A stretch of DNA of 42,987 nt from Candidatus Atribacteria bacterium. Its GTDB lineage: Bacteria > Atribacterota > Phoenicimicrobiia > Phoenicimicrobiales > Phoenicimicrobiaceae. The stretch covers positions 1-42,987 of the forward strand of contig DSEL01000181.1 in NCBI GenBank assembly GCA_011056645.1. The letters run 5' to 3'. Each line of letters starts with the position of its first letter. The stretch's first letter is position 1. Both the position numbers and the translations under genes were made by a program. This document shows positions 1-42,987 of the stretch, piece after piece. The notes beneath the pieces were generated by a model. That model was given only the letters and a program-made list of their open reading frames with translations, ran no database searches and was not told the DNA's origin.

Positions 1-60
1 ATTAATATAGTAAGCAATGAGTGATGGGTTATATGTAAAAACAATATATAGTGAAGAAAA
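1..60. repeat. Degenerate intergenic repeat tract at window start
   Basis: Short units such as GCAATGAGTGATG and TATATAGTGAAG followed by an A/G-rich stretch. The same motifs occur in reverse complement near 38774-38895, downstream of the SDR gene. No reading frame of interest is seen. It looks like a member of the 7-nt-period intergenic repeat family described elsewhere in this window. Confidence 0.45.
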
Positions 61-171
61 AATAAAAAGAAAGAAGAAAAAGAGTTGGCATCGAATATTG
101 ATTAAGCAGGTAGAAAAGTATCATAGAAAAAATGATCATAAAAATTTTTTATAAAGTTATGAAAAATGTGT

Positions 172-177
172 TATAAT
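172..177 (+). promoter_or_regulatory. Possible -10 element of lepB promoter
   Basis: A perfect TATAAT lies about 105 nt before the preferred lepB start. No convincing -35 hexamer is found at the usual spacing because the upstream sequence is a run of A and T, so this is a weak call. Confidence 0.3.
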
Positions 178-281
178 AAAGCTTGCAAATTATTATAAAT
201 TGGTGATTAATTAATTTTTAAATAGAATTTCCGCCATTGAATATTTTGAAATTAATATTAAAAATCAGAAAGAGGGCAAAG

Positions 282-845
282 ATGAGAAAAGATAAAAAAG
301 AAACGGAAAATTTAAAGAAAAAAGGGATGAAAAAAAAGAAAAAATCCATGATTAGAGAACTGTTGGAAACGGTAATCAGTGCGGGAATTATTGCTTTTAT
401 AATCATTACCTTTATCGGGCAAGTCACGGTAGTAAGAGGTGCTTCTATGGAACCCACTCTTCACGATAATGAGAGACTTATTGCCGACAAGATCAGCTAC
501 CGTTTCGAAAAGCCTGAAAGAGGTGAAATTATCATCTTTAAGCCACCTTTAGCAGAAGTAAAGCGAAAATACATTAAACGAATTATTGGGATACCGGGAG
601 ATGAAATTGAAATAGCCAATGGAGAAATTTATACTAATGGCAAAAAATTAGAAGAACCTTACGTAAAAAATAAATCGTACGGAAATATGCCTCCTACAAT
701 AATACCTGATGATTCATTTTTTGTCCTGGGAGATAATAGACCTAACAGTAGTGATAGCAGATATTGGGGGTTTGTCCCTCGCAAGAACGTGGTCGGTAAA
801 GCTTGGGTAGTTTTTTGGCCTTTGAATAGGATGAGACTACCGTGA
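282..845 (+). CDS. lepB: Signal peptidase I
   Basis: Type I signal peptidase, which cleaves signal peptides from exported proteins at the outer face of the cytoplasmic membrane. I prefer the ATG at 282 because AAAGAGGG lies just upstream; an in-frame TTG at 237 would add 15 residues. Numbered from 282, a very basic N-terminus (about residues 1-25) precedes one membrane helix (about 30-47). The catalytic serine is Ser55 in RGASMEPTL and the general-base lysine is Lys99 in YIKRIIGIPGD. The family box GDNRPNSSDSRYWG follows. At 187 residues it is a normal size for the short Gram-positive-like form with a single N-terminal anchor. It appears monocistronic. Confidence 0.93.
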   Translation: MRKDKKETENLKKKGMKKKKKSMIRELLETVISAGIIAFIIITFIGQVTVVRGASMEPTLHDNERLIADKISYRFEKPERGEIIIFKPPLAEVKRKYIKRIIGIPGDEIEIANGEIYTNGKKLEEPYVKNKSYGNMPPTIIPDDSFFVLGDNRPNSSDSRYWGFVPRKNVVGKAWVVFWPLNRMRLP

Positions 846-905
846 AAAAAATTACCGATTGACCAATTCATCAATTGACCGATTGACCGATTAAACTAGT
901 CAATA
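843..905. repeat. Octamer tandem repeat (GATTGACC-like)
   Basis: Directly after the lepB stop the sequence contains about five successive 8-nt units: GATTGACC, AATTCATC, AATTGACC, GATTGACC, GATTAAAC. The period is 8, unlike the 7-nt arrays elsewhere, but the position at a stop codon is the same. No coding potential is seen. Confidence 0.5.
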
Positions 906-952
906 GTAAATGGTCGTTAGTTGAATGAGCACGCTTCATTTATTATGGCTTA

Positions 953-980
953 TTACTCACCACAAATTACTTTTTACTGT
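953..980. repeat. Heptamer array (TTACTNN) at a 3' end
   Basis: Four consecutive 7-nt units, TTACTCA, CCACAAA, TTACTTT and TTACTGT, end exactly at the stop codon of the minus-strand DUF6485-like gene. On that gene's sense strand the units read as AGTAA-type heptamers beginning right after the TAA stop. Confidence 0.55.
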
Positions 981-1171
981 TATTTATGCGTTTCGATAAA
1001 TTTTTCAATCGAACGATCATAAGTTCTCTCTACTTCGGGCGGAAATAAACATCCCGGAATTTCACCCATATTTTTATGATAAGTGATACACTCACAACAT
1101 TTACCCTTTCTAGGGCAAGGTTCATAAGTACAAATACATTTCTTTTTATTCTTTTCAATATTACATTCCAT
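980..1171 (-). CDS. Small cysteine-rich protein, DUF6485-like
   Basis: A 63-residue protein with six cysteines in its first 42 residues (C3, C12, C14, C19, C25, C26) and a further C28 and C41. Key segments are CICTYEPCPRKGKCCECI and GEIPGCLFPPEVERTYDRS. This pattern matches my memory of the small DUF6485 family, whose function is unknown to me; metal binding is plausible from the cysteine spacing. The start is supported by GGAGGAAGAGAT immediately before ATG. It is convergent with lepB and its stop codon abuts a heptamer repeat array. Confidence 0.75.
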   Translation of the reverse strand: MECNIEKNKKKCICTYEPCPRKGKCCECITYHKNMGEIPGCLFPPEVERTYDRSIEKFIETHK

Positions 1172-1340
1172 ATCTCTTCCTCCATTCTCCCCATGATTGC
1201 TAAATTATATCTAAAAACTTAAAAATATAAAATCATTTGAGCCTTTATTGTTAAAAATAATTATAATTTAAAAAATATTTTGTTTCAATTATTTTATTAA
1301 AACTAACTTAAGCTCATGTTAGTGTAAGCTCATCAATTTT

Positions 1341-1369
1341 TTGAATTGCCTCAGGAGTTGCTGTATAAT
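1341..1369 (+). promoter_or_regulatory. Sigma70-type promoter
   Basis: TTGAAT at 1341-1346 and TATAAT at 1364-1369 are separated by 17 nt, close to the housekeeping consensus. The start codon of the secreted protein is 57 nt downstream of the -10 element. Confidence 0.65.
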
Positions 1370-1426
1370 AAAATTATCTAATATAAAAATAGTTTTCCAA
1401 ATTTAAAATAAAAAGGAGCCACAAAA

Positions 1427-2020
1427 ATGAATTTAAGTAAAAAATTTATATTTTTAGGGATGATTTTAATTTTGGTTATTGCCAGTTTGACTATGTTTTC
1501 TTTTGCCAGCGAGGAAAAAGATTATATTAATCAGGCCTTAAAATTAATAGACGAAGAAAATTATAATGAAGCGGTGGGAGAATTAGAAGAAGCTCTAGCT
1601 ATGTTGAAAAGTAAGGCTGATTTAGGCTTTATTAATGTATTGTTTACAAAAGAGGAAGCTCCGGGATTTGGAATGTATAATGCACGCGAAAACATAACTT
1701 TTTCCCAAGGCGAAACTTTCTACATCTATGGAGAGGCAAAAAATTATACCATCAAAAAAATCGATAAAAAACTTTTTGAAATTTATTTAAAGGAAGATAT
1801 TTATATTTTAGATGAAGAGAACAGCATACTGTTTGGACAGACAGATTTCCTCGACTATCACATTACATCACATTCTAAAAATTCCGATCTTTTCATTAAC
1901 AATACTATTACCCAAACTTCTCCTTTCCCTGCCGGTAATTATAAATTTCGTTTAGTCTTAAAAGATGTTTTCTCTCAAAAAACAACGGAAGTAACTATTG
2001 ATTTTACGGTTGTAGAGTAA
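1427..2020 (+). CDS. Secreted hypothetical protein with TPR-like N-terminal segment
   Basis: A 197-residue exported protein of unknown function. Residues 1-27 form a typical signal peptide (basic start, long hydrophobic core, Ala-Ser end). Residues 31-63 look like a tetratricopeptide-type helical pair (YINQALKLIDEENYNEAVGE). The remaining 130 residues look beta-rich and end in an extracellular-type strand pattern (GNYKFRLVLKDVFSQKTTEV), which recalls bacterial immunoglobulin-like domains, though I cannot name a family. A strong ribosome site (AAAAAGGAG) precedes the ATG and a near-consensus promoter lies at 1341-1369. It stands alone. Confidence 0.7.
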   Translation: MNLSKKFIFLGMILILVIASLTMFSFASEEKDYINQALKLIDEENYNEAVGELEEALAMLKSKADLGFINVLFTKEEAPGFGMYNARENITFSQGETFYIYGEAKNYTIKKIDKKLFEIYLKEDIYILDEENSILFGQTDFLDYHITSHSKNSDLFINNTITQTSPFPAGNYKFRLVLKDVFSQKTTEVTIDFTVVE

Positions 2021-2179
2021 TTCGATAGATAAGCAGGTGGATAAACCAAAAAAAAATAAGGCAAAAAATTTACTGGAGCAAAAACTGTAAACTTATCAGC
2101 AAAAATATTATCTTTTATATTCGGTTTATGGGAAAAACTTATCTAATGTCCTTAATTTAGTATAGTCTGAAGTGGTGAA

Positions 2180-2641
2180 TCAATCTATCAATAACTCGTT
2201 CAATCCGGTTATCGCACTTTTCATCCGATAAGAATTTGTCTTTTTTATCTCCACCAGGATTAATTCTAATGTAGACAAAACTTTAGCCTGCATTATATGC
2301 CCGCCACAGACGCTTCCGTTTTCTGTTCCAAGCATTGCATGTAAGTGGACAACTAATTCATTATTCATGGGAAAAACGTTCCCCTCAAACGACAAAATCT
2401 CATAGGGACCCATCATTCTAAGTTCATTGGTCTTGGAAGGTCCCAGGGGAATTTTCACTCCAGCCAGCAGATCTCTAAATACAACCTCCTTAGCACTTCC
2501 AATCGCTGAAATGATCACCGCATGGGTTATTCTATTATCTTTGCAAAAACTGACAATCTTTTGGGGAATATCATCATCGGGGACCATTCTAATTACATAA
2601 GAATCGCCGAACTCAACTTTTTCGAAAAATGGCTTGTGCAT
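2180..2641 (-). CDS. PPC-domain (DUF296) protein
   Basis: Single-domain PPC/DUF296 protein of 153 residues. The family is known from plant AT-hook proteins and from stand-alone prokaryotic trimers; the prokaryotic role is not settled. The conserved histidine cluster is visible as H99 and H101 (VHLHAML) and H115 (GGHIM), the positions that bind metal in solved structures. RVxxD-like and GSAKEVVF segments fit the fold. Start ATG has AAAGGAG upstream. It is the last gene of a loose minus-strand row with two cupins, a HAD protein and a Nudix hydrolase; gaps of about 170 nt make strict co-transcription uncertain. Confidence 0.85.
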   Translation of the reverse strand: MHKPFFEKVEFGDSYVIRMVPDDDIPQKIVSFCKDNRITHAVIISAIGSAKEVVFRDLLAGVKIPLGPSKTNELRMMGPYEILSFEGNVFPMNNELVVHLHAMLGTENGSVCGGHIMQAKVLSTLELILVEIKKTNSYRMKSAITGLNELLID

Positions 2642-2810
2642 AGATCTACTCCTTTCGCCAATTAGATCTATTATAAAAAATTGCCTGACAAAGAATATTT
2701 CATTCTAACTGAGAACTAAACCAAATTAACAAAATACCAGACACTCCAAAAACAATATCCTTTATTTTTTATGGAAATGAATCATATCCTGATTCTATAT
2801 TTAATCAATT

Positions 2811-3152
2811 TTATTTCTGTAGGGGAATTAAACAGAGAAACTTTAGAGTTTTGGAGCCAGTATTTTTAAACTGGTGTTCCTCTTTGGGGGCAACATAGAC
2901 CACTGTTCCACTTTTAATACGGGTCTCCTTTTCGCCACCAATAACTACTCCTTCTCCTTCTAAAATAAATACTTCATGCTCCCAATTATGGCTATGCAAA
3001 GGACTATACCCACCTGGACCAACCTCAAACAGCCTCATAGCAAAGTTTGGAGCATTATCCTTATCTGAAATAAGCCACCTTACTTTTACATCTTTGGCAT
3101 CTTCAAAATCTACAGCATCAGCTTGAACTTCTTTATAATCTACTATCTTCAT
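2811..3152 (-). CDS. Cupin-domain protein (first of two)
   Basis: Small single-domain cupin of 113 residues. Metal-binding motif 1 is visible as H53, H55 and E60 (PLHSHNWEHEVFI) and motif 2 as H93 (PKEEHQFKNTG). Such proteins bind Mn, Fe or Zn and may be isomerases, dioxygenases or sensors; the substrate cannot be read from sequence. Start ATG follows AAAGGAG. The gene lies 27 nt downstream of the HAD hydrolase gene, so the two are very likely co-transcribed. A second, only distantly similar cupin lies upstream of the HAD gene. Confidence 0.85.
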   Translation of the reverse strand: MKIVDYKEVQADAVDFEDAKDVKVRWLISDKDNAPNFAMRLFEVGPGGYSPLHSHNWEHEVFILEGEGVVIGGEKETRIKSGTVVYVAPKEEHQFKNTGSKTLKFLCLIPLQK

Positions 3153-3179
3153 TTTTTCTCCTTTTCTATTTTGTATTTT

Positions 3180-4004
3180 TCAAACAAACATAGTACTCTC
3201 TGATTTTAAGGAATTTTTTATTATCGGATAAAAATCATCTTCTTTTTCAATGATAGAGATGTTTTGTTTACGCGCTTCTTCTTTTTGAACTTCAGTTGCA
3301 TAACTCCAACCAGCTAAAAGGACTTTTACCCCTAAAGGCTTGGCTTGAATTAAATGGCTTAGCTGATCATCTACAAAATATATTTTTTCAAACTTGACAT
3401 TATATAATTTTACAATCTGCTTCATCTGTTCGGATTTATTTTCACCGTATCTCCTATCTAATATATCTTCAGGTTCAATAGTAAAACCAAAATATTCGGG
3501 AGTAAAGGTTCGGGCAATTGCTTTTCTGCTATTAGCGGTTGCAATCACGATTTTAGTTTCTTCTTCTAATAATTTCTTAATCCCCTCTATTACTTTGGGA
3601 TAGGGCGGCTCCAAATTAAACCAGGCTCTATAGTCCATATTTTGAAGTCTTGCCCTTTCTTTATAAAATTCTTTTTCATAAGCTTCAAAATCAAATTTTA
3701 CTGTCTTTCTGTAATTGTCAAATTCCTCCTGATTTTTGATAGACTTATTTTCTTCTATTAATTTCTGGATCAAACCGTAATCCGTTGCCCCTCGAATATA
3801 TGGTCTTAGTGTACGGTAATATTTTATCTCTTCCTGGTGCTTTTTTTTAGTGTCTTCCCAATGTTCGAAAGTAAAAAGCTTTCCTCCAAAATATTTCCTT
3901 TTCCCCGACCCATGTAGTCTTAGGTAAGAATTATGACCCACAAAAAGTGAATCTAAAACACTATCAACAATTACTCCATCAAAATCTAAAGCTAATATCT
4001 TCAA
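3180..4004 (-). CDS. HAD-family hydrolase
   Basis: Haloacid-dehalogenase superfamily phosphatase-like protein of 274 residues. Motif I is at the N-terminus (LDFDGVIVDS, nucleophile D7, acid D9). Motif II is near VIATANSRK and motif IV near YFVDDQLSH. Between motifs I and II is a long helical cap of about 130 residues. The start codon appears to be TTG at 4004, preceded by AAAAGGAG at good spacing. The C-terminal tail ends in a hydrophobic, non-conserved stretch. It sits 27 nt from each neighbouring cupin gene, indicating one transcript cupin-HAD-cupin. The substrate is unknown. Confidence 0.82.
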   Translation of the reverse strand: MKILALDFDGVIVDSVLDSLFVGHNSYLRLHGSGKRKYFGGKLFTFEHWEDTKKKHQEEIKYYRTLRPYIRGATDYGLIQKLIEENKSIKNQEEFDNYRKTVKFDFEAYEKEFYKERARLQNMDYRAWFNLEPPYPKVIEGIKKLLEEETKIVIATANSRKAIARTFTPEYFGFTIEPEDILDRRYGENKSEQMKQIVKLYNVKFEKIYFVDDQLSHLIQAKPLGVKVLLAGWSYATEVQKEEARKQNISIIEKEDDFYPIIKNSLKSESTMFV

Positions 4005-4031
4005 TCTTATACTCCTTTTACCTGTTTCTTT

Positions 4032-4370
4032 TTATTCAAGATAGTCTTCTCTTATCGGATAAAAAAAGTCTATCATCTTAGTTCCTGGCTCTAATGGAGT
4101 AGCTTCATGTTCTAGGTTAGAGGGAATTACTACTCCTTCCCCTACTTTTAAAATTTTAGTCTCTCCCCCTATGTTCATTTTTACAGAGCCTGCTATTACA
4201 ACTCCGGTTTGTTCGTGAGGGTGTTTATGTTCTGGCATAATAGTAGTATTTGGACCAAATTCAAAAAAACTTACCATAGTATTTGTATTTGCCACAACCC
4301 TTAAATTGGAATCTTCTAAAACCTTCTTTGCTTTTAATTCTTTAACTTTAAAAAAATTTGCTTTTTTCAT
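4032..4370 (-). CDS. Cupin-domain protein (second of two)
   Basis: Single-domain cupin of 112 residues. Candidate metal ligands are H48, H50 and H52 in PEHKHPHEQTG, with H88 in SNLEHEA as the second-motif histidine. The string G-SVKMNIGGETKILKVGEGV is the usual beta-barrel core between the motifs. ATG is preceded by AAAAGGAGACAG. It is 27 nt upstream of the HAD gene and 67 nt downstream of the Nudix gene. Sequence identity to the other cupin in this cluster looks low, so recent duplication is unlikely. Confidence 0.85.
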   Translation of the reverse strand: MKKANFFKVKELKAKKVLEDSNLRVVANTNTMVSFFEFGPNTTIMPEHKHPHEQTGVVIAGSVKMNIGGETKILKVGEGVVIPSNLEHEATPLEPGTKMIDFFYPIREDYLE

Positions 4371-4437
4371 TACTGTCTCCTTTTAATCTTATTAATTTTT
4401 ATCTAAATAATTTCTTGCATATTTTAAATTTAAATCC

Positions 4438-4938
4438 TTATTTTAGAACTGCATTTAAAGCTTCCCAGTGAGATTGAAAAGCCAAAGGAGGTATTTGATT
4501 TATCGGAAAAAATTCTGCCTTTTCCGCATCATCGCCGGCGCACAGTTTTCCCCCCAAAATTTCCACTTCATAAATTATGGTAATTAAATGTCCGTGTATT
4601 GTACTGTTATTAGGATAGACTCCTATCAACTTCTTTGGTTTTCCCTTTATTCCGGTTTCTTCAGCTAATTCTCTCAACGCTGCCTCGATAGGACTTTCCT
4701 CTAACTCCATAAACCCGCTGGGGAGTGCCCATTTACCCTTACAAGGTTCTTCTTTTCTTTTAATTAACAATATGTTACCTTCTTCATCTCGAGCAATCAT
4801 GGCTACTACCGGGGTAGGATTTTCGTAATATATCTTCCCACAGCTAGAACAATATAACCTTTTTCTTCCCTCCAACATTTTTCTAACTAATTCATAACCA
4901 CAATATGGACAAAATTTTATATAGAGATTACTTTTCAT
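4438..4938 (-). CDS. Nudix hydrolase with N-terminal zinc ribbon
   Basis: 166-residue Nudix hydrolase that should cleave a nucleoside diphosphate linked to another moiety. Residues 10-33 form a zinc ribbon with C10, C13, C30 and C33 (CPYCG and CSSCG), as in NudC and archaeal ADP-ribose pyrophosphatase-like proteins. The complete Nudix box is at residues 75-97: G75, E81, R89, E90, E93, E94 and G96 all match the GX5EX7REUXEEXGU pattern. NADH or ADP-ribose is a plausible substrate, but the box alone does not decide it. The ribosome site is weak (AGGTAAATAA). Confidence 0.88.
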   Translation of the reverse strand: MKSNLYIKFCPYCGYELVRKMLEGRKRLYCSSCGKIYYENPTPVVAMIARDEEGNILLIKRKEEPCKGKWALPSGFMELEESPIEAALRELAEETGIKGKPKKLIGVYPNNSTIHGHLITIIYEVEILGGKLCAGDDAEKAEFFPINQIPPLAFQSHWEALNAVLK

Positions 4939-4965
4939 TTATTTACCTAACCATTTCATTTTCTA

Positions 4966-4994
4966 AAAGCAAGGACAAGACCTAATCTTGCTTT
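4966..4994 (-). terminator. Candidate hairpin terminator after radC
   Basis: AAAGCAAG at 4966-4973 pairs with CTTGCTTT at 4987-4994 around a 13-nt loop, one nucleotide beyond the radC stop codon. On the transcript the stem is followed by only a short U run, so termination would be weak. Confidence 0.35.
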
Positions 4995-4995
4995 G

Positions 4996-5718
4996 TTACC
5001 TTTTACTTGCCCTCGCTCCTTGTTCACTATGCAACATGCCCTCTTGGGCAAAACTGAAATAATTATCATCTCCCAATATGATATGATCCAGTACTTTGAC
5101 GCCAACTAACTCACAAGCATCCGCTAGACGCTCAGTAATATCCAAGTCATTTTTGCTGGGATTTGATTCTCCGCTGGGATGATTATGCAAAAAAATAACC
5201 GAAGCAGCTGATTCTTTGATCGTCTCCTTTAATACCTCGCGGGGATGGACTATGCTTTCAGTCAGGCTCCCCACTGAAATATCAATATCCTTAATAATTT
5301 TATTTTTTACGTCCAACATAATTACCTTAAATTTTTCCTTCTTTAAATCTCTCATACAAGGTCCATAATAATTTACTAAATCTAAGGCATTATGAATTTT
5401 CTTTTTCGGTGAATTGGTTTCTCTTAGAAGCCTCTTTCCTATCTCAAGAGCTGCTTTTATTTGGGCAAATTTTGCCAGACCTATCCCCTTAATGGAGATC
5501 ATTTCCGGATAACTTAAAGCATCTAATTTTCTTAATCCCTTTGTTTCTGATAATAGATCTTTAGCTATTTCTACCGAAGTCTTTCCTTGATAACCTTTAA
5601 CTAATATTATTCCTAATAATTCTGCATCTGTCAAGCAATCTACGCCATGCTTAACCAACCTCTCCCTTGGCCTTTCCTCATCAGGCCAATCTTTTACTGT
5701 ATAACTTTTCTTCTCCAC
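4996..5718 (-). CDS. radC: RadC family JAMM/MPN protein
   Basis: RadC (DUF2466) homologue of 240 residues. The N-terminal helix-hairpin-helix part (about 20-95, with SIKGIGLAKFAQIKAA) is followed by the MPN domain. The JAMM metal site is intact: H178, H180 and D191 in the pattern HNHPSG-x-x-NPSKND. The family was named for a repair phenotype later questioned, and its true activity is unresolved. The start is GTG at 5718, preceded by AAAAGGAG. It follows mrfB on the same strand, separated by a 29-bp-arm inverted repeat, in a block with nfo, mrfA and mrfB. The last residues (ARASKR) look non-conserved. Confidence 0.88.
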   Translation of the reverse strand: MEKKSYTVKDWPDEERPRERLVKHGVDCLTDAELLGIILVKGYQGKTSVEIAKDLLSETKGLRKLDALSYPEMISIKGIGLAKFAQIKAALEIGKRLLRETNSPKKKIHNALDLVNYYGPCMRDLKKEKFKVIMLDVKNKIIKDIDISVGSLTESIVHPREVLKETIKESAASVIFLHNHPSGESNPSKNDLDITERLADACELVGVKVLDHIILGDDNYFSFAQEGMLHSEQGARASKR

Positions 5719-5735
5719 CTCTTACTCCTTTTCCC

Positions 5736-5814
5736 TTAAAGGTAAACTTTTGTGCCAGGCACCAATGTTTACCTTATGACAACTTTGGTGCCTGGCACAA
5801 AAGTTTACCTTTAA
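5736..5814. repeat. Perfect 29-bp inverted repeat (REP-like palindrome)
   Basis: The left arm at 5736-5764 and right arm at 5786-5814 are exact reverse complements over 29 bases, with a 21-nt loop. The core is GTGCCTGGCAC, a motif I know as a widespread REP-like intergenic repeat in many bacteria. The palindrome overlaps the 3' end of mrfB and ends about 18 nt before the radC start codon. No transposase is adjacent. Confidence 0.85.
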
Positions 5815-7030
5815 TTCGATTTAGACGGTATTGTAATTTTTCTCTTATGAAAATATTTTCCACTATATTTAGAGCTTCTTCTAATATTATCTTTGCTTTT
5901 TGATAATCCTTCAAATGATGCTCGTAATATTTGGCTAACTCTTCATAAGGGTAATAGATAAATTCCCTATTTCTTTCTATGATCTCTTTCCATATTTTTT
6001 CTGCATCTTCCCATTCACCTTGTCTCTTATAGGCAAAGGAAGCTAATTTTAATATCTCCGAGGTCTCTTCTTCTGCTAAGTTGTGCTTTAAAGCTTCAGT
6101 ATAATAGTGAGTGCACTGTTCATATCTCTTCTCTTCATCAAACATCCTGCCTATACTAAAAATATCCATACCGTATTTGGTATAATTCAAAGGATCTTCT
6201 ATCAGAAAACACATCCTGCTGACCAGGGCTACCAAAGAAAGAATGTCCTGTAAATTATGTTCAAAAACTGGTTTTAATGCTCGGGCATCTTTGGTTTTAA
6301 GATATCTAAAATAAATCTCGGGTACTAGATAGCCCGGAACATCATTTTCTCTGATTACTCCCAGTATATCTCTTTCTACCGTAGATAATGAACAATTTTC
6401 TAATCTTCTTTTCCATAAGCGGCGGGCAGGATAAAGCAAATCAAAATGACCAGGGTTTTTTATATTTAATTTCATCCCGGACATAATAAAGCGACTCTCA
6501 ATTAAGGGAATATCAAAAGCCTTACCATTATATGTAACTATTGTATTGAAATCAGAAAGCAATTCATTTACCGCTGATAGTAAAGCTCGCTCTTCATTAA
6601 AATCACGCATAAAATATTGTCGCACACAAAATTGGTCTTTTGCAAAATATCCTACTCCCACCAAAAAAATATAAGTACCTGCTCCACCCGCCAATCCGGT
6701 AGTTTCGGTATCCAAGAAAACGGTCTTATGAATATCTATTTCCCTTAACCTGTTGTCCCTGGCTAAACTGGAAATAGTTTTAGCGGAAGATTGAAAAATT
6801 TGAAAAAGTTCAACTTCTCCGCATCTATAATCCTGAGGGAAATAATTTTCCCGGAGAAAGCTGTCACCAAAAGGAGTGGAGATAAAATTTCCGGATACTA
6901 CCTCTTCTATCTTTATCTCTTGATTGACAATACTTATACTTTTTTCTTTTTGTGCTTGATTAATTTTACTTATATTCTTTTTTAATTGGGCGATCTTTTC
7001 CAGCCTTTTTTTTATATCATCCATAATCAA
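5774..7030 (-). CDS. mrfB: MrfB/YprB-like exonuclease with TPR region
   Basis: Homologue of Bacillus YprB (MrfB), an RNase H-fold DEDDh-type exonuclease that acts with helicase MrfA in repair of mitomycin-type DNA damage. Visible catalytic motifs: FLDTETTGLAGG (Exo I, D and E), YNGKAFDIPLIESR (Exo II) and HNLQDILSL (Exo III, H and D). Residues from about 290 to 400 form TPR-like helical repeats. The start is probably TTG at 7030, which overlaps the mrfA stop by 4 nt and has AAAGGAGG 7 nt upstream; an ATG six bases later is the alternative. The last 12 residues (from KGKLLCQAPKLS) are encoded by a palindromic repeat, with the stop inside its loop. Confidence 0.85.
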   Translation of the reverse strand: MIMDDIKKRLEKIAQLKKNISKINQAQKEKSISIVNQEIKIEEVVSGNFISTPFGDSFLRENYFPQDYRCGEVELFQIFQSSAKTISSLARDNRLREIDIHKTVFLDTETTGLAGGAGTYIFLVGVGYFAKDQFCVRQYFMRDFNEERALLSAVNELLSDFNTIVTYNGKAFDIPLIESRFIMSGMKLNIKNPGHFDLLYPARRLWKRRLENCSLSTVERDILGVIRENDVPGYLVPEIYFRYLKTKDARALKPVFEHNLQDILSLVALVSRMCFLIEDPLNYTKYGMDIFSIGRMFDEEKRYEQCTHYYTEALKHNLAEEETSEILKLASFAYKRQGEWEDAEKIWKEIIERNREFIYYPYEELAKYYEHHLKDYQKAKIILEEALNIVENIFIREKLQYRLNRIKGKLLCQAPKLS

Positions 7031-9309
7031 ACCAAGGCCTCCTTTAGAATCATAAGAGCGCTCTCTTTACCTTTTATACCCACTTCGTCAATAGGTCCCA
7101 CACAGGAAGGACAGCCTTTTTCGCATCCACAGCCAAGAATCAACTCCTGAGCTGCCTGCAATAAAGATTGACGCAATTCAAATATCTTTTCGCTAAATCC
7201 CACTCCTCCGGGGTAGTTATCATAGATATAAATAGTCGGCTCTCCGGTAAAAGGAGAGCGTACTTCCGAAACTGCCCTGATATCTTGAGGATCACACATA
7301 ACGTATAAAGGAACAACATTTATAAGTACATTTGATAAAGCCAAAAGACCACTGCTTAGATTAAAAGAACCGCCTTCATTTTCCAGATGCTTCAATAGCT
7401 TGCTACTATCATCAGCCAAGGCAAGCCAATAAGCGGTGGTGCGCATTTCTTCCGGAGGCAAAGATATTTCTCCAAAACCGATATTCTCATGAGTATAAAA
7501 TTTTATCTTTTTATAACAAGTTGAAAGGGTAGTAATAGCCACTTCCCCGTAAGCATGTTCCATATTTGATTCTTTCGCCTTCTCAAACATATCTAAAACC
7601 TTAATGTTGGTTTCGATCTGGGCTTTTGTGTAATAATTAACTATTACTTTTTCGGCATAAGCTTTCTGATTCTGATAATCCAACCTTTTAATTGCGTATT
7701 GTTCACCTTCATGAAGATAAATAGCCCCTTCATAGATAAGTGTGGGTACACTGGCTTTATCCACTTCTCCGATAACCTGTTCCTGCTGGTTAGCCGTATC
7801 AATAATTACAAAATTATCTACCGAAGCGCTACGTAAACTTATCTCTTCTGTGGGGTAGACTTCACTCATCCAATACCATTTATTTTCTACACGATGAAGT
7901 ACACCTTCTTTCTCTAAATATTCCAAAATATCCTTTAGTTTTTTTATCCCGAAATCTTCCCCTTCTTCAAAAGGTAGTTCAAAAGAAGCACACCTAATAT
8001 GGCTGACTAAAATGCTCAAGTTATCCGGATCAATAACCGCACTCTCCGGGGACTCTTCAAAAAAATAATCAGAATGATTTATTACAAACTGGTCTAAAGG
8101 ATTACTGGAGGCAACTAATAGTGCTATCGAACTATTGGATCGACGCCCAGCTCTTCCAGCCTGCTGCCAAGTGCTAGATATAGTTCCGGGATATCCGGCC
8201 ATAAAACAAACATCAAGCTGTCCAATATCTATACCCAACTCCAGTGCATTAGTACTTACCACTCCTTTTATTTCACCATTTTTCAAACCCTTTTCTATTT
8301 CACGCCTTAAATTAGGTAAATAACCTCCACGGTAACCCCTAACCATATCCTTTGATCTTCCCGTTTTTGCTAAAAAATCTTTTAAATAACTGGTTAGAAC
8401 TTCGGTAGTCAAACGACTCCGGGCAAAGATTATGCTCTGAATATCATAGCTTAAAAAATAAGCGACAAAACGGGCAACTTCTTTAGTTAAGCTTTTTCTG
8501 ATTCCCAACTCTTTATTAATTACCGGAGGATTATAAAATAAAAAATGCTTCTCTCCTTGCGGAGCACCATTATTATCAACTAAAACAAAATCTTCTCCTA
8601 CGATCTTCTCGGAAAGTTCCCGAGGATTAGCGATAGTTGCTGAACAACAAATAAACTGTGGACTCGAGCCATAAAATCGGCAGATTCTCTTCAATCTCCT
8701 GATTACATTAGCCAAATGGCTTCCAAATACTCCTCGATAAATATGCACTTCATCAATTATCACATATTTCAAATGCACAAAAAAATCCATCCATTTAGTA
8801 TGATGTGGCAATATTCCTAAATGCAGCATATCCGGATTGGTTACTACGATATGTCCTTTCTTGCGAATAGCTTGCCGAGCAGAAGAAGGAGTATCTCCAT
8901 CATAAGTATAAGTTCTAATTCCCTCATCCAAGGCTGATACTAATTGGTACAGATCAGTCAATTGGTCCTGAGATAAAGCTTTGGTAGGAAACAGGTAAAG
9001 TGCCCGGCTATTTTCATCTCTTAAAATAGAATCCAATACCGGCAGATTATAGCAAAGAGTCTTGCCTGAAGCGGTAGGGGTAACTACTACTACATTTTTC
9101 TTGTTCTTGATAAATTCAAGGGCGGAAGCTTGGTGAGAGTAGATTTTGTTGATACCTTTTTCTTTTAAAATCCTTACCAGTTTAATATTCATCCACTCTG
9201 GAAATTCTTCATAAATTCCGGATTTAGCTGGAATATGTCGCCAGTCAGTAAAGCGGGAGCTAACTTTATTATACTTTTGTAATTCGTTTAAGATCTTCTC
9301 TACCGGCAT
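7027..9309 (-). CDS. mrfA: MrfA/YprA-like DEAD/DEAH helicase with DUF1998 domain
   Basis: Superfamily 2 DNA helicase of 760 residues, homologous to Bacillus MrfA (YprA). Walker A is TPTASGKT (about 80-87), motif Ia FPTKALSQDQ, motif II IIDEVH and motif III CSAT. The C-terminal RecA domain carries TNALELGIDIGQLD and QQAGRAGRRS. The final part is the DUF1998 zinc-binding region with four cysteines in CGCEKGCPSC. It is translationally coupled to mrfB through a 4-nt overlap, the same pairing as in Bacillus, which supports both names. Start ATG is 10 nt beyond the nfo stop and uses GAGGG, which overlaps the end of nfo. Confidence 0.9.
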   Translation of the reverse strand: MPVEKILNELQKYNKVSSRFTDWRHIPAKSGIYEEFPEWMNIKLVRILKEKGINKIYSHQASALEFIKNKKNVVVVTPTASGKTLCYNLPVLDSILRDENSRALYLFPTKALSQDQLTDLYQLVSALDEGIRTYTYDGDTPSSARQAIRKKGHIVVTNPDMLHLGILPHHTKWMDFFVHLKYVIIDEVHIYRGVFGSHLANVIRRLKRICRFYGSSPQFICCSATIANPRELSEKIVGEDFVLVDNNGAPQGEKHFLFYNPPVINKELGIRKSLTKEVARFVAYFLSYDIQSIIFARSRLTTEVLTSYLKDFLAKTGRSKDMVRGYRGGYLPNLRREIEKGLKNGEIKGVVSTNALELGIDIGQLDVCFMAGYPGTISSTWQQAGRAGRRSNSSIALLVASSNPLDQFVINHSDYFFEESPESAVIDPDNLSILVSHIRCASFELPFEEGEDFGIKKLKDILEYLEKEGVLHRVENKWYWMSEVYPTEEISLRSASVDNFVIIDTANQQEQVIGEVDKASVPTLIYEGAIYLHEGEQYAIKRLDYQNQKAYAEKVIVNYYTKAQIETNIKVLDMFEKAKESNMEHAYGEVAITTLSTCYKKIKFYTHENIGFGEISLPPEEMRTTAYWLALADDSSKLLKHLENEGGSFNLSSGLLALSNVLINVVPLYVMCDPQDIRAVSEVRSPFTGEPTIYIYDNYPGGVGFSEKIFELRQSLLQAAQELILGCGCEKGCPSCVGPIDEVGIKGKESALMILKEALV

Positions 9310-9319
9310 CCATTAACCC

Positions 9320-10204
9320 TCAACTTTGATACAGAGAACCGTCCCCTGTATCAATATTAATTAAGCTCTTTACCAAAGCAATGTTTTTTAGATCATCTTT
9401 TTCGTCGTGTTTAGGGGTTTCAAGAACAAAAGGTAAATGTTTTAAGTCTTTATGGTTCACCATTATCCTGAAACCTTCCAGCCCTATATATCCTTTGCCA
9501 ATATGCATGTGTCTGTCTTTCCGAGAACCCAAAGGAAATTTCGAATCATTAAGGTGTATTACTTTTAATTGTTCTAAACCTAAATATTTATCAATTTCCT
9601 CTAAGGTCTGGATAATCCCTTCTTGGTGTGAAAGATCGTATCCTGCAGCGAAGGCATGACAGGTATCAAAACACATTCCTACTCTCTTTCTATCTTTTAC
9701 CCCTTCCATCATCCTTTTTAACTGGCTAAAAGTATAACCCAGATGGCTCCCCGAACCAGCAGTATCCTCTAATAATATCATTGTCTTTAAACCTAAATCT
9801 GTGCTTTCCTCTAAAATAATATTAAGGGCTCTGACTATCCTCTGGATCCCGTATTCTTCTCCTGCCCCGGCATGAGCCCCCGGATGTGTAATTAGGTAGG
9901 GCTTGGTCAGCAAAAGGTCGGCTCTCTTCATCTCTTCCAAAAAAGCATTAATTGATTTAAAAAAAAGCTCCTCCGAAGGAGATGCTAAATTAATAAGATA
10001 CGCAGTGTGAATAAAAACGGGGTTAATATTAGAATTTTTTAAATTCTCTTTAAATCTTTCTAGTTCATCTTTCTTTAAAACCTTTTCTCGCCAGGTGGAT
10101 GCGTTTTTAGAAAAAATCTGCATAGTATTACAGTCCAATTCTACAGCCCGAATTATAGAATTATCTATTCCTCCGGCAATAGAAATATGGCATCCAATTT
10201 TCAC
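9320..10204 (-). CDS. nfo: Endonuclease IV (AP endonuclease)
   Basis: Zn-dependent apurinic/apyrimidinic endonuclease of base excision repair, 294 residues. Metal ligands of the TIM barrel are all present: H66 (IHTAY), H107 (THPG), E146 (LLEDTAG), D180 and H183 (CFDTCHAF), H217 (HLNDS), D230 and H232 (KDRHMHIGKG) and E262 (LETPKH). It is first in the repair block nfo-mrfA-mrfB-radC and lies 10 nt from mrfA. The C-terminal ten or so residues (DTGDGSLYQS) extend past the normal family end and are encoded by a REP-like palindrome. Confidence 0.95.
   Translation of the reverse strand: MKIGCHISIAGGIDNSIIRAVELDCNTMQIFSKNASTWREKVLKKDELERFKENLKNSNINPVFIHTAYLINLASPSEELFFKSINAFLEEMKRADLLLTKPYLITHPGAHAGAGEEYGIQRIVRALNIILEESTDLGLKTMILLEDTAGSGSHLGYTFSQLKRMMEGVKDRKRVGMCFDTCHAFAAGYDLSHQEGIIQTLEEIDKYLGLEQLKVIHLNDSKFPLGSRKDRHMHIGKGYIGLEGFRIMVNHKDLKHLPFVLETPKHDEKDDLKNIALVKSLINIDTGDGSLYQS
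9326..9354. repeat. REP-like palindrome (GGGGACGGTTCT type)
   Basis: TTGATACAG at 9326-9334 pairs with CTGTATCAA at 9346-9354 around AGAACCGTCCC. The GGGACGGTTCTCTGTATC string is a repeat core I recognise from many bacterial genomes, often linked to RAYT-type transposases. It lies inside the 3' end of nfo and supplies its last codons. Confidence 0.75.
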
Positions 10205-10276
10205 TCTCTATTTCCTCTTTCCTTCTTTAATGATTTAATTTTACCAATAGAAATTAGAAATTATTGATAGATTTTG

Positions 10277-10304
10277 TTGACTTCTCTATTTTTATCAGTA
10301 TAAC
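10277..10304 (+). promoter_or_regulatory. Putative promoter of the membrane-protein gene
   Basis: TTGACT at 10277-10282 and TATAAC at 10299-10304 with a 16-nt spacer, 85 nt before the start codon at 10389. This is also the divergent region facing nfo. Confidence 0.5.
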
Positions 10305-10388
10305 ATATTACTATAGCCTTATTAAATAATTATTGCCCTATATCCTCTTTGCAAAAAAAATTTTGGCTGAAAAGAAATAGGTGAAGAA

Positions 10389-11003
10389 ATGTATAAAGAA
10401 ATATTGGAAGAATTAAAAGAACATATGCCTTTTACTGCTTGCGGAGCTGCTATCGGAATAATTATGATAATATTTTTGCCAGAATTACCTACCAAATTTT
10501 CCTATAATGTTTTTTATACTCTTCATCCTATCCATGTTTTTTTAAGTGCGCTGGTTACTGCCTCAATGTATAGCTTTTATAAATGTGCGCCAGAAAAGAA
10601 GAAACCCAATCTGGTAATTCTAATTTTTATCGGTTATGTGGGCTCTATCGGAATAGCTACACTAAGTGATTCGGTAATTCCCTATTTGGGTGAAATTTTA
10701 CTTAATCTCCCCCATAGAGAAATTCATTTAGGGTTTATGGAAGAATGGTGGCTGGTCAATCCTTTAGCCTTATTCGGAATTGGAGTAGCTTATCTAAAAC
10801 CCTCTACAAAGTTCCCCCATTTTGGTCATGTTCTCCTCAGCACCTGGGCTTCGCTCTTCCATATTATCATGGCTATAGGACAGACCTTGAATTGGTTTAC
10901 TTACCTGGGGATTTTTATTTTTTTGTTTCTTTCTGTTTGGATACCCTGCTGTTTGAGTGATATTGTATTTCCTCTTTTATTTATAAAAACACCAAAAAAA
11001 TAA
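10389..11003 (+). CDS. Polytopic membrane protein of unknown function, His-rich
   Basis: A 204-residue integral membrane protein I do not recognise. About five hydrophobic segments are visible, near residues 18-32, 48-62, 76-92, 122-135 and 148-192 (probably two). Histidines lie at or near the membrane edges: LHPIHVFLSALV, LPHREIHLGFMEEWW and FPHFGHVLLSTWASLFH. That recurrent HxxxH or HxxH arrangement hints at metal or haem binding, but this is inference only. A cysteine pair (IPCCLSD) is near the C-terminus. RBS AGGTGAAG precedes ATG. It stands alone between nfo (divergent) and an unknown minus-strand gene. Confidence 0.75.
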   Translation: MYKEILEELKEHMPFTACGAAIGIIMIIFLPELPTKFSYNVFYTLHPIHVFLSALVTASMYSFYKCAPEKKKPNLVILIFIGYVGSIGIATLSDSVIPYLGEILLNLPHREIHLGFMEEWWLVNPLALFGIGVAYLKPSTKFPHFGHVLLSTWASLFHIIMAIGQTLNWFTYLGIFIFLFLSVWIPCCLSDIVFPLLFIKTPKK

Positions 11004-11112
11004 AATTTGTTCTAACCGACTTTTATCTGTAACAAAACCTTACTTTTTCTTTTTTCTTTCCCGTTTCTTTCTCGGAAAAACCAAACTACTATGCTGGTTA
11101 ATTACAAACAAA

Positions 11113-11685
11113 TTATTTTTTATCAAGTAAAACTATTTTATAATGCCCTGCAAACTGCAACATTAACCAAATTTCATCAAAAATGCTATTAATAAATTTT
11201 TTACCTTGATTAATATAATAATCTACTGCTTCCTTTTCAGTTAAACCTACCCCTTCTTCCACAATTAAAAATAATTTACCTTTATGCTTATAGTTTTTTT
11301 CGTTTTTATTCTTTATCCGCTCATTTAAAGAATCACAAAACATTTGAGTTGCTTCCGTCAAGCAATCTTTGTTATCTTTATTTTTACGGTTATTACTTTT
11401 ATTTTTTGCTCTCTCTTTCATTAGTTTAACTAATCCCCAGGTAGCCTTCGCTTCATCTTTATTATAATAAACCGGGGCAATTTCAATATTTAAATTATCG
11501 GTACAAATACAAGTTGGCTCTTCTTTAATGGGATTACCGAGACCGACAAAGCGGTAATCTTCTTTGTTCTTTTTATTATATTCTTTTAGAAAAACCTTGC
11601 AGGTATCTTTTTCTGAAAGCTTGTAATCAATTTCTCTAATGCTTCTGTCGCTTCTATCTTCTTTAATCGATTTCTTGGGGAGCAT
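11113..11685 (-). CDS. Unknown soluble protein, lysine-rich
   Basis: A 190-residue protein with no signal peptide and many lysines and asparagines. I do not recognise a family. The stretch GNPIKEEPTCICTDNLNIEI followed by helical segments and the closing FDEIWLMLQFAGHYKIVLLD resembles the core of some PD-(D/E)XK nuclease-fold proteins, where the equivalent of EEPT would normally be E-x-PD. If so, the usual aspartate is replaced by threonine, which would argue for loss of catalysis. Start ATG at 11685 has GGAGG rather far upstream (about 15 nt). It is convergent with the membrane-protein gene and looks monocistronic. Confidence 0.6.
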   Translation of the reverse strand: MLPKKSIKEDRSDRSIREIDYKLSEKDTCKVFLKEYNKKNKEDYRFVGLGNPIKEEPTCICTDNLNIEIAPVYYNKDEAKATWGLVKLMKERAKNKSNNRKNKDNKDCLTEATQMFCDSLNERIKNKNEKNYKHKGKLFLIVEEGVGLTEKEAVDYYINQGKKFINSIFDEIWLMLQFAGHYKIVLLDKK

Positions 11686-12108
11686 CCTTATTATCTTAAA
11701 CCTCCATAAAAAAATAATTTCATTTTTATACTCCTTTGTTATATCTTATTTAATAGTTATTCTTTTCTGACATTATTTAATATTTTGATATTTTTCTACT
11801 TAACTCCCCCTCTTTTTCTCACATTATTTTTGTAATTATAACACATCAAGTCAACTTTAATAAATATAACTTATAATAATCTTTGCCCGAGTAAAATCTT
11901 CTGGTATAGAAAGTATTTTGTACTATTTCACTAATCCCGTGTAATCAATATTTTTGTTAATTTATTTTAGCCTGGTTGTGTAATTTGTCAAATGAAGGAA
12001 TCCTCTCTTGTATTTAATTTCTTTTTTAACGTGATATAATAACCCCAGATACTATAAGAAAGTATAAATTAAACTTTCTAGTAACCGCTCGATAAAAGGA
12101 GAAAAATT
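11686..12108. other. 423-bp intergenic region upstream of lolA-like gene
   Basis: Very A+T-rich and without a convincing reading frame. It should hold the divergent promoters of the unknown minus-strand gene and the lolA-like gene. TATAAT at 12035-12040 is a possible -10 for the latter, but no good -35 is spaced correctly. AGAAAGT at 12057-12063 and ACTTTCT at 12073-12079 can form a small hairpin in the leader, before AAAAGGAG and the ATG. Confidence 0.5.
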
Positions 12109-12903
12109 ATGGAATCAAAGAATAGATTCATAACGGTAATTATTATTTTTACTTCATTATTTTTAATAGTTTTTTATGCATCTCTTTTTATCTTCGGACA
12201 AGAGCTTACCGCTGAAGAAATAATAAGTAAAATGAATAAATTAATGAACCAGGATACTGTTGAAGCCAAAGTAAAAATGACCATTATTACAACTTCCGGC
12301 GAAGAAAGAGTTTTTATCTACGATTCATACAGTAAAAACAGGGGTGAAAAAAATCTATTGCGTTATATAGAGCCCAAACGAGCTCAAGGCCAGGCTATAC
12401 TGATGCTTAATTATGCAGATGATATCTGGATGTATTTCCCCCGTACCAAGCGAATACGCAAACTTGCTACTAATTCCAAAAACGAAAAGATGGAAGGTAG
12501 CGACTTCTCCTATGAAGACACTGGGGCAAGTGATGCTTTTATTGAAAATTTCAGCAGCAAAAAACTTGGCTCCGAAATCAAAGAGGGACGTGATTGTTAC
12601 AAGATTGAAATGCTGAAAAAAGAAGGTATCGAATCCGGTTATTCCCATTTGATTATGTGGATAATCAAAGACAATTTTTACCCGGTAGCCATAAATTATT
12701 ATGACGCAGAAAGTCCTGAACTCTTATTAAAAACTTTAATCCAATATGATATTAAAAATATAGATGATATCCCCACTGCCACAAAAATGGTCATGTATAA
12801 CCAACTTGAAAATTCTAAGACAAGTATAGAAATGCTGGAAGTAAAATATAATGTAGAATTGGATGACAGTTTATTCACCGAAAGAAATTTACAAAGGAAA
12901 TAA
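12109..12903 (+). CDS. LolA-like outer-membrane lipoprotein-sorting protein
   Basis: Exported 264-residue protein of the LolA-like fold (COG2834 type), predicted periplasmic. Residues 12-30 form a hydrophobic signal segment. Family signs are the start of the mature part (LTAEEIISKMNKLMNQDTV), the central DIWMYFPRTKRIRKLA motif and the SDFSYEDTG stretch that follows it. Such proteins bind lipid or lipoprotein acyl chains in a half-barrel. The MMPL exporter begins 3 nt downstream, so the pair is one operon. That pairing is common and suggests the protein hands a hydrophobic molecule to or from the exporter. RBS AAAAGGAG is strong. Confidence 0.88.
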   Translation: MESKNRFITVIIIFTSLFLIVFYASLFIFGQELTAEEIISKMNKLMNQDTVEAKVKMTIITTSGEERVFIYDSYSKNRGEKNLLRYIEPKRAQGQAILMLNYADDIWMYFPRTKRIRKLATNSKNEKMEGSDFSYEDTGASDAFIENFSSKKLGSEIKEGRDCYKIEMLKKEGIESGYSHLIMWIIKDNFYPVAINYYDAESPELLLKTLIQYDIKNIDDIPTATKMVMYNQLENSKTSIEMLEVKYNVELDDSLFTERNLQRK

Positions 12904-12906
12904 ATA

Positions 12907-15627
12907 ATGAGAGATAATATTTTGAAAGCTCTGGCTAAAATGCATGCTCTGCATCCCTGGAAGATGGTAATTGCAGTACTAATTATCACTATAATCATGG
13001 GAGCTTTTGCCACACAGTTAGAGCAGAGTATGCGCTGGACTGATTTGCTCCCGACCAAGAGCGAAAAAACAATCCAATACAACAAAGTCATCAACGAATT
13101 TGTAAGTGCAACCAATATTATCATCGTAGTCGAAGGTGAAGAAGAGGCAATTAAAGCCTATACTGAAGCGATTGTCCCTCAAATCAAGCTGGCAACTGAC
13201 CCAAAGGATGGAAAACTTTATGTTAAACGGATTGATTATAAACAAGATATAGATTTTATCCGTAAACATGGCTTGATGCTTATTAAGGCTGATGATTTAC
13301 AAAACATGAAAGAATTATATCAAAATCCCAATTTAGTTCCCCTGCTTACCAATTTAAACAACAGTTTCGAAAAGGAATATGTTGGCCGGGAAGAATCGAT
13401 TTCTACCCGAGAAAAAGAGGATAGTATCCTTATTATATTAGATGGTGTTGCCCATTTAATTTCCACCATGCAAGATTATTCTTCCGGCAAAACCCATTCT
13501 CCGGAAGAAGCTCAAAAAGCAGTAGATAAATTAATACTGGGAGAACCATATCTTTTATCTTATGATAAACAAGCAGTTATTATTAATGTTATTCCTAACT
13601 TTAGCATGACCGATATGAGCAAAATGGTTTCGGGAACTGATGCCGTTCAAGAAATAGTTGATAGGATGAAAAAAGATTTTCCGGAAGTAAAAGCTGGACT
13701 TACCGGGATGATTCCTCTGGGTCGTGATGAGATGGTATATGGGGAGCAGAGTATGGGCTATACCAGCATCATTGCTTTTATAGCCATTTTAATTTTACTC
13801 ATTCTTTCATTTCGAATGTGGGTTGCTCCCCTCTATGCTATTCTTAATTTGGTAGTTGGACTCATCTGGGCAATCGGATTAACTGCAATTTTAGTTAAGA
13901 GTTTGAATATTATGACTTCAATGGTTACGGTCATTCTCATCGGATTGGGGATTGATTTTTCTATCCACATCATCTCCCTCTTTACTGAAAGCCGTTCTAT
14001 GGGAAAACCGATTGACCAATCTATAGAAGATACTTTTTTAAAAAGCGGTAAAGGCATATTAACCGGAGGCTTAACTACCTGTGCAGCTTTTTTTGCCTTA
14101 ATCATCAGCTCTTCACGCGGAATGAAAGAGGTGGGTATCGTCAGCAGTGTCGGTTTACTTGCCATACTAATCGTTACCTTTCTTTTCCTGCCCTCACTTT
14201 TAGTATTACGGGAACGCCGCCTGGAAAAGAAACTAAAAGAGAAAAGGATAAAATCAAAACCGGTTTATCAGGATATTTCCCTTAAAAGATTTGGAAGAGG
14301 ATGTAGCTGGTTATCCGTTCGTTATCGGGCTACTATTATTTGCGCGGTACTTTTCACTCTTTTTCTACTGATTTCTGCTTCTCGGATCTCTTTTGACCAT
14401 AACTATATGAATATGGAACCAAAAGGATTGACCTCCGTCACCCTTCAGGATACCATACTGGATAAATTCGACTTGAGTATGGATTACGCCTTAATTGTAA
14501 CCGACAACGTTGAAAAATCCAGAGAAATGGCTAAAAAATTAAAAAATGTAAAATCGGCTGCGATGATTGACGAAATCTCTATGTATTTACCATCTTGGGA
14601 GGAACAACAAAAAAGAACTCCTCACATTCAGGAAATCAATCGATATCTATCTAACACAGTAATAGAAAGTAATATTTTGGATAGTGAATTGAACCAGGTC
14701 ATTTCAGAACTGGATAGATTGGAAATGAATATTATGGAGATCCAGGATATGGCTTATATGGGAGGACAGGACAAGGTAGACAGAAAATGCAGCGAAATTG
14801 TGGGGTATCCCGATAACCCCCAGTCATTAAATATTATTTCACAATTTATCGTTTTCCTGGAAAACAACCGGCAGAGTGGATTAAAAGGATTAAAAGAATT
14901 TCAAAAATATGCAGCACCCTATTTTAAAGAATCTGTACTTAAAATGGCATCAACAGAAAACATTGTACTGGAAGACCTTCCTGATTCTATCCTGGATAGA
15001 TATGCCAATCGGGACCGAACGCAATTCTTACTCACCGTTTTTCCTGCAGAAAATATGTGGACAAATTTAAACTTCCTACAGCGGTTTACCAGCGATTTGG
15101 ATAGAATCAGTAACAAAGCAACCGGGATGCCCCCGGTAATGCAAGAACTTTTCCGGGTGGTAGGCAACGACGGGAAAAATGCAGCGTTTCTAACTATTTT
15201 CGTGGTATTTTTATTGCTATGGCTCGATTTCCGCAGTTTTAAATACGCTATTATCGCCATGTTGCCCCTGCTAGCCGGCGTTATTTGGATGGTTGGATTA
15301 ATGTATTTAGTCGGCATGCAGCTTACTGTAGTTAATGTTATGGCATTACCAATGATTCTCGGTATTGGCATCGATGATGGGGTGCATATTGTGCATCGCT
15401 GGCGCATTGAAGGCAGCAAAAAAATAAGGCAAATATTTGCTAGCACTGGAAAAGCCATCTTTCTTACCAGTATTACTACTATGTTGGCCTTTGGCTCTTT
15501 GGTATTTTCTATCTGGCGCGGATTCAGCAGCCTGGGAGGAGCTATGTTCATCGGGGTAGGTGCCTGCTTCCTCTCCACAGTAATCATTTTATCAGGAATT
15601 ATCGGATTTTTAGAAAGAAAAAAATAA
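12907..15627 (+). CDS. RND/MMPL-family exporter
   Basis: 906-residue proton-driven RND-superfamily transporter of the MMPL type. Architecture: first membrane helix (about 18-36), large periplasmic domain, membrane bundle 1 (about 280-440) with GLGIDFSIHI, a second helix and periplasmic domain (about 475-745), and bundle 2 (about 750-900) with GIGIDDGVHIVHRW. The Asp residues in these helix-4 motifs are the expected proton-relay positions. The internal duplication is complete. The substrate is probably a lipid or hydrophobic compound, given the coupled LolA-like gene. The gene directly follows it with a 3-nt gap and RBS AAAGGAAATAAATA. Confidence 0.9.
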   Translation: MRDNILKALAKMHALHPWKMVIAVLIITIIMGAFATQLEQSMRWTDLLPTKSEKTIQYNKVINEFVSATNIIIVVEGEEEAIKAYTEAIVPQIKLATDPKDGKLYVKRIDYKQDIDFIRKHGLMLIKADDLQNMKELYQNPNLVPLLTNLNNSFEKEYVGREESISTREKEDSILIILDGVAHLISTMQDYSSGKTHSPEEAQKAVDKLILGEPYLLSYDKQAVIINVIPNFSMTDMSKMVSGTDAVQEIVDRMKKDFPEVKAGLTGMIPLGRDEMVYGEQSMGYTSIIAFIAILILLILSFRMWVAPLYAILNLVVGLIWAIGLTAILVKSLNIMTSMVTVILIGLGIDFSIHIISLFTESRSMGKPIDQSIEDTFLKSGKGILTGGLTTCAAFFALIISSSRGMKEVGIVSSVGLLAILIVTFLFLPSLLVLRERRLEKKLKEKRIKSKPVYQDISLKRFGRGCSWLSVRYRATIICAVLFTLFLLISASRISFDHNYMNMEPKGLTSVTLQDTILDKFDLSMDYALIVTDNVEKSREMAKKLKNVKSAAMIDEISMYLPSWEEQQKRTPHIQEINRYLSNTVIESNILDSELNQVISELDRLEMNIMEIQDMAYMGGQDKVDRKCSEIVGYPDNPQSLNIISQFIVFLENNRQSGLKGLKEFQKYAAPYFKESVLKMASTENIVLEDLPDSILDRYANRDRTQFLLTVFPAENMWTNLNFLQRFTSDLDRISNKATGMPPVMQELFRVVGNDGKNAAFLTIFVVFLLLWLDFRSFKYAIIAMLPLLAGVIWMVGLMYLVGMQLTVVNVMALPMILGIGIDDGVHIVHRWRIEGSKKIRQIFASTGKAIFLTSITTMLAFGSLVFSIWRGFSSLGGAMFIGVGACFLSTVIILSGIIGFLERKK

Positions 15628-15694
15628 ATAGAATAAAAAACAAGATTAATTCGTTGCCGCACTCTTCACAGAGAGATATAAACCTTTTAATTTC

Positions 15695-15723
15695 TTGACA
15701 TTAATATCGTTATATCATAATAT
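15695..15723 (+). promoter_or_regulatory. Strong sigma70-type promoter
   Basis: Perfect -35 TTGACA at 15695-15700, 17-nt spacer, and TAATAT at 15718-15723. The start codon of the CoA-disulfide reductase lies 43 nt further on, preceded by AAAAGGAG. Confidence 0.75.
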
Positions 15724-15765
15724 GTGGACATTGCAATATTTTTCACATAAAAGGAGTAAACTACC

Positions 15766-17499
15766 ATGAAAGTAATCATTGTAGGAGGCGTTGCCGGAGG
15801 AGCAAGTGCAGCTGCCCGTCTGAGACGCCTCGATGAAAACGCAGAAATAATTCTTTTGGAAAGAGGAGAGTATATTTCTTTTGCCAACTGTGGCCTCCCC
15901 TATTATATTGGTGAGGTAATAAAAAATAAAGAGAAACTGGTTGTTCAGACTCCCGAGAAAATGGAAAAGAGATTTAACATCGATGTAAGAACCCTTCACG
16001 AAGCAGTCGATATCGATAGCAATCAAAAACAGATTACGATACATGATATAAAAAACGATAAAAACTATAAGGAAAGTTATGACAAATTAATTCTTGCCCC
16101 CGGAGCTGCTCCCATCAAACCTTCCATTAAAGGCTTTGTTGCCCCTAATGTATTTACTTTAAGAGACATACCAGATACCCTGGCCATTAAAAATTTTGTT
16201 GATACGCATAATCCTAAAAGCGCTGTGATAGTCGGGGCAGGCTTTATCGGGATGGAGTTAGTAGAAAATCTTCATAGAAGGGGAATGGCCATTACCATCG
16301 TTGAATTAGCAGAACAAGTATTAGCTCCTCTGGATAGTGAAATGGCCTCTCTGATCCATCAACACTTGAAAGAGAAAAAGGTAGAATTTTATCTAAACGA
16401 TGAGGTAAAAGAAGTAAAACATCGGGATGAATTTTCCCTGGTTAAACTAAATAGCGGACGAGAAATAAAGACCGATATGATCTTAATCGGTATAGGAGTA
16501 TGCCCCGAAATAACTCTGGCTAAAATAGCAGGTTTAGAAATCGGTGGAAGGGGTGGTATAAAGGTAGACCGTTTCTTAAAAACTTCTAACCCTGATATTT
16601 ATGCAGTTGGTGATGCTATCGAAGTGATAGATTATATTAACGGAAATCCAACCCTTATCCCTCTTGCCGGACCGGCCAATAAACAGGGCAGAATTGCAGC
16701 TAACAATATCTACGGAATACCCGAGAAGTATGAGGGAAGCCAAGGCACATCCGTGCTAAAAGTATTTGATATGACAGTAGCAACAACCGGAAATAGCGAA
16801 AAATTATTGAAAAGATTTGATATTCCTTATGAAAAATCATTTACTCATTCGTCAGCACATTCCGAGTATTACCCTGATGCTAATGTAATATCTATGAAAT
16901 TACTTTTTTCGCCAGACAATGGTAGGGTTTTAGGAGCTCAAATTGTAGGATACGAAGGCGTTGACAAAAGAATAGATGTCCTTGCAACAGCAATACGTGC
17001 GGGAATGACGGTATACGAATTGGAAAAATTGGATCTTGCGTATGCGCCTCCCTATTCCTCGGCTAAAGACCCGATAAATATGGCCGGGTATGTCGCATCG
17101 AATATACTAAAGGGTGACCATGCCATCATTCACTGGGATAAAATAGAAAAGATAGATAAGAAAAAGACAATTCTTCTAGATGTAAGACACCCTTCTGAAT
17201 TTAAACGAGGCACTATTAAAGGATCAATTAATATCCCGCTAGACGAATTAAGAAACAGGATAAATGAAATTCCTAAAAACAAAAATGTTATTATCTTTTG
17301 TAAACAGGGATTAAGGGGTTATATTGCTTATAAAATAATGAAACAAAAAGGTTTTAAAAATATTAAAAATTTAAGTGGTGGATATAGAACATATTTCCCG
17401 GCAGTTCAAAAACAGGATAATCCGGACATTTTCCAATACGAAAAAATAGAAAAGTCAGACCTGATCAAAGCAAGCGAATCTTTCTTTCGTAAAAAATAA
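15766..17499 (+). CDS. CoA-disulfide reductase/NAD(P)H oxidoreductase fused to rhodanese
   Basis: 577-residue fusion. Residues 1 to about 445 are a pyridine-nucleotide disulfide oxidoreductase with an N-terminal FAD site (VGGVAGGASAAARLRR), a single active-site cysteine C42 (SFANCGLPYY), an NAD(P)H site (VIVGAGFIGMELVENL) and the second FAD motif (NPDIYAVGDAIEV). Residues about 465-550 are a rhodanese domain with catalytic C512 in FCKQGLRG. Homologues reduce CoA persulfide or disulfide, or polysulfide, with NAD(P)H. The rhodanese may hand over sulfane sulfur. The gene is monocistronic behind a near-consensus promoter, which fits sulfur or redox-stress handling in an anaerobe. Confidence 0.92.
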   Translation: MKVIIVGGVAGGASAAARLRRLDENAEIILLERGEYISFANCGLPYYIGEVIKNKEKLVVQTPEKMEKRFNIDVRTLHEAVDIDSNQKQITIHDIKNDKNYKESYDKLILAPGAAPIKPSIKGFVAPNVFTLRDIPDTLAIKNFVDTHNPKSAVIVGAGFIGMELVENLHRRGMAITIVELAEQVLAPLDSEMASLIHQHLKEKKVEFYLNDEVKEVKHRDEFSLVKLNSGREIKTDMILIGIGVCPEITLAKIAGLEIGGRGGIKVDRFLKTSNPDIYAVGDAIEVIDYINGNPTLIPLAGPANKQGRIAANNIYGIPEKYEGSQGTSVLKVFDMTVATTGNSEKLLKRFDIPYEKSFTHSSAHSEYYPDANVISMKLLFSPDNGRVLGAQIVGYEGVDKRIDVLATAIRAGMTVYELEKLDLAYAPPYSSAKDPINMAGYVASNILKGDHAIIHWDKIEKIDKKKTILLDVRHPSEFKRGTIKGSINIPLDELRNRINEIPKNKNVIIFCKQGLRGYIAYKIMKQKGFKNIKNLSGGYRTYFPAVQKQDNPDIFQYEKIEKSDLIKASESFFRKK

Positions 17500-17607
17500 A
17501 AAAGTGTAGAAAATGGAACATAAAAGTAATGGAAGAAAACAGAATTATTCCAAAAAAGCGAGCTGCCAAATGTACTTGACCATTCTGCAGATTTAAATAT
17601 TCCGATT

Positions 17608-18507
17608 TTATTTACTACATAAGATAGAGACGGCAATACAATTTAATTTCACATCACTTTTATCTGCTCGGGAGGGTATGATTACCGGCACCTTAGTACC
17701 CACCAGTGTATGCCCTACCTGGTAATTGGCATAATAGGTTAGTGCTTTACCAAAGATATTTCCCGCTGCAATATCAGGGACAATCAGGATATCAGCTTTA
17801 CCGGCTACCGGTGAAACAATTCCTTTTTTTTGGGCAGCAAATTCTGAAATAGCGTTATCTAAAGCCAGTGGTCCATCGATTATACAGCCGATAATCTGTT
17901 TTCTTTCATTCATTTTGGAAATCATTCCTGCTTTTACAGTCTCTTCCATATCGGGGTTTATAGTTTCTACTGCAGCTAAAAGAGCGACTTTGGGAATTTC
18001 TATTCCTAGTTTATGAGCAACTTCAACAGCATTATTTATAATGGCAACTAAAGTCTTCACATCTGGCTTGAGGTTTACTCCGCCATCACTCATTAATACC
18101 AGTTTGCTTTTCTTTCCCCTTGTATCTTCAAAGATAAAAACATCACTGACGATTTTTTCAGTCCTTAAACCCCATTCTTTATTTAATACTGCCTTTAAAA
18201 GAGTTGCTGTCTTTATCTTCCCCTTAAGGAGCGTCCCACCTTTTTTTGCCCTTTCTACTGCCCTCCGAGCTTTCTCTTCGTCATCTTTTGCACCGATAAT
18301 CTCTTTTACAAAATTACTTTCACCTAAAAAAGAAATGGACCCTTCGATTTCTGTTTTATCCCCCACTAAAATTCCCTCTCCGAAACCGCGATCATAACAA
18401 TCTTTTAGGGCTTTCAAGGTTTCGATATCTTCTCCACCTGCAACAATAATTTTTTCCCTTCCTTTAGTTTTTAAATTATCGAATAACTCTTTAAAATTTT
18501 TTATCAT
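17608..18507 (-). CDS. ptb: Phosphate butyryltransferase-like phosphotransacylase
   Basis: 299-residue phosphate acyltransferase of the Ptb type, converting acyl-CoA and phosphate to acyl-phosphate and CoA. Typical blocks are KIIVAGGEDIETLKA, LMSDGGVNLKP, GCIIDGPLALDNAISE, ADILIVPDIAAGN and TYYANYQVGHTLVGTKVP. It follows buk on the same strand with a gap of about 200 nt. With buk it generates ATP from butyryl- or other acyl-CoA; next to iorAB the substrates are likely aryl- or branched-acyl-CoA from amino acids. RBS is AGGAGG with a good ATG. Confidence 0.92.
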   Translation of the reverse strand: MIKNFKELFDNLKTKGREKIIVAGGEDIETLKALKDCYDRGFGEGILVGDKTEIEGSISFLGESNFVKEIIGAKDDEEKARRAVERAKKGGTLLKGKIKTATLLKAVLNKEWGLRTEKIVSDVFIFEDTRGKKSKLVLMSDGGVNLKPDVKTLVAIINNAVEVAHKLGIEIPKVALLAAVETINPDMEETVKAGMISKMNERKQIIGCIIDGPLALDNAISEFAAQKKGIVSPVAGKADILIVPDIAAGNIFGKALTYYANYQVGHTLVGTKVPVIIPSRADKSDVKLNCIAVSILCSK

Positions 18508-18712
18508 CTTCGAACCTCCTATAACTATTGCTACTACAGATTACATAGATTAAAATTTAGTTTACTCAGATTAAATTACTGCTACCTAGGTGACAACTTT
18601 TATAGATCTCCGCCCTGCTTTCGGGTGAATGACATAAAGTACAAGATCAATAGAAGTAAATAACCTTGTCGGATAAATACGACCCCTACCTCAATAGGTG
18701 AAAGATCTGTTC
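18508..18712. other. ptb-buk intergenic region with degenerate repeat
   Basis: About 205 nt between buk and ptb, long for an operon. The part at about 18532-18580 contains repeated AGATTA units (CAGATTACATAGATTA, CTCAGATTAAATTAC), a common type of intergenic repeat. No coding region or clear promoter is seen. Confidence 0.4.
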
Positions 18713-19780
18713 TCAAGAATACGTCTTTACTTTTTCTATTCCATCTATCACTCTTATCACTGCTTGAGCTAATGCTTTCATTTCTTCTTCTCCCGGATAA
18801 ACTACCACCGGAGCTATCCAATCCGTGCGATCTTTTATTTTGTTTACCAATATTTCATTATGAGCTATACCCCCGGTAAGAATAATGGCCTCAACTTTTC
18901 CTTTAAGCACTGTGGCCATTGCTCCGATTTCTTTAGCAATCTGATAACACATCCCTTCAAAAATTAATTCTGCATATTTATCTCCTTGATCTATTTTCTT
19001 CATTACTTCTCTGATGTCATTAGTCTCCAGATAAGAGACAACTCCACCTTGATGAGTAATGACCTTGTATAATTCTTTTTCTGAATATTTACCAGAGTAA
19101 CACAGCTGAATTAGAGCCTTATTGGGAAGAGAGCCGGTCCGTTCAGGCGAAAAAGGTCCTCCGTCGTTAGCATTATTTACATCAATGATTTTTCCCTTTT
19201 CTATGGGAGCAATCGATATTCCCCCACCAAGATGGGCAACAATAAGATTTAACTCCTCATATTTTTTCCCCTGTTCTTTGGCATAACGGAAGGCATTAGC
19301 CCTTATATTTAAAGTATGAAGCAAGGATTTTCTTTCTATTCCTTTGAGCCCGGATATACGTGCGATATCGGGAAATTCATCAACTGATACCGGATCAGCA
19401 ATATAAGCAGGGATATTGATTTCTTCGGCTATTTCATGGGCGATAATCCCTCCTAAATTAGAGGCGTGTTCTATGGGAGAATTTCTTAGGTCATCGATAA
19501 GTTTTGCATTAACCTGATAAGTTCCAGCCTTTAGAGGTTTTAAAATACCACCCCTTCCTATAATCGCTCTTAGAGAATTAGAATTTATATTTTTATTTTT
19601 CAAGATATTCAGGATTATTTTTTTCCTGAATGGACCTTGTTCTAATAGAGACACAAATTGAATTAGTTCTTCGACAGAATGGGAGATATTCTCCTTAAAA
19701 ATTTCCCTTCCCTTCTGGCTAAATATTGCTATTTTGGTAGAAGTTGAACCGGGGTTGATAACTAAAATATTTTCTTTCAT
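18713..19780 (-). CDS. buk: Butyrate kinase-like acyl kinase
   Basis: 355-residue acetokinase-family acyl kinase that forms ATP from acyl-phosphate. The family start (LVINPGSTSTKIAIF) holds the first phosphate-binding loop. RGGILKPLKAGTYQVN, LIVAHLGGGISIAP, NDGGPFSPERTGSLP and AIILTGGIAHNE are the characteristic Buk blocks. Length is normal. RBS AAGGAGG is strong. It lies 132 nt downstream of iorB and upstream of ptb, the reverse of the usual ptb-buk order. In this context the substrate is probably a branched-chain or aryl acyl-phosphate rather than only butyryl-phosphate. Confidence 0.93.
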   Translation of the reverse strand: MKENILVINPGSTSTKIAIFSQKGREIFKENISHSVEELIQFVSLLEQGPFRKKIILNILKNKNINSNSLRAIIGRGGILKPLKAGTYQVNAKLIDDLRNSPIEHASNLGGIIAHEIAEEINIPAYIADPVSVDEFPDIARISGLKGIERKSLLHTLNIRANAFRYAKEQGKKYEELNLIVAHLGGGISIAPIEKGKIIDVNNANDGGPFSPERTGSLPNKALIQLCYSGKYSEKELYKVITHQGGVVSYLETNDIREVMKKIDQGDKYAELIFEGMCYQIAKEIGAMATVLKGKVEAIILTGGIAHNEILVNKIKDRTDWIAPVVVYPGEEEMKALAQAVIRVIDGIEKVKTYS

Positions 19781-19802
19781 ACATTCCTCCTTGCAAATTA
19801 GT

Positions 19803-19880
19803 ATCGGGAATAGTATGTAGTATTTAGCATATAATAAAGAAATACGGTGATTAGTAATTTGTAATGAGTTGTAGGGTATG
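19803..19880. repeat. Degenerate heptamer repeat between iorB and buk
   Basis: Units such as GTGATTA, GTAATTT, GTAATGA and GTTGTAG follow each other at 7-nt spacing near 19849-19876, after a looser AGTATGTAGTATTTAG stretch. They belong to the same TTACTNN/NNAGTAA family but lie in the opposite orientation relative to the genes. Confidence 0.45.
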
Positions 19881-19912
19881 ATTTATTTGTTCTATTTCTT
19901 TCTTTATCTGGT

Positions 19913-20518
19913 TTATCCCTTCTTTTTTGCTTCTTTAAATCCCTTTTCAAAGGCTTTCAAATTTATCTCAATGCTTTTGGGAGGTAAGTTTGCTTTCATA
20001 GACTGAATAACCAAATCCTTATCTATAGGAAATTTTGGAGTAGCCACTGCTGCTCCCAGCAAAACCATATTTTCCGAGATGATACTTCCCACTTCTCGAG
20101 CTATCTTTTGAGCATCAATTATTAATAAATTATTTATTTTTGCTTTTAACTCACCAAAAACAGAAGACAGTTCGGGATATTCCGAAATGCCCAGAGAAAC
20201 AGTAAAAGGAATAATGGGAGAGCTATTGACAATAACAAAAGAATGGCAGTTTATCTTAGGTAATGATCTTAGAGCTTCTGTCGGTTCAAAGGCAATCAAT
20301 AAATCCCCTGCGCCCTCTTCAATTAAAGGACTGTATGCTTCACCGATTTTAAGTTCAGTTACTACTGTCCCTCCTCTTTGAGCCATTCCATGAACTTCAC
20401 TCATTACCACATTTAAACCTTTTTTCATTGCGGCTTCTCCCATAATAGTAGAGGCTTTAATCGTTCCCTGGCCCCCTACTCCAATAAGCTGAATCTTATA
20501 TATATTTTCCCTGCTCAT
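19913..20518 (-). CDS. iorB: Indolepyruvate:ferredoxin oxidoreductase beta subunit
   Basis: Gamma-type domain of a 2-oxoacid:ferredoxin oxidoreductase, forming the IorAB complex that decarboxylates aryl-pyruvates from aromatic amino acids to aryl-acetyl-CoA and reduced ferredoxin. The start is ATG at 20518, overlapping the iorA stop by 4 nt (ATGA) with GAGGTG upstream; a longer frame to 20578 exists but overlaps iorA codons. With this start it has 201 residues. IQLIGVGGQGTIKASTIMGE and MSEVHGMAQRGGTVVTELK are the family signatures. Translational coupling ensures equal subunit synthesis. Confidence 0.93.
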   Translation of the reverse strand: MSRENIYKIQLIGVGGQGTIKASTIMGEAAMKKGLNVVMSEVHGMAQRGGTVVTELKIGEAYSPLIEEGAGDLLIAFEPTEALRSLPKINCHSFVIVNSSPIIPFTVSLGISEYPELSSVFGELKAKINNLLIIDAQKIAREVGSIISENMVLLGAAVATPKFPIDKDLVIQSMKANLPPKSIEINLKAFEKGFKEAKKKG

Positions 20519-22386
20519 TTTTTCACCTCTATTGCTTTCTTTGGACATACCTGAACACAAACTCCACAACCATCGCATAATAATGGATTAATATTAACAG
20601 AGCCATCTTTTTCTATATAAATAGCCGGGCAAGTAAAATTTTTTATACAGATTAAGCATTGAGTGCACTCTTCCTGGTTAATAGAATATTTAACGCTTAT
20701 ACCTTCTTTTCTATTCTCTGTATCAGTAATCATGGCACAAGGATGCTTGGTAATAACTACTGCCATTCCTTCAAATTGTAGTGCTTCCTTAAATACTTCT
20801 TCTGTCTCCTTTAAATTAACCGGGTCAATGGTCTTTACTAAACCCGCGCCTACTCCTTGAGCAATTTTCTCTATGGAAACTTCAGGAGCGGGATTACCCA
20901 TTCCATCTAGGGGTACACCGGGATTGGTTTGACCTCCGGTCATTCCAGTTATCCTATTGTCCATAACTACTAATAAAATCTTATCCCTATTATGGACAGC
21001 GTTGACTAAAGGGGGTATGCCAGCGTGAAAAAAGGTTGAGTCTCCGATAAAAGATATTACTTTCTGGTTGGTTGCCTTAGAAAACCCGCAGCCAATACCT
21101 AAACTTGAACCCATAGAAATACAGTAATCTCCCATTTTATAGGGGGGTTCTAACCCCAATGCATAACAACCTATATCAGTAGAGAAAATTACCTCTTCTT
21201 CCTTTAATTTCAATTTTTTTATAGCTTTTTTTAAAGCAAAATAAGTGGCACGGTGAGGGCATCCCGGGCAGAGTATCGATGACCGCAAAGGTAAAGAGAG
21301 TTTAGTACTAAACTTTTTTCTTTTAATTAATTCTTTTTCTACTATTTTCGCCACCCCAAAAGAGATGATATCCGGATTGTATTCATAAATTCGGGGAAGG
21401 GTCCCGTCTAATTTGCCGTATACTTTTTTCTTTATATTATATTTTCCTATTATGGCTAAAACTTCCTTCTCCATTACCGGTTCCACCTCTTCTGCTACCA
21501 AAATATTATCAACCCTATTTATGAAATCTAATACCAATTTCTCGGGAAAAGGATAAGAGAAGGTGAGTTTTAAAATCTTAACTTTTAAATTATTCTCACT
21601 AACCACATCCATCACATAATTAAAGGCACTACCACTGGTGATAATTCCTATCTCTTTACCGCCTTGGTCAATTATTTTATTCAGAGGAGATCTTTCGCTT
21701 TGTTCTTCAATCTGTTTTAATTTTTTAATTAATTCTTTGCGCATTTTTACCACATATTCCGGAGCTACGATGAATTGAGAAGGATCCTTTTTAAAATATC
21801 CTTTCTCTTTTCCCTGAATGACTGTTCCTAAATTTACCACTCCTCTCATATGCGATATCCTGGTAGTAGTTCGCATAAGTACGGGAATCTTAAATTGTTC
21901 TGATAGATCAAAACCAAATTTCATCAAGTCTTTTACTTCTTGCGGATTGGAGGGCTCAAGCAGGGGAATCCCTGCCAAGCGAGCCATAATCCGATTATCT
22001 TGTTCATTCTGTGAAGAATACATTGAAGGGTCATCGGCTGATAAGACAATCATTCCGCCCCGCACTCCGGTATAAACTGTGCTCATAAAAGAGTCAGCTG
22101 CTACATTCAAACCTACATGTTTCATAAAGACAAAGGAACGCAACCCAGCGGCTGCAGCTGCAGCAGAAACTTCTAAGGCTACCTTTTCGTTTGAGGAAAA
22201 TTCAAAATATACTCTTGCTTCCCGGGCAATTTTGTAAAATACATTTCCTATCTCTGAAGAAGGGGTACCAGGATAGGTGGAGACTACCGAGACGCTACCT
22301 TCCAAAGCGCCCCGAACAGCGGCTTCATTGCCCAGCAAAAACAATTTTTGCCCCTTTTTTTCTGTTAAAATTTCTTTTACTTTCAA
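20515..22386 (-). CDS. iorA: Indolepyruvate:ferredoxin oxidoreductase alpha subunit
   Basis: 623-residue IorA. The N-terminal pyrimidine-binding part (LLGNEAAVRGALEGSVSVVS) is followed by the central domain and the TPP-binding part (CPGCPHRATY, DIGCYALG, FIGDSTFFHAGI, VVMDNRITGMTGGQTNPG). The C-terminal ferredoxin domain carries two 4Fe-4S clusters with cysteines in CTQCLICIKNFTCPA and CDGCGVCVQVCPKKA. The start is TTG at 22386 with ATAGGAG upstream. It is the first gene of the iorA-iorB-buk-ptb group. Reduced ferredoxin from this enzyme would feed H2 or NADH production. Confidence 0.95.
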   Translation of the reverse strand: MKVKEILTEKKGQKLFLLGNEAAVRGALEGSVSVVSTYPGTPSSEIGNVFYKIAREARVYFEFSSNEKVALEVSAAAAAAGLRSFVFMKHVGLNVAADSFMSTVYTGVRGGMIVLSADDPSMYSSQNEQDNRIMARLAGIPLLEPSNPQEVKDLMKFGFDLSEQFKIPVLMRTTTRISHMRGVVNLGTVIQGKEKGYFKKDPSQFIVAPEYVVKMRKELIKKLKQIEEQSERSPLNKIIDQGGKEIGIITSGSAFNYVMDVVSENNLKVKILKLTFSYPFPEKLVLDFINRVDNILVAEEVEPVMEKEVLAIIGKYNIKKKVYGKLDGTLPRIYEYNPDIISFGVAKIVEKELIKRKKFSTKLSLPLRSSILCPGCPHRATYFALKKAIKKLKLKEEEVIFSTDIGCYALGLEPPYKMGDYCISMGSSLGIGCGFSKATNQKVISFIGDSTFFHAGIPPLVNAVHNRDKILLVVMDNRITGMTGGQTNPGVPLDGMGNPAPEVSIEKIAQGVGAGLVKTIDPVNLKETEEVFKEALQFEGMAVVITKHPCAMITDTENRKEGISVKYSINQEECTQCLICIKNFTCPAIYIEKDGSVNINPLLCDGCGVCVQVCPKKAIEVKK

Positions 22387-22434
22387 TTTTTTCTCCTATC
22401 TTCTTTTTATTTTGTCGTGTGTATTCGGGTACTA

Positions 22435-23319
22435 CTAATAATATTTTTTTATATAATTCTTAACCTCATCCCTGGTTCCCTTAAAAGGGCCCGGTTCTTC
22501 CATCTTTAAGGAAACCAAAGCGGCAGCAAAGAGAAGTGCTTCTTCTATCCCTTTATTTAACCTTTCAGTGATATACGTACTGAAACAGGTATCGCCCCTG
22601 CCGGTCCTTCCGGAAAGATTTCTCGGCTTTAAAGGACAAGTATAATGTTTTTTACCATCATAAATTAAAACTTCTTTATGGTGAGTGATCATAATTTCCT
22701 TGCTCCCCCACTCGAAAAGTATTTTCGCTGCTTTTTCCCTATCTTTTGTTCCGGTCATAATTTCAGCCTCGGCTGCATCAGTTTTTAAATAATCAATATA
22801 AGGGAGACATTCCTTTTTTTCCCCCCAATCTATAAAGACCATTTCCTTATTTTTCGATACATTCCTCAAAAACCCTTGAACGTCCAGGGCAACTTTCCCT
22901 TTATGATGCAGGAATCTTATCATTTCACTATTAAATTCTCCCAAGATGAGTCCGGCAAAATGATATATCCGGGAATCAATATTTTCTGGAATATCGCCAA
23001 GAGTGAAGGGATCGGCAATCGATAGAGCAGTACAGGTTCTCCTTTCTCTATCTATGCTATGATAAATATTTCTTATGGAAGTAGTGTTTTTAGAATCTAA
23101 AGCAGTAATATCTTCTTTAAAAACAGTAAATTCCTCCAAATATTTTCTATCTGATGGAGATAACTTAGTCAATATACCTATTTTATGGCCGATAGCATGA
23201 GAAGCACAGGATGAGTATAAAACTGCTCCGCCAATTTCCTTTACCATTTCTCCTTGGTATATGTTTTCATCAATAGAGATATGTCCCATTACGAAACTAT
23301 CATATTTTTTTAATTCCAC
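22435..23319 (-). CDS. PfkB-family sugar kinase (first paralogue)
   Basis: 294-residue ribokinase/PfkB-fold kinase. The N-terminal substrate region contains GGAVLYSSCASHAIGHKIG. The C-terminal anion-hole and catalytic-base motif is GRTGRGDTCFSTYI, with the conserved Asp of GxGD. The segment YLKTDAAEAEIMTGTKD is a PfkB mid-region block. The substrate is unknown; adenosine-, ribose-, inositol- or sugar-acid-type kinases all share these motifs. The start is GTG at 23319 with AAAAGGAG. It shares many segments with the kinase at 27847-28740, so the two are paralogues. It lies just downstream of the glycogen-debranching gene. Confidence 0.88.
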   Translation of the reverse strand: MELKKYDSFVMGHISIDENIYQGEMVKEIGGAVLYSSCASHAIGHKIGILTKLSPSDRKYLEEFTVFKEDITALDSKNTTSIRNIYHSIDRERRTCTALSIADPFTLGDIPENIDSRIYHFAGLILGEFNSEMIRFLHHKGKVALDVQGFLRNVSKNKEMVFIDWGEKKECLPYIDYLKTDAAEAEIMTGTKDREKAAKILFEWGSKEIMITHHKEVLIYDGKKHYTCPLKPRNLSGRTGRGDTCFSTYITERLNKGIEEALLFAAALVSLKMEEPGPFKGTRDEVKNYIKKYY

Positions 23320-23379
23320 TATTTACTCCTTTTCCTAAAAAATAATCAGACTTTTAATGGACTCTTTTTTAAAATTCAT

Positions 23380-25467
23380 TTATAGAATTAATCCTAAATT
23401 CCCTTCTATTTTGACATTACTGAGTTTAATGTGGTCTCCTTCCTTAGTGAGTGTAAAGTCAGCTCTATTAGCACCTATTTTTAAATTTTTTATCTCTACT
23501 TTATTTATCCCGTCAGGTAAAATTGGTTTTAAATAGATCTTATTGTTAACCACATCTCGACTTATTCCTAAAAGACTTTGGATTATCAGATAAATACTGC
23601 CAGACGCCCAGGCTTGAGGGCTACAGGCAACAGGGTACTCAATTGGTCCTTTCATCTCTTTGCGGCTAAAGCCACAAAAAAGTTCGGGTAAACGATTATT
23701 CTTAAAATATTGAGATGCTTCTATTAAGCCATTAATGATCTTGGCAGCCTCTCTATGATAATTATATCGGATTAAACCCCTAATAATAATTGAATTATCA
23801 TGGGGCCAAACACTGCCATTATGGTAGCTCGCCGGATCATAGCCGATTTCCTTTCTCCCCATAGTTCTTATCCCCCAACCATTAAACATTTCCTCACTTA
23901 GTAATTTTTTTACTACTGCTTCAGATTTATCTCGGCTAATGATTCCACTATATAGACAATGCCCTGGATTACTGGTAATGGAAGCAATTTGTTTTTTTTG
24001 ATAATCAAGCCCGTAAGCAAAATATTTTCTGTCTTCCATCCAAAAATCTTTATTAAATCTATCTTTTAACTCCAGCGCATCTTTTTCCAATTTCTTTGCT
24101 TTTTCTGTCTCCCCTAAATAGAACAAAATTTCAGCCATCCCTTTCCTCGCCTGATAAATATAACCCTGAACTTCAACCAAGGCAATGGGAGGAATAGCTA
24201 AATTTCCATCTTGATGAACACTGGAATCTATTGAATCTTTCCATCCTTGGTTAATTGCCCATTGACTATTTTTTTCACCATATTCAACATATCCGTCTTG
24301 GTCAATATCTCCATATTTGTCTATCCATTCTAAAGCAGCAAACAGATGAGGTAAAATCTTTCTTATCAATACTAAATCTCCGGTCCAATGAAAATATTCT
24401 ACTGCAAGGATTAGAAATAAAGGTGTAGAATCGATGGTTCCATAGTAAGGCGTATGAGGTATTAAATTAAGGTGAGCTAATTCACCAAATCTGATTTCGT
24501 GCATTATTTTTCCTGGCTCTTCTTCTCTAAATCCATTAACTTCCTTCCCCTGAAGATGAGCTAAAGTTTTTAATGTACCTTGTGCAATTTTTGTATTTAG
24601 CATCAATGTCTGCAATGAAGTAATAATACTATCTCTGCCGAAAGGGACCGCATACCATGGAATTCCTGCGACTGGTATAAAACCTTCCCCTAAATCACCT
24701 AACAATAATTTTAAATCCGATAGACTTCTATCGATCAGCTGGTTAAGGTCTTTATGATCAGTTTTAACCATTAGGCAATCCTCTTCCCATTTTTTACGTT
24801 TCAATCTCAATTTTTTCTGTGCTTTCTCAAAGTCAATAATGTTTTGGGTAATTAGTTCCTGGCCTTCAATCCTGGGGGTTATACCGACAGTAACTTCTTT
24901 TTCCTGTTTATATTTTAGTTTAAAAGATAATTCTATTCTATCTTTAAAAATTTCTCCCTCTTCATTCAGTATTTTTACTATTGTCTCCCGCTTTATACCA
25001 TCTTTGCCAAGATAACCTAAGAAAATGCCATTTTTAACTTTGGAAGGACTTAAAATAGTCCCTAATCTTTTTTCTTTTACATAATTTCTGACCTGAAAAA
25101 TATCCAGATAATCAGCATCCACTTTTAGAGTTAATTTTAAGACAAGTGGCTGTGAAAAATAATTAATTACCAATATCTTATCATACACCATGCCGTTGAA
25201 AATGATCTGTTCTCTTTTAATTAATACTTTTCTACTGTCAGTTTTATTAAAAATCTCATGCGTCAAGTAAACCTTATTTGTTCTATCTTCTGTTTTCCCG
25301 GATGACAAAACGAATGGTTTGATATCATCTATCAGCAATTCATATTGACTTAAAAATCTGCTGTCTTTAGTGTATAGGCCATATTGCCCATCTTCGTTTG
25401 GTGTAATATTGCCCGCTTGATCAGTTAATAGAAAAAGGTCTCTGTCTTTGATTAGATGAACATCCAT
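23380..25467 (-). CDS. Amylo-alpha-1,6-glucosidase-like glycogen debranching protein
   Basis: 695-residue protein with an N-terminal beta-sandwich GDE_N-type domain (starting DRDLFLLTDQAGNI, with YGLYTKDSRFLSQYELLID) and a C-terminal alpha/alpha-toroid of the GH63/MGH1-like clan (AGIPWYAVPFGRDSIITSLQ, NQGWKDSIDSSVHQDG, GYDPASYHNGSVWPHDN, ACSPQAWASGS). Close homologues act on glycogen branch points or on glycosylglycerate-type oligosaccharides, so the substrate is open. I prefer ATG at 25467, which has AAAGGAG in front; an upstream ATG at 25506 would add a lysine-rich 13-residue leader. No signal peptide, so cytoplasmic. Confidence 0.88.
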   Translation of the reverse strand: MDVHLIKDRDLFLLTDQAGNITPNEDGQYGLYTKDSRFLSQYELLIDDIKPFVLSSGKTEDRTNKVYLTHEIFNKTDSRKVLIKREQIIFNGMVYDKILVINYFSQPLVLKLTLKVDADYLDIFQVRNYVKEKRLGTILSPSKVKNGIFLGYLGKDGIKRETIVKILNEEGEIFKDRIELSFKLKYKQEKEVTVGITPRIEGQELITQNIIDFEKAQKKLRLKRKKWEEDCLMVKTDHKDLNQLIDRSLSDLKLLLGDLGEGFIPVAGIPWYAVPFGRDSIITSLQTLMLNTKIAQGTLKTLAHLQGKEVNGFREEEPGKIMHEIRFGELAHLNLIPHTPYYGTIDSTPLFLILAVEYFHWTGDLVLIRKILPHLFAALEWIDKYGDIDQDGYVEYGEKNSQWAINQGWKDSIDSSVHQDGNLAIPPIALVEVQGYIYQARKGMAEILFYLGETEKAKKLEKDALELKDRFNKDFWMEDRKYFAYGLDYQKKQIASITSNPGHCLYSGIISRDKSEAVVKKLLSEEMFNGWGIRTMGRKEIGYDPASYHNGSVWPHDNSIIIRGLIRYNYHREAAKIINGLIEASQYFKNNRLPELFCGFSRKEMKGPIEYPVACSPQAWASGSIYLIIQSLLGISRDVVNNKIYLKPILPDGINKVEIKNLKIGANRADFTLTKEGDHIKLSNVKIEGNLGLIL

Positions 25468-25647
25468 ATTTGCTTCTCCTTTTTTCCTTTTCAACTTTTT
25501 GCTCAAAATATTATCTTTGAACTAATAAAAATGTAATTTCGATAGAAAGTAATATGGGGATGAAATATTATCATATAATGATAAAAGCTAAAATAATAGG
25601 TCTTTGTAAAAATTATTTTATATCTAAAGTGTAGATTTTATCTGTCT

Positions 25648-26658
25648 TTAATTATCGTACTTGGTAAAGGGAGAGATCTTCTTTAATTTTTGGTTATTGT
25701 TAGTGCTTTCTATTAGTTCTTTGATTCTTTCTAAACTATACTTATAAAATTTTTTGTATCGGGGTTTTAATTCCAAACATAATACTCCATTGTAGTTCTT
25801 TAAAAGAGGGAATATCTTATCATAGGGAATCTCTCCCCAACTGACAGGCATGTGCATATCGCCTATGCCAAATTGAATTAGATTGATATCTTGGTTTTCA
25901 GGAGAGGTTTTGGGTTTGCCAAAACAATCGTGAATATGCAGGTGTTTTATATGCGGCAGGGCTAATTTTATGGAATCTAAAAATTTAAAGCGATAATATT
26001 TGGAGGCCAGATAAGCATGGCCGAAATCTAGGGTTATTCCCACATTTTCTTGGTCAATCTCTTTGACTTGTTTGACTAAATCTTCAATATTTGTACCATA
26101 ATTATATTTGCTAATCTCTAGAAAATCTTTTTCCAATTCCGGGCATCCATTTTCCATAGTAATGCTCACGCCTAAATCTTTGGCAAAGGGAGCTAATTCT
26201 TGTAAGGCTTTTATTTCCATCTTCTTTAATGAGTCAATTTTTCTGGTAGAAGATATTTTTGAAAAATTATTTTGACCTAATTCTTTACCTTTATCTTCCT
26301 CTTGTAAAGAAATTTTTCCACTATGGTATACAAAAATTTCTGCACCTATAGCATTGGTAAATGCAATTCCGGATTTAAAGATTTCTTTTTGTAATTTAAA
26401 ATTACGAGAGTCCATCAAATTGAGCAGATCGGGACCGTGAACAGTATATTTTAATTTAAATTCTTTTAGAATGTCTTTAATTACCCTGGTTTGAAGCCAA
26501 TTCAGTTTCCCCTTAAAGATCGCATCAACTCCGTGAACGGGTATCTCGGCATAATTAAAACCATTATCCTGAATACTTCCTAAAGTTTTTTCTAATAAAT
26601 CTAAATCTCCATCTATAGCAGAAGAGTCTATATTTATTCCAATCCCTTTTATATGCAT
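25648..26658 (-). CDS. Sugar phosphate isomerase/epimerase-like TIM-barrel protein
   Basis: 336-residue xylose-isomerase-like (AP endonuclease family 2) TIM barrel. Candidate metal ligands are E169 area (SITMENGCPEL), D-x-x-H in LDFGHAYLA, H in HLHIHDCFGK and E in LCLELKPRY, the usual glutamate-aspartate-histidine-glutamate set. KYTVHGPDLLNLM and FVYHSGK supply the substrate-side histidines. Function may be isomerisation or epimerisation of a sugar or inositol derivative. The extra C-terminal tail is basic and not conserved. The ribosome site is weak. The neighbours are the debranching enzyme gene downstream and an unknown gene upstream. Confidence 0.8.
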   Translation of the reverse strand: MHIKGIGINIDSSAIDGDLDLLEKTLGSIQDNGFNYAEIPVHGVDAIFKGKLNWLQTRVIKDILKEFKLKYTVHGPDLLNLMDSRNFKLQKEIFKSGIAFTNAIGAEIFVYHSGKISLQEEDKGKELGQNNFSKISSTRKIDSLKKMEIKALQELAPFAKDLGVSITMENGCPELEKDFLEISKYNYGTNIEDLVKQVKEIDQENVGITLDFGHAYLASKYYRFKFLDSIKLALPHIKHLHIHDCFGKPKTSPENQDINLIQFGIGDMHMPVSWGEIPYDKIFPLLKNYNGVLCLELKPRYKKFYKYSLERIKELIESTNNNQKLKKISPFTKYDN

Positions 26659-26769
26659 ATTTTTCGCTTCAAACCAACAATATTTTTATTTACTATTTCA
26701 GATTATAACATAATCAAATTTATATATAACTATAATCAAAAAATTGTTTAAAATAGTTTTTTTAAATAT

Positions 26770-27531
26770 TTAATTTTCTTCGATATTTTTTAAAATTACA
26801 TTTCTGCCATAATTAATCTTTTTTATTAATATGTGTCCGATCTTAGGAGTATTTATTTCAGCATCCGTTGTATCAAAAATATAAGTTTCCAAATCACAAT
26901 CCTTTCTCAATCTTTCAATAAATTTGATCTGCTTTCCTTTGTTATTATATATTTTATTTCCTCGAATGGTATTTTTTAAAAGAATTTCAACACCTAAAGG
27001 ATCATGGATTTTTCTACAAATCTCTTTATCTAAGTTGCTTTGATCCACCTCGATATTGTAAATGCCAACTCTCCCGCATATTGGGCAAAACTCAACAAAT
27101 GGATGATTCTTATTTTCTGTTGTTACCTCATAATGGGCACTCAGAGCCAATCGATAAAATATTATATTCTCATTATTTATATTCAATTTTACCCTTTCGG
27201 ATTGATTATTCATCAAATTTTTATAATAGTATCTAATATGCAATTGATGATCGTGGCTATTTGCAGGATGGTCAATATCTGTATAAGGTTGCAGGCCTTT
27301 ATATCTTCCTTCCGTATCGCTTCCTTCATTGCTATTAAACAAAATATGGCGTAAACGATAATTTTCGCTAAAATTATTCTTTATATTACAATATTTCATT
27401 AAATTAAATATGACTAAATACACCGCTTCAAAATATCCTTCTACAATATTACTATTTACATAAAACCAGATATTAGGATATCTCGGAATTTCTTTGGAGA
27501 TAATGTCTTTTTTGGGTAATTTACAATACAA
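26770..27531 (-). CDS. Unknown protein with a single CPICG motif
   Basis: 253-residue soluble protein that I cannot assign. It begins with a TTG start (GAAGGAT upstream, weak). The N-terminal part is rich in Asn, Tyr and Ile; PYTDIDHPANSHDHQLHIRY holds several His and Asp residues; EFCPICGRVG is a lone zinc-knuckle half; and the C-terminal half has positively charged IRGNKIYNNKGKQIKFIERLRKD. A second CxxC is missing, so a zinc ribbon would need a partner. Codon usage is more A+T-rich than its neighbours by eye, and it is isolated by about 110 and 315 nt of non-coding DNA, which would fit horizontal acquisition. Confidence 0.6.
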   Translation of the reverse strand: MYCKLPKKDIISKEIPRYPNIWFYVNSNIVEGYFEAVYLVIFNLMKYCNIKNNFSENYRLRHILFNSNEGSDTEGRYKGLQPYTDIDHPANSHDHQLHIRYYYKNLMNNQSERVKLNINNENIIFYRLALSAHYEVTTENKNHPFVEFCPICGRVGIYNIEVDQSNLDKEICRKIHDPLGVEILLKNTIRGNKIYNNKGKQIKFIERLRKDCDLETYIFDTTDAEINTPKIGHILIKKINYGRNVILKNIEEN

Positions 27532-27846
27532 TTTCTATCCTTCGTTTATAAATATAATTTGTAAAAATAGTTACTTGTCTTTTTATATATAAAAAAGATT
27601 GTTTAACGGTTTATTTTACTTTATTCCATGATTTAACTATACGATAGAACTCTTTAAAATCCTTCTTTTTTTTATAAAATATTTTGAAATTTCTCCGAGT
27701 AAAGAAATTCATCATTATTATTTGACGAAAAAGAAAAATAAATGATATATTTTGGGAGATTGCTTTCTCGCTTTATTTTCTGCTATAATGGCGGGGCAAA
27801 CAAATTAAAAGTATTGAATTTATTATTTTAAACTGGAGATAACGAA
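27532..27846. other. 315-bp intergenic region with promoters
   Basis: A+T-rich spacer between the orphan gene and the divergent PfkB kinase. No reading frame of note. It contains two candidate promoters for the kinase: TTGACG/TATATT at 27722-27751 and TTGCTT/TATAAT at 27760-27789. Nothing else is recognisable. Confidence 0.5.
27760..27789 (+). promoter_or_regulatory. Sigma70-type promoter of PfkB kinase gene
   Basis: TTGCTT at 27760-27765, 18-nt spacer and a perfect TATAAT at 27784-27789, 57 nt before the ATG. A second possible promoter (TTGACG, 18 nt, TATATT) lies just upstream at 27722-27751. Confidence 0.6.
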
Positions 27847-28740
27847 ATGAAAAATACCGATAAGTTTTATGATATTGCTTTTATAGGACATTATACCAAA
27901 GATACCATCGTTTCTTCTACCGGAACCAGAGTGGTTGACGGAGGGGCTTTTAATTACGGTGCACATGTGGCAGTAAGGATGGGCCTAAAAGTAGCAGCAA
28001 TTACCCGTTTGGCAGAAGAAGATTTTTATGTAGTAGAAAAACTAAAACACCTGGGTGTGGATGTATTCGCCCATATTTCGCCTCATTCCACTTGTCTTCG
28101 TCTGGAATATCCCACTTCCAATCTTGATGAGCGAGTCATTTATGTAACCAGTTCAGCAGGTCCTTTTACTTCTGACCAAGTAAAAAAAGTCCAAGCTAAG
28201 GCAATCGTTGTTGGTGCTTCTATGCGCGGGGAGGTTAGCTTACAAGTGATAAAAGAACTATCGAAAAAGAAAACTTTCCTTTCCGCTGACGTGCAGAGCT
28301 TTATTCGGGTAAATGATAATGGTAAATTAGTCCCCAGGGAATGGCCGGAAAGAAACGACTTATTTGCTTGTTTGGATATTTTAAAAACTGATGCAGTAGA
28401 GGCAGGGCTTTTATTCGGTAAATGCGATCTCTATACTGCTGCTCAAAAAATGCACGATCTGGGACCAAAAGAAGTAATTATTACTCACCGAAATGGTGTA
28501 TTAGTCTTTGCCGATGGCAAATTTTACGAAGAAAAATTTTTACCCAAAGAAATTATAGGAAGAAGCGGTCGGGGAGATACCTGTATTGCCGCTTACACTG
28601 CTAAAAGATTAAGTGCTTCTCCTCAAGAGGCAACTGTCTGGACGGCTGCAGTAACTAGTTTAAAAATGGAAGCAGAAGGACCTTTCCAACGTACTTTGCA
28701 AGAGGTTAATAATCTTATTGATAATAAATATAAGAAGTAA
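27847..28740 (+). CDS. PfkB-family sugar kinase (second paralogue)
   Basis: 297-residue PfkB-fold kinase and paralogue of the gene at 22435-23319. Shared blocks include LKTDAVEAGLLFGK, LGPKEVIITHRNGVLVF, the catalytic GRSGRGDTCIAAYTAKRL and the tail AAVTSLKMEAEGPF. The N-terminal VVDGGAFNYGAHVAVRMGLKV is the substrate-loop region. Unlike its paralogue it has its own promoter and faces the other way, convergent with the ABC transporter operon. RBS CTGGAGAT. The substrate is unknown. Because it flanks the uronate and sugar locus, a sugar or sugar-acid substrate is a reasonable inference. Confidence 0.88.
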   Translation: MKNTDKFYDIAFIGHYTKDTIVSSTGTRVVDGGAFNYGAHVAVRMGLKVAAITRLAEEDFYVVEKLKHLGVDVFAHISPHSTCLRLEYPTSNLDERVIYVTSSAGPFTSDQVKKVQAKAIVVGASMRGEVSLQVIKELSKKKTFLSADVQSFIRVNDNGKLVPREWPERNDLFACLDILKTDAVEAGLLFGKCDLYTAAQKMHDLGPKEVIITHRNGVLVFADGKFYEEKFLPKEIIGRSGRGDTCIAAYTAKRLSASPQEATVWTAAVTSLKMEAEGPFQRTLQEVNNLIDNKYKK

Positions 28741-28815
28741 AATTCAATTGTTAAATCTTATTTTTTAGCAGTTTTTAGGTCTTCGATCAAACTATATTAA
28801 AGAAAAAAGCCTTTC

Positions 28816-29913
28816 TCATTTTTTAATCTCTTCATAAGGGATAACATGCAAACTTTTTTCCTTTAATTTTACAGATACTTCCTCTCCTATAGAAAATATT
28901 TTATGCTCCTGAGGATTAGCAATCTCTACGGTGAGGAGATTTTTTTCAGTTTTAATTTCGTATACCATCCTAGAACCAAGATAAATCACCTGACTGATTA
29001 TACCATTAATAGCCTCTGGTTTCTTAGGTTCGAGTTCAGTAGATTCAGGCCTGATAACCAGAAAAATTCTATCTCCTTCAGTGAAGATCTTCTTAGGTGT
29101 AGACACTTTATACTTTAACCCTTCTATATCAACCTCAATTTCTTTCTGAGATAAAATAGTGGCTACTTTTCCTTCTAAAAAGTTTGCTTTGCCAATAAAA
29201 TCAGCTACAAAATAATTGACCGGGTGAGCATAGATTTCTTGAGGAGTACCTATCTGCTGAATCTTACCTGCATTCATAATAACTACTCGGTCAGAAAGAG
29301 TCACCGCCTCTTCCTGATCATGAGTAACATACACCGAAGTTATGCCAACTCTCTGCTGTATTTTTCTAATCTCTAATCGGGTAGATACTCGCATCTTGGC
29401 ATCAAGATTGGAAAGAGGCTCATCAAGTAATAATACTTTAGGTTCCATAATTAAAGAGCGGGCTAAACTAACCCGTTGCTGCTGACCTCCAGAAAGCTGC
29501 GAAGGCGACCTGTCACCTAATTCTTTCAAACCTACCAGATTCATGATCTTCTCTGTTCTTTCTCGAATAGCCTTTTCTTTCTCTTGATGAATCTTTAATC
29601 CGTAGGCAATATTTTGATATACGGTCATGTGCGGAAATAGAGCATAATTTTGAAACACCATCGTAGTGGGTCGTCGATTTGGAGGAGTGGTAGTAACATC
29701 TTCTCCGTCAATAAATATTTTCCCGGAAGTGGGAAGTTCAAAGCCAGATATCATACGAAGAGCAGTAGTCTTCCCGCACCCAGAAGGTCCTAAAAGAGTA
29801 ACTAACTCTCCTTTTTTTACTTCTAAATTGACTTTATCTACCGCTGTAACACTTTTTTTCCCACTTCCAAAAATTTTCTCTAAATTTTCAAGAACAAGAT
29901 AATCCTGTTTCAT
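28816..29913 (-). CDS. ABC transporter ATP-binding protein (FbpC/AfuC/PotA type)
   Basis: 365-residue importer ATPase. Walker A GPSGCGKTT at residues 42-50, Q-loop in VFQNYALFPHMTV, signature LSGGQQQRVSLARSL, Walker B LLLDEPLSNLD and switch histidine in YVTHDQEEA. Residues from about 240 form a TOBE domain (AHPVNYFVADFIGKANFLEG). It is the last gene of the binding protein-permease-ATPase operon, 28 nt after the permease. The CUT1-like/ferric/polyamine/phosphonate ATPases are hard to separate by sequence alone; substrate identity must come from the binding protein. Confidence 0.93.
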   Translation of the reverse strand: MKQDYLVLENLEKIFGSGKKSVTAVDKVNLEVKKGELVTLLGPSGCGKTTALRMISGFELPTSGKIFIDGEDVTTTPPNRRPTTMVFQNYALFPHMTVYQNIAYGLKIHQEKEKAIRERTEKIMNLVGLKELGDRSPSQLSGGQQQRVSLARSLIMEPKVLLLDEPLSNLDAKMRVSTRLEIRKIQQRVGITSVYVTHDQEEAVTLSDRVVIMNAGKIQQIGTPQEIYAHPVNYFVADFIGKANFLEGKVATILSQKEIEVDIEGLKYKVSTPKKIFTEGDRIFLVIRPESTELEPKKPEAINGIISQVIYLGSRMVYEIKTEKNLLTVEIANPQEHKIFSIGEEVSVKLKEKSLHVIPYEEIKK

Positions 29914-29941
29914 AAAAAAATCCTTTCCTTTTTCTTAATAA

Positions 29942-31651
29942 TTAGCCAACAATGTCAATAGTTCTTACGCCTTTTCCAATACGATTGACAATTAACTGGA
30001 TAATCCCTAAGGCAATTAAAACAATAACAATCAACAAATTGCACATCGCTGCTGCTTGTGCATACCTGCTATTATCTACAAAACCCAGTATAGCTATGGT
30101 AATTAAATTCCATTTACCCGATACGACAAAAATTACCGCACTGATAGCCGTCATAGCTTTTACAAAATTATAGGCAAGACCGGAGAAAAAAGCGGGGGCA
30201 ATCATCGGTAAAGTAATCCTGCGAAAAGTAGTATTACTATCTGCACCCAGATCAGTTGAGGCTTCCTCGATAGAAGGGTCAATTTGCTGCAGAGCAGCAA
30301 TTCCAGAGCGTATCCCTACCGGCATATTTCTAAATACCAAAAGAATGATGATAATCCAAGCTGTTCCGGTCATGATAAAAGGAAACAGTACAGTTCTTTG
30401 GTTAAATGCCAAGATATACCCTATGCCAACTACCGTCCCGGGAACCGCAAAAGTAAGCATGGAGATAAATTCCATTACCCCCCGGCCAATAAATTTTTTC
30501 CTTATCACCAGAAAAGAGATAAAAATGCCTATAATACCCGCTATTGGTGTAGCCACAGATGAAAGAACTAAGGAATCAATTAAATAATCTTTGCCCACTT
30601 GAAACATTTCTACATAATGTTTTAGAGTTAAGGTGGAGTTAACTCCCCAGAGAGTCTGAAAAGAACCATGAACGATGGTTCCGTAAAAAAGAAACACCAG
30701 TCCGGTAAAAATAATACAACAGGTATAGACCGGTAGTTTTATATACCATTCCAACTGTTTAATGGTGGCACCGGTAGGTTTTCCGGTAACTGTAATATAA
30801 GATTTTCGAGAAACCCAGTATTTTTGCAGAAAAAAAGCAACTATGGTAGGGATGAATAAAAGTATGGCCAGAGTAGAACCCCGAGACAAATCGTACATTC
30901 CGGTAATTTGCAAAAAAGCTTGAACTGAAAGAACTCGATAATTTCCGGAGATAACCATAGGATTTCCGAAATCAGCTAAAGATTGGATAAATACCAAAAG
31001 CCAGGCACTAGCAATGCCTGGTGTAGCTAAAGGTAAAGTAATAGTAGAGAACACTTTTGCCCTTGAAGCTCCCAAATCCATAGAAGCCTCTTCTAATGAT
31101 GGGTCAATAGCTTGAAGAATACCGTAAAGAACCAAAAAAGCTGTCGGGGCATAAGCGATAGTTTCAACCAGTATCAATCCTCCCAACCCATATATGGTAT
31201 AGTTTCCAATAATTTTAGTTAAAAGGGGATTTAGATTCCCCGCTCTCCCAAAGAGCAGAATGGCTGATAGTGCCACTACAAAGGGAGGAGAAATAATGGG
31301 AAAGGTTGCAGTCATCCGAAAAAAATTTTTAAAGGGCATCGGAGTCCTGGTAAGGGCATAAGAAAAGATAAATCCAATTACAGTACCTATGGTTGCAGTG
31401 TACACTCCTAAAAGCATACTATTTAAAAAGGGTTGATAATAATATCTTTTGGAAAAAATTGCGAAATAGTTGGAAAGATTCCATTGTTTATCAATAAATA
31501 AGCTCGTTTTAAAGACTTGAAATATCGGAAATACTACAAAGACTATCAGGCAATAAAAAATCGCCAGAATAGATACAAATAGCAACGGTTCTTTCCATAT
31601 TAAGCGTAGATTTCCGGTGACTTCCTGTATTTTTCTCTTTGAGCTACTCAT
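29942..31651 (-). CDS. ABC transporter permease, fused double domain
   Basis: 569-residue permease in which two BPD_transp_1 units are joined, the FbpB/AfuB/PhnU-like layout. About 12 membrane helices are visible. EAA loops occur in both halves: EEASMDLGASRAKVFSTITL and EEASTDLGADSNTTFRRITL, each ending in the IxLPLxxP-type coupling segment that contacts the ATPase. The RBS is modest (GGGCGG). It follows the binding-protein gene after a strong intercistronic hairpin at 31689-31733, which would lower permease relative to binding-protein levels. Confidence 0.92.
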   Translation of the reverse strand: MSSSKRKIQEVTGNLRLIWKEPLLFVSILAIFYCLIVFVVFPIFQVFKTSLFIDKQWNLSNYFAIFSKRYYYQPFLNSMLLGVYTATIGTVIGFIFSYALTRTPMPFKNFFRMTATFPIISPPFVVALSAILLFGRAGNLNPLLTKIIGNYTIYGLGGLILVETIAYAPTAFLVLYGILQAIDPSLEEASMDLGASRAKVFSTITLPLATPGIASAWLLVFIQSLADFGNPMVISGNYRVLSVQAFLQITGMYDLSRGSTLAILLFIPTIVAFFLQKYWVSRKSYITVTGKPTGATIKQLEWYIKLPVYTCCIIFTGLVFLFYGTIVHGSFQTLWGVNSTLTLKHYVEMFQVGKDYLIDSLVLSSVATPIAGIIGIFISFLVIRKKFIGRGVMEFISMLTFAVPGTVVGIGYILAFNQRTVLFPFIMTGTAWIIIILLVFRNMPVGIRSGIAALQQIDPSIEEASTDLGADSNTTFRRITLPMIAPAFFSGLAYNFVKAMTAISAVIFVVSGKWNLITIAILGFVDNSRYAQAAAMCNLLIVIVLIALGIIQLIVNRIGKGVRTIDIVG

Positions 31652-31688
31652 ATTTTCCGCCCTATAATAATATTTATGGCAATAATAT

Positions 31689-31733
31689 AATAATCCCTGC
31701 TACTACAATAATTAGCCAGTAACAGGGATTATT
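31689..31733 (-). terminator. Intercistronic stem-loop between binding protein and permease
   Basis: A 16-bp stem (31689-31704 with 31718-31733; all positions pair, one as G-U) and a 13-nt loop lie about 30 nt after the binding-protein stop. No U tract follows on the minus strand, so it is more likely an mRNA-stabilising or attenuating hairpin than a full terminator. This arrangement is known in sugar ABC operons to favour binding-protein production. Confidence 0.65.
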
Positions 31734-31764
31734 TTTCCTCTATTACTTCATTGCTCTACTTTGA

Positions 31765-32769
31765 TTATTTTCCTATTCTATCTCTCCAAGCAGTAACCAA
31801 TTCATCTTTGTGCTCGCCTGCCCAGATTGCGTCATAGTCGATTAATTTTACTTTATCTAAAGTTACTGAACCTTCGGCAACTGTTGCTTTCGGATTTACC
31901 GGTAAACGGTTATATTTCTGGAATAAATCCTGGGCTTTTTTGGTAAAACACCAGTCAATAAATTGCTTTGCTAATTCCGGTTCCGGTCCGCCTTTAATTA
32001 AAGATAATCCTCCTACTTCATAACCAGTTCCTTCTAAGGGGAAGGTCATAACCACTGGATATCCTTCATTTACACCTTTGGCGAGGATATCGTGGGAGAA
32101 AGCAATACCAACTGCTATTTCACCTAATCCTACCATCGGTATACATCCGGTTCCGGATTTTGTATACTGAAAAATACTTTGCTTATCAAATTCTTCCCAC
32201 CAATTCAGGGCTTTTTCCAGACCAACCATTTGGACCAGAGTTGCATAAGTAGTGTAGGAAGTACCAGAAGTATAGGGATAAGCTATCGCAACGTTTTGTT
32301 TGAAAGCTGGGTTTAAAAGATGAGACCAGGAAGTCGGTGCTTCTACATTATGTTCCTTTAAAAAATTCACATTAGATACAAAGCCGATTGCCCCGGTGTA
32401 AAATCCGGTCCAAGCCCAATCCTTTGCATGTAAAATATCTTTTAATTCAAAATCGGTATTAGGTTTATACGGTTCAAGTAATCCTTTAGATGCTGCATTT
32501 ATATGAGAGGTATTGGAACCTGCATGCCACATGCTTGCTTGAGGATTAGCCGCTTCTGCTTCTATTCGGGCTAATACTTCACCGGAAGACATTCTCACCC
32601 ATTCTACATCAATTCCCGTTTCTTTCTCAAAAGCCTCAATGTAATACTGAGCTTCTTCGGTATCAAATGCTGTATACATATGAAGCACCTTGCCTGCTGC
32701 CAGACCTGTTACTAAAATACTGCACAACATAACAATAACCATTAATAATGTAAAAGTTAATTTTTTCAT
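31765..32769 (-). CDS. ABC transporter substrate-binding protein (AfuA/FbpA-like)
   Basis: 334-residue periplasmic binding protein of the type 2 (cluster D) fold. Signal peptide at residues 1-25, ending TGLAAG. Family blocks are LHMYTAFDTEEAQYYIEAFE, SLIKGGPEPELAKQFIDWC and KKAQDLFQKYNRLPVNP. The paired iron-binding tyrosines of true ferric binding proteins are not evident at the expected C-terminal half position. AfuA homologues of this group bind hexose phosphates, and others bind 2-aminoethylphosphonate or thiamine. Because HAD phosphatase, PFK and Gnd genes lie next door, a sugar-phosphate ligand is my preferred inference. RBS AGGAGG is strong. Confidence 0.88.
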   Translation of the reverse strand: MKKLTFTLLMVIVMLCSILVTGLAAGKVLHMYTAFDTEEAQYYIEAFEKETGIDVEWVRMSSGEVLARIEAEAANPQASMWHAGSNTSHINAASKGLLEPYKPNTDFELKDILHAKDWAWTGFYTGAIGFVSNVNFLKEHNVEAPTSWSHLLNPAFKQNVAIAYPYTSGTSYTTYATLVQMVGLEKALNWWEEFDKQSIFQYTKSGTGCIPMVGLGEIAVGIAFSHDILAKGVNEGYPVVMTFPLEGTGYEVGGLSLIKGGPEPELAKQFIDWCFTKKAQDLFQKYNRLPVNPKATVAEGSVTLDKVKLIDYDAIWAGEHKDELVTAWRDRIGK

Positions 32770-32807
32770 GAAAACCTCCTAATTTAATTTCTTTTGTAAT
32801 GTTTACC

Positions 32808-32864
32808 ATACAGGAATATATCATCTTTATATTCCTGTATATAATATACTGTACTTTTTGTTAA
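32808..32864 (-). promoter_or_regulatory. Promoter with overlapping 13-bp palindromic operator
   Basis: On the minus strand TTAACA (32859-32864) and TATACA (32836-32841) are 17 nt apart. A perfect inverted repeat, ATACAGGAATATA at 32808-32820 and TATATTCCTGTAT at 32828-32840 with a 7-nt loop, begins in the -10 element. The lack of a U run argues against a terminator for the upstream HAD gene. A repressor binding here would block transcription of the ABC operon. Confidence 0.55.
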
Positions 32865-32925
32865 CCTCCCTTCTTTTTTTATAAATAATTTTAAAAAATA
32901 GTATTTTTTAAAATTATTTTATCTT

Positions 32926-33969
32926 TTATAATATTAGCAGTCTGCCTTGGGGATTAAATTTTCTATATAAGGTTTTTCTTATCTCTTGTCTTTCTCTGTA
33001 AGACCTTTGGTGATCATAACCATTTTTCTGCCATGGCGGAGAAGTAAAGAGTCCTTGATTAAATACCTGTAAAAGCCAATCTTCATATTCACCTTTATAT
33101 TTTCTTTTAATAAATCTTTGAAATGCTCCGGGGAAATCATGCCATGCTTTCTGTTCTTGACCTGGAGGCGTAGGATAAAAAAGCCCGTTATTTGCTTTAA
33201 CTGCTTTTAAATCGCCTCCACCATCACCAATCATCATCACCTGATCATCTTCATACTTGCCTGCTTTTTTGGCAATCTCAATATGATGCTGTTTTGACCC
33301 CATTTCCTGACCAGCAATAATCTGAGCGTATTGAGCAATCCCTTGAGCTTCCCAATAGTTTGCTAAATCTGAGTATGGTGTTTTAGAAACAATTAATATA
33401 TCAGCAGATTGAGTAATTAATTCTAAACATTCTTTTACTTGATTAAAAGGCGGCATCTTTGCAGAAATATAGGGAAATGTTCTGTTAACTGCTTCACTCC
33501 ATCCTAAAAGTTTATATAAAGCAAAATTTTTGGGATTTTTATGGATAAATCCTTCCAAACTTGGATTCCCCAAACCTAATTTATTTTCCTTGGTATAAGC
33601 GATATATTCATTCAGGGATTTTATATCGGGTAGCTTGACATGCCTTTCCTGTACCACTCGCTGAACATCTGCTCTATTTTGAAGAGCGGTAAGGATAAGT
33701 TGAATGGCAATAAATCTATTACACCCTCTATCTATAGAAAAAAGATTATAATATTCGGCAATTTCCCGGAAGTAAGATTCAATCTCCCATAATTGGTAAA
33801 ATTCCATAAATTGAGGGTGAAAAATTAACATCTGTTTTCCATTCATATTGTCGGTAACACAACCGTCGGTATCGATAGCAACCAAAAAATCTTTTGTTCT
33901 TTTAAATTTTCTTAATTGTTGTTCCGCGTCTTCCTTTATCTGTTCTTCGGTAAGCCTGGGTAAAGCCAT
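32926..33969 (-). CDS. HAD-superfamily hydrolase, large-cap type
   Basis: 347-residue HAD protein. Motif I is VAIDTDGCVTDNM (two Asp), motif II VSKTPYSD, the lysine is probably in GSKQHHIEIAKK, and motif IV MMIGDGGGDLKAVK. A long helical cap of about 150 residues separates motifs I and II, and the C-terminal 60 residues are basic and aromatic. It is likely a phosphatase for a small phosphorylated metabolite. It lies downstream of the PPi-PFK gene (gap about 120 nt holding a heptamer hairpin) and upstream of the ABC operon. If the transporter brings in a sugar phosphate, this enzyme could remove the phosphate inside the cell. Confidence 0.82.
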   Translation of the reverse strand: MALPRLTEEQIKEDAEQQLRKFKRTKDFLVAIDTDGCVTDNMNGKQMLIFHPQFMEFYQLWEIESYFREIAEYYNLFSIDRGCNRFIAIQLILTALQNRADVQRVVQERHVKLPDIKSLNEYIAYTKENKLGLGNPSLEGFIHKNPKNFALYKLLGWSEAVNRTFPYISAKMPPFNQVKECLELITQSADILIVSKTPYSDLANYWEAQGIAQYAQIIAGQEMGSKQHHIEIAKKAGKYEDDQVMMIGDGGGDLKAVKANNGLFYPTPPGQEQKAWHDFPGAFQRFIKRKYKGEYEDWLLQVFNQGLFTSPPWQKNGYDHQRSYRERQEIRKTLYRKFNPQGRLLIL

Positions 33970-33991
33970 TATTTCCTTTCCTTTCTAATAC

Positions 33992-34099
33992 AAGTAATAA
34001 GTAATATGTAATTAGTAATAAAACTATAGTTCTGGATTTATAGAAACAGGTTACTTGTTACTGGTTACTAGTTACTGATTACTTATTACTTATTACTTC
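33992..34099. repeat. Inverted pair of heptamer arrays (empty hairpin element)
   Basis: The right part (34051-34099) is seven tandem 7-mers of pattern TTACTNN: TTACTTG, TTACTGG, TTACTAG, TTACTGA, TTACTTA, TTACTTA, TTACTTC. The left part (33992-34021) is an inverted copy; its reverse complement matches 34069-34098 at 26 of 30 positions. The unit lies between pfp and the HAD gene, and the pfp stop codon is inside the array. Confidence 0.8.
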
Positions 34100-35409
34100 T
34101 TTCTATCCTCTACTGGTACATATTCTTCGCATTTCTTCGTAATATATATCTCTTTAAATTTTGCAAATCGAGGTAAGGGTTCACCGATTAAAGGTAAAGC
34201 CCAATTTATAAATTCATCGGTTACGTCTACCCTATTGGAGCAAATCCATTTTTTGGGAAATTCCCTTTCTGAATTTGCCACGATATCTAATGGTATTTTA
34301 CCATAATTTACCTTATAAGGTAAATTAGGATTTCTTATAATTGTGGACATAAAAGCATTTTCTCCTGATAAGGCAATTTTAACGGCATATGCCCCCACCT
34401 GATAAGCCTCATTTCTATCAACGTTGGATACATAGGCAATCTCTCTCCTTTGGCGGGTACCTGGCCTTTCTGAGCGAGCTATTCCTCTAATTATCAACCG
34501 ACTTTGTGCTCTTCCCTGAGCATCTTTCCTATCGATTCCATTAAGGTAATTAGTAACTACCTGTTCTACTGTCCTTTCAGAAGCACTAAATTGAGCATGG
34601 CCAAAGTTATCCCGGAGTATTCCCAAATCACCTACTTCTACTCCCTCCCCAATCACTACTATACACCTTCTATATTTACTTAATTTTTCATTTACCCTTT
34701 CAGTTAACAACTCTAAATTACCCTGATAATCATCTTTAGATAGAGATTCTGGAAGAATGATTAGTAAAGGCATATCTCTTTTGGGATCAGCGAGTCTTGC
34801 CGCCGCCGGGATAAAACCTATCTTTCTTCCCATGACTCCGATTATCAAAACCGGATCGCTGGTATAGCTAGCCTTGTTCTCCTCATTTGCTTCCAATATA
34901 TTAATAGCTAAATTACGGGCAACGCTTCCATATCCGGGATCGTGATCACATATTGCAAATGTTCCATCATCTTGCAATGGACCTCCTACGTCGTTATCAA
35001 TAGTTTTAGGTACGCCGGTACAAATCAACGCTAAATTTTCTTTTTGGGCTAATTTGCTTACTTTGTTAGCTGTATCCATGGAGTCTCCGCCTCCACAGTA
35101 GAAGAAATATCCAACATCGTGCCTCTTAAAAACCTCAATAATACGTTCCAGATCCTCATCATTTTTTATTTTGTACCTACAACTGCCTATTGTTCCTGCA
35201 GATGCAGTTTCTGCTAATAGAGCTATTTGATGTGGTTCCTGAGCAGAAATATCTATTAATTCTTCTTTTAGAACCCCAAGAATACCCATCTTTGAACCAT
35301 ATATTTTATCAACTTTTTTAGAAGAAATTAATTGGTCAATCACTCCCCTAATACTATTATTAATCACCGAGGTTGGACCGCCTGATTGGGCAATAATTAC
35401 GTTCTTCAT
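34093..35409 (-). CDS. pfp: PPi-type 6-phosphofructokinase
   Basis: 438-residue phosphofructokinase family member. Two residues that set phosphoryl donor point to pyrophosphate: D109 in CGGGDSMDT (where ATP enzymes have Gly) and K135 in GVPKTIDND (where ATP enzymes have Gly). The position before D109, usually Asp or Asn, is Gly here, which is unusual. MGRKIGFIPAAARLAD and the C-terminal substrate loop are normal. The reversible PPi enzyme works in glycolysis and gluconeogenesis and can also phosphorylate sedoheptulose 7-phosphate in anaerobes lacking transaldolase. That would fit a pentose-phosphate role beside gnd. RBS AAAGGAG. Confidence 0.9.
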   Translation of the reverse strand: MKNVIIAQSGGPTSVINNSIRGVIDQLISSKKVDKIYGSKMGILGVLKEELIDISAQEPHQIALLAETASAGTIGSCRYKIKNDEDLERIIEVFKRHDVGYFFYCGGGDSMDTANKVSKLAQKENLALICTGVPKTIDNDVGGPLQDDGTFAICDHDPGYGSVARNLAINILEANEENKASYTSDPVLIIGVMGRKIGFIPAAARLADPKRDMPLLIILPESLSKDDYQGNLELLTERVNEKLSKYRRCIVVIGEGVEVGDLGILRDNFGHAQFSASERTVEQVVTNYLNGIDRKDAQGRAQSRLIIRGIARSERPGTRQRREIAYVSNVDRNEAYQVGAYAVKIALSGENAFMSTIIRNPNLPYKVNYGKIPLDIVANSEREFPKKWICSNRVDVTDEFINWALPLIGEPLPRFAKFKEIYITKKCEEYVPVEDRKK

Positions 35410-35493
35410 CTATCTATTTCTCTCCTTTTATCTTAATCGATAGCTCAAAACTCAAAACTTTTTTTGTATAAAGAAATTCCTCTACCATTATAA

Positions 35494-36771
35494 CTATTTT
35501 ATTTTGTAAAGATACTTCCCGCCATTTTCAATCCATAGTTTCCCTGGTCCGATGAAATCTTTCTGATGAATTGAATCCGGATTCCGATAACCCAACCCTA
35601 CTGATTCACAAATTTCTTTCGAAATTCCAGTAGCTAAAGTAACTTTAAAGTCAAAATCTTCTTTTCCGGAATTAATATCATATTTTCCTGTCCCCCTTAC
35701 ATTAATCACGTGAGCAGCTATATTTTTACTAAATTTAGGATTTATTTCTGTATATTTCTTTACATAATCTTTGCAATGATAACCTATTTGCCTTAAGGCA
35801 AGATCCATCTTTGATCGGGAATGAAAGCACTTGATATGAGGAGCATAAATAATAATTTCTCCACCTGGAGCCATAACTCCGGGACTCTGCAATTTATAAG
35901 AACCTTTCCCGGCAGTCCAAATTTCATCATAACTCTGGTCAATAACCTGAACTGCACAATCAAGGGGCTCATCTATATAAATCACATGAATTTTCGAACT
36001 TAATTTTGCCGCTTGTTTATAAGTTTCGATAAAGCCATTAAATCCTACATCTACATATAAACCTTTGGGTATTACTTGGTGCCCTTTTTCTTGAAAGACC
36101 ATATTAAAAGAAATAACGGGAGCCTTTATCCGGTCAAAAATATAAGAAGCTCCCTGTTTTATCACTTCTCGAGCAGGATTATCTACTGTGCCGATAATTC
36201 GAGGAATACCGATAAGAACCGCTGCCCAGTGCAGTAAATCTATCACCTCCGGACCAGAACTACCCGGGAAAAACACCTTTAATCCTCCCGCATAACCGGC
36301 GGATTCATGAGGTAATGTTCCACTTAAGGCAATAATCAGATCATAATCTTCGGTAATTAACTTATTTACCACTATCGTTATAGACTGAGAAAGATCTCCT
36401 TGAGTTTTCTCAGCGACAAAAGAAGCAGGGATTTCCCCCATGTTTATTAGTTTTTGAGGGTTATTATATTCATGATTATAAAAATGGTTAAAATTAATTT
36501 CAGAAGAGAGCCCCAACTTTTCCCGAATTTCTATTTCAGTCATCGCTCTATGAGTTCCACCGGCGTTTAAAGAATCAATTTTACTCATTCCTTTATTTTT
36601 TAACTCTTCATAGATAAAAGGAACTAATTTATCGGTAAAGTCTGTTCTGGTATAATCAGGATGGATTAATAGAACTTTTTTTACCGAATAAAAATCTTTC
36701 AGACCTTCCTTTACAATTTCTTCTAATTGTTCATCCGTCAATTCTCCATTGAGATCCTCAATTGAAAGCAC
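35494..36771 (-). CDS. LarA-superfamily nickel-pincer racemase/epimerase
   Basis: 425-residue DUF2088/LarA homologue. LarA carries a covalent nickel-pincer nucleotide and shuttles hydride at a 2-hydroxy acid. Here H155, K165 and H181 (PHESAGYAGGLKVFFPG then LLHWAAV) keep exactly the spacing of LarA H174, K184 and H200, and D39/R42 (PDYTRTD) and H74 (GGTHR) match other active-site positions. So an active pincer enzyme is expected. Homologues include lactate and malate racemases and a D-gluconate 2-epimerase. Between gnd and pfp and downstream of the uronate genes, a sugar-acid substrate is the best inference. The start is GTG with GGGAGG. LarB, LarC and LarE are not in the window. Confidence 0.88.
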   Translation of the reverse strand: MLSIEDLNGELTDEQLEEIVKEGLKDFYSVKKVLLIHPDYTRTDFTDKLVPFIYEELKNKGMSKIDSLNAGGTHRAMTEIEIREKLGLSSEINFNHFYNHEYNNPQKLINMGEIPASFVAEKTQGDLSQSITIVVNKLITEDYDLIIALSGTLPHESAGYAGGLKVFFPGSSGPEVIDLLHWAAVLIGIPRIIGTVDNPAREVIKQGASYIFDRIKAPVISFNMVFQEKGHQVIPKGLYVDVGFNGFIETYKQAAKLSSKIHVIYIDEPLDCAVQVIDQSYDEIWTAGKGSYKLQSPGVMAPGGEIIIYAPHIKCFHSRSKMDLALRQIGYHCKDYVKKYTEINPKFSKNIAAHVINVRGTGKYDINSGKEDFDFKVTLATGISKEICESVGLGYRNPDSIHQKDFIGPGKLWIENGGKYLYKIK

Positions 36772-36786
36772 ATTAATCCTCCCTCT

Positions 36787-36825
36787 TTAGATATAGTGAT
36801 AAGTGATAAGTGACGAGTAATAAGA
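36787..36825. repeat. Heptamer array, left side of four-helix-bundle gene
   Basis: Units GTGATAA, GTGATAA, GTGACGA, GTAATAA follow each other at 7-nt spacing. This is the inverted orientation relative to the array at 37117-37163. It encodes the last residues of the four-helix-bundle protein. Confidence 0.6.
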
Positions 36826-37104
36826 AAAAAAGAAAAAACTGTATTTAAAATTATTTAAATATTCTAACCCGTTTGCAATAATAATTTGCGTTTCAAGTTC
36901 AGATAATGATCCTAGGGCTATGTATAAAAATTGAATAAATTCTTTTTTAGAACTTCTTGCCGCACCTTCAGCAATATTTGAAGGAACAGAAACCGCTGCT
37001 CTTCTTATTTGGTTTGTTAAACCATACAGTTCTTTGTTGGGAAAAGACTCAGTAATTCTGTAAATATTACTGACCAAATCCATACTTTTTTTCCAAACTT
37101 CCAA
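36787..37104 (-). CDS. Four-helix-bundle protein (23S rRNA intervening-sequence protein family)
   Basis: About 105 residues of the S23/four-helix-bundle family (PF05635 type). The core VWKKSMDLVSNIYRIT, FPNKELYGLTNQIRRAAVSV and PSNIAEGAARSSKKEFIQFL is well kept. No ATG precedes the conserved start: the frame runs from an upstream TGA through NHKDLEVWKK, so the initiator is probably TTG at 37104 and the natural start may be lost. The C-terminal stretch after NFKYSF (SYYSSLITYHYI) is encoded by a heptamer array. No 23S rRNA, reverse transcriptase or variable repeat is nearby, so its role is unknown. Confidence 0.75.
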   Translation of the reverse strand: MEVWKKSMDLVSNIYRITESFPNKELYGLTNQIRRAAVSVPSNIAEGAARSSKKEFIQFLYIALGSLSELETQIIIANGLEYLNNFKYSFFFFSYYSSLITYHYI

Positions 37105-37116
37105 ATCTTTGTGATT

Positions 37117-37163
37117 TCTTACTTCTTTACTTATTATTCCTCACTCATTACTCATTACTCATT
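37117..37163. repeat. Heptamer array, right side of four-helix-bundle gene
   Basis: Includes TTACTTC, TTTACTTATTATTCC and three clean units of TCACTCAT/TTACTCA type (about 37140-37161). The gnd stop codon TGA (37159-37161) lies in the last unit. With the left array it forms a degenerate inverted repeat around the four-helix-bundle gene. Confidence 0.6.
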
Positions 37164-38649
37164 TTGTCCATTCCTTCTCCGGGCGTTCGCGTTCCATCCA
37201 TTCTGTATGAAATTCTCTCATTTTTCCTTCCTGCGTAGTCATGACTTCCGGATCATCTAATCCTTTAATTTTAAAATAACCATGAGCTCCAAAATAATCT
37301 CTTTGTAAGGCTGATACTTGAGCAGATACCATAATTGGGCTGGTTAGCTGAAGAACATAATCAAAAGCATTATTCATCGCCGGAGCAGGTACTTTTACCC
37401 AATGAGCAATTTCTATAAAATTAGCTAATTTATTAAGACTTTGCTTAACTACCAAGGCGAATCGAGGAGCAGTTAAAAGGCTAGGTATTTCCGGATTCTC
37501 TTGATAAGCTTTGGTAACTTCATCTAAAAACTGAGCTCGAATTATACAACCGCTTCGCCACCCTTTAACAATTTCTCCTAGATTAAGCTCCCATTCATAT
37601 TTTTTAGAAGCAGCCTGTAATAAAGCCATACCTTGAGCATAAGAAGAAATTTTAGCCAGATATAGGGCATCATGAGCGATTTTAATAAATTGCTCTTTTT
37701 CTCCTACATATTTTTCTTTAGAAATAGATATCTCTTTGGAAACTTGTATCCTTAAATCTTTGTCTTGAGACATCTCTCGAGAGAAAACCGCCGCAGTAAT
37801 AGTGGGAATGGGGACTAATAATTCCAAAGCGCTTTGTACTGTCCAGGTACCTGTTCCTTTCATCCTGGTAATATCAGCTGTTCGATCAACTAGATATTCA
37901 CTGCTCTTTTTATCTTTCTCTTTCATGCTTTCTCCGGTAATTTCTATCAAATACGATCGTAAAACATCCTCTTCTTTGTTCCACTCAGCTATAATATGAG
38001 CGATTTCTAATGAACTCATATTTAAAGCATTTTTAAACACCCAGACACATTCACCGATTAATTGCATATCTCCATATTCAATACCATTATGGACCATTTT
38101 CACAAAATGACCTGCTCCATCAGGTCCTATATAGGATACACAGGGAACACCATCATAAGCCTTAGCAGCAATTTTCTTGAATAGGTCTTTAACCAAGGAG
38201 TAGGCTTCTTTCTGTCCGCCAGGCATGATAGCCGGTCCTTTTAATGCTCCTTCTTCTCCCCCGGAAATACCTGTACCGATAAATAATAATCCTAGATCAT
38301 TTAATTCTTTATTGCGCCTTATTGTATCTTTAAAATAAGAATTTCCGGCATCAATGATTAGGTCTCCTTTATCCAGTAAAGGAACGAGTTTTAATATAAA
38401 ATCATCAACCGGTTTTCCCTGCTTTACCAGCAAGATTATCTTACGAGGGGATTCTAAGGAATCTACAAATTCCTCTAAAGAATAAGCTGGAAATATATTT
38501 TTCCCCCGGGCTGCTCCTCTAGCAAAATCTTCTGCTTTGGCACTGGTTCTATTATATACAGCTACAGAATAACCCTTATCCTCCATATTTAAAATTAAAT
38601 TTTGTCCCATTACTCCTAAGCCGATCAATCCGATATCTTTCTTTTTCAT
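37159..38649 (-). CDS. gnd: 6-phosphogluconate dehydrogenase, decarboxylating
   Basis: 496-residue 6-phosphogluconate dehydrogenase giving ribulose 5-phosphate, CO2 and NAD(P)H. The N-terminal nucleotide motif is IGLGVMGQNLILNM; the next acidic/basic region is VYNRTSAKAEDF, the segment that sets NADP against NAD preference. The catalytic motif GTGISGGEEGALKGPAIMPGG is split here only by length, and the catalytic lysine is in HFVKMVHNGIEYGDMQLI. MKGTGTWTVQSALEL binds substrate. It lies within the uronate region, followed by the four-helix-bundle and LarA-like genes. No 6-phosphogluconolactonase, G6P dehydrogenase or gluconate kinase is visible in the window. RBS AAAAAGGAG. Confidence 0.95.
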   Translation of the reverse strand: MKKKDIGLIGLGVMGQNLILNMEDKGYSVAVYNRTSAKAEDFARGAARGKNIFPAYSLEEFVDSLESPRKIILLVKQGKPVDDFILKLVPLLDKGDLIIDAGNSYFKDTIRRNKELNDLGLLFIGTGISGGEEGALKGPAIMPGGQKEAYSLVKDLFKKIAAKAYDGVPCVSYIGPDGAGHFVKMVHNGIEYGDMQLIGECVWVFKNALNMSSLEIAHIIAEWNKEEDVLRSYLIEITGESMKEKDKKSSEYLVDRTADITRMKGTGTWTVQSALELLVPIPTITAAVFSREMSQDKDLRIQVSKEISISKEKYVGEKEQFIKIAHDALYLAKISSYAQGMALLQAASKKYEWELNLGEIVKGWRSGCIIRAQFLDEVTKAYQENPEIPSLLTAPRFALVVKQSLNKLANFIEIAHWVKVPAPAMNNAFDYVLQLTSPIMVSAQVSALQRDYFGAHGYFKIKGLDDPEVMTTQEGKMREFHTEWMERERPEKEWTK

Positions 38650-38914
38650 CTATATTTTCTCCTTTTTAATCATATTAATTATTTGGCCAGTTGTCCAGTT
38701 ACTCGGTTTGTTAGTTATTAAATTACATAGAGTTGTTTATTCGAAACCTGTAACCTGCAACCCATAAACAAAAACTCATCACTCATTGCTCATTACCGTA
38801 TTGCAATCTATTCAACGCTCTACACTCTTGTTTTGTCTCCTGACTTCTGTATTCTATATTCCTAATTCTTTCTTTCTCTTCCTCTTCACTATATACTATA
38901 TACCATATACTAAT
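38650..38914. repeat. 265-bp spacer filled with heptamer-like repeats
   Basis: Between the SDR gene and gnd. From 38746 to 38808 nine 7-nt units follow in phase (ACCTGTA, ACCTGCA, ACCCATA, AACAAAA, ACTCATC, ACTCATT, GCTCATT, ACCGTAT, TGCAATC). At 38888-38915 ACTATAT, ACTATAT, ACCATAT and ACTAATT lead directly into the SDR stop codon. No coding region or clear promoter is visible. Confidence 0.55.
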
Positions 38915-39739
38915 TTATACTCCCGAGAAAGCACTAAACCCTCCATCGACAGGAACAACGATTCCGGTGACAAATTTTGCGGCATCAGAAGCCAGCCAAA
39001 TGCAGGCACCGATTAAATCTTCAGGATCTCCAAAATTACCCATCGGAGTGTGGGCAATAACCAATTGTCCTCTTGGTGTTAAGTCACCTTTTTCAGTGGT
39101 AAGTAGATATCGGTTTTGGGTAGTTAAGAAGAACCCCGGAGCCAGTGCGTTCACTCGTAATTTTTTATTATATTCTTGAGCAAAATGTACGGCCAACCAC
39201 TGGGTAAAATTGCTTACCGCTGCCTTGGCGGCAGAATAACCAGATACCTTGGTAAGAGGACGATAAGCACTCATAGAAGAAATGTTTATGATAGAACCAC
39301 CTTCTGTGTTTTTTATCATATCCTTTCCAAAAATTTGAGAAGGAAGCATAGCACCTCCAAAAAGATTAAGTCCCACTACTTTTTCTAAAGCGGAAAGTGG
39401 TAAATCAAAAAATTTTAGATCCTCCGAGGTGGTAGCTTCTTTCATATTCCCCCCTGCCGCATTAATCAAGATATCTATTTTACTAAAATTTTCAATTAAT
39501 TCATCCCGACAGATTTTAATCTTTTTAATATCCATCACATCTAGATAATAACCTTTAGCTTCTATCCCTTCTGATTTTAATTCTTGGGCAACTTTATCAG
39601 CATTTACAATATCACATATGGCTATCCTGGCGCCTGCTTTGCCTAACCCTCGGGCAATAGCAGAACCTAAAATTCCTCCGCCTCCGGTAATCGCTACATT
39701 CTTCCCTTCTAAACTAAACATTTGTAAATTTTCCTTCAT
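38915..39739 (-). CDS. uxuB: SDR-type D-mannonate oxidoreductase (fructuronate reductase)
   Basis: 274-residue short-chain dehydrogenase. The nucleotide-binding motif is TGGGGILGSAIARGLG; N of INAAGGN; catalytic Ser, Tyr and Lys in ISSMSAYRPLTKVSGYSAAKAA. The end DGGFSAFSGV resembles the YjmF-type enzymes that reduce D-fructuronate to D-mannonate in bacteria lacking the long-chain UxuB. The position immediately after uxaC and uxaE strengthens this reading. The symbol is functional rather than based on homology to E. coli UxuB. RBS GGAGGG. Its stop codon abuts a heptamer array. Confidence 0.82.
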   Translation of the reverse strand: MKENLQMFSLEGKNVAITGGGGILGSAIARGLGKAGARIAICDIVNADKVAQELKSEGIEAKGYYLDVMDIKKIKICRDELIENFSKIDILINAAGGNMKEATTSEDLKFFDLPLSALEKVVGLNLFGGAMLPSQIFGKDMIKNTEGGSIINISSMSAYRPLTKVSGYSAAKAAVSNFTQWLAVHFAQEYNKKLRVNALAPGFFLTTQNRYLLTTEKGDLTPRGQLVIAHTPMGNFGDPEDLIGACIWLASDAAKFVTGIVVPVDGGFSAFSGV

Positions 39740-39785
39740 TATTCCCTCCTCCTTGTGTTCAATAGTTTATTAAAAAATTTCTCTC

Positions 39786-39885
39786 TTTCTGTCATTGCGA
39801 GCTTGCCCGAGACAAGCGTGGCAATCTCAACTATTGGTATATAACGTATTTTTTTATGTAGGGGGCGGATTCATCTGCCCCGGTA
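39786..39885. repeat. Two intergenic repeat elements in tandem
   Basis: TGTCATTGCGAG and CGTGGCAATCTC (about 39794-39830) are the two halves of a repeat I know from many bacterial genomes. They are followed by a palindrome of GGGGGCGGATTCATCTGCCCC type (about 39860-39880), another common element. Both fall between uxaE and the SDR gene. Confidence 0.6.
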
Positions 39886-39923
39886 TTTACTCATTAATTA
39901 TTACACATTACTTGTTACTGTAT
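39886..39923. repeat. Heptamer array at the uxaE stop codon
   Basis: Five units in phase: TTACTCA, TTAATTA, TTACACA, TTACTTG, TTACTGT, then ATTTAT containing the uxaE stop. The last part is nearly identical to the array beside the DUF6485-like gene. Confidence 0.6.
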
Positions 39924-41423
39924 TTATATACTAACTAAAAGTACCAAATGTCTCCTGATATGATTAGAAAGTTCCCTATAATGCTCTTCTTCGTAATCAA
40001 ATAATACTTTATAGATTCTATCTTTATAAATATATTTTCCTCTATCGTCCTTATCCTTGAGAATAGATCCATAAGTTATGTGAATAAGTTGTCGAGAGTC
40101 ATTCTGTTTAAAAAGACTTGCCAATTCATTATCAGAAACTTCATCTAAATTGGGTATACGGGATAGGTCAGTGGTTAAATTGTATGATGCTCTATCTTTT
40201 TCAAAATTCTCCAAAGCAAATCGATGAATTTCCCGATAAAGAGCCGGGTTTTTCATAGCAATAACTTTTACTTCCTCTAACCAGCTAGTCCCGGCAGTTT
40301 TAATATGACAAAAGCTATCGGTCTCCCGAGAAAAAATAGGATAAACAGAAAACTTATCACTCCCGGTGTGAAGGGAAAGTTTATAGCCACCAATACTTTT
40401 ACTTAAAGCTGCGTGCAGAGAAAATTCCCTGGCAAATTCCTCTACATTTCCTATATACTCTATCCCTTTTTGCCAATCTCCTAAGAAATGAAGGGCTAAA
40501 TTCTGAAAATCTACTCCTCTTCTATGAAGTTCTAAGACAATAAATAGATGAGCCAGAGGAGAAGTAACTGTAGGGGTTTCATCTACAGATATTTCTAAAT
40601 CAAATTTTTCCTTTTTGTAACCTGTTAAGAATTCATAACATCTCAACACGTGATTTAGCGCTTCAGAATAAGTAATTATAATTTCTTTTAATGATTGGTC
40701 GTCAAAAATTAATTCTTTCCCATTAACCTTATATGATTTACCTAAATACAATTTTTTTATTTCCTTACAATTAGGAATTTGATTATAAAGTTGGTCTAAT
40801 TCTTGCTTACCTAACTTTTCAATATCATTTCTGATAAAATCGGAAGGGTCTACGGTGAACATTGTAAAGCCACAATCTACCGCTTCTTTCAGCTCTTTAA
40901 TATTTTTTACATGATCGGCATCCGCCCCAAAAGGACCTTCATATCCCGCTTCAAAACAACCCCAAATCGCATCATCTAAAACTTTCTGCCAATTTCTCTC
41001 GGTTCGAGCCATCTCTCTAACCGATTGCTGGGCTAAAATCGGAAAAATATCTTTACCCAGAAAAGCCTGAAGATGGGCTGGAGTAGCTATACCCAATCGA
41101 TCTCCAGTGCCAAAAGAAGCCCTTATACCACAAAAAGAAGGATTTAGGTGCGGGAATATTTCTCGTAATAGAGAAAGATTAAGATGGTTTAAATAACATT
41201 TCTTTATAGCCAATTTATTTTCATCCGCTATCTTCTCTTCTAAATTCTCCCCTTCAAATTTATTAGTAAGATCAGGAGCTGCAAAAATTATCAAATTTTT
41301 TTCTTTATCACCTTTCGCCATAAAAAAATAATTATCTTTTTCTGACATTATAGAAGATGAATATGCCTTATATCTATCACTATGATACTTATCAAAATAC
41401 TGTAAAATATCCTGTTTATTCAT
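39924..41423 (-). CDS. uxaE: Tagaturonate epimerase
   Basis: 499-residue member of the UxaE family, which interconverts D-tagaturonate and D-fructuronate at C4 and so merges galacturonate with glucuronate catabolism. The signature SFGTGDRLGIATPAHL is clear, and FGADADHVK, LEISVDETPTVTSPLAH, LHTGSDKFSVYPIF and HIKTAGTSWLEE match the rest of the family, including metal-binding His and Glu candidates. Its ATG lies 8 nt inside uxaC, indicating translational coupling, with GGGAGAG as ribosome site. With the SDR gene downstream, both hexuronates can be reduced to mannonate. Confidence 0.9.
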   Translation of the reverse strand: MNKQDILQYFDKYHSDRYKAYSSSIMSEKDNYFFMAKGDKEKNLIIFAAPDLTNKFEGENLEEKIADENKLAIKKCYLNHLNLSLLREIFPHLNPSFCGIRASFGTGDRLGIATPAHLQAFLGKDIFPILAQQSVREMARTERNWQKVLDDAIWGCFEAGYEGPFGADADHVKNIKELKEAVDCGFTMFTVDPSDFIRNDIEKLGKQELDQLYNQIPNCKEIKKLYLGKSYKVNGKELIFDDQSLKEIIITYSEALNHVLRCYEFLTGYKKEKFDLEISVDETPTVTSPLAHLFIVLELHRRGVDFQNLALHFLGDWQKGIEYIGNVEEFAREFSLHAALSKSIGGYKLSLHTGSDKFSVYPIFSRETDSFCHIKTAGTSWLEEVKVIAMKNPALYREIHRFALENFEKDRASYNLTTDLSRIPNLDEVSDNELASLFKQNDSRQLIHITYGSILKDKDDRGKYIYKDRIYKVLFDYEEEHYRELSNHIRRHLVLLVSI

Positions 41424-42873
41424 TAAACTCTCCCTTTAAATTAAATAACCTCATTTGATTTTCATACATCAAAGCTTTCAACGCTTTCACTCCCCCATTA
41501 TAGGTTATTTGCCCACTCGAAACAAGGGAACCTATGACTTTACTTATTATTCTGTCAAATACTTCAAATCTACTCCCCTCTGACAAAATTTTTCTGCCAT
41601 CACAAACTGGGCCCCCGCTTGAGGTAAGAAGAGACGATCCAGCAGTATGTAGCAGATATTGTTCCATCACATAAGGACTATCATTATGCCACCAGGGAAA
41701 TCCAGAGTGAACCTTAGGAAAAGCCCTTTCTAACATCAAATTAGTATGAGCAAAAATTTGATTCATGGGATATAAAATTAAATGACCTTGATTCTCGCTT
41801 TCTCCGCTAAAAAATCTTGATAATAGAGGTTGTAAATTCTCTATGATATTTACGTTGTCAGCTGAAACATCACCTCCTACATCAGTTCCCCATTTTTCAA
41901 ATAAATACTCGTTAGCATTTCTGACCGCACCATAATGTATCTGCGTAACCATTCCTTTTTCTTGATTCAAAGCACAGAATTGGTGCATCATAAAGGAAAT
42001 AAATTCTTTTGTTTCAAGAGATCTCAGACCAAACTTCTTTCCCTTATTATAAGCTTGCTGAAAAATTTCTTCCGCTCTTTTCAAACTGATTTTTAAACCA
42101 TAGGGCTCCAACAAGCCATGATCACTTGCCCTTGCCCCTCTCTCTGCAAAATAAGCATACCTCATACTTAAAGCCTCCATAAGACCTTTAAGTGTTGTTT
42201 CACGTTTAGTTAATTGGCAGATTTTTTCCACATTTGCTTTCCACTGATCATCAAAGATATTACAATAAGCATCAGGCCTAAAGGTAGGTAAAAAAGTAAT
42301 ACCTTCTATGTTTCTGGACACCTTATGATATTCCAGATCATCTATCGGATCATCGATTGTAAAAATAATTTTTGCTCCGATTTTCTTCAGGATAGATTGT
42401 GGTAACATATCTTTTTTCTGTAAGCGATCATTCGCTTTTTCCCATACTCTATCTGCGGTCTCAACGGATAATATTTCTTCTATGCCGAACATTCTTTTCA
42501 AATCTAAATGCATCCACTGATGGACATGGTTTCCCTCAAGATAAGGAAAAACTCCGCACAAGGCCTTCCATTTATCATAATCTGAAATTTGAGGATCTCT
42601 AGCCAAAGCCTGGGAAAAACCAGGGAATTTTGCAGCCAATTGAATAATATAATGATCACAGTTTTTATATTCTCCCCTTGTCTCAAGAACTTCAGCTCTC
42701 CAAATATTGGGAAAAGGTTTATTTTCCACAATTTGCCTTAGATTATGATGAGTATGAGTATCAAAAATCCCCACCTCTTTTCTTAAGGGAACTGCAACTT
42801 CATGGTATAATTTTACACCTTCAGTTGTATCCAATAACCAATCTTTACCTAAAAATTTATCTTTTGTCTTCAT
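41416..42873 (-). CDS. uxaC: Glucuronate/galacturonate isomerase
   Basis: 485-residue uronate isomerase of the amidohydrolase superfamily. It converts D-glucuronate to D-fructuronate and D-galacturonate to D-tagaturonate. The metal site starts at FDTHTHHNL; ITFLPTFRPD, MVTQIHYGAVRN, FPKVHSGFPWWHNDSPYVMEQYL and TSSGGPVCDGRK are family blocks. The start ATG has the strong site AAAGGAGG. It is the first complete gene of the uronate operon in this window. Its promoter cannot be read because the sequence folds back into an exact reverse complement only 52 nt upstream. Confidence 0.93.
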   Translation of the reverse strand: MKTKDKFLGKDWLLDTTEGVKLYHEVAVPLRKEVGIFDTHTHHNLRQIVENKPFPNIWRAEVLETRGEYKNCDHYIIQLAAKFPGFSQALARDPQISDYDKWKALCGVFPYLEGNHVHQWMHLDLKRMFGIEEILSVETADRVWEKANDRLQKKDMLPQSILKKIGAKIIFTIDDPIDDLEYHKVSRNIEGITFLPTFRPDAYCNIFDDQWKANVEKICQLTKRETTLKGLMEALSMRYAYFAERGARASDHGLLEPYGLKISLKRAEEIFQQAYNKGKKFGLRSLETKEFISFMMHQFCALNQEKGMVTQIHYGAVRNANEYLFEKWGTDVGGDVSADNVNIIENLQPLLSRFFSGESENQGHLILYPMNQIFAHTNLMLERAFPKVHSGFPWWHNDSPYVMEQYLLHTAGSSLLTSSGGPVCDGRKILSEGSRFEVFDRIISKVIGSLVSSGQITYNGGVKALKALMYENQMRLFNLKGEFNE

Positions 42874-42987
42874 AATTAACCTCCTTTAGCTATTACTATC
42901 CATTTAAAAATAATATTTTACAAATATTTGTAAAATATTATTTTTAAATGGATAGTAATAGCTAAAGGAGGTTAATTATGAAGACAA
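42864..42987. repeat. Perfect 124-bp palindrome at window end
   Basis: 42864-42925 and 42926-42987 are exact reverse complements with no spacer; the centre is CAAATATTTG. The right half repeats the uxaC ribosome site and first codons in the opposite direction and runs to the last base. A chimeric fold-back at a contig end is the simplest explanation. Confidence 0.9.

Follow-up and report, generated by a model that had tools for sequence, protein, structure and literature searches.

The gene cluster described here is best read as a GntE-type (Thermotoga-type) hexuronate operon that supplies the pentose phosphate pathway by way of gluconate, a reading of the whole pathway to which we give a probability of about 85%. 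It lies in a window of 42,987 nucleotides, the whole stretch of DNA that was analysed, which is one complete contig of an Atribacterota genome of 2.25 Mb and 96.6% completeness. In this pathway, galacturonate and glucuronate would be isomerised by UxaC, tagaturonate would be linked to fructuronate by UxaE, fructuronate would be reduced to D-mannonate by a short-chain oxidoreductase (SDR), and mannonate would be epimerised to gluconate by the nickel-pincer enzyme GntE; a kinase would then produce 6-phosphogluconate, which Gnd would decarboxylate to ribulose 5-phosphate. The enzyme assignments rest on homology and conserved residues, and we infer the flux. Such a pathway had been held to be undescribed in an earlier note on this DNA, wrongly: according to PMC3750489 and PMC6978723, Rodionova et al. 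proposed in 2012 that Thermotoga maritima epimerises mannonate to gluconate, on which GntK and Gnd then act, and the epimerase activity of GntE2 was shown in 2020, probably letting mannonate into the pentose phosphate pathway (PMC7583248). In addition, galacturonate epimerase and isomerase genes have been reported in Atribacterota JS1 (PMC10826368). The pathway is thus already known; what is new is a genome with neither a recognised mannonate dehydratase nor a recognised gluconate kinase, having a phosphofructokinase (PFK) gene at the gntK position.

The genes of the window were called from open reading frames and family models (Pfam, NCBIfam). On the minus strand, they are transcribed in the order uxaC, uxaE, SDR mannonate oxidoreductase, gnd, LarA-like gene, PFK-A-family gene, HAD gene and AfuABC-like ABC transporter. 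The uronate isomerase gene uxaC (41416-42873) matches PF02614 with 313 bits and NCBIfam PRK02925 with 342 bits, under the 387 cut-off of the latter model, and is followed by uxaE, a tagaturonate-fructuronate epimerase gene (39924-41423; PF16257, 603 bits), by the SDR gene of the uxaD/uxuB type (38915-39739; NCBIfam PRK08277 'D-mannonate oxidoreductase', 350 bits, cut-off 281) and by gnd, encoding a decarboxylating NADP-dependent 6-phosphogluconate dehydrogenase (37159-38649; NF006765, 598 bits, cut-off 413; TIGR00873, 581 bits, above cut-off). Then come gntE, for a predicted LarA-superfamily D-mannonate/D-gluconate 2-epimerase (35494-36771), the PFK-A-family paralog of the PRK14072 group, a candidate phosphotransferase (34093-35409), and its partner, a HAD-superfamily protein of 347 aa (32926-33969). 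The genes uxaC, uxaE, SDR, gnd, LarA-like and PPi-PFK of the earlier note are real and share one strand; however, the range given for them, 35494-42873, leaves the PFK gene outside, and the HAD gene, to which the conserved unit reaches, was missed.

A small open reading frame of the 23S_rRNA_IVP (four-helix-bundle) type is inserted between gnd and gntE (36787-37104, minus strand; PF05635, 134 bits over a 91-aa stretch), with short GTAATGAG-like repeats on its flanks, and is outside the pathway. The contig ends in a perfect palindrome of 124 bases (42864-42925 / 42926-42987), an inverted repeat whose 62-bp arms adjoin without a spacer. It repeats the beginning of uxaC in mirror image and is most likely an assembly fold-back, so the sequence upstream of uxaC is not trustworthy. 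In one relative (L045, 393-1852), uxaC is broken into two open reading frames. Regarding regulation, the intergenic gaps hold short tract-like repeats only, nothing convincing as a shared operator motif, and no RNA element exceeded the threshold.

The LarA-like protein matches 4NAR, which is T. maritima GntE2, assayed as a D-mannonate/D-gluconate 2-epimerase (PMC7583248), with 53% identity across 416 aligned positions (phmmer 8e-152). The residues compared were those named in PMC7583248, plus the aligned aspartate and histidine, and all are identical: the NPN-binding R41, K164 and H180 of GntE2 correspond to R42, K165 and H181, the catalytic D38, H73, H154 and K287 to D39, H74, H155 and K289, and the substrate residues E155, S156, G286 and N348 to E156, S157, G288 and N350. 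The NCBIfam hexonate-epimerase model (group 18) gives this protein 197 of 500 bits, which is consistent with its membership of a separate GntE2 group. Moreover, the genes for NPN biosynthesis, larE, larB and larC, stand side by side as an operon on another contig (C150), all above their cut-offs, where their absence would have spoken against the proposal. The assignment as a mannonate/gluconate 2-epimerase of the GntE type is thereby well supported by sequence comparison. In other Atribacterota families (G014-G038, e.g. loci L109-L114), the LarA homologs are distant, with 34-39% identity, and are possibly group 18 hexonate epimerases; relatives of both LarA and the PFK found in a plasmid collection were all distant.

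The order of epimerisation and phosphorylation could be reversed, with mannonate phosphorylated first and 6-phosphomannonate then epimerised to 6-phosphogluconate, as in Lactobacillus suebicus, where this order was shown in cell extracts with the genes unidentified (PMC6978723). It is very unlikely here, as the nearest characterised epimerase, GntE2, uses unphosphorylated mannonate (KM 17 mM, kcat 197 per s; PMC7583248) and its substrate residues are all kept.

Neither UxuA mannonate dehydratase nor enolase-type (MR_MLE) dehydratases were found in the genome, a MAG of 231 contigs, and both searches gave matches in control genomes, five of them for UxuA, T. maritima included. A Pfam scan of window ORFs likewise showed no mannonate dehydratase and no KDPG aldolase, in agreement with the earlier note; its claim that KDG kinase is also missing is not assertable, because two PfkB genes are present. 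A uxuA/kdgK/kdgA set elsewhere in the genome had been named as evidence against the route, and half of such a set exists: a KDPG aldolase gene (kdgA) and a KDG-kinase-like gene (kdgK) lie on contig C218, with no mannonate dehydratase. This speaks against the pathway reading in so far as a KDG route runs for some other substrate; the position of kdgA-kdgK beside a TRAP transporter suggests that KDG is handled from another source. Taken with the identity to GntE2 and the larE/larB/larC genes, the lack of uxuA and MR_MLE matches leaves the proposed sequence from mannonate through gluconate and 6-phosphogluconate to Gnd well supported.

A canonical gluconate kinase was not found in the genome, where FGGY and GntK types were both searched: none of its eight full FGGY kinases (three glycerol kinases, one rhamnulokinase-like, one xylulokinase and three others) reached the gluconokinase cut-off, and no GntK-type P-loop kinase scored above its cut-off. 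FGGY proteins of this genome and of the sampled PFK-bearing relatives do not group with the gntE-adjacent gntK, and in G041, whose completeness is rated at 100%, gntE and the PFK occur with no gntK-like FGGY match at 1e-40. A possible bacterial microcompartment locus lies near several FGGY kinases (L013 1098-7339, G000 C185), with PduL-, RpiB-, aldehyde dehydrogenase- and PduS-like genes judged by eye.

As a single candidate, the PFK-A paralog downstream of gntE is the most likely aldonate kinase, a tentative assignment that we place below even odds. It would phosphorylate gluconate (or mannonate) at the C6 hydroxyl, probably with PPi, at the place where an FGGY gluconate kinase stands in Thermotoga, and the carboxylate of the aldonate would fill the pocket usually holding the 6-phosphate. 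The paralog scores 349 bits against the 273 cut-off of the PRK14072 PPi-PFK model (NF010675) and belongs to a clade with 67-87% identity among its members and about 34-40% at most to other PRK14072 members aligned. All nine aligned clade members retain TIDND, the PPi-type D104 and K124, MGR, E222, R243 and R252. They carry clade-specific inserts: 10 residues following TIDND, about 18 ahead of the R243 region and 6 beyond the PE motif; the other PRK14072 members aligned lack those following TIDND and close to the 6-phosphate site. In the E. coli PfkA sequence used for the residue table, the TIDND motif lies where it should. The idea that lost 6-phosphate-binding arginines prove a new acceptor was rejected, since the R243 and R252 equivalents are kept and position 162 varies across the whole PRK14072 group; the AlphaFold model of the paralog was unusable (mean pLDDT 47.6).

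The retention of typical catalytic and F6P-contact residues means that the active site demands no new substrate; the residues may permit F6P or S7P and equally an aldonate with its carboxylate in the phosphate pocket. It is accordingly a serious possibility, though short of an even chance, that the paralog is an ordinary PPi-PFK acting on F6P and/or S7P to channel pentose phosphate pathway output, with a gluconate kinase elsewhere that escapes recognition. Besides the residues of its PRK14072 group, PPi-PFKs that use S7P are established (PMC7029132, PMC12203962), and the earlier suggestion of S7P as substrate is possible in itself but lacks specific support. Three further PFK-A genes are already present in the genome, one of them beside fba, and a transaldolase-like gene (a weak match to models) adjoins rpiB and a transketolase-type subunit, both of which count against this role, as do the clade inserts, the failure to find an ordinary gluconate kinase in the genome and the equivalent operon of T. 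maritima, whose gene list contains no PFK gene.

Two further observations concern other PFK-A genes. The one beside fba (L059 from 6457, G000 C67) has one in-frame TAG. Another paralog (L060 9077-10276, G000 C182), in a ROK/ABC sugar operon and with relatives in L076, L077, L078 and L082, has lost the 6-phosphate pocket (R243E, H249S, R252M) and carries D104G with K124 retained; it is a PFK fold whose acceptor has probably changed.

The distribution of the paralog follows that of GntE. Among 50 sampled Atribacterota genomes, with GntE counted at a minimum of 64% identity, the PFK clade is present in 15, GntE in 14 of those, and every GntE-bearing genome (14/14) has the PFK clade; the lone copy without GntE (G007) sits at a contig end. 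The co-occurrence has a Fisher p of 1.6e-11 overall and of 0.003 and 0.005 inside each of two families, values that ignore relatedness. The block uxaE-SDR-(gnd)-gntE-PFK-HAD is found again in Atribacterota, Aerophobetes and Pseudothermotoga, so the linkage is not due to chance. In Pseudothermotoga (L048) it forms a tight run, uxaE-SDR-gntE-PFK-HAD, in which gaps of 2 and 3 bases follow gntE and the PFK gene, and in Aerophobetes (L044) the clade gene adjoins gntE. In L049 (1959-4469, G006), gntE and the PFK paralog form a single 836-aa ORF, either a true fusion or a sequence error.

Other gntE loci have gntK-like genes of the FGGY family. In L051, gntE is followed by a gene for an FGGY kinase most similar to PDB 3GBT 'gluconate kinase', and L050, which has gntE, holds a nearby FGGY gene that is a 55% relative of it; in gntE genomes with this FGGY gntK, a PFK of the present clade was not seen near gntE. 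The swap of kinase family after gntE resembles non-orthologous displacement, an argument of guilt by association. On this basis, it is conceivable, if not yet probable, that a PFK-A paralog, paired with a dedicated HAD protein, became a PPi-dependent gluconate/mannonate 6-kinase and displaced GntK in Atribacterota, Aerophobetes and some Pseudothermotoga. Among 13 orthologs of the HAD protein, identity is 63-84% and the DTDG, S/T, K and GDxxxD motifs are invariant; the protein matches HAD_2 weakly, its model is of moderate quality (pLDDT 63.6) and Foldseek matches are to generic HAD folds only. If the PFK is an aldonate kinase, this partner could, speculatively, be an accessory phosphatase.

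PfkB-family kinases, which many relatives have near the cluster, are another, if unlikely, candidate for the phosphorylation of gluconate. This family already includes a sugar-acid kinase, KDG kinase, and in a sister family a PfkB gene follows the HAD gene at a distance of about 80-540 bp and in the same orientation (L086, L087, L088, L089, L096, L046). The window itself holds a relative of that gene with about 55% identity by tblastn (22435-23319, minus strand; PF00294) and another PfkB, a convergent neighbour of the cluster (27847-28740, plus strand; PF00294), whose ortholog is also close to the cluster in several relatives. However, neither belongs to the operon, the Aerophobetes contig L044 showed no PfkB, the PfkB of Pseudothermotoga L048 is in a separate cluster of opposite orientation, and the KDG-kinase similarity of the convergent gene is weak (38 bits).

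The HAD gene is followed on the minus strand by genes for an AfuA-like sugar-phosphate-type solute-binding protein (31765-32769; phmmer 3.7e-49 to 4R72), a fused, AfuB-like ABC permease (29942-31651; PF00528) and an AfuC-like ABC ATPase (28816-29913; PF00005 and TOBE_2). The AfuA ligand residues S37, T150, H205, D206 and E229 are identical in the solute-binding protein in the HMMER alignment to 4R72, where positions were counted by hand with an offset of 2 in the chain numbering. Import of sugar phosphates by the transporter is therefore possible. The PFK and HAD proteins could accordingly serve this transporter, the PFK handling imported hexose or heptose phosphates and the uronate genes being merely adjacent, and one genome (G010; L092 499-4371, C54) has a second AfuABC-like set between gntE and the PFK paralog. 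We consider this improbable, as in L044, L046, L048, L088, L089 and L096 the PFK-HAD pair follows gntE and AfuABC genes are missing immediately downstream, which makes the link to gntE the more general one and places the transporter outside the core.

The cluster yields a cheap and concrete prediction, namely which enzyme phosphorylates gluconate in GntE bacteria that lack a gluconate kinase. A literature search found no PFK-type gluconate kinase and no identified mannonate kinase gene; if the aldonate kinase assignment is true, the paralog would be, within the literature searched, the first known case of a PFK-A enzyme that uses a sugar acid, and sediment Atribacterota would gain a PPi-using, redox-balanced fermentation of pectin uronates. 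If it is not, the cluster would be a slight variation on an already published pathway.

Compared to known systems, the epimerase has its cofactor, catalytic and substrate residues in common with GntE2/LarAH20 (PDB 4NAR, Desguin 2020), an assayed enzyme, whereas the activity of the Atribacterota protein is predicted. The PFK paralog shares with the PRK14072 PPi-PFKs (PDB 3K2Q, 3HNO) the fold, the catalytic TIDND, the PPi-type donor residues and the R243/R252 anion pocket, and differs from them in its low identity, in its extra segments near the acceptor site and in its fixed linkage to gntE. The transporter resembles the hexose/heptose-phosphate system AfuABC in its solute-binding protein and five ligand residues; however, it is linked here to uronate genes, and its substrate is predicted. 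In L. suebicus, the isomerase-phosphoketolase hybrid pathway likewise leads from hexuronate through mannonate to 6-phosphogluconate with no mannonate dehydratase, but phosphorylation precedes epimerisation, opposite to the order proposed here. A close parallel, described by Rodionova et al. in 2012 as cited in PMC3750489 and PMC6978723, is the T. maritima UxaR locus, aldH-pelB-gnd-uxaRED-gntEK, where gnd, uxaE, the SDR gene (uxaD) and gntE also stand together and the same route from mannonate through gluconate and 6-phosphogluconate to ribulose 5-phosphate is proposed. That species has an FGGY gntK after gntE and retains a kdgAK-uxuBA operon, whereas in the present genome gntK and uxuA were not found and gntE is followed by the PFK-A paralog and the HAD gene.

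Follow-up and report, generated by a model that had tools for sequence, protein, structure and literature searches.

A putative nickel-pincer D-gluconate/D-mannonate 2-epimerase encoded in a uronate pathway locus of an Atribacterota bacterium

A gene for a LarA-like protein lies among genes for sugar acid metabolism on a contig of an uncultured Atribacterota bacterium (GCA_011056645.1, contig DSEL01000181.1), which raises the question of what reaction a relative of lactate racemase would catalyze there. The window is the whole stretch of DNA analyzed, 42,987 nucleotides. The initial annotation had presented a pincer enzyme with sugar acid neighbours as a puzzle, but the orthologue in Thermotoga maritima has been assayed as a D-gluconate 2-epimerase and belongs to the same pathway cluster. 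The gene, here called gntE, is as follows:

35494..36771, minus strand, gntE, 425 aa, predicted nickel-pincer nucleotide (NPN)-dependent D-gluconate/D-mannonate 2-epimerase of the LarAH20 (GntE2) group

From sequence comparison we consider GntE very probably to be the Atribacterota orthologue of T. maritima GntE2, acting on D-mannonate/D-gluconate and joining uronate to the oxidative pentose-phosphate branch. The lines of support are homology, conserved residues, tree placement, operon content, the cofactor-synthesis genes and the lack of a detectable mannonate dehydratase.

The reading frame opens with a GTG start codon just 3' of a strong GGGAGG ribosome-binding site, and its product matched the Pfam Lar_N model at 73 bits (cut-off 23.3). 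Membership in the LarA superfamily is true homology and not a chance match. Residues D39, R42, H74, H155, K165 and H181 were all found at the positions given in the initial annotation, and the H-K-H spacing of 10 and 16 residues is that of LarA H174/K184/H200, as it had stated. The spacing from R42 to H74 is 32 residues compared to 33 in LarA, near but not identical. The ligand set had been called complete on six residues; all six are there, although the list left out K289 (in TAGKGSYK), which is also present as the equivalent of LarA K298 and is the last catalytic residue. The catalytic D72, H108, H174 and K298 of LarA thus correspond to D39, H74, H155 and K289 of GntE. The catalytic and cofactor residues were invariant across 15 aligned relatives from Atribacterota, one Aerophobetes genome, Thermotogota, Actinomycetota and Acidobacteriota.

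The purified, NPN-loaded GntE2 (PDB 4NAR) interconverts D-mannonate and D-gluconate, with a kcat of 197/s and a KM of 17 mM on D-mannonate (PMC7583248). GntE is 53% identical to this protein over 425 columns, its full length. In a phmmer search of the PDB with GntE as the query, 4nar was recovered at E = 8e-152 while the next LarA structures reached 31 bits or less, those of lactate and malate racemases covering only part of GntE. The AlphaFold model of GntE (pLDDT 87) gave 4NAR as its top match with a TM score of 0.90, and other LarA structures scored about 0.7 or less. The NPN-binding residues R41/K164/H180 of GntE2 are R42/K165/H181 in GntE, and D38/H73/H154/K287 are D39/H74/H155/K289. Substrate selection is presumed to lie with the two residues after the catalytic His, the residue before the catalytic Lys and a residue of helix 14 (PMC7583248); E155-S156, G286 and N348 of GntE2 are matched here by E156-S157, G288 and N350, whereas the first two regions read F-F and V in lactate racemases and Y-K and Q in Mar2. 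A maximum likelihood tree, the check which the initial annotation had proposed, placed GntE and GntE2 in one 14-row clade (support 100/99), with all lactate and malate enzymes across a 100/100 branch. Neither outcome which the initial annotation had named as speaking against it was thus seen, as GntE did not join the lactate or malate racemases and the residues that line its pocket are those of GntE2, which takes a six-carbon acid. GntE scored 197 bits on NF052594, under the 500-bit cut-off of this model, which is the only NCBIfam model for a hexonate epimerase and was built on group 18.

Read along the minus strand from the right end of the window, the gene order is uxaC, uxaE, uxaD, gnd, the gene of a four-helix protein and gntE:

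41416..42873, minus strand, uxaC, uronate isomerase (PF02614 313 bits; NF002794 342 bits, below its cut-off of 387)
39924..41423, minus strand, uxaE, tagaturonate-fructuronate epimerase (PF16257 603 bits)
38915..39739, minus strand, uxaD-like, SDR fructuronate reductase (D-mannonate oxidoreductase) (NF006132 350 bits, cut-off 281)
37159..38649, minus strand, gnd, decarboxylating 6-phosphogluconate dehydrogenase (TIGR00873 581 bits, cut-off 427)
36787..37104, minus strand, four-helix-bundle protein of the 23S-rRNA-intervening-sequence type, between gnd and gntE (PF05635 129 bits)

This order is kept in relatives, and uxaE, uxaD, gnd and gntE occur together in the window as they do in the T. maritima-type galacturonate operon, where the regulon reads gnd-uxaR-uxaE-uxaD-gntE-gntK (PMC3750489). 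The four-helix-bundle protein is probably a passenger; homologues were found at the same spot in three loci (L028, L033, L075) and not in most other relatives. Its place in the gnd/gntE gap, together with an ABC transporter of the 2-aminoethylphosphonate type downstream, means that the earlier statement, which assigned every neighbour to sugar acids or sugar phosphates, was too broad. The transporter (28816-32769, minus strand) was 2-aminoethylphosphonate-like, with scores under the curated cut-offs. In several Atribacterota it comes after the HAD gene described below, and it may carry a sugar acid or a phosphonate. As a separate observation, the long Gnd is replaced in several Thermotogota (L107, L110, L111, L112) by a short NAD-type 6-phosphogluconate dehydrogenase adjoining gntE (gnd_rel in L110-L112).

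We infer the reaction, direction and flux of GntE, and by analogy to LarA its mechanism, as follows. Galacturonate or glucuronate would pass through UxaC, UxaE and UxaD to D-mannonate, the substrate of GntE. The nickel-pincer nucleotide would be held by K165, H181 and R42, and either H74 or H155 would take the proton of the C2 hydroxyl of D-mannonate as the C2 hydride moves to the cofactor. Return of the hydride to the opposite face of the resulting 2-keto intermediate would yield D-gluconate, which on conversion to 6-phosphogluconate would be taken by Gnd to ribulose-5-phosphate. UxaD yields D-mannonate and Gnd starts from 6-phosphogluconate, so the missing isomerization is exactly that of GntE2. 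The mannonate dehydratase UxuA was not detected in the host genome (a draft, 96.6%-complete), while the same search found it in 5 of 14 control genomes, T. maritima included. With no detectable UxuA, mannonate probably leaves mainly through GntE.

The KM of 17 mM is high, and for that reason the true substrate of the whole GntE2 group, GntE with it, could be a different pair of C2 epimers in the uronate pathway, either hexonates or aldarates. The authors of the assay suspected other isomers for group 19 (PMC7583248), and promiscuity is possible among LarA enzymes. We consider this unlikely, as UxaD and Gnd bracket a single reaction and no UxuA was found in the genome. A lactate or malate racemase that came to lie in a uronate cluster by chance would have the fold, the cofactor site and the H-K-H spacing in common with GntE, but is very improbable given an identity of about 20%, the E-S loop in place of F-F or Y-K and the 100/100 split in the tree. 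GntE scored 63 bits on the lactate racemase model NF033504 (cut-off 460) and 67 bits on the malate racemase model NF052593 (cut-off 500), and a separate protein of the same genome (L001) does pass the malate racemase cut-off. We rejected this assignment on tree, residues and profile scores together. That GntE is an inactive or cofactor-free relative is the least credible reading, with every residue intact and invariant in the 15 relatives and with larE, larB and larC in the genome. The best reading of the sequence remains that of the initial annotation, namely an intact nickel-pincer enzyme which would act on a sugar acid and not on lactate.

The larE, larB and larC genes are adjacent on another contig of the same genome (C150), so the nickel-pincer cofactor can be made. 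The genome contains seven Lar_N genes including gntE. The six others (L001-L004, L006, L007) comprise one above the malate racemase cut-off (L001), two above that for group-22 pincer isomerases and three unassigned.

The step from gluconate to 6-phosphogluconate raises a further question, as no gntK encoding an FGGY gluconate kinase adjoins gntE in the window. Two other genes are found there:

34093..35409, minus strand, divergent pyrophosphate-type phosphofructokinase (PFK)-family protein, 438 aa (NF010675 349 bits, cut-off 273)
32926..33969, minus strand, HAD-superfamily protein, 347 aa (weak HAD_2 match; CbbY/beta-PGM-like fold hits from a low-confidence model)

The PFK gene occupies the place of gntK in the T. 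maritima order. An FGGY gluconate kinase adjoins gntE in T. maritima and in a related Thermotogota locus (L041). Two Actinomycetota loci (L039, L040) have a gene of 359 aa between gnd and gntE, a PfkB-family kinase in L039, and in other Atribacterota families, where gntE is 34-37% identical, an FGGY kinase is close by in two of the loci read (L073, L077). In the window's own lineage neither an FGGY nor a PfkB kinase was found beside gntE. The PFK and HAD pair follows gntE in Atribacterota, in one Aerophobetes genome and in 8 of the 9 Thermotogota genomes which have this PFK clade; one Thermotogota locus (L107) has a stop inside the PFK frame. An apparent in-frame GntE-PFK fusion of 836 aa (L037, 1959-4469) was discarded as an artefact, since its junction falls on a stretch of N in the assembly.

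The PFK clade (13 rows) was separated from ordinary pyrophosphate PFKs by a 100/100 branch, and its members scored 768-888 bits compared to 277 or less for the ordinary enzymes. The clade contains the D104/K124 pair, which we take to be the mark of pyrophosphate use in the PFK family. The host genome has three further genes of the PFK family; judged by overall match to the Pfam model, two of these are ATP-like or nearly so. In the sugar-phosphate site the position of E. coli R162 is P, not R or K, and the residues at positions 243 and 249 shift with the alignment used. Since only the R162 position is robust, and P is also found there in another PFK paralogue (L081), a lost sugar-phosphate site is a weak case.

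The HAD gene is co-inherited with this type of gntE. Among 50 Atribacterota genomes 12 had both genes, two had gntE only, one had the HAD gene only and 35 had neither (Fisher p = 9e-9, and 5e-4 in the two closest families, both uncorrected for kinship). The structure model of the HAD protein had a mean pLDDT of 62, and its hits confirm a HAD fold and no more.

Most simply, it would be the PFK protein that serves as the gluconate kinase of the locus, and we regard it as a candidate for this function. We tentatively propose, as a possibility rather than an expectation, that the gluconate formed by GntE is phosphorylated by the pyrophosphate-type PFK-family member in place of an FGGY or PfkB kinase, with the co-inherited HAD protein assisting; this would apply to these Atribacterota, the Aerophobetes genome and some of the Thermotogota. 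A fair rival is that the PFK protein acts in ordinary pentose-phosphate rearrangement, on sedoheptulose-7-phosphate. Neither TIGR01313 nor the FGGY gntK model passed its cut-off in the host genome. We do not read this as a genome with no gluconate kinase, as FGGY kinases adjoining gnd/gntE in other genomes also score low on the FGGY gntK model, at only 276-372 bits. A distant FGGY kinase encoded elsewhere could therefore phosphorylate gluconate here. Away from the locus the host genome has eight complete FGGY genes, whose identity to the kinases found in the slot is about 30% or lower. A search of the PMC literature returned no report of a pyrophosphate-dependent gluconate kinase in the PFK family; if true, the proposal would give the PFK family a new function and make the uronate pathway pyrophosphate-driven. 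The conserved gntE-PFK-HAD trio poses the specific question of which enzyme phosphorylates gluconate in these organisms.

With a close characterized relative in T. maritima and the expected sugar acid setting, GntE itself is largely ordinary. An epimerase of this kind had already been characterized in T. maritima, and it is the host phylum, Atribacterota, that is new. If the assignment holds, a gene of uncultured Atribacterota would nevertheless gain a definite reaction, and these bacteria would need nickel and the pincer cofactor to use pectin and other uronic acids.

Compared to known systems, GntE is closest to T. maritima GntE2 (LarAH20, Q9WYS3), which it resembles in overall identity, in catalytic, cofactor and substrate-region residues and in pathway neighbours. 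It differs in that the Atribacterota gntE has no adjoining gntK or uxaR and is accompanied by the PFK-family and HAD genes instead. The LarAH18/19 enzymes (NF052594; C. glutamicum GntE1) belong to the same superfamily and have an E-x loop, and the 34-37% identical relative also follows gnd in other Atribacterota families; these relatives fall outside the GntE clade, however, and most rows have an E-V loop, with E-I in one. LarA and Mar1/Mar2 have in common with GntE the NPN ligands and the catalytic D/H/H/K set, but differ in their low identity, in other substrate-region residues and in their fully supported separation in the tree.
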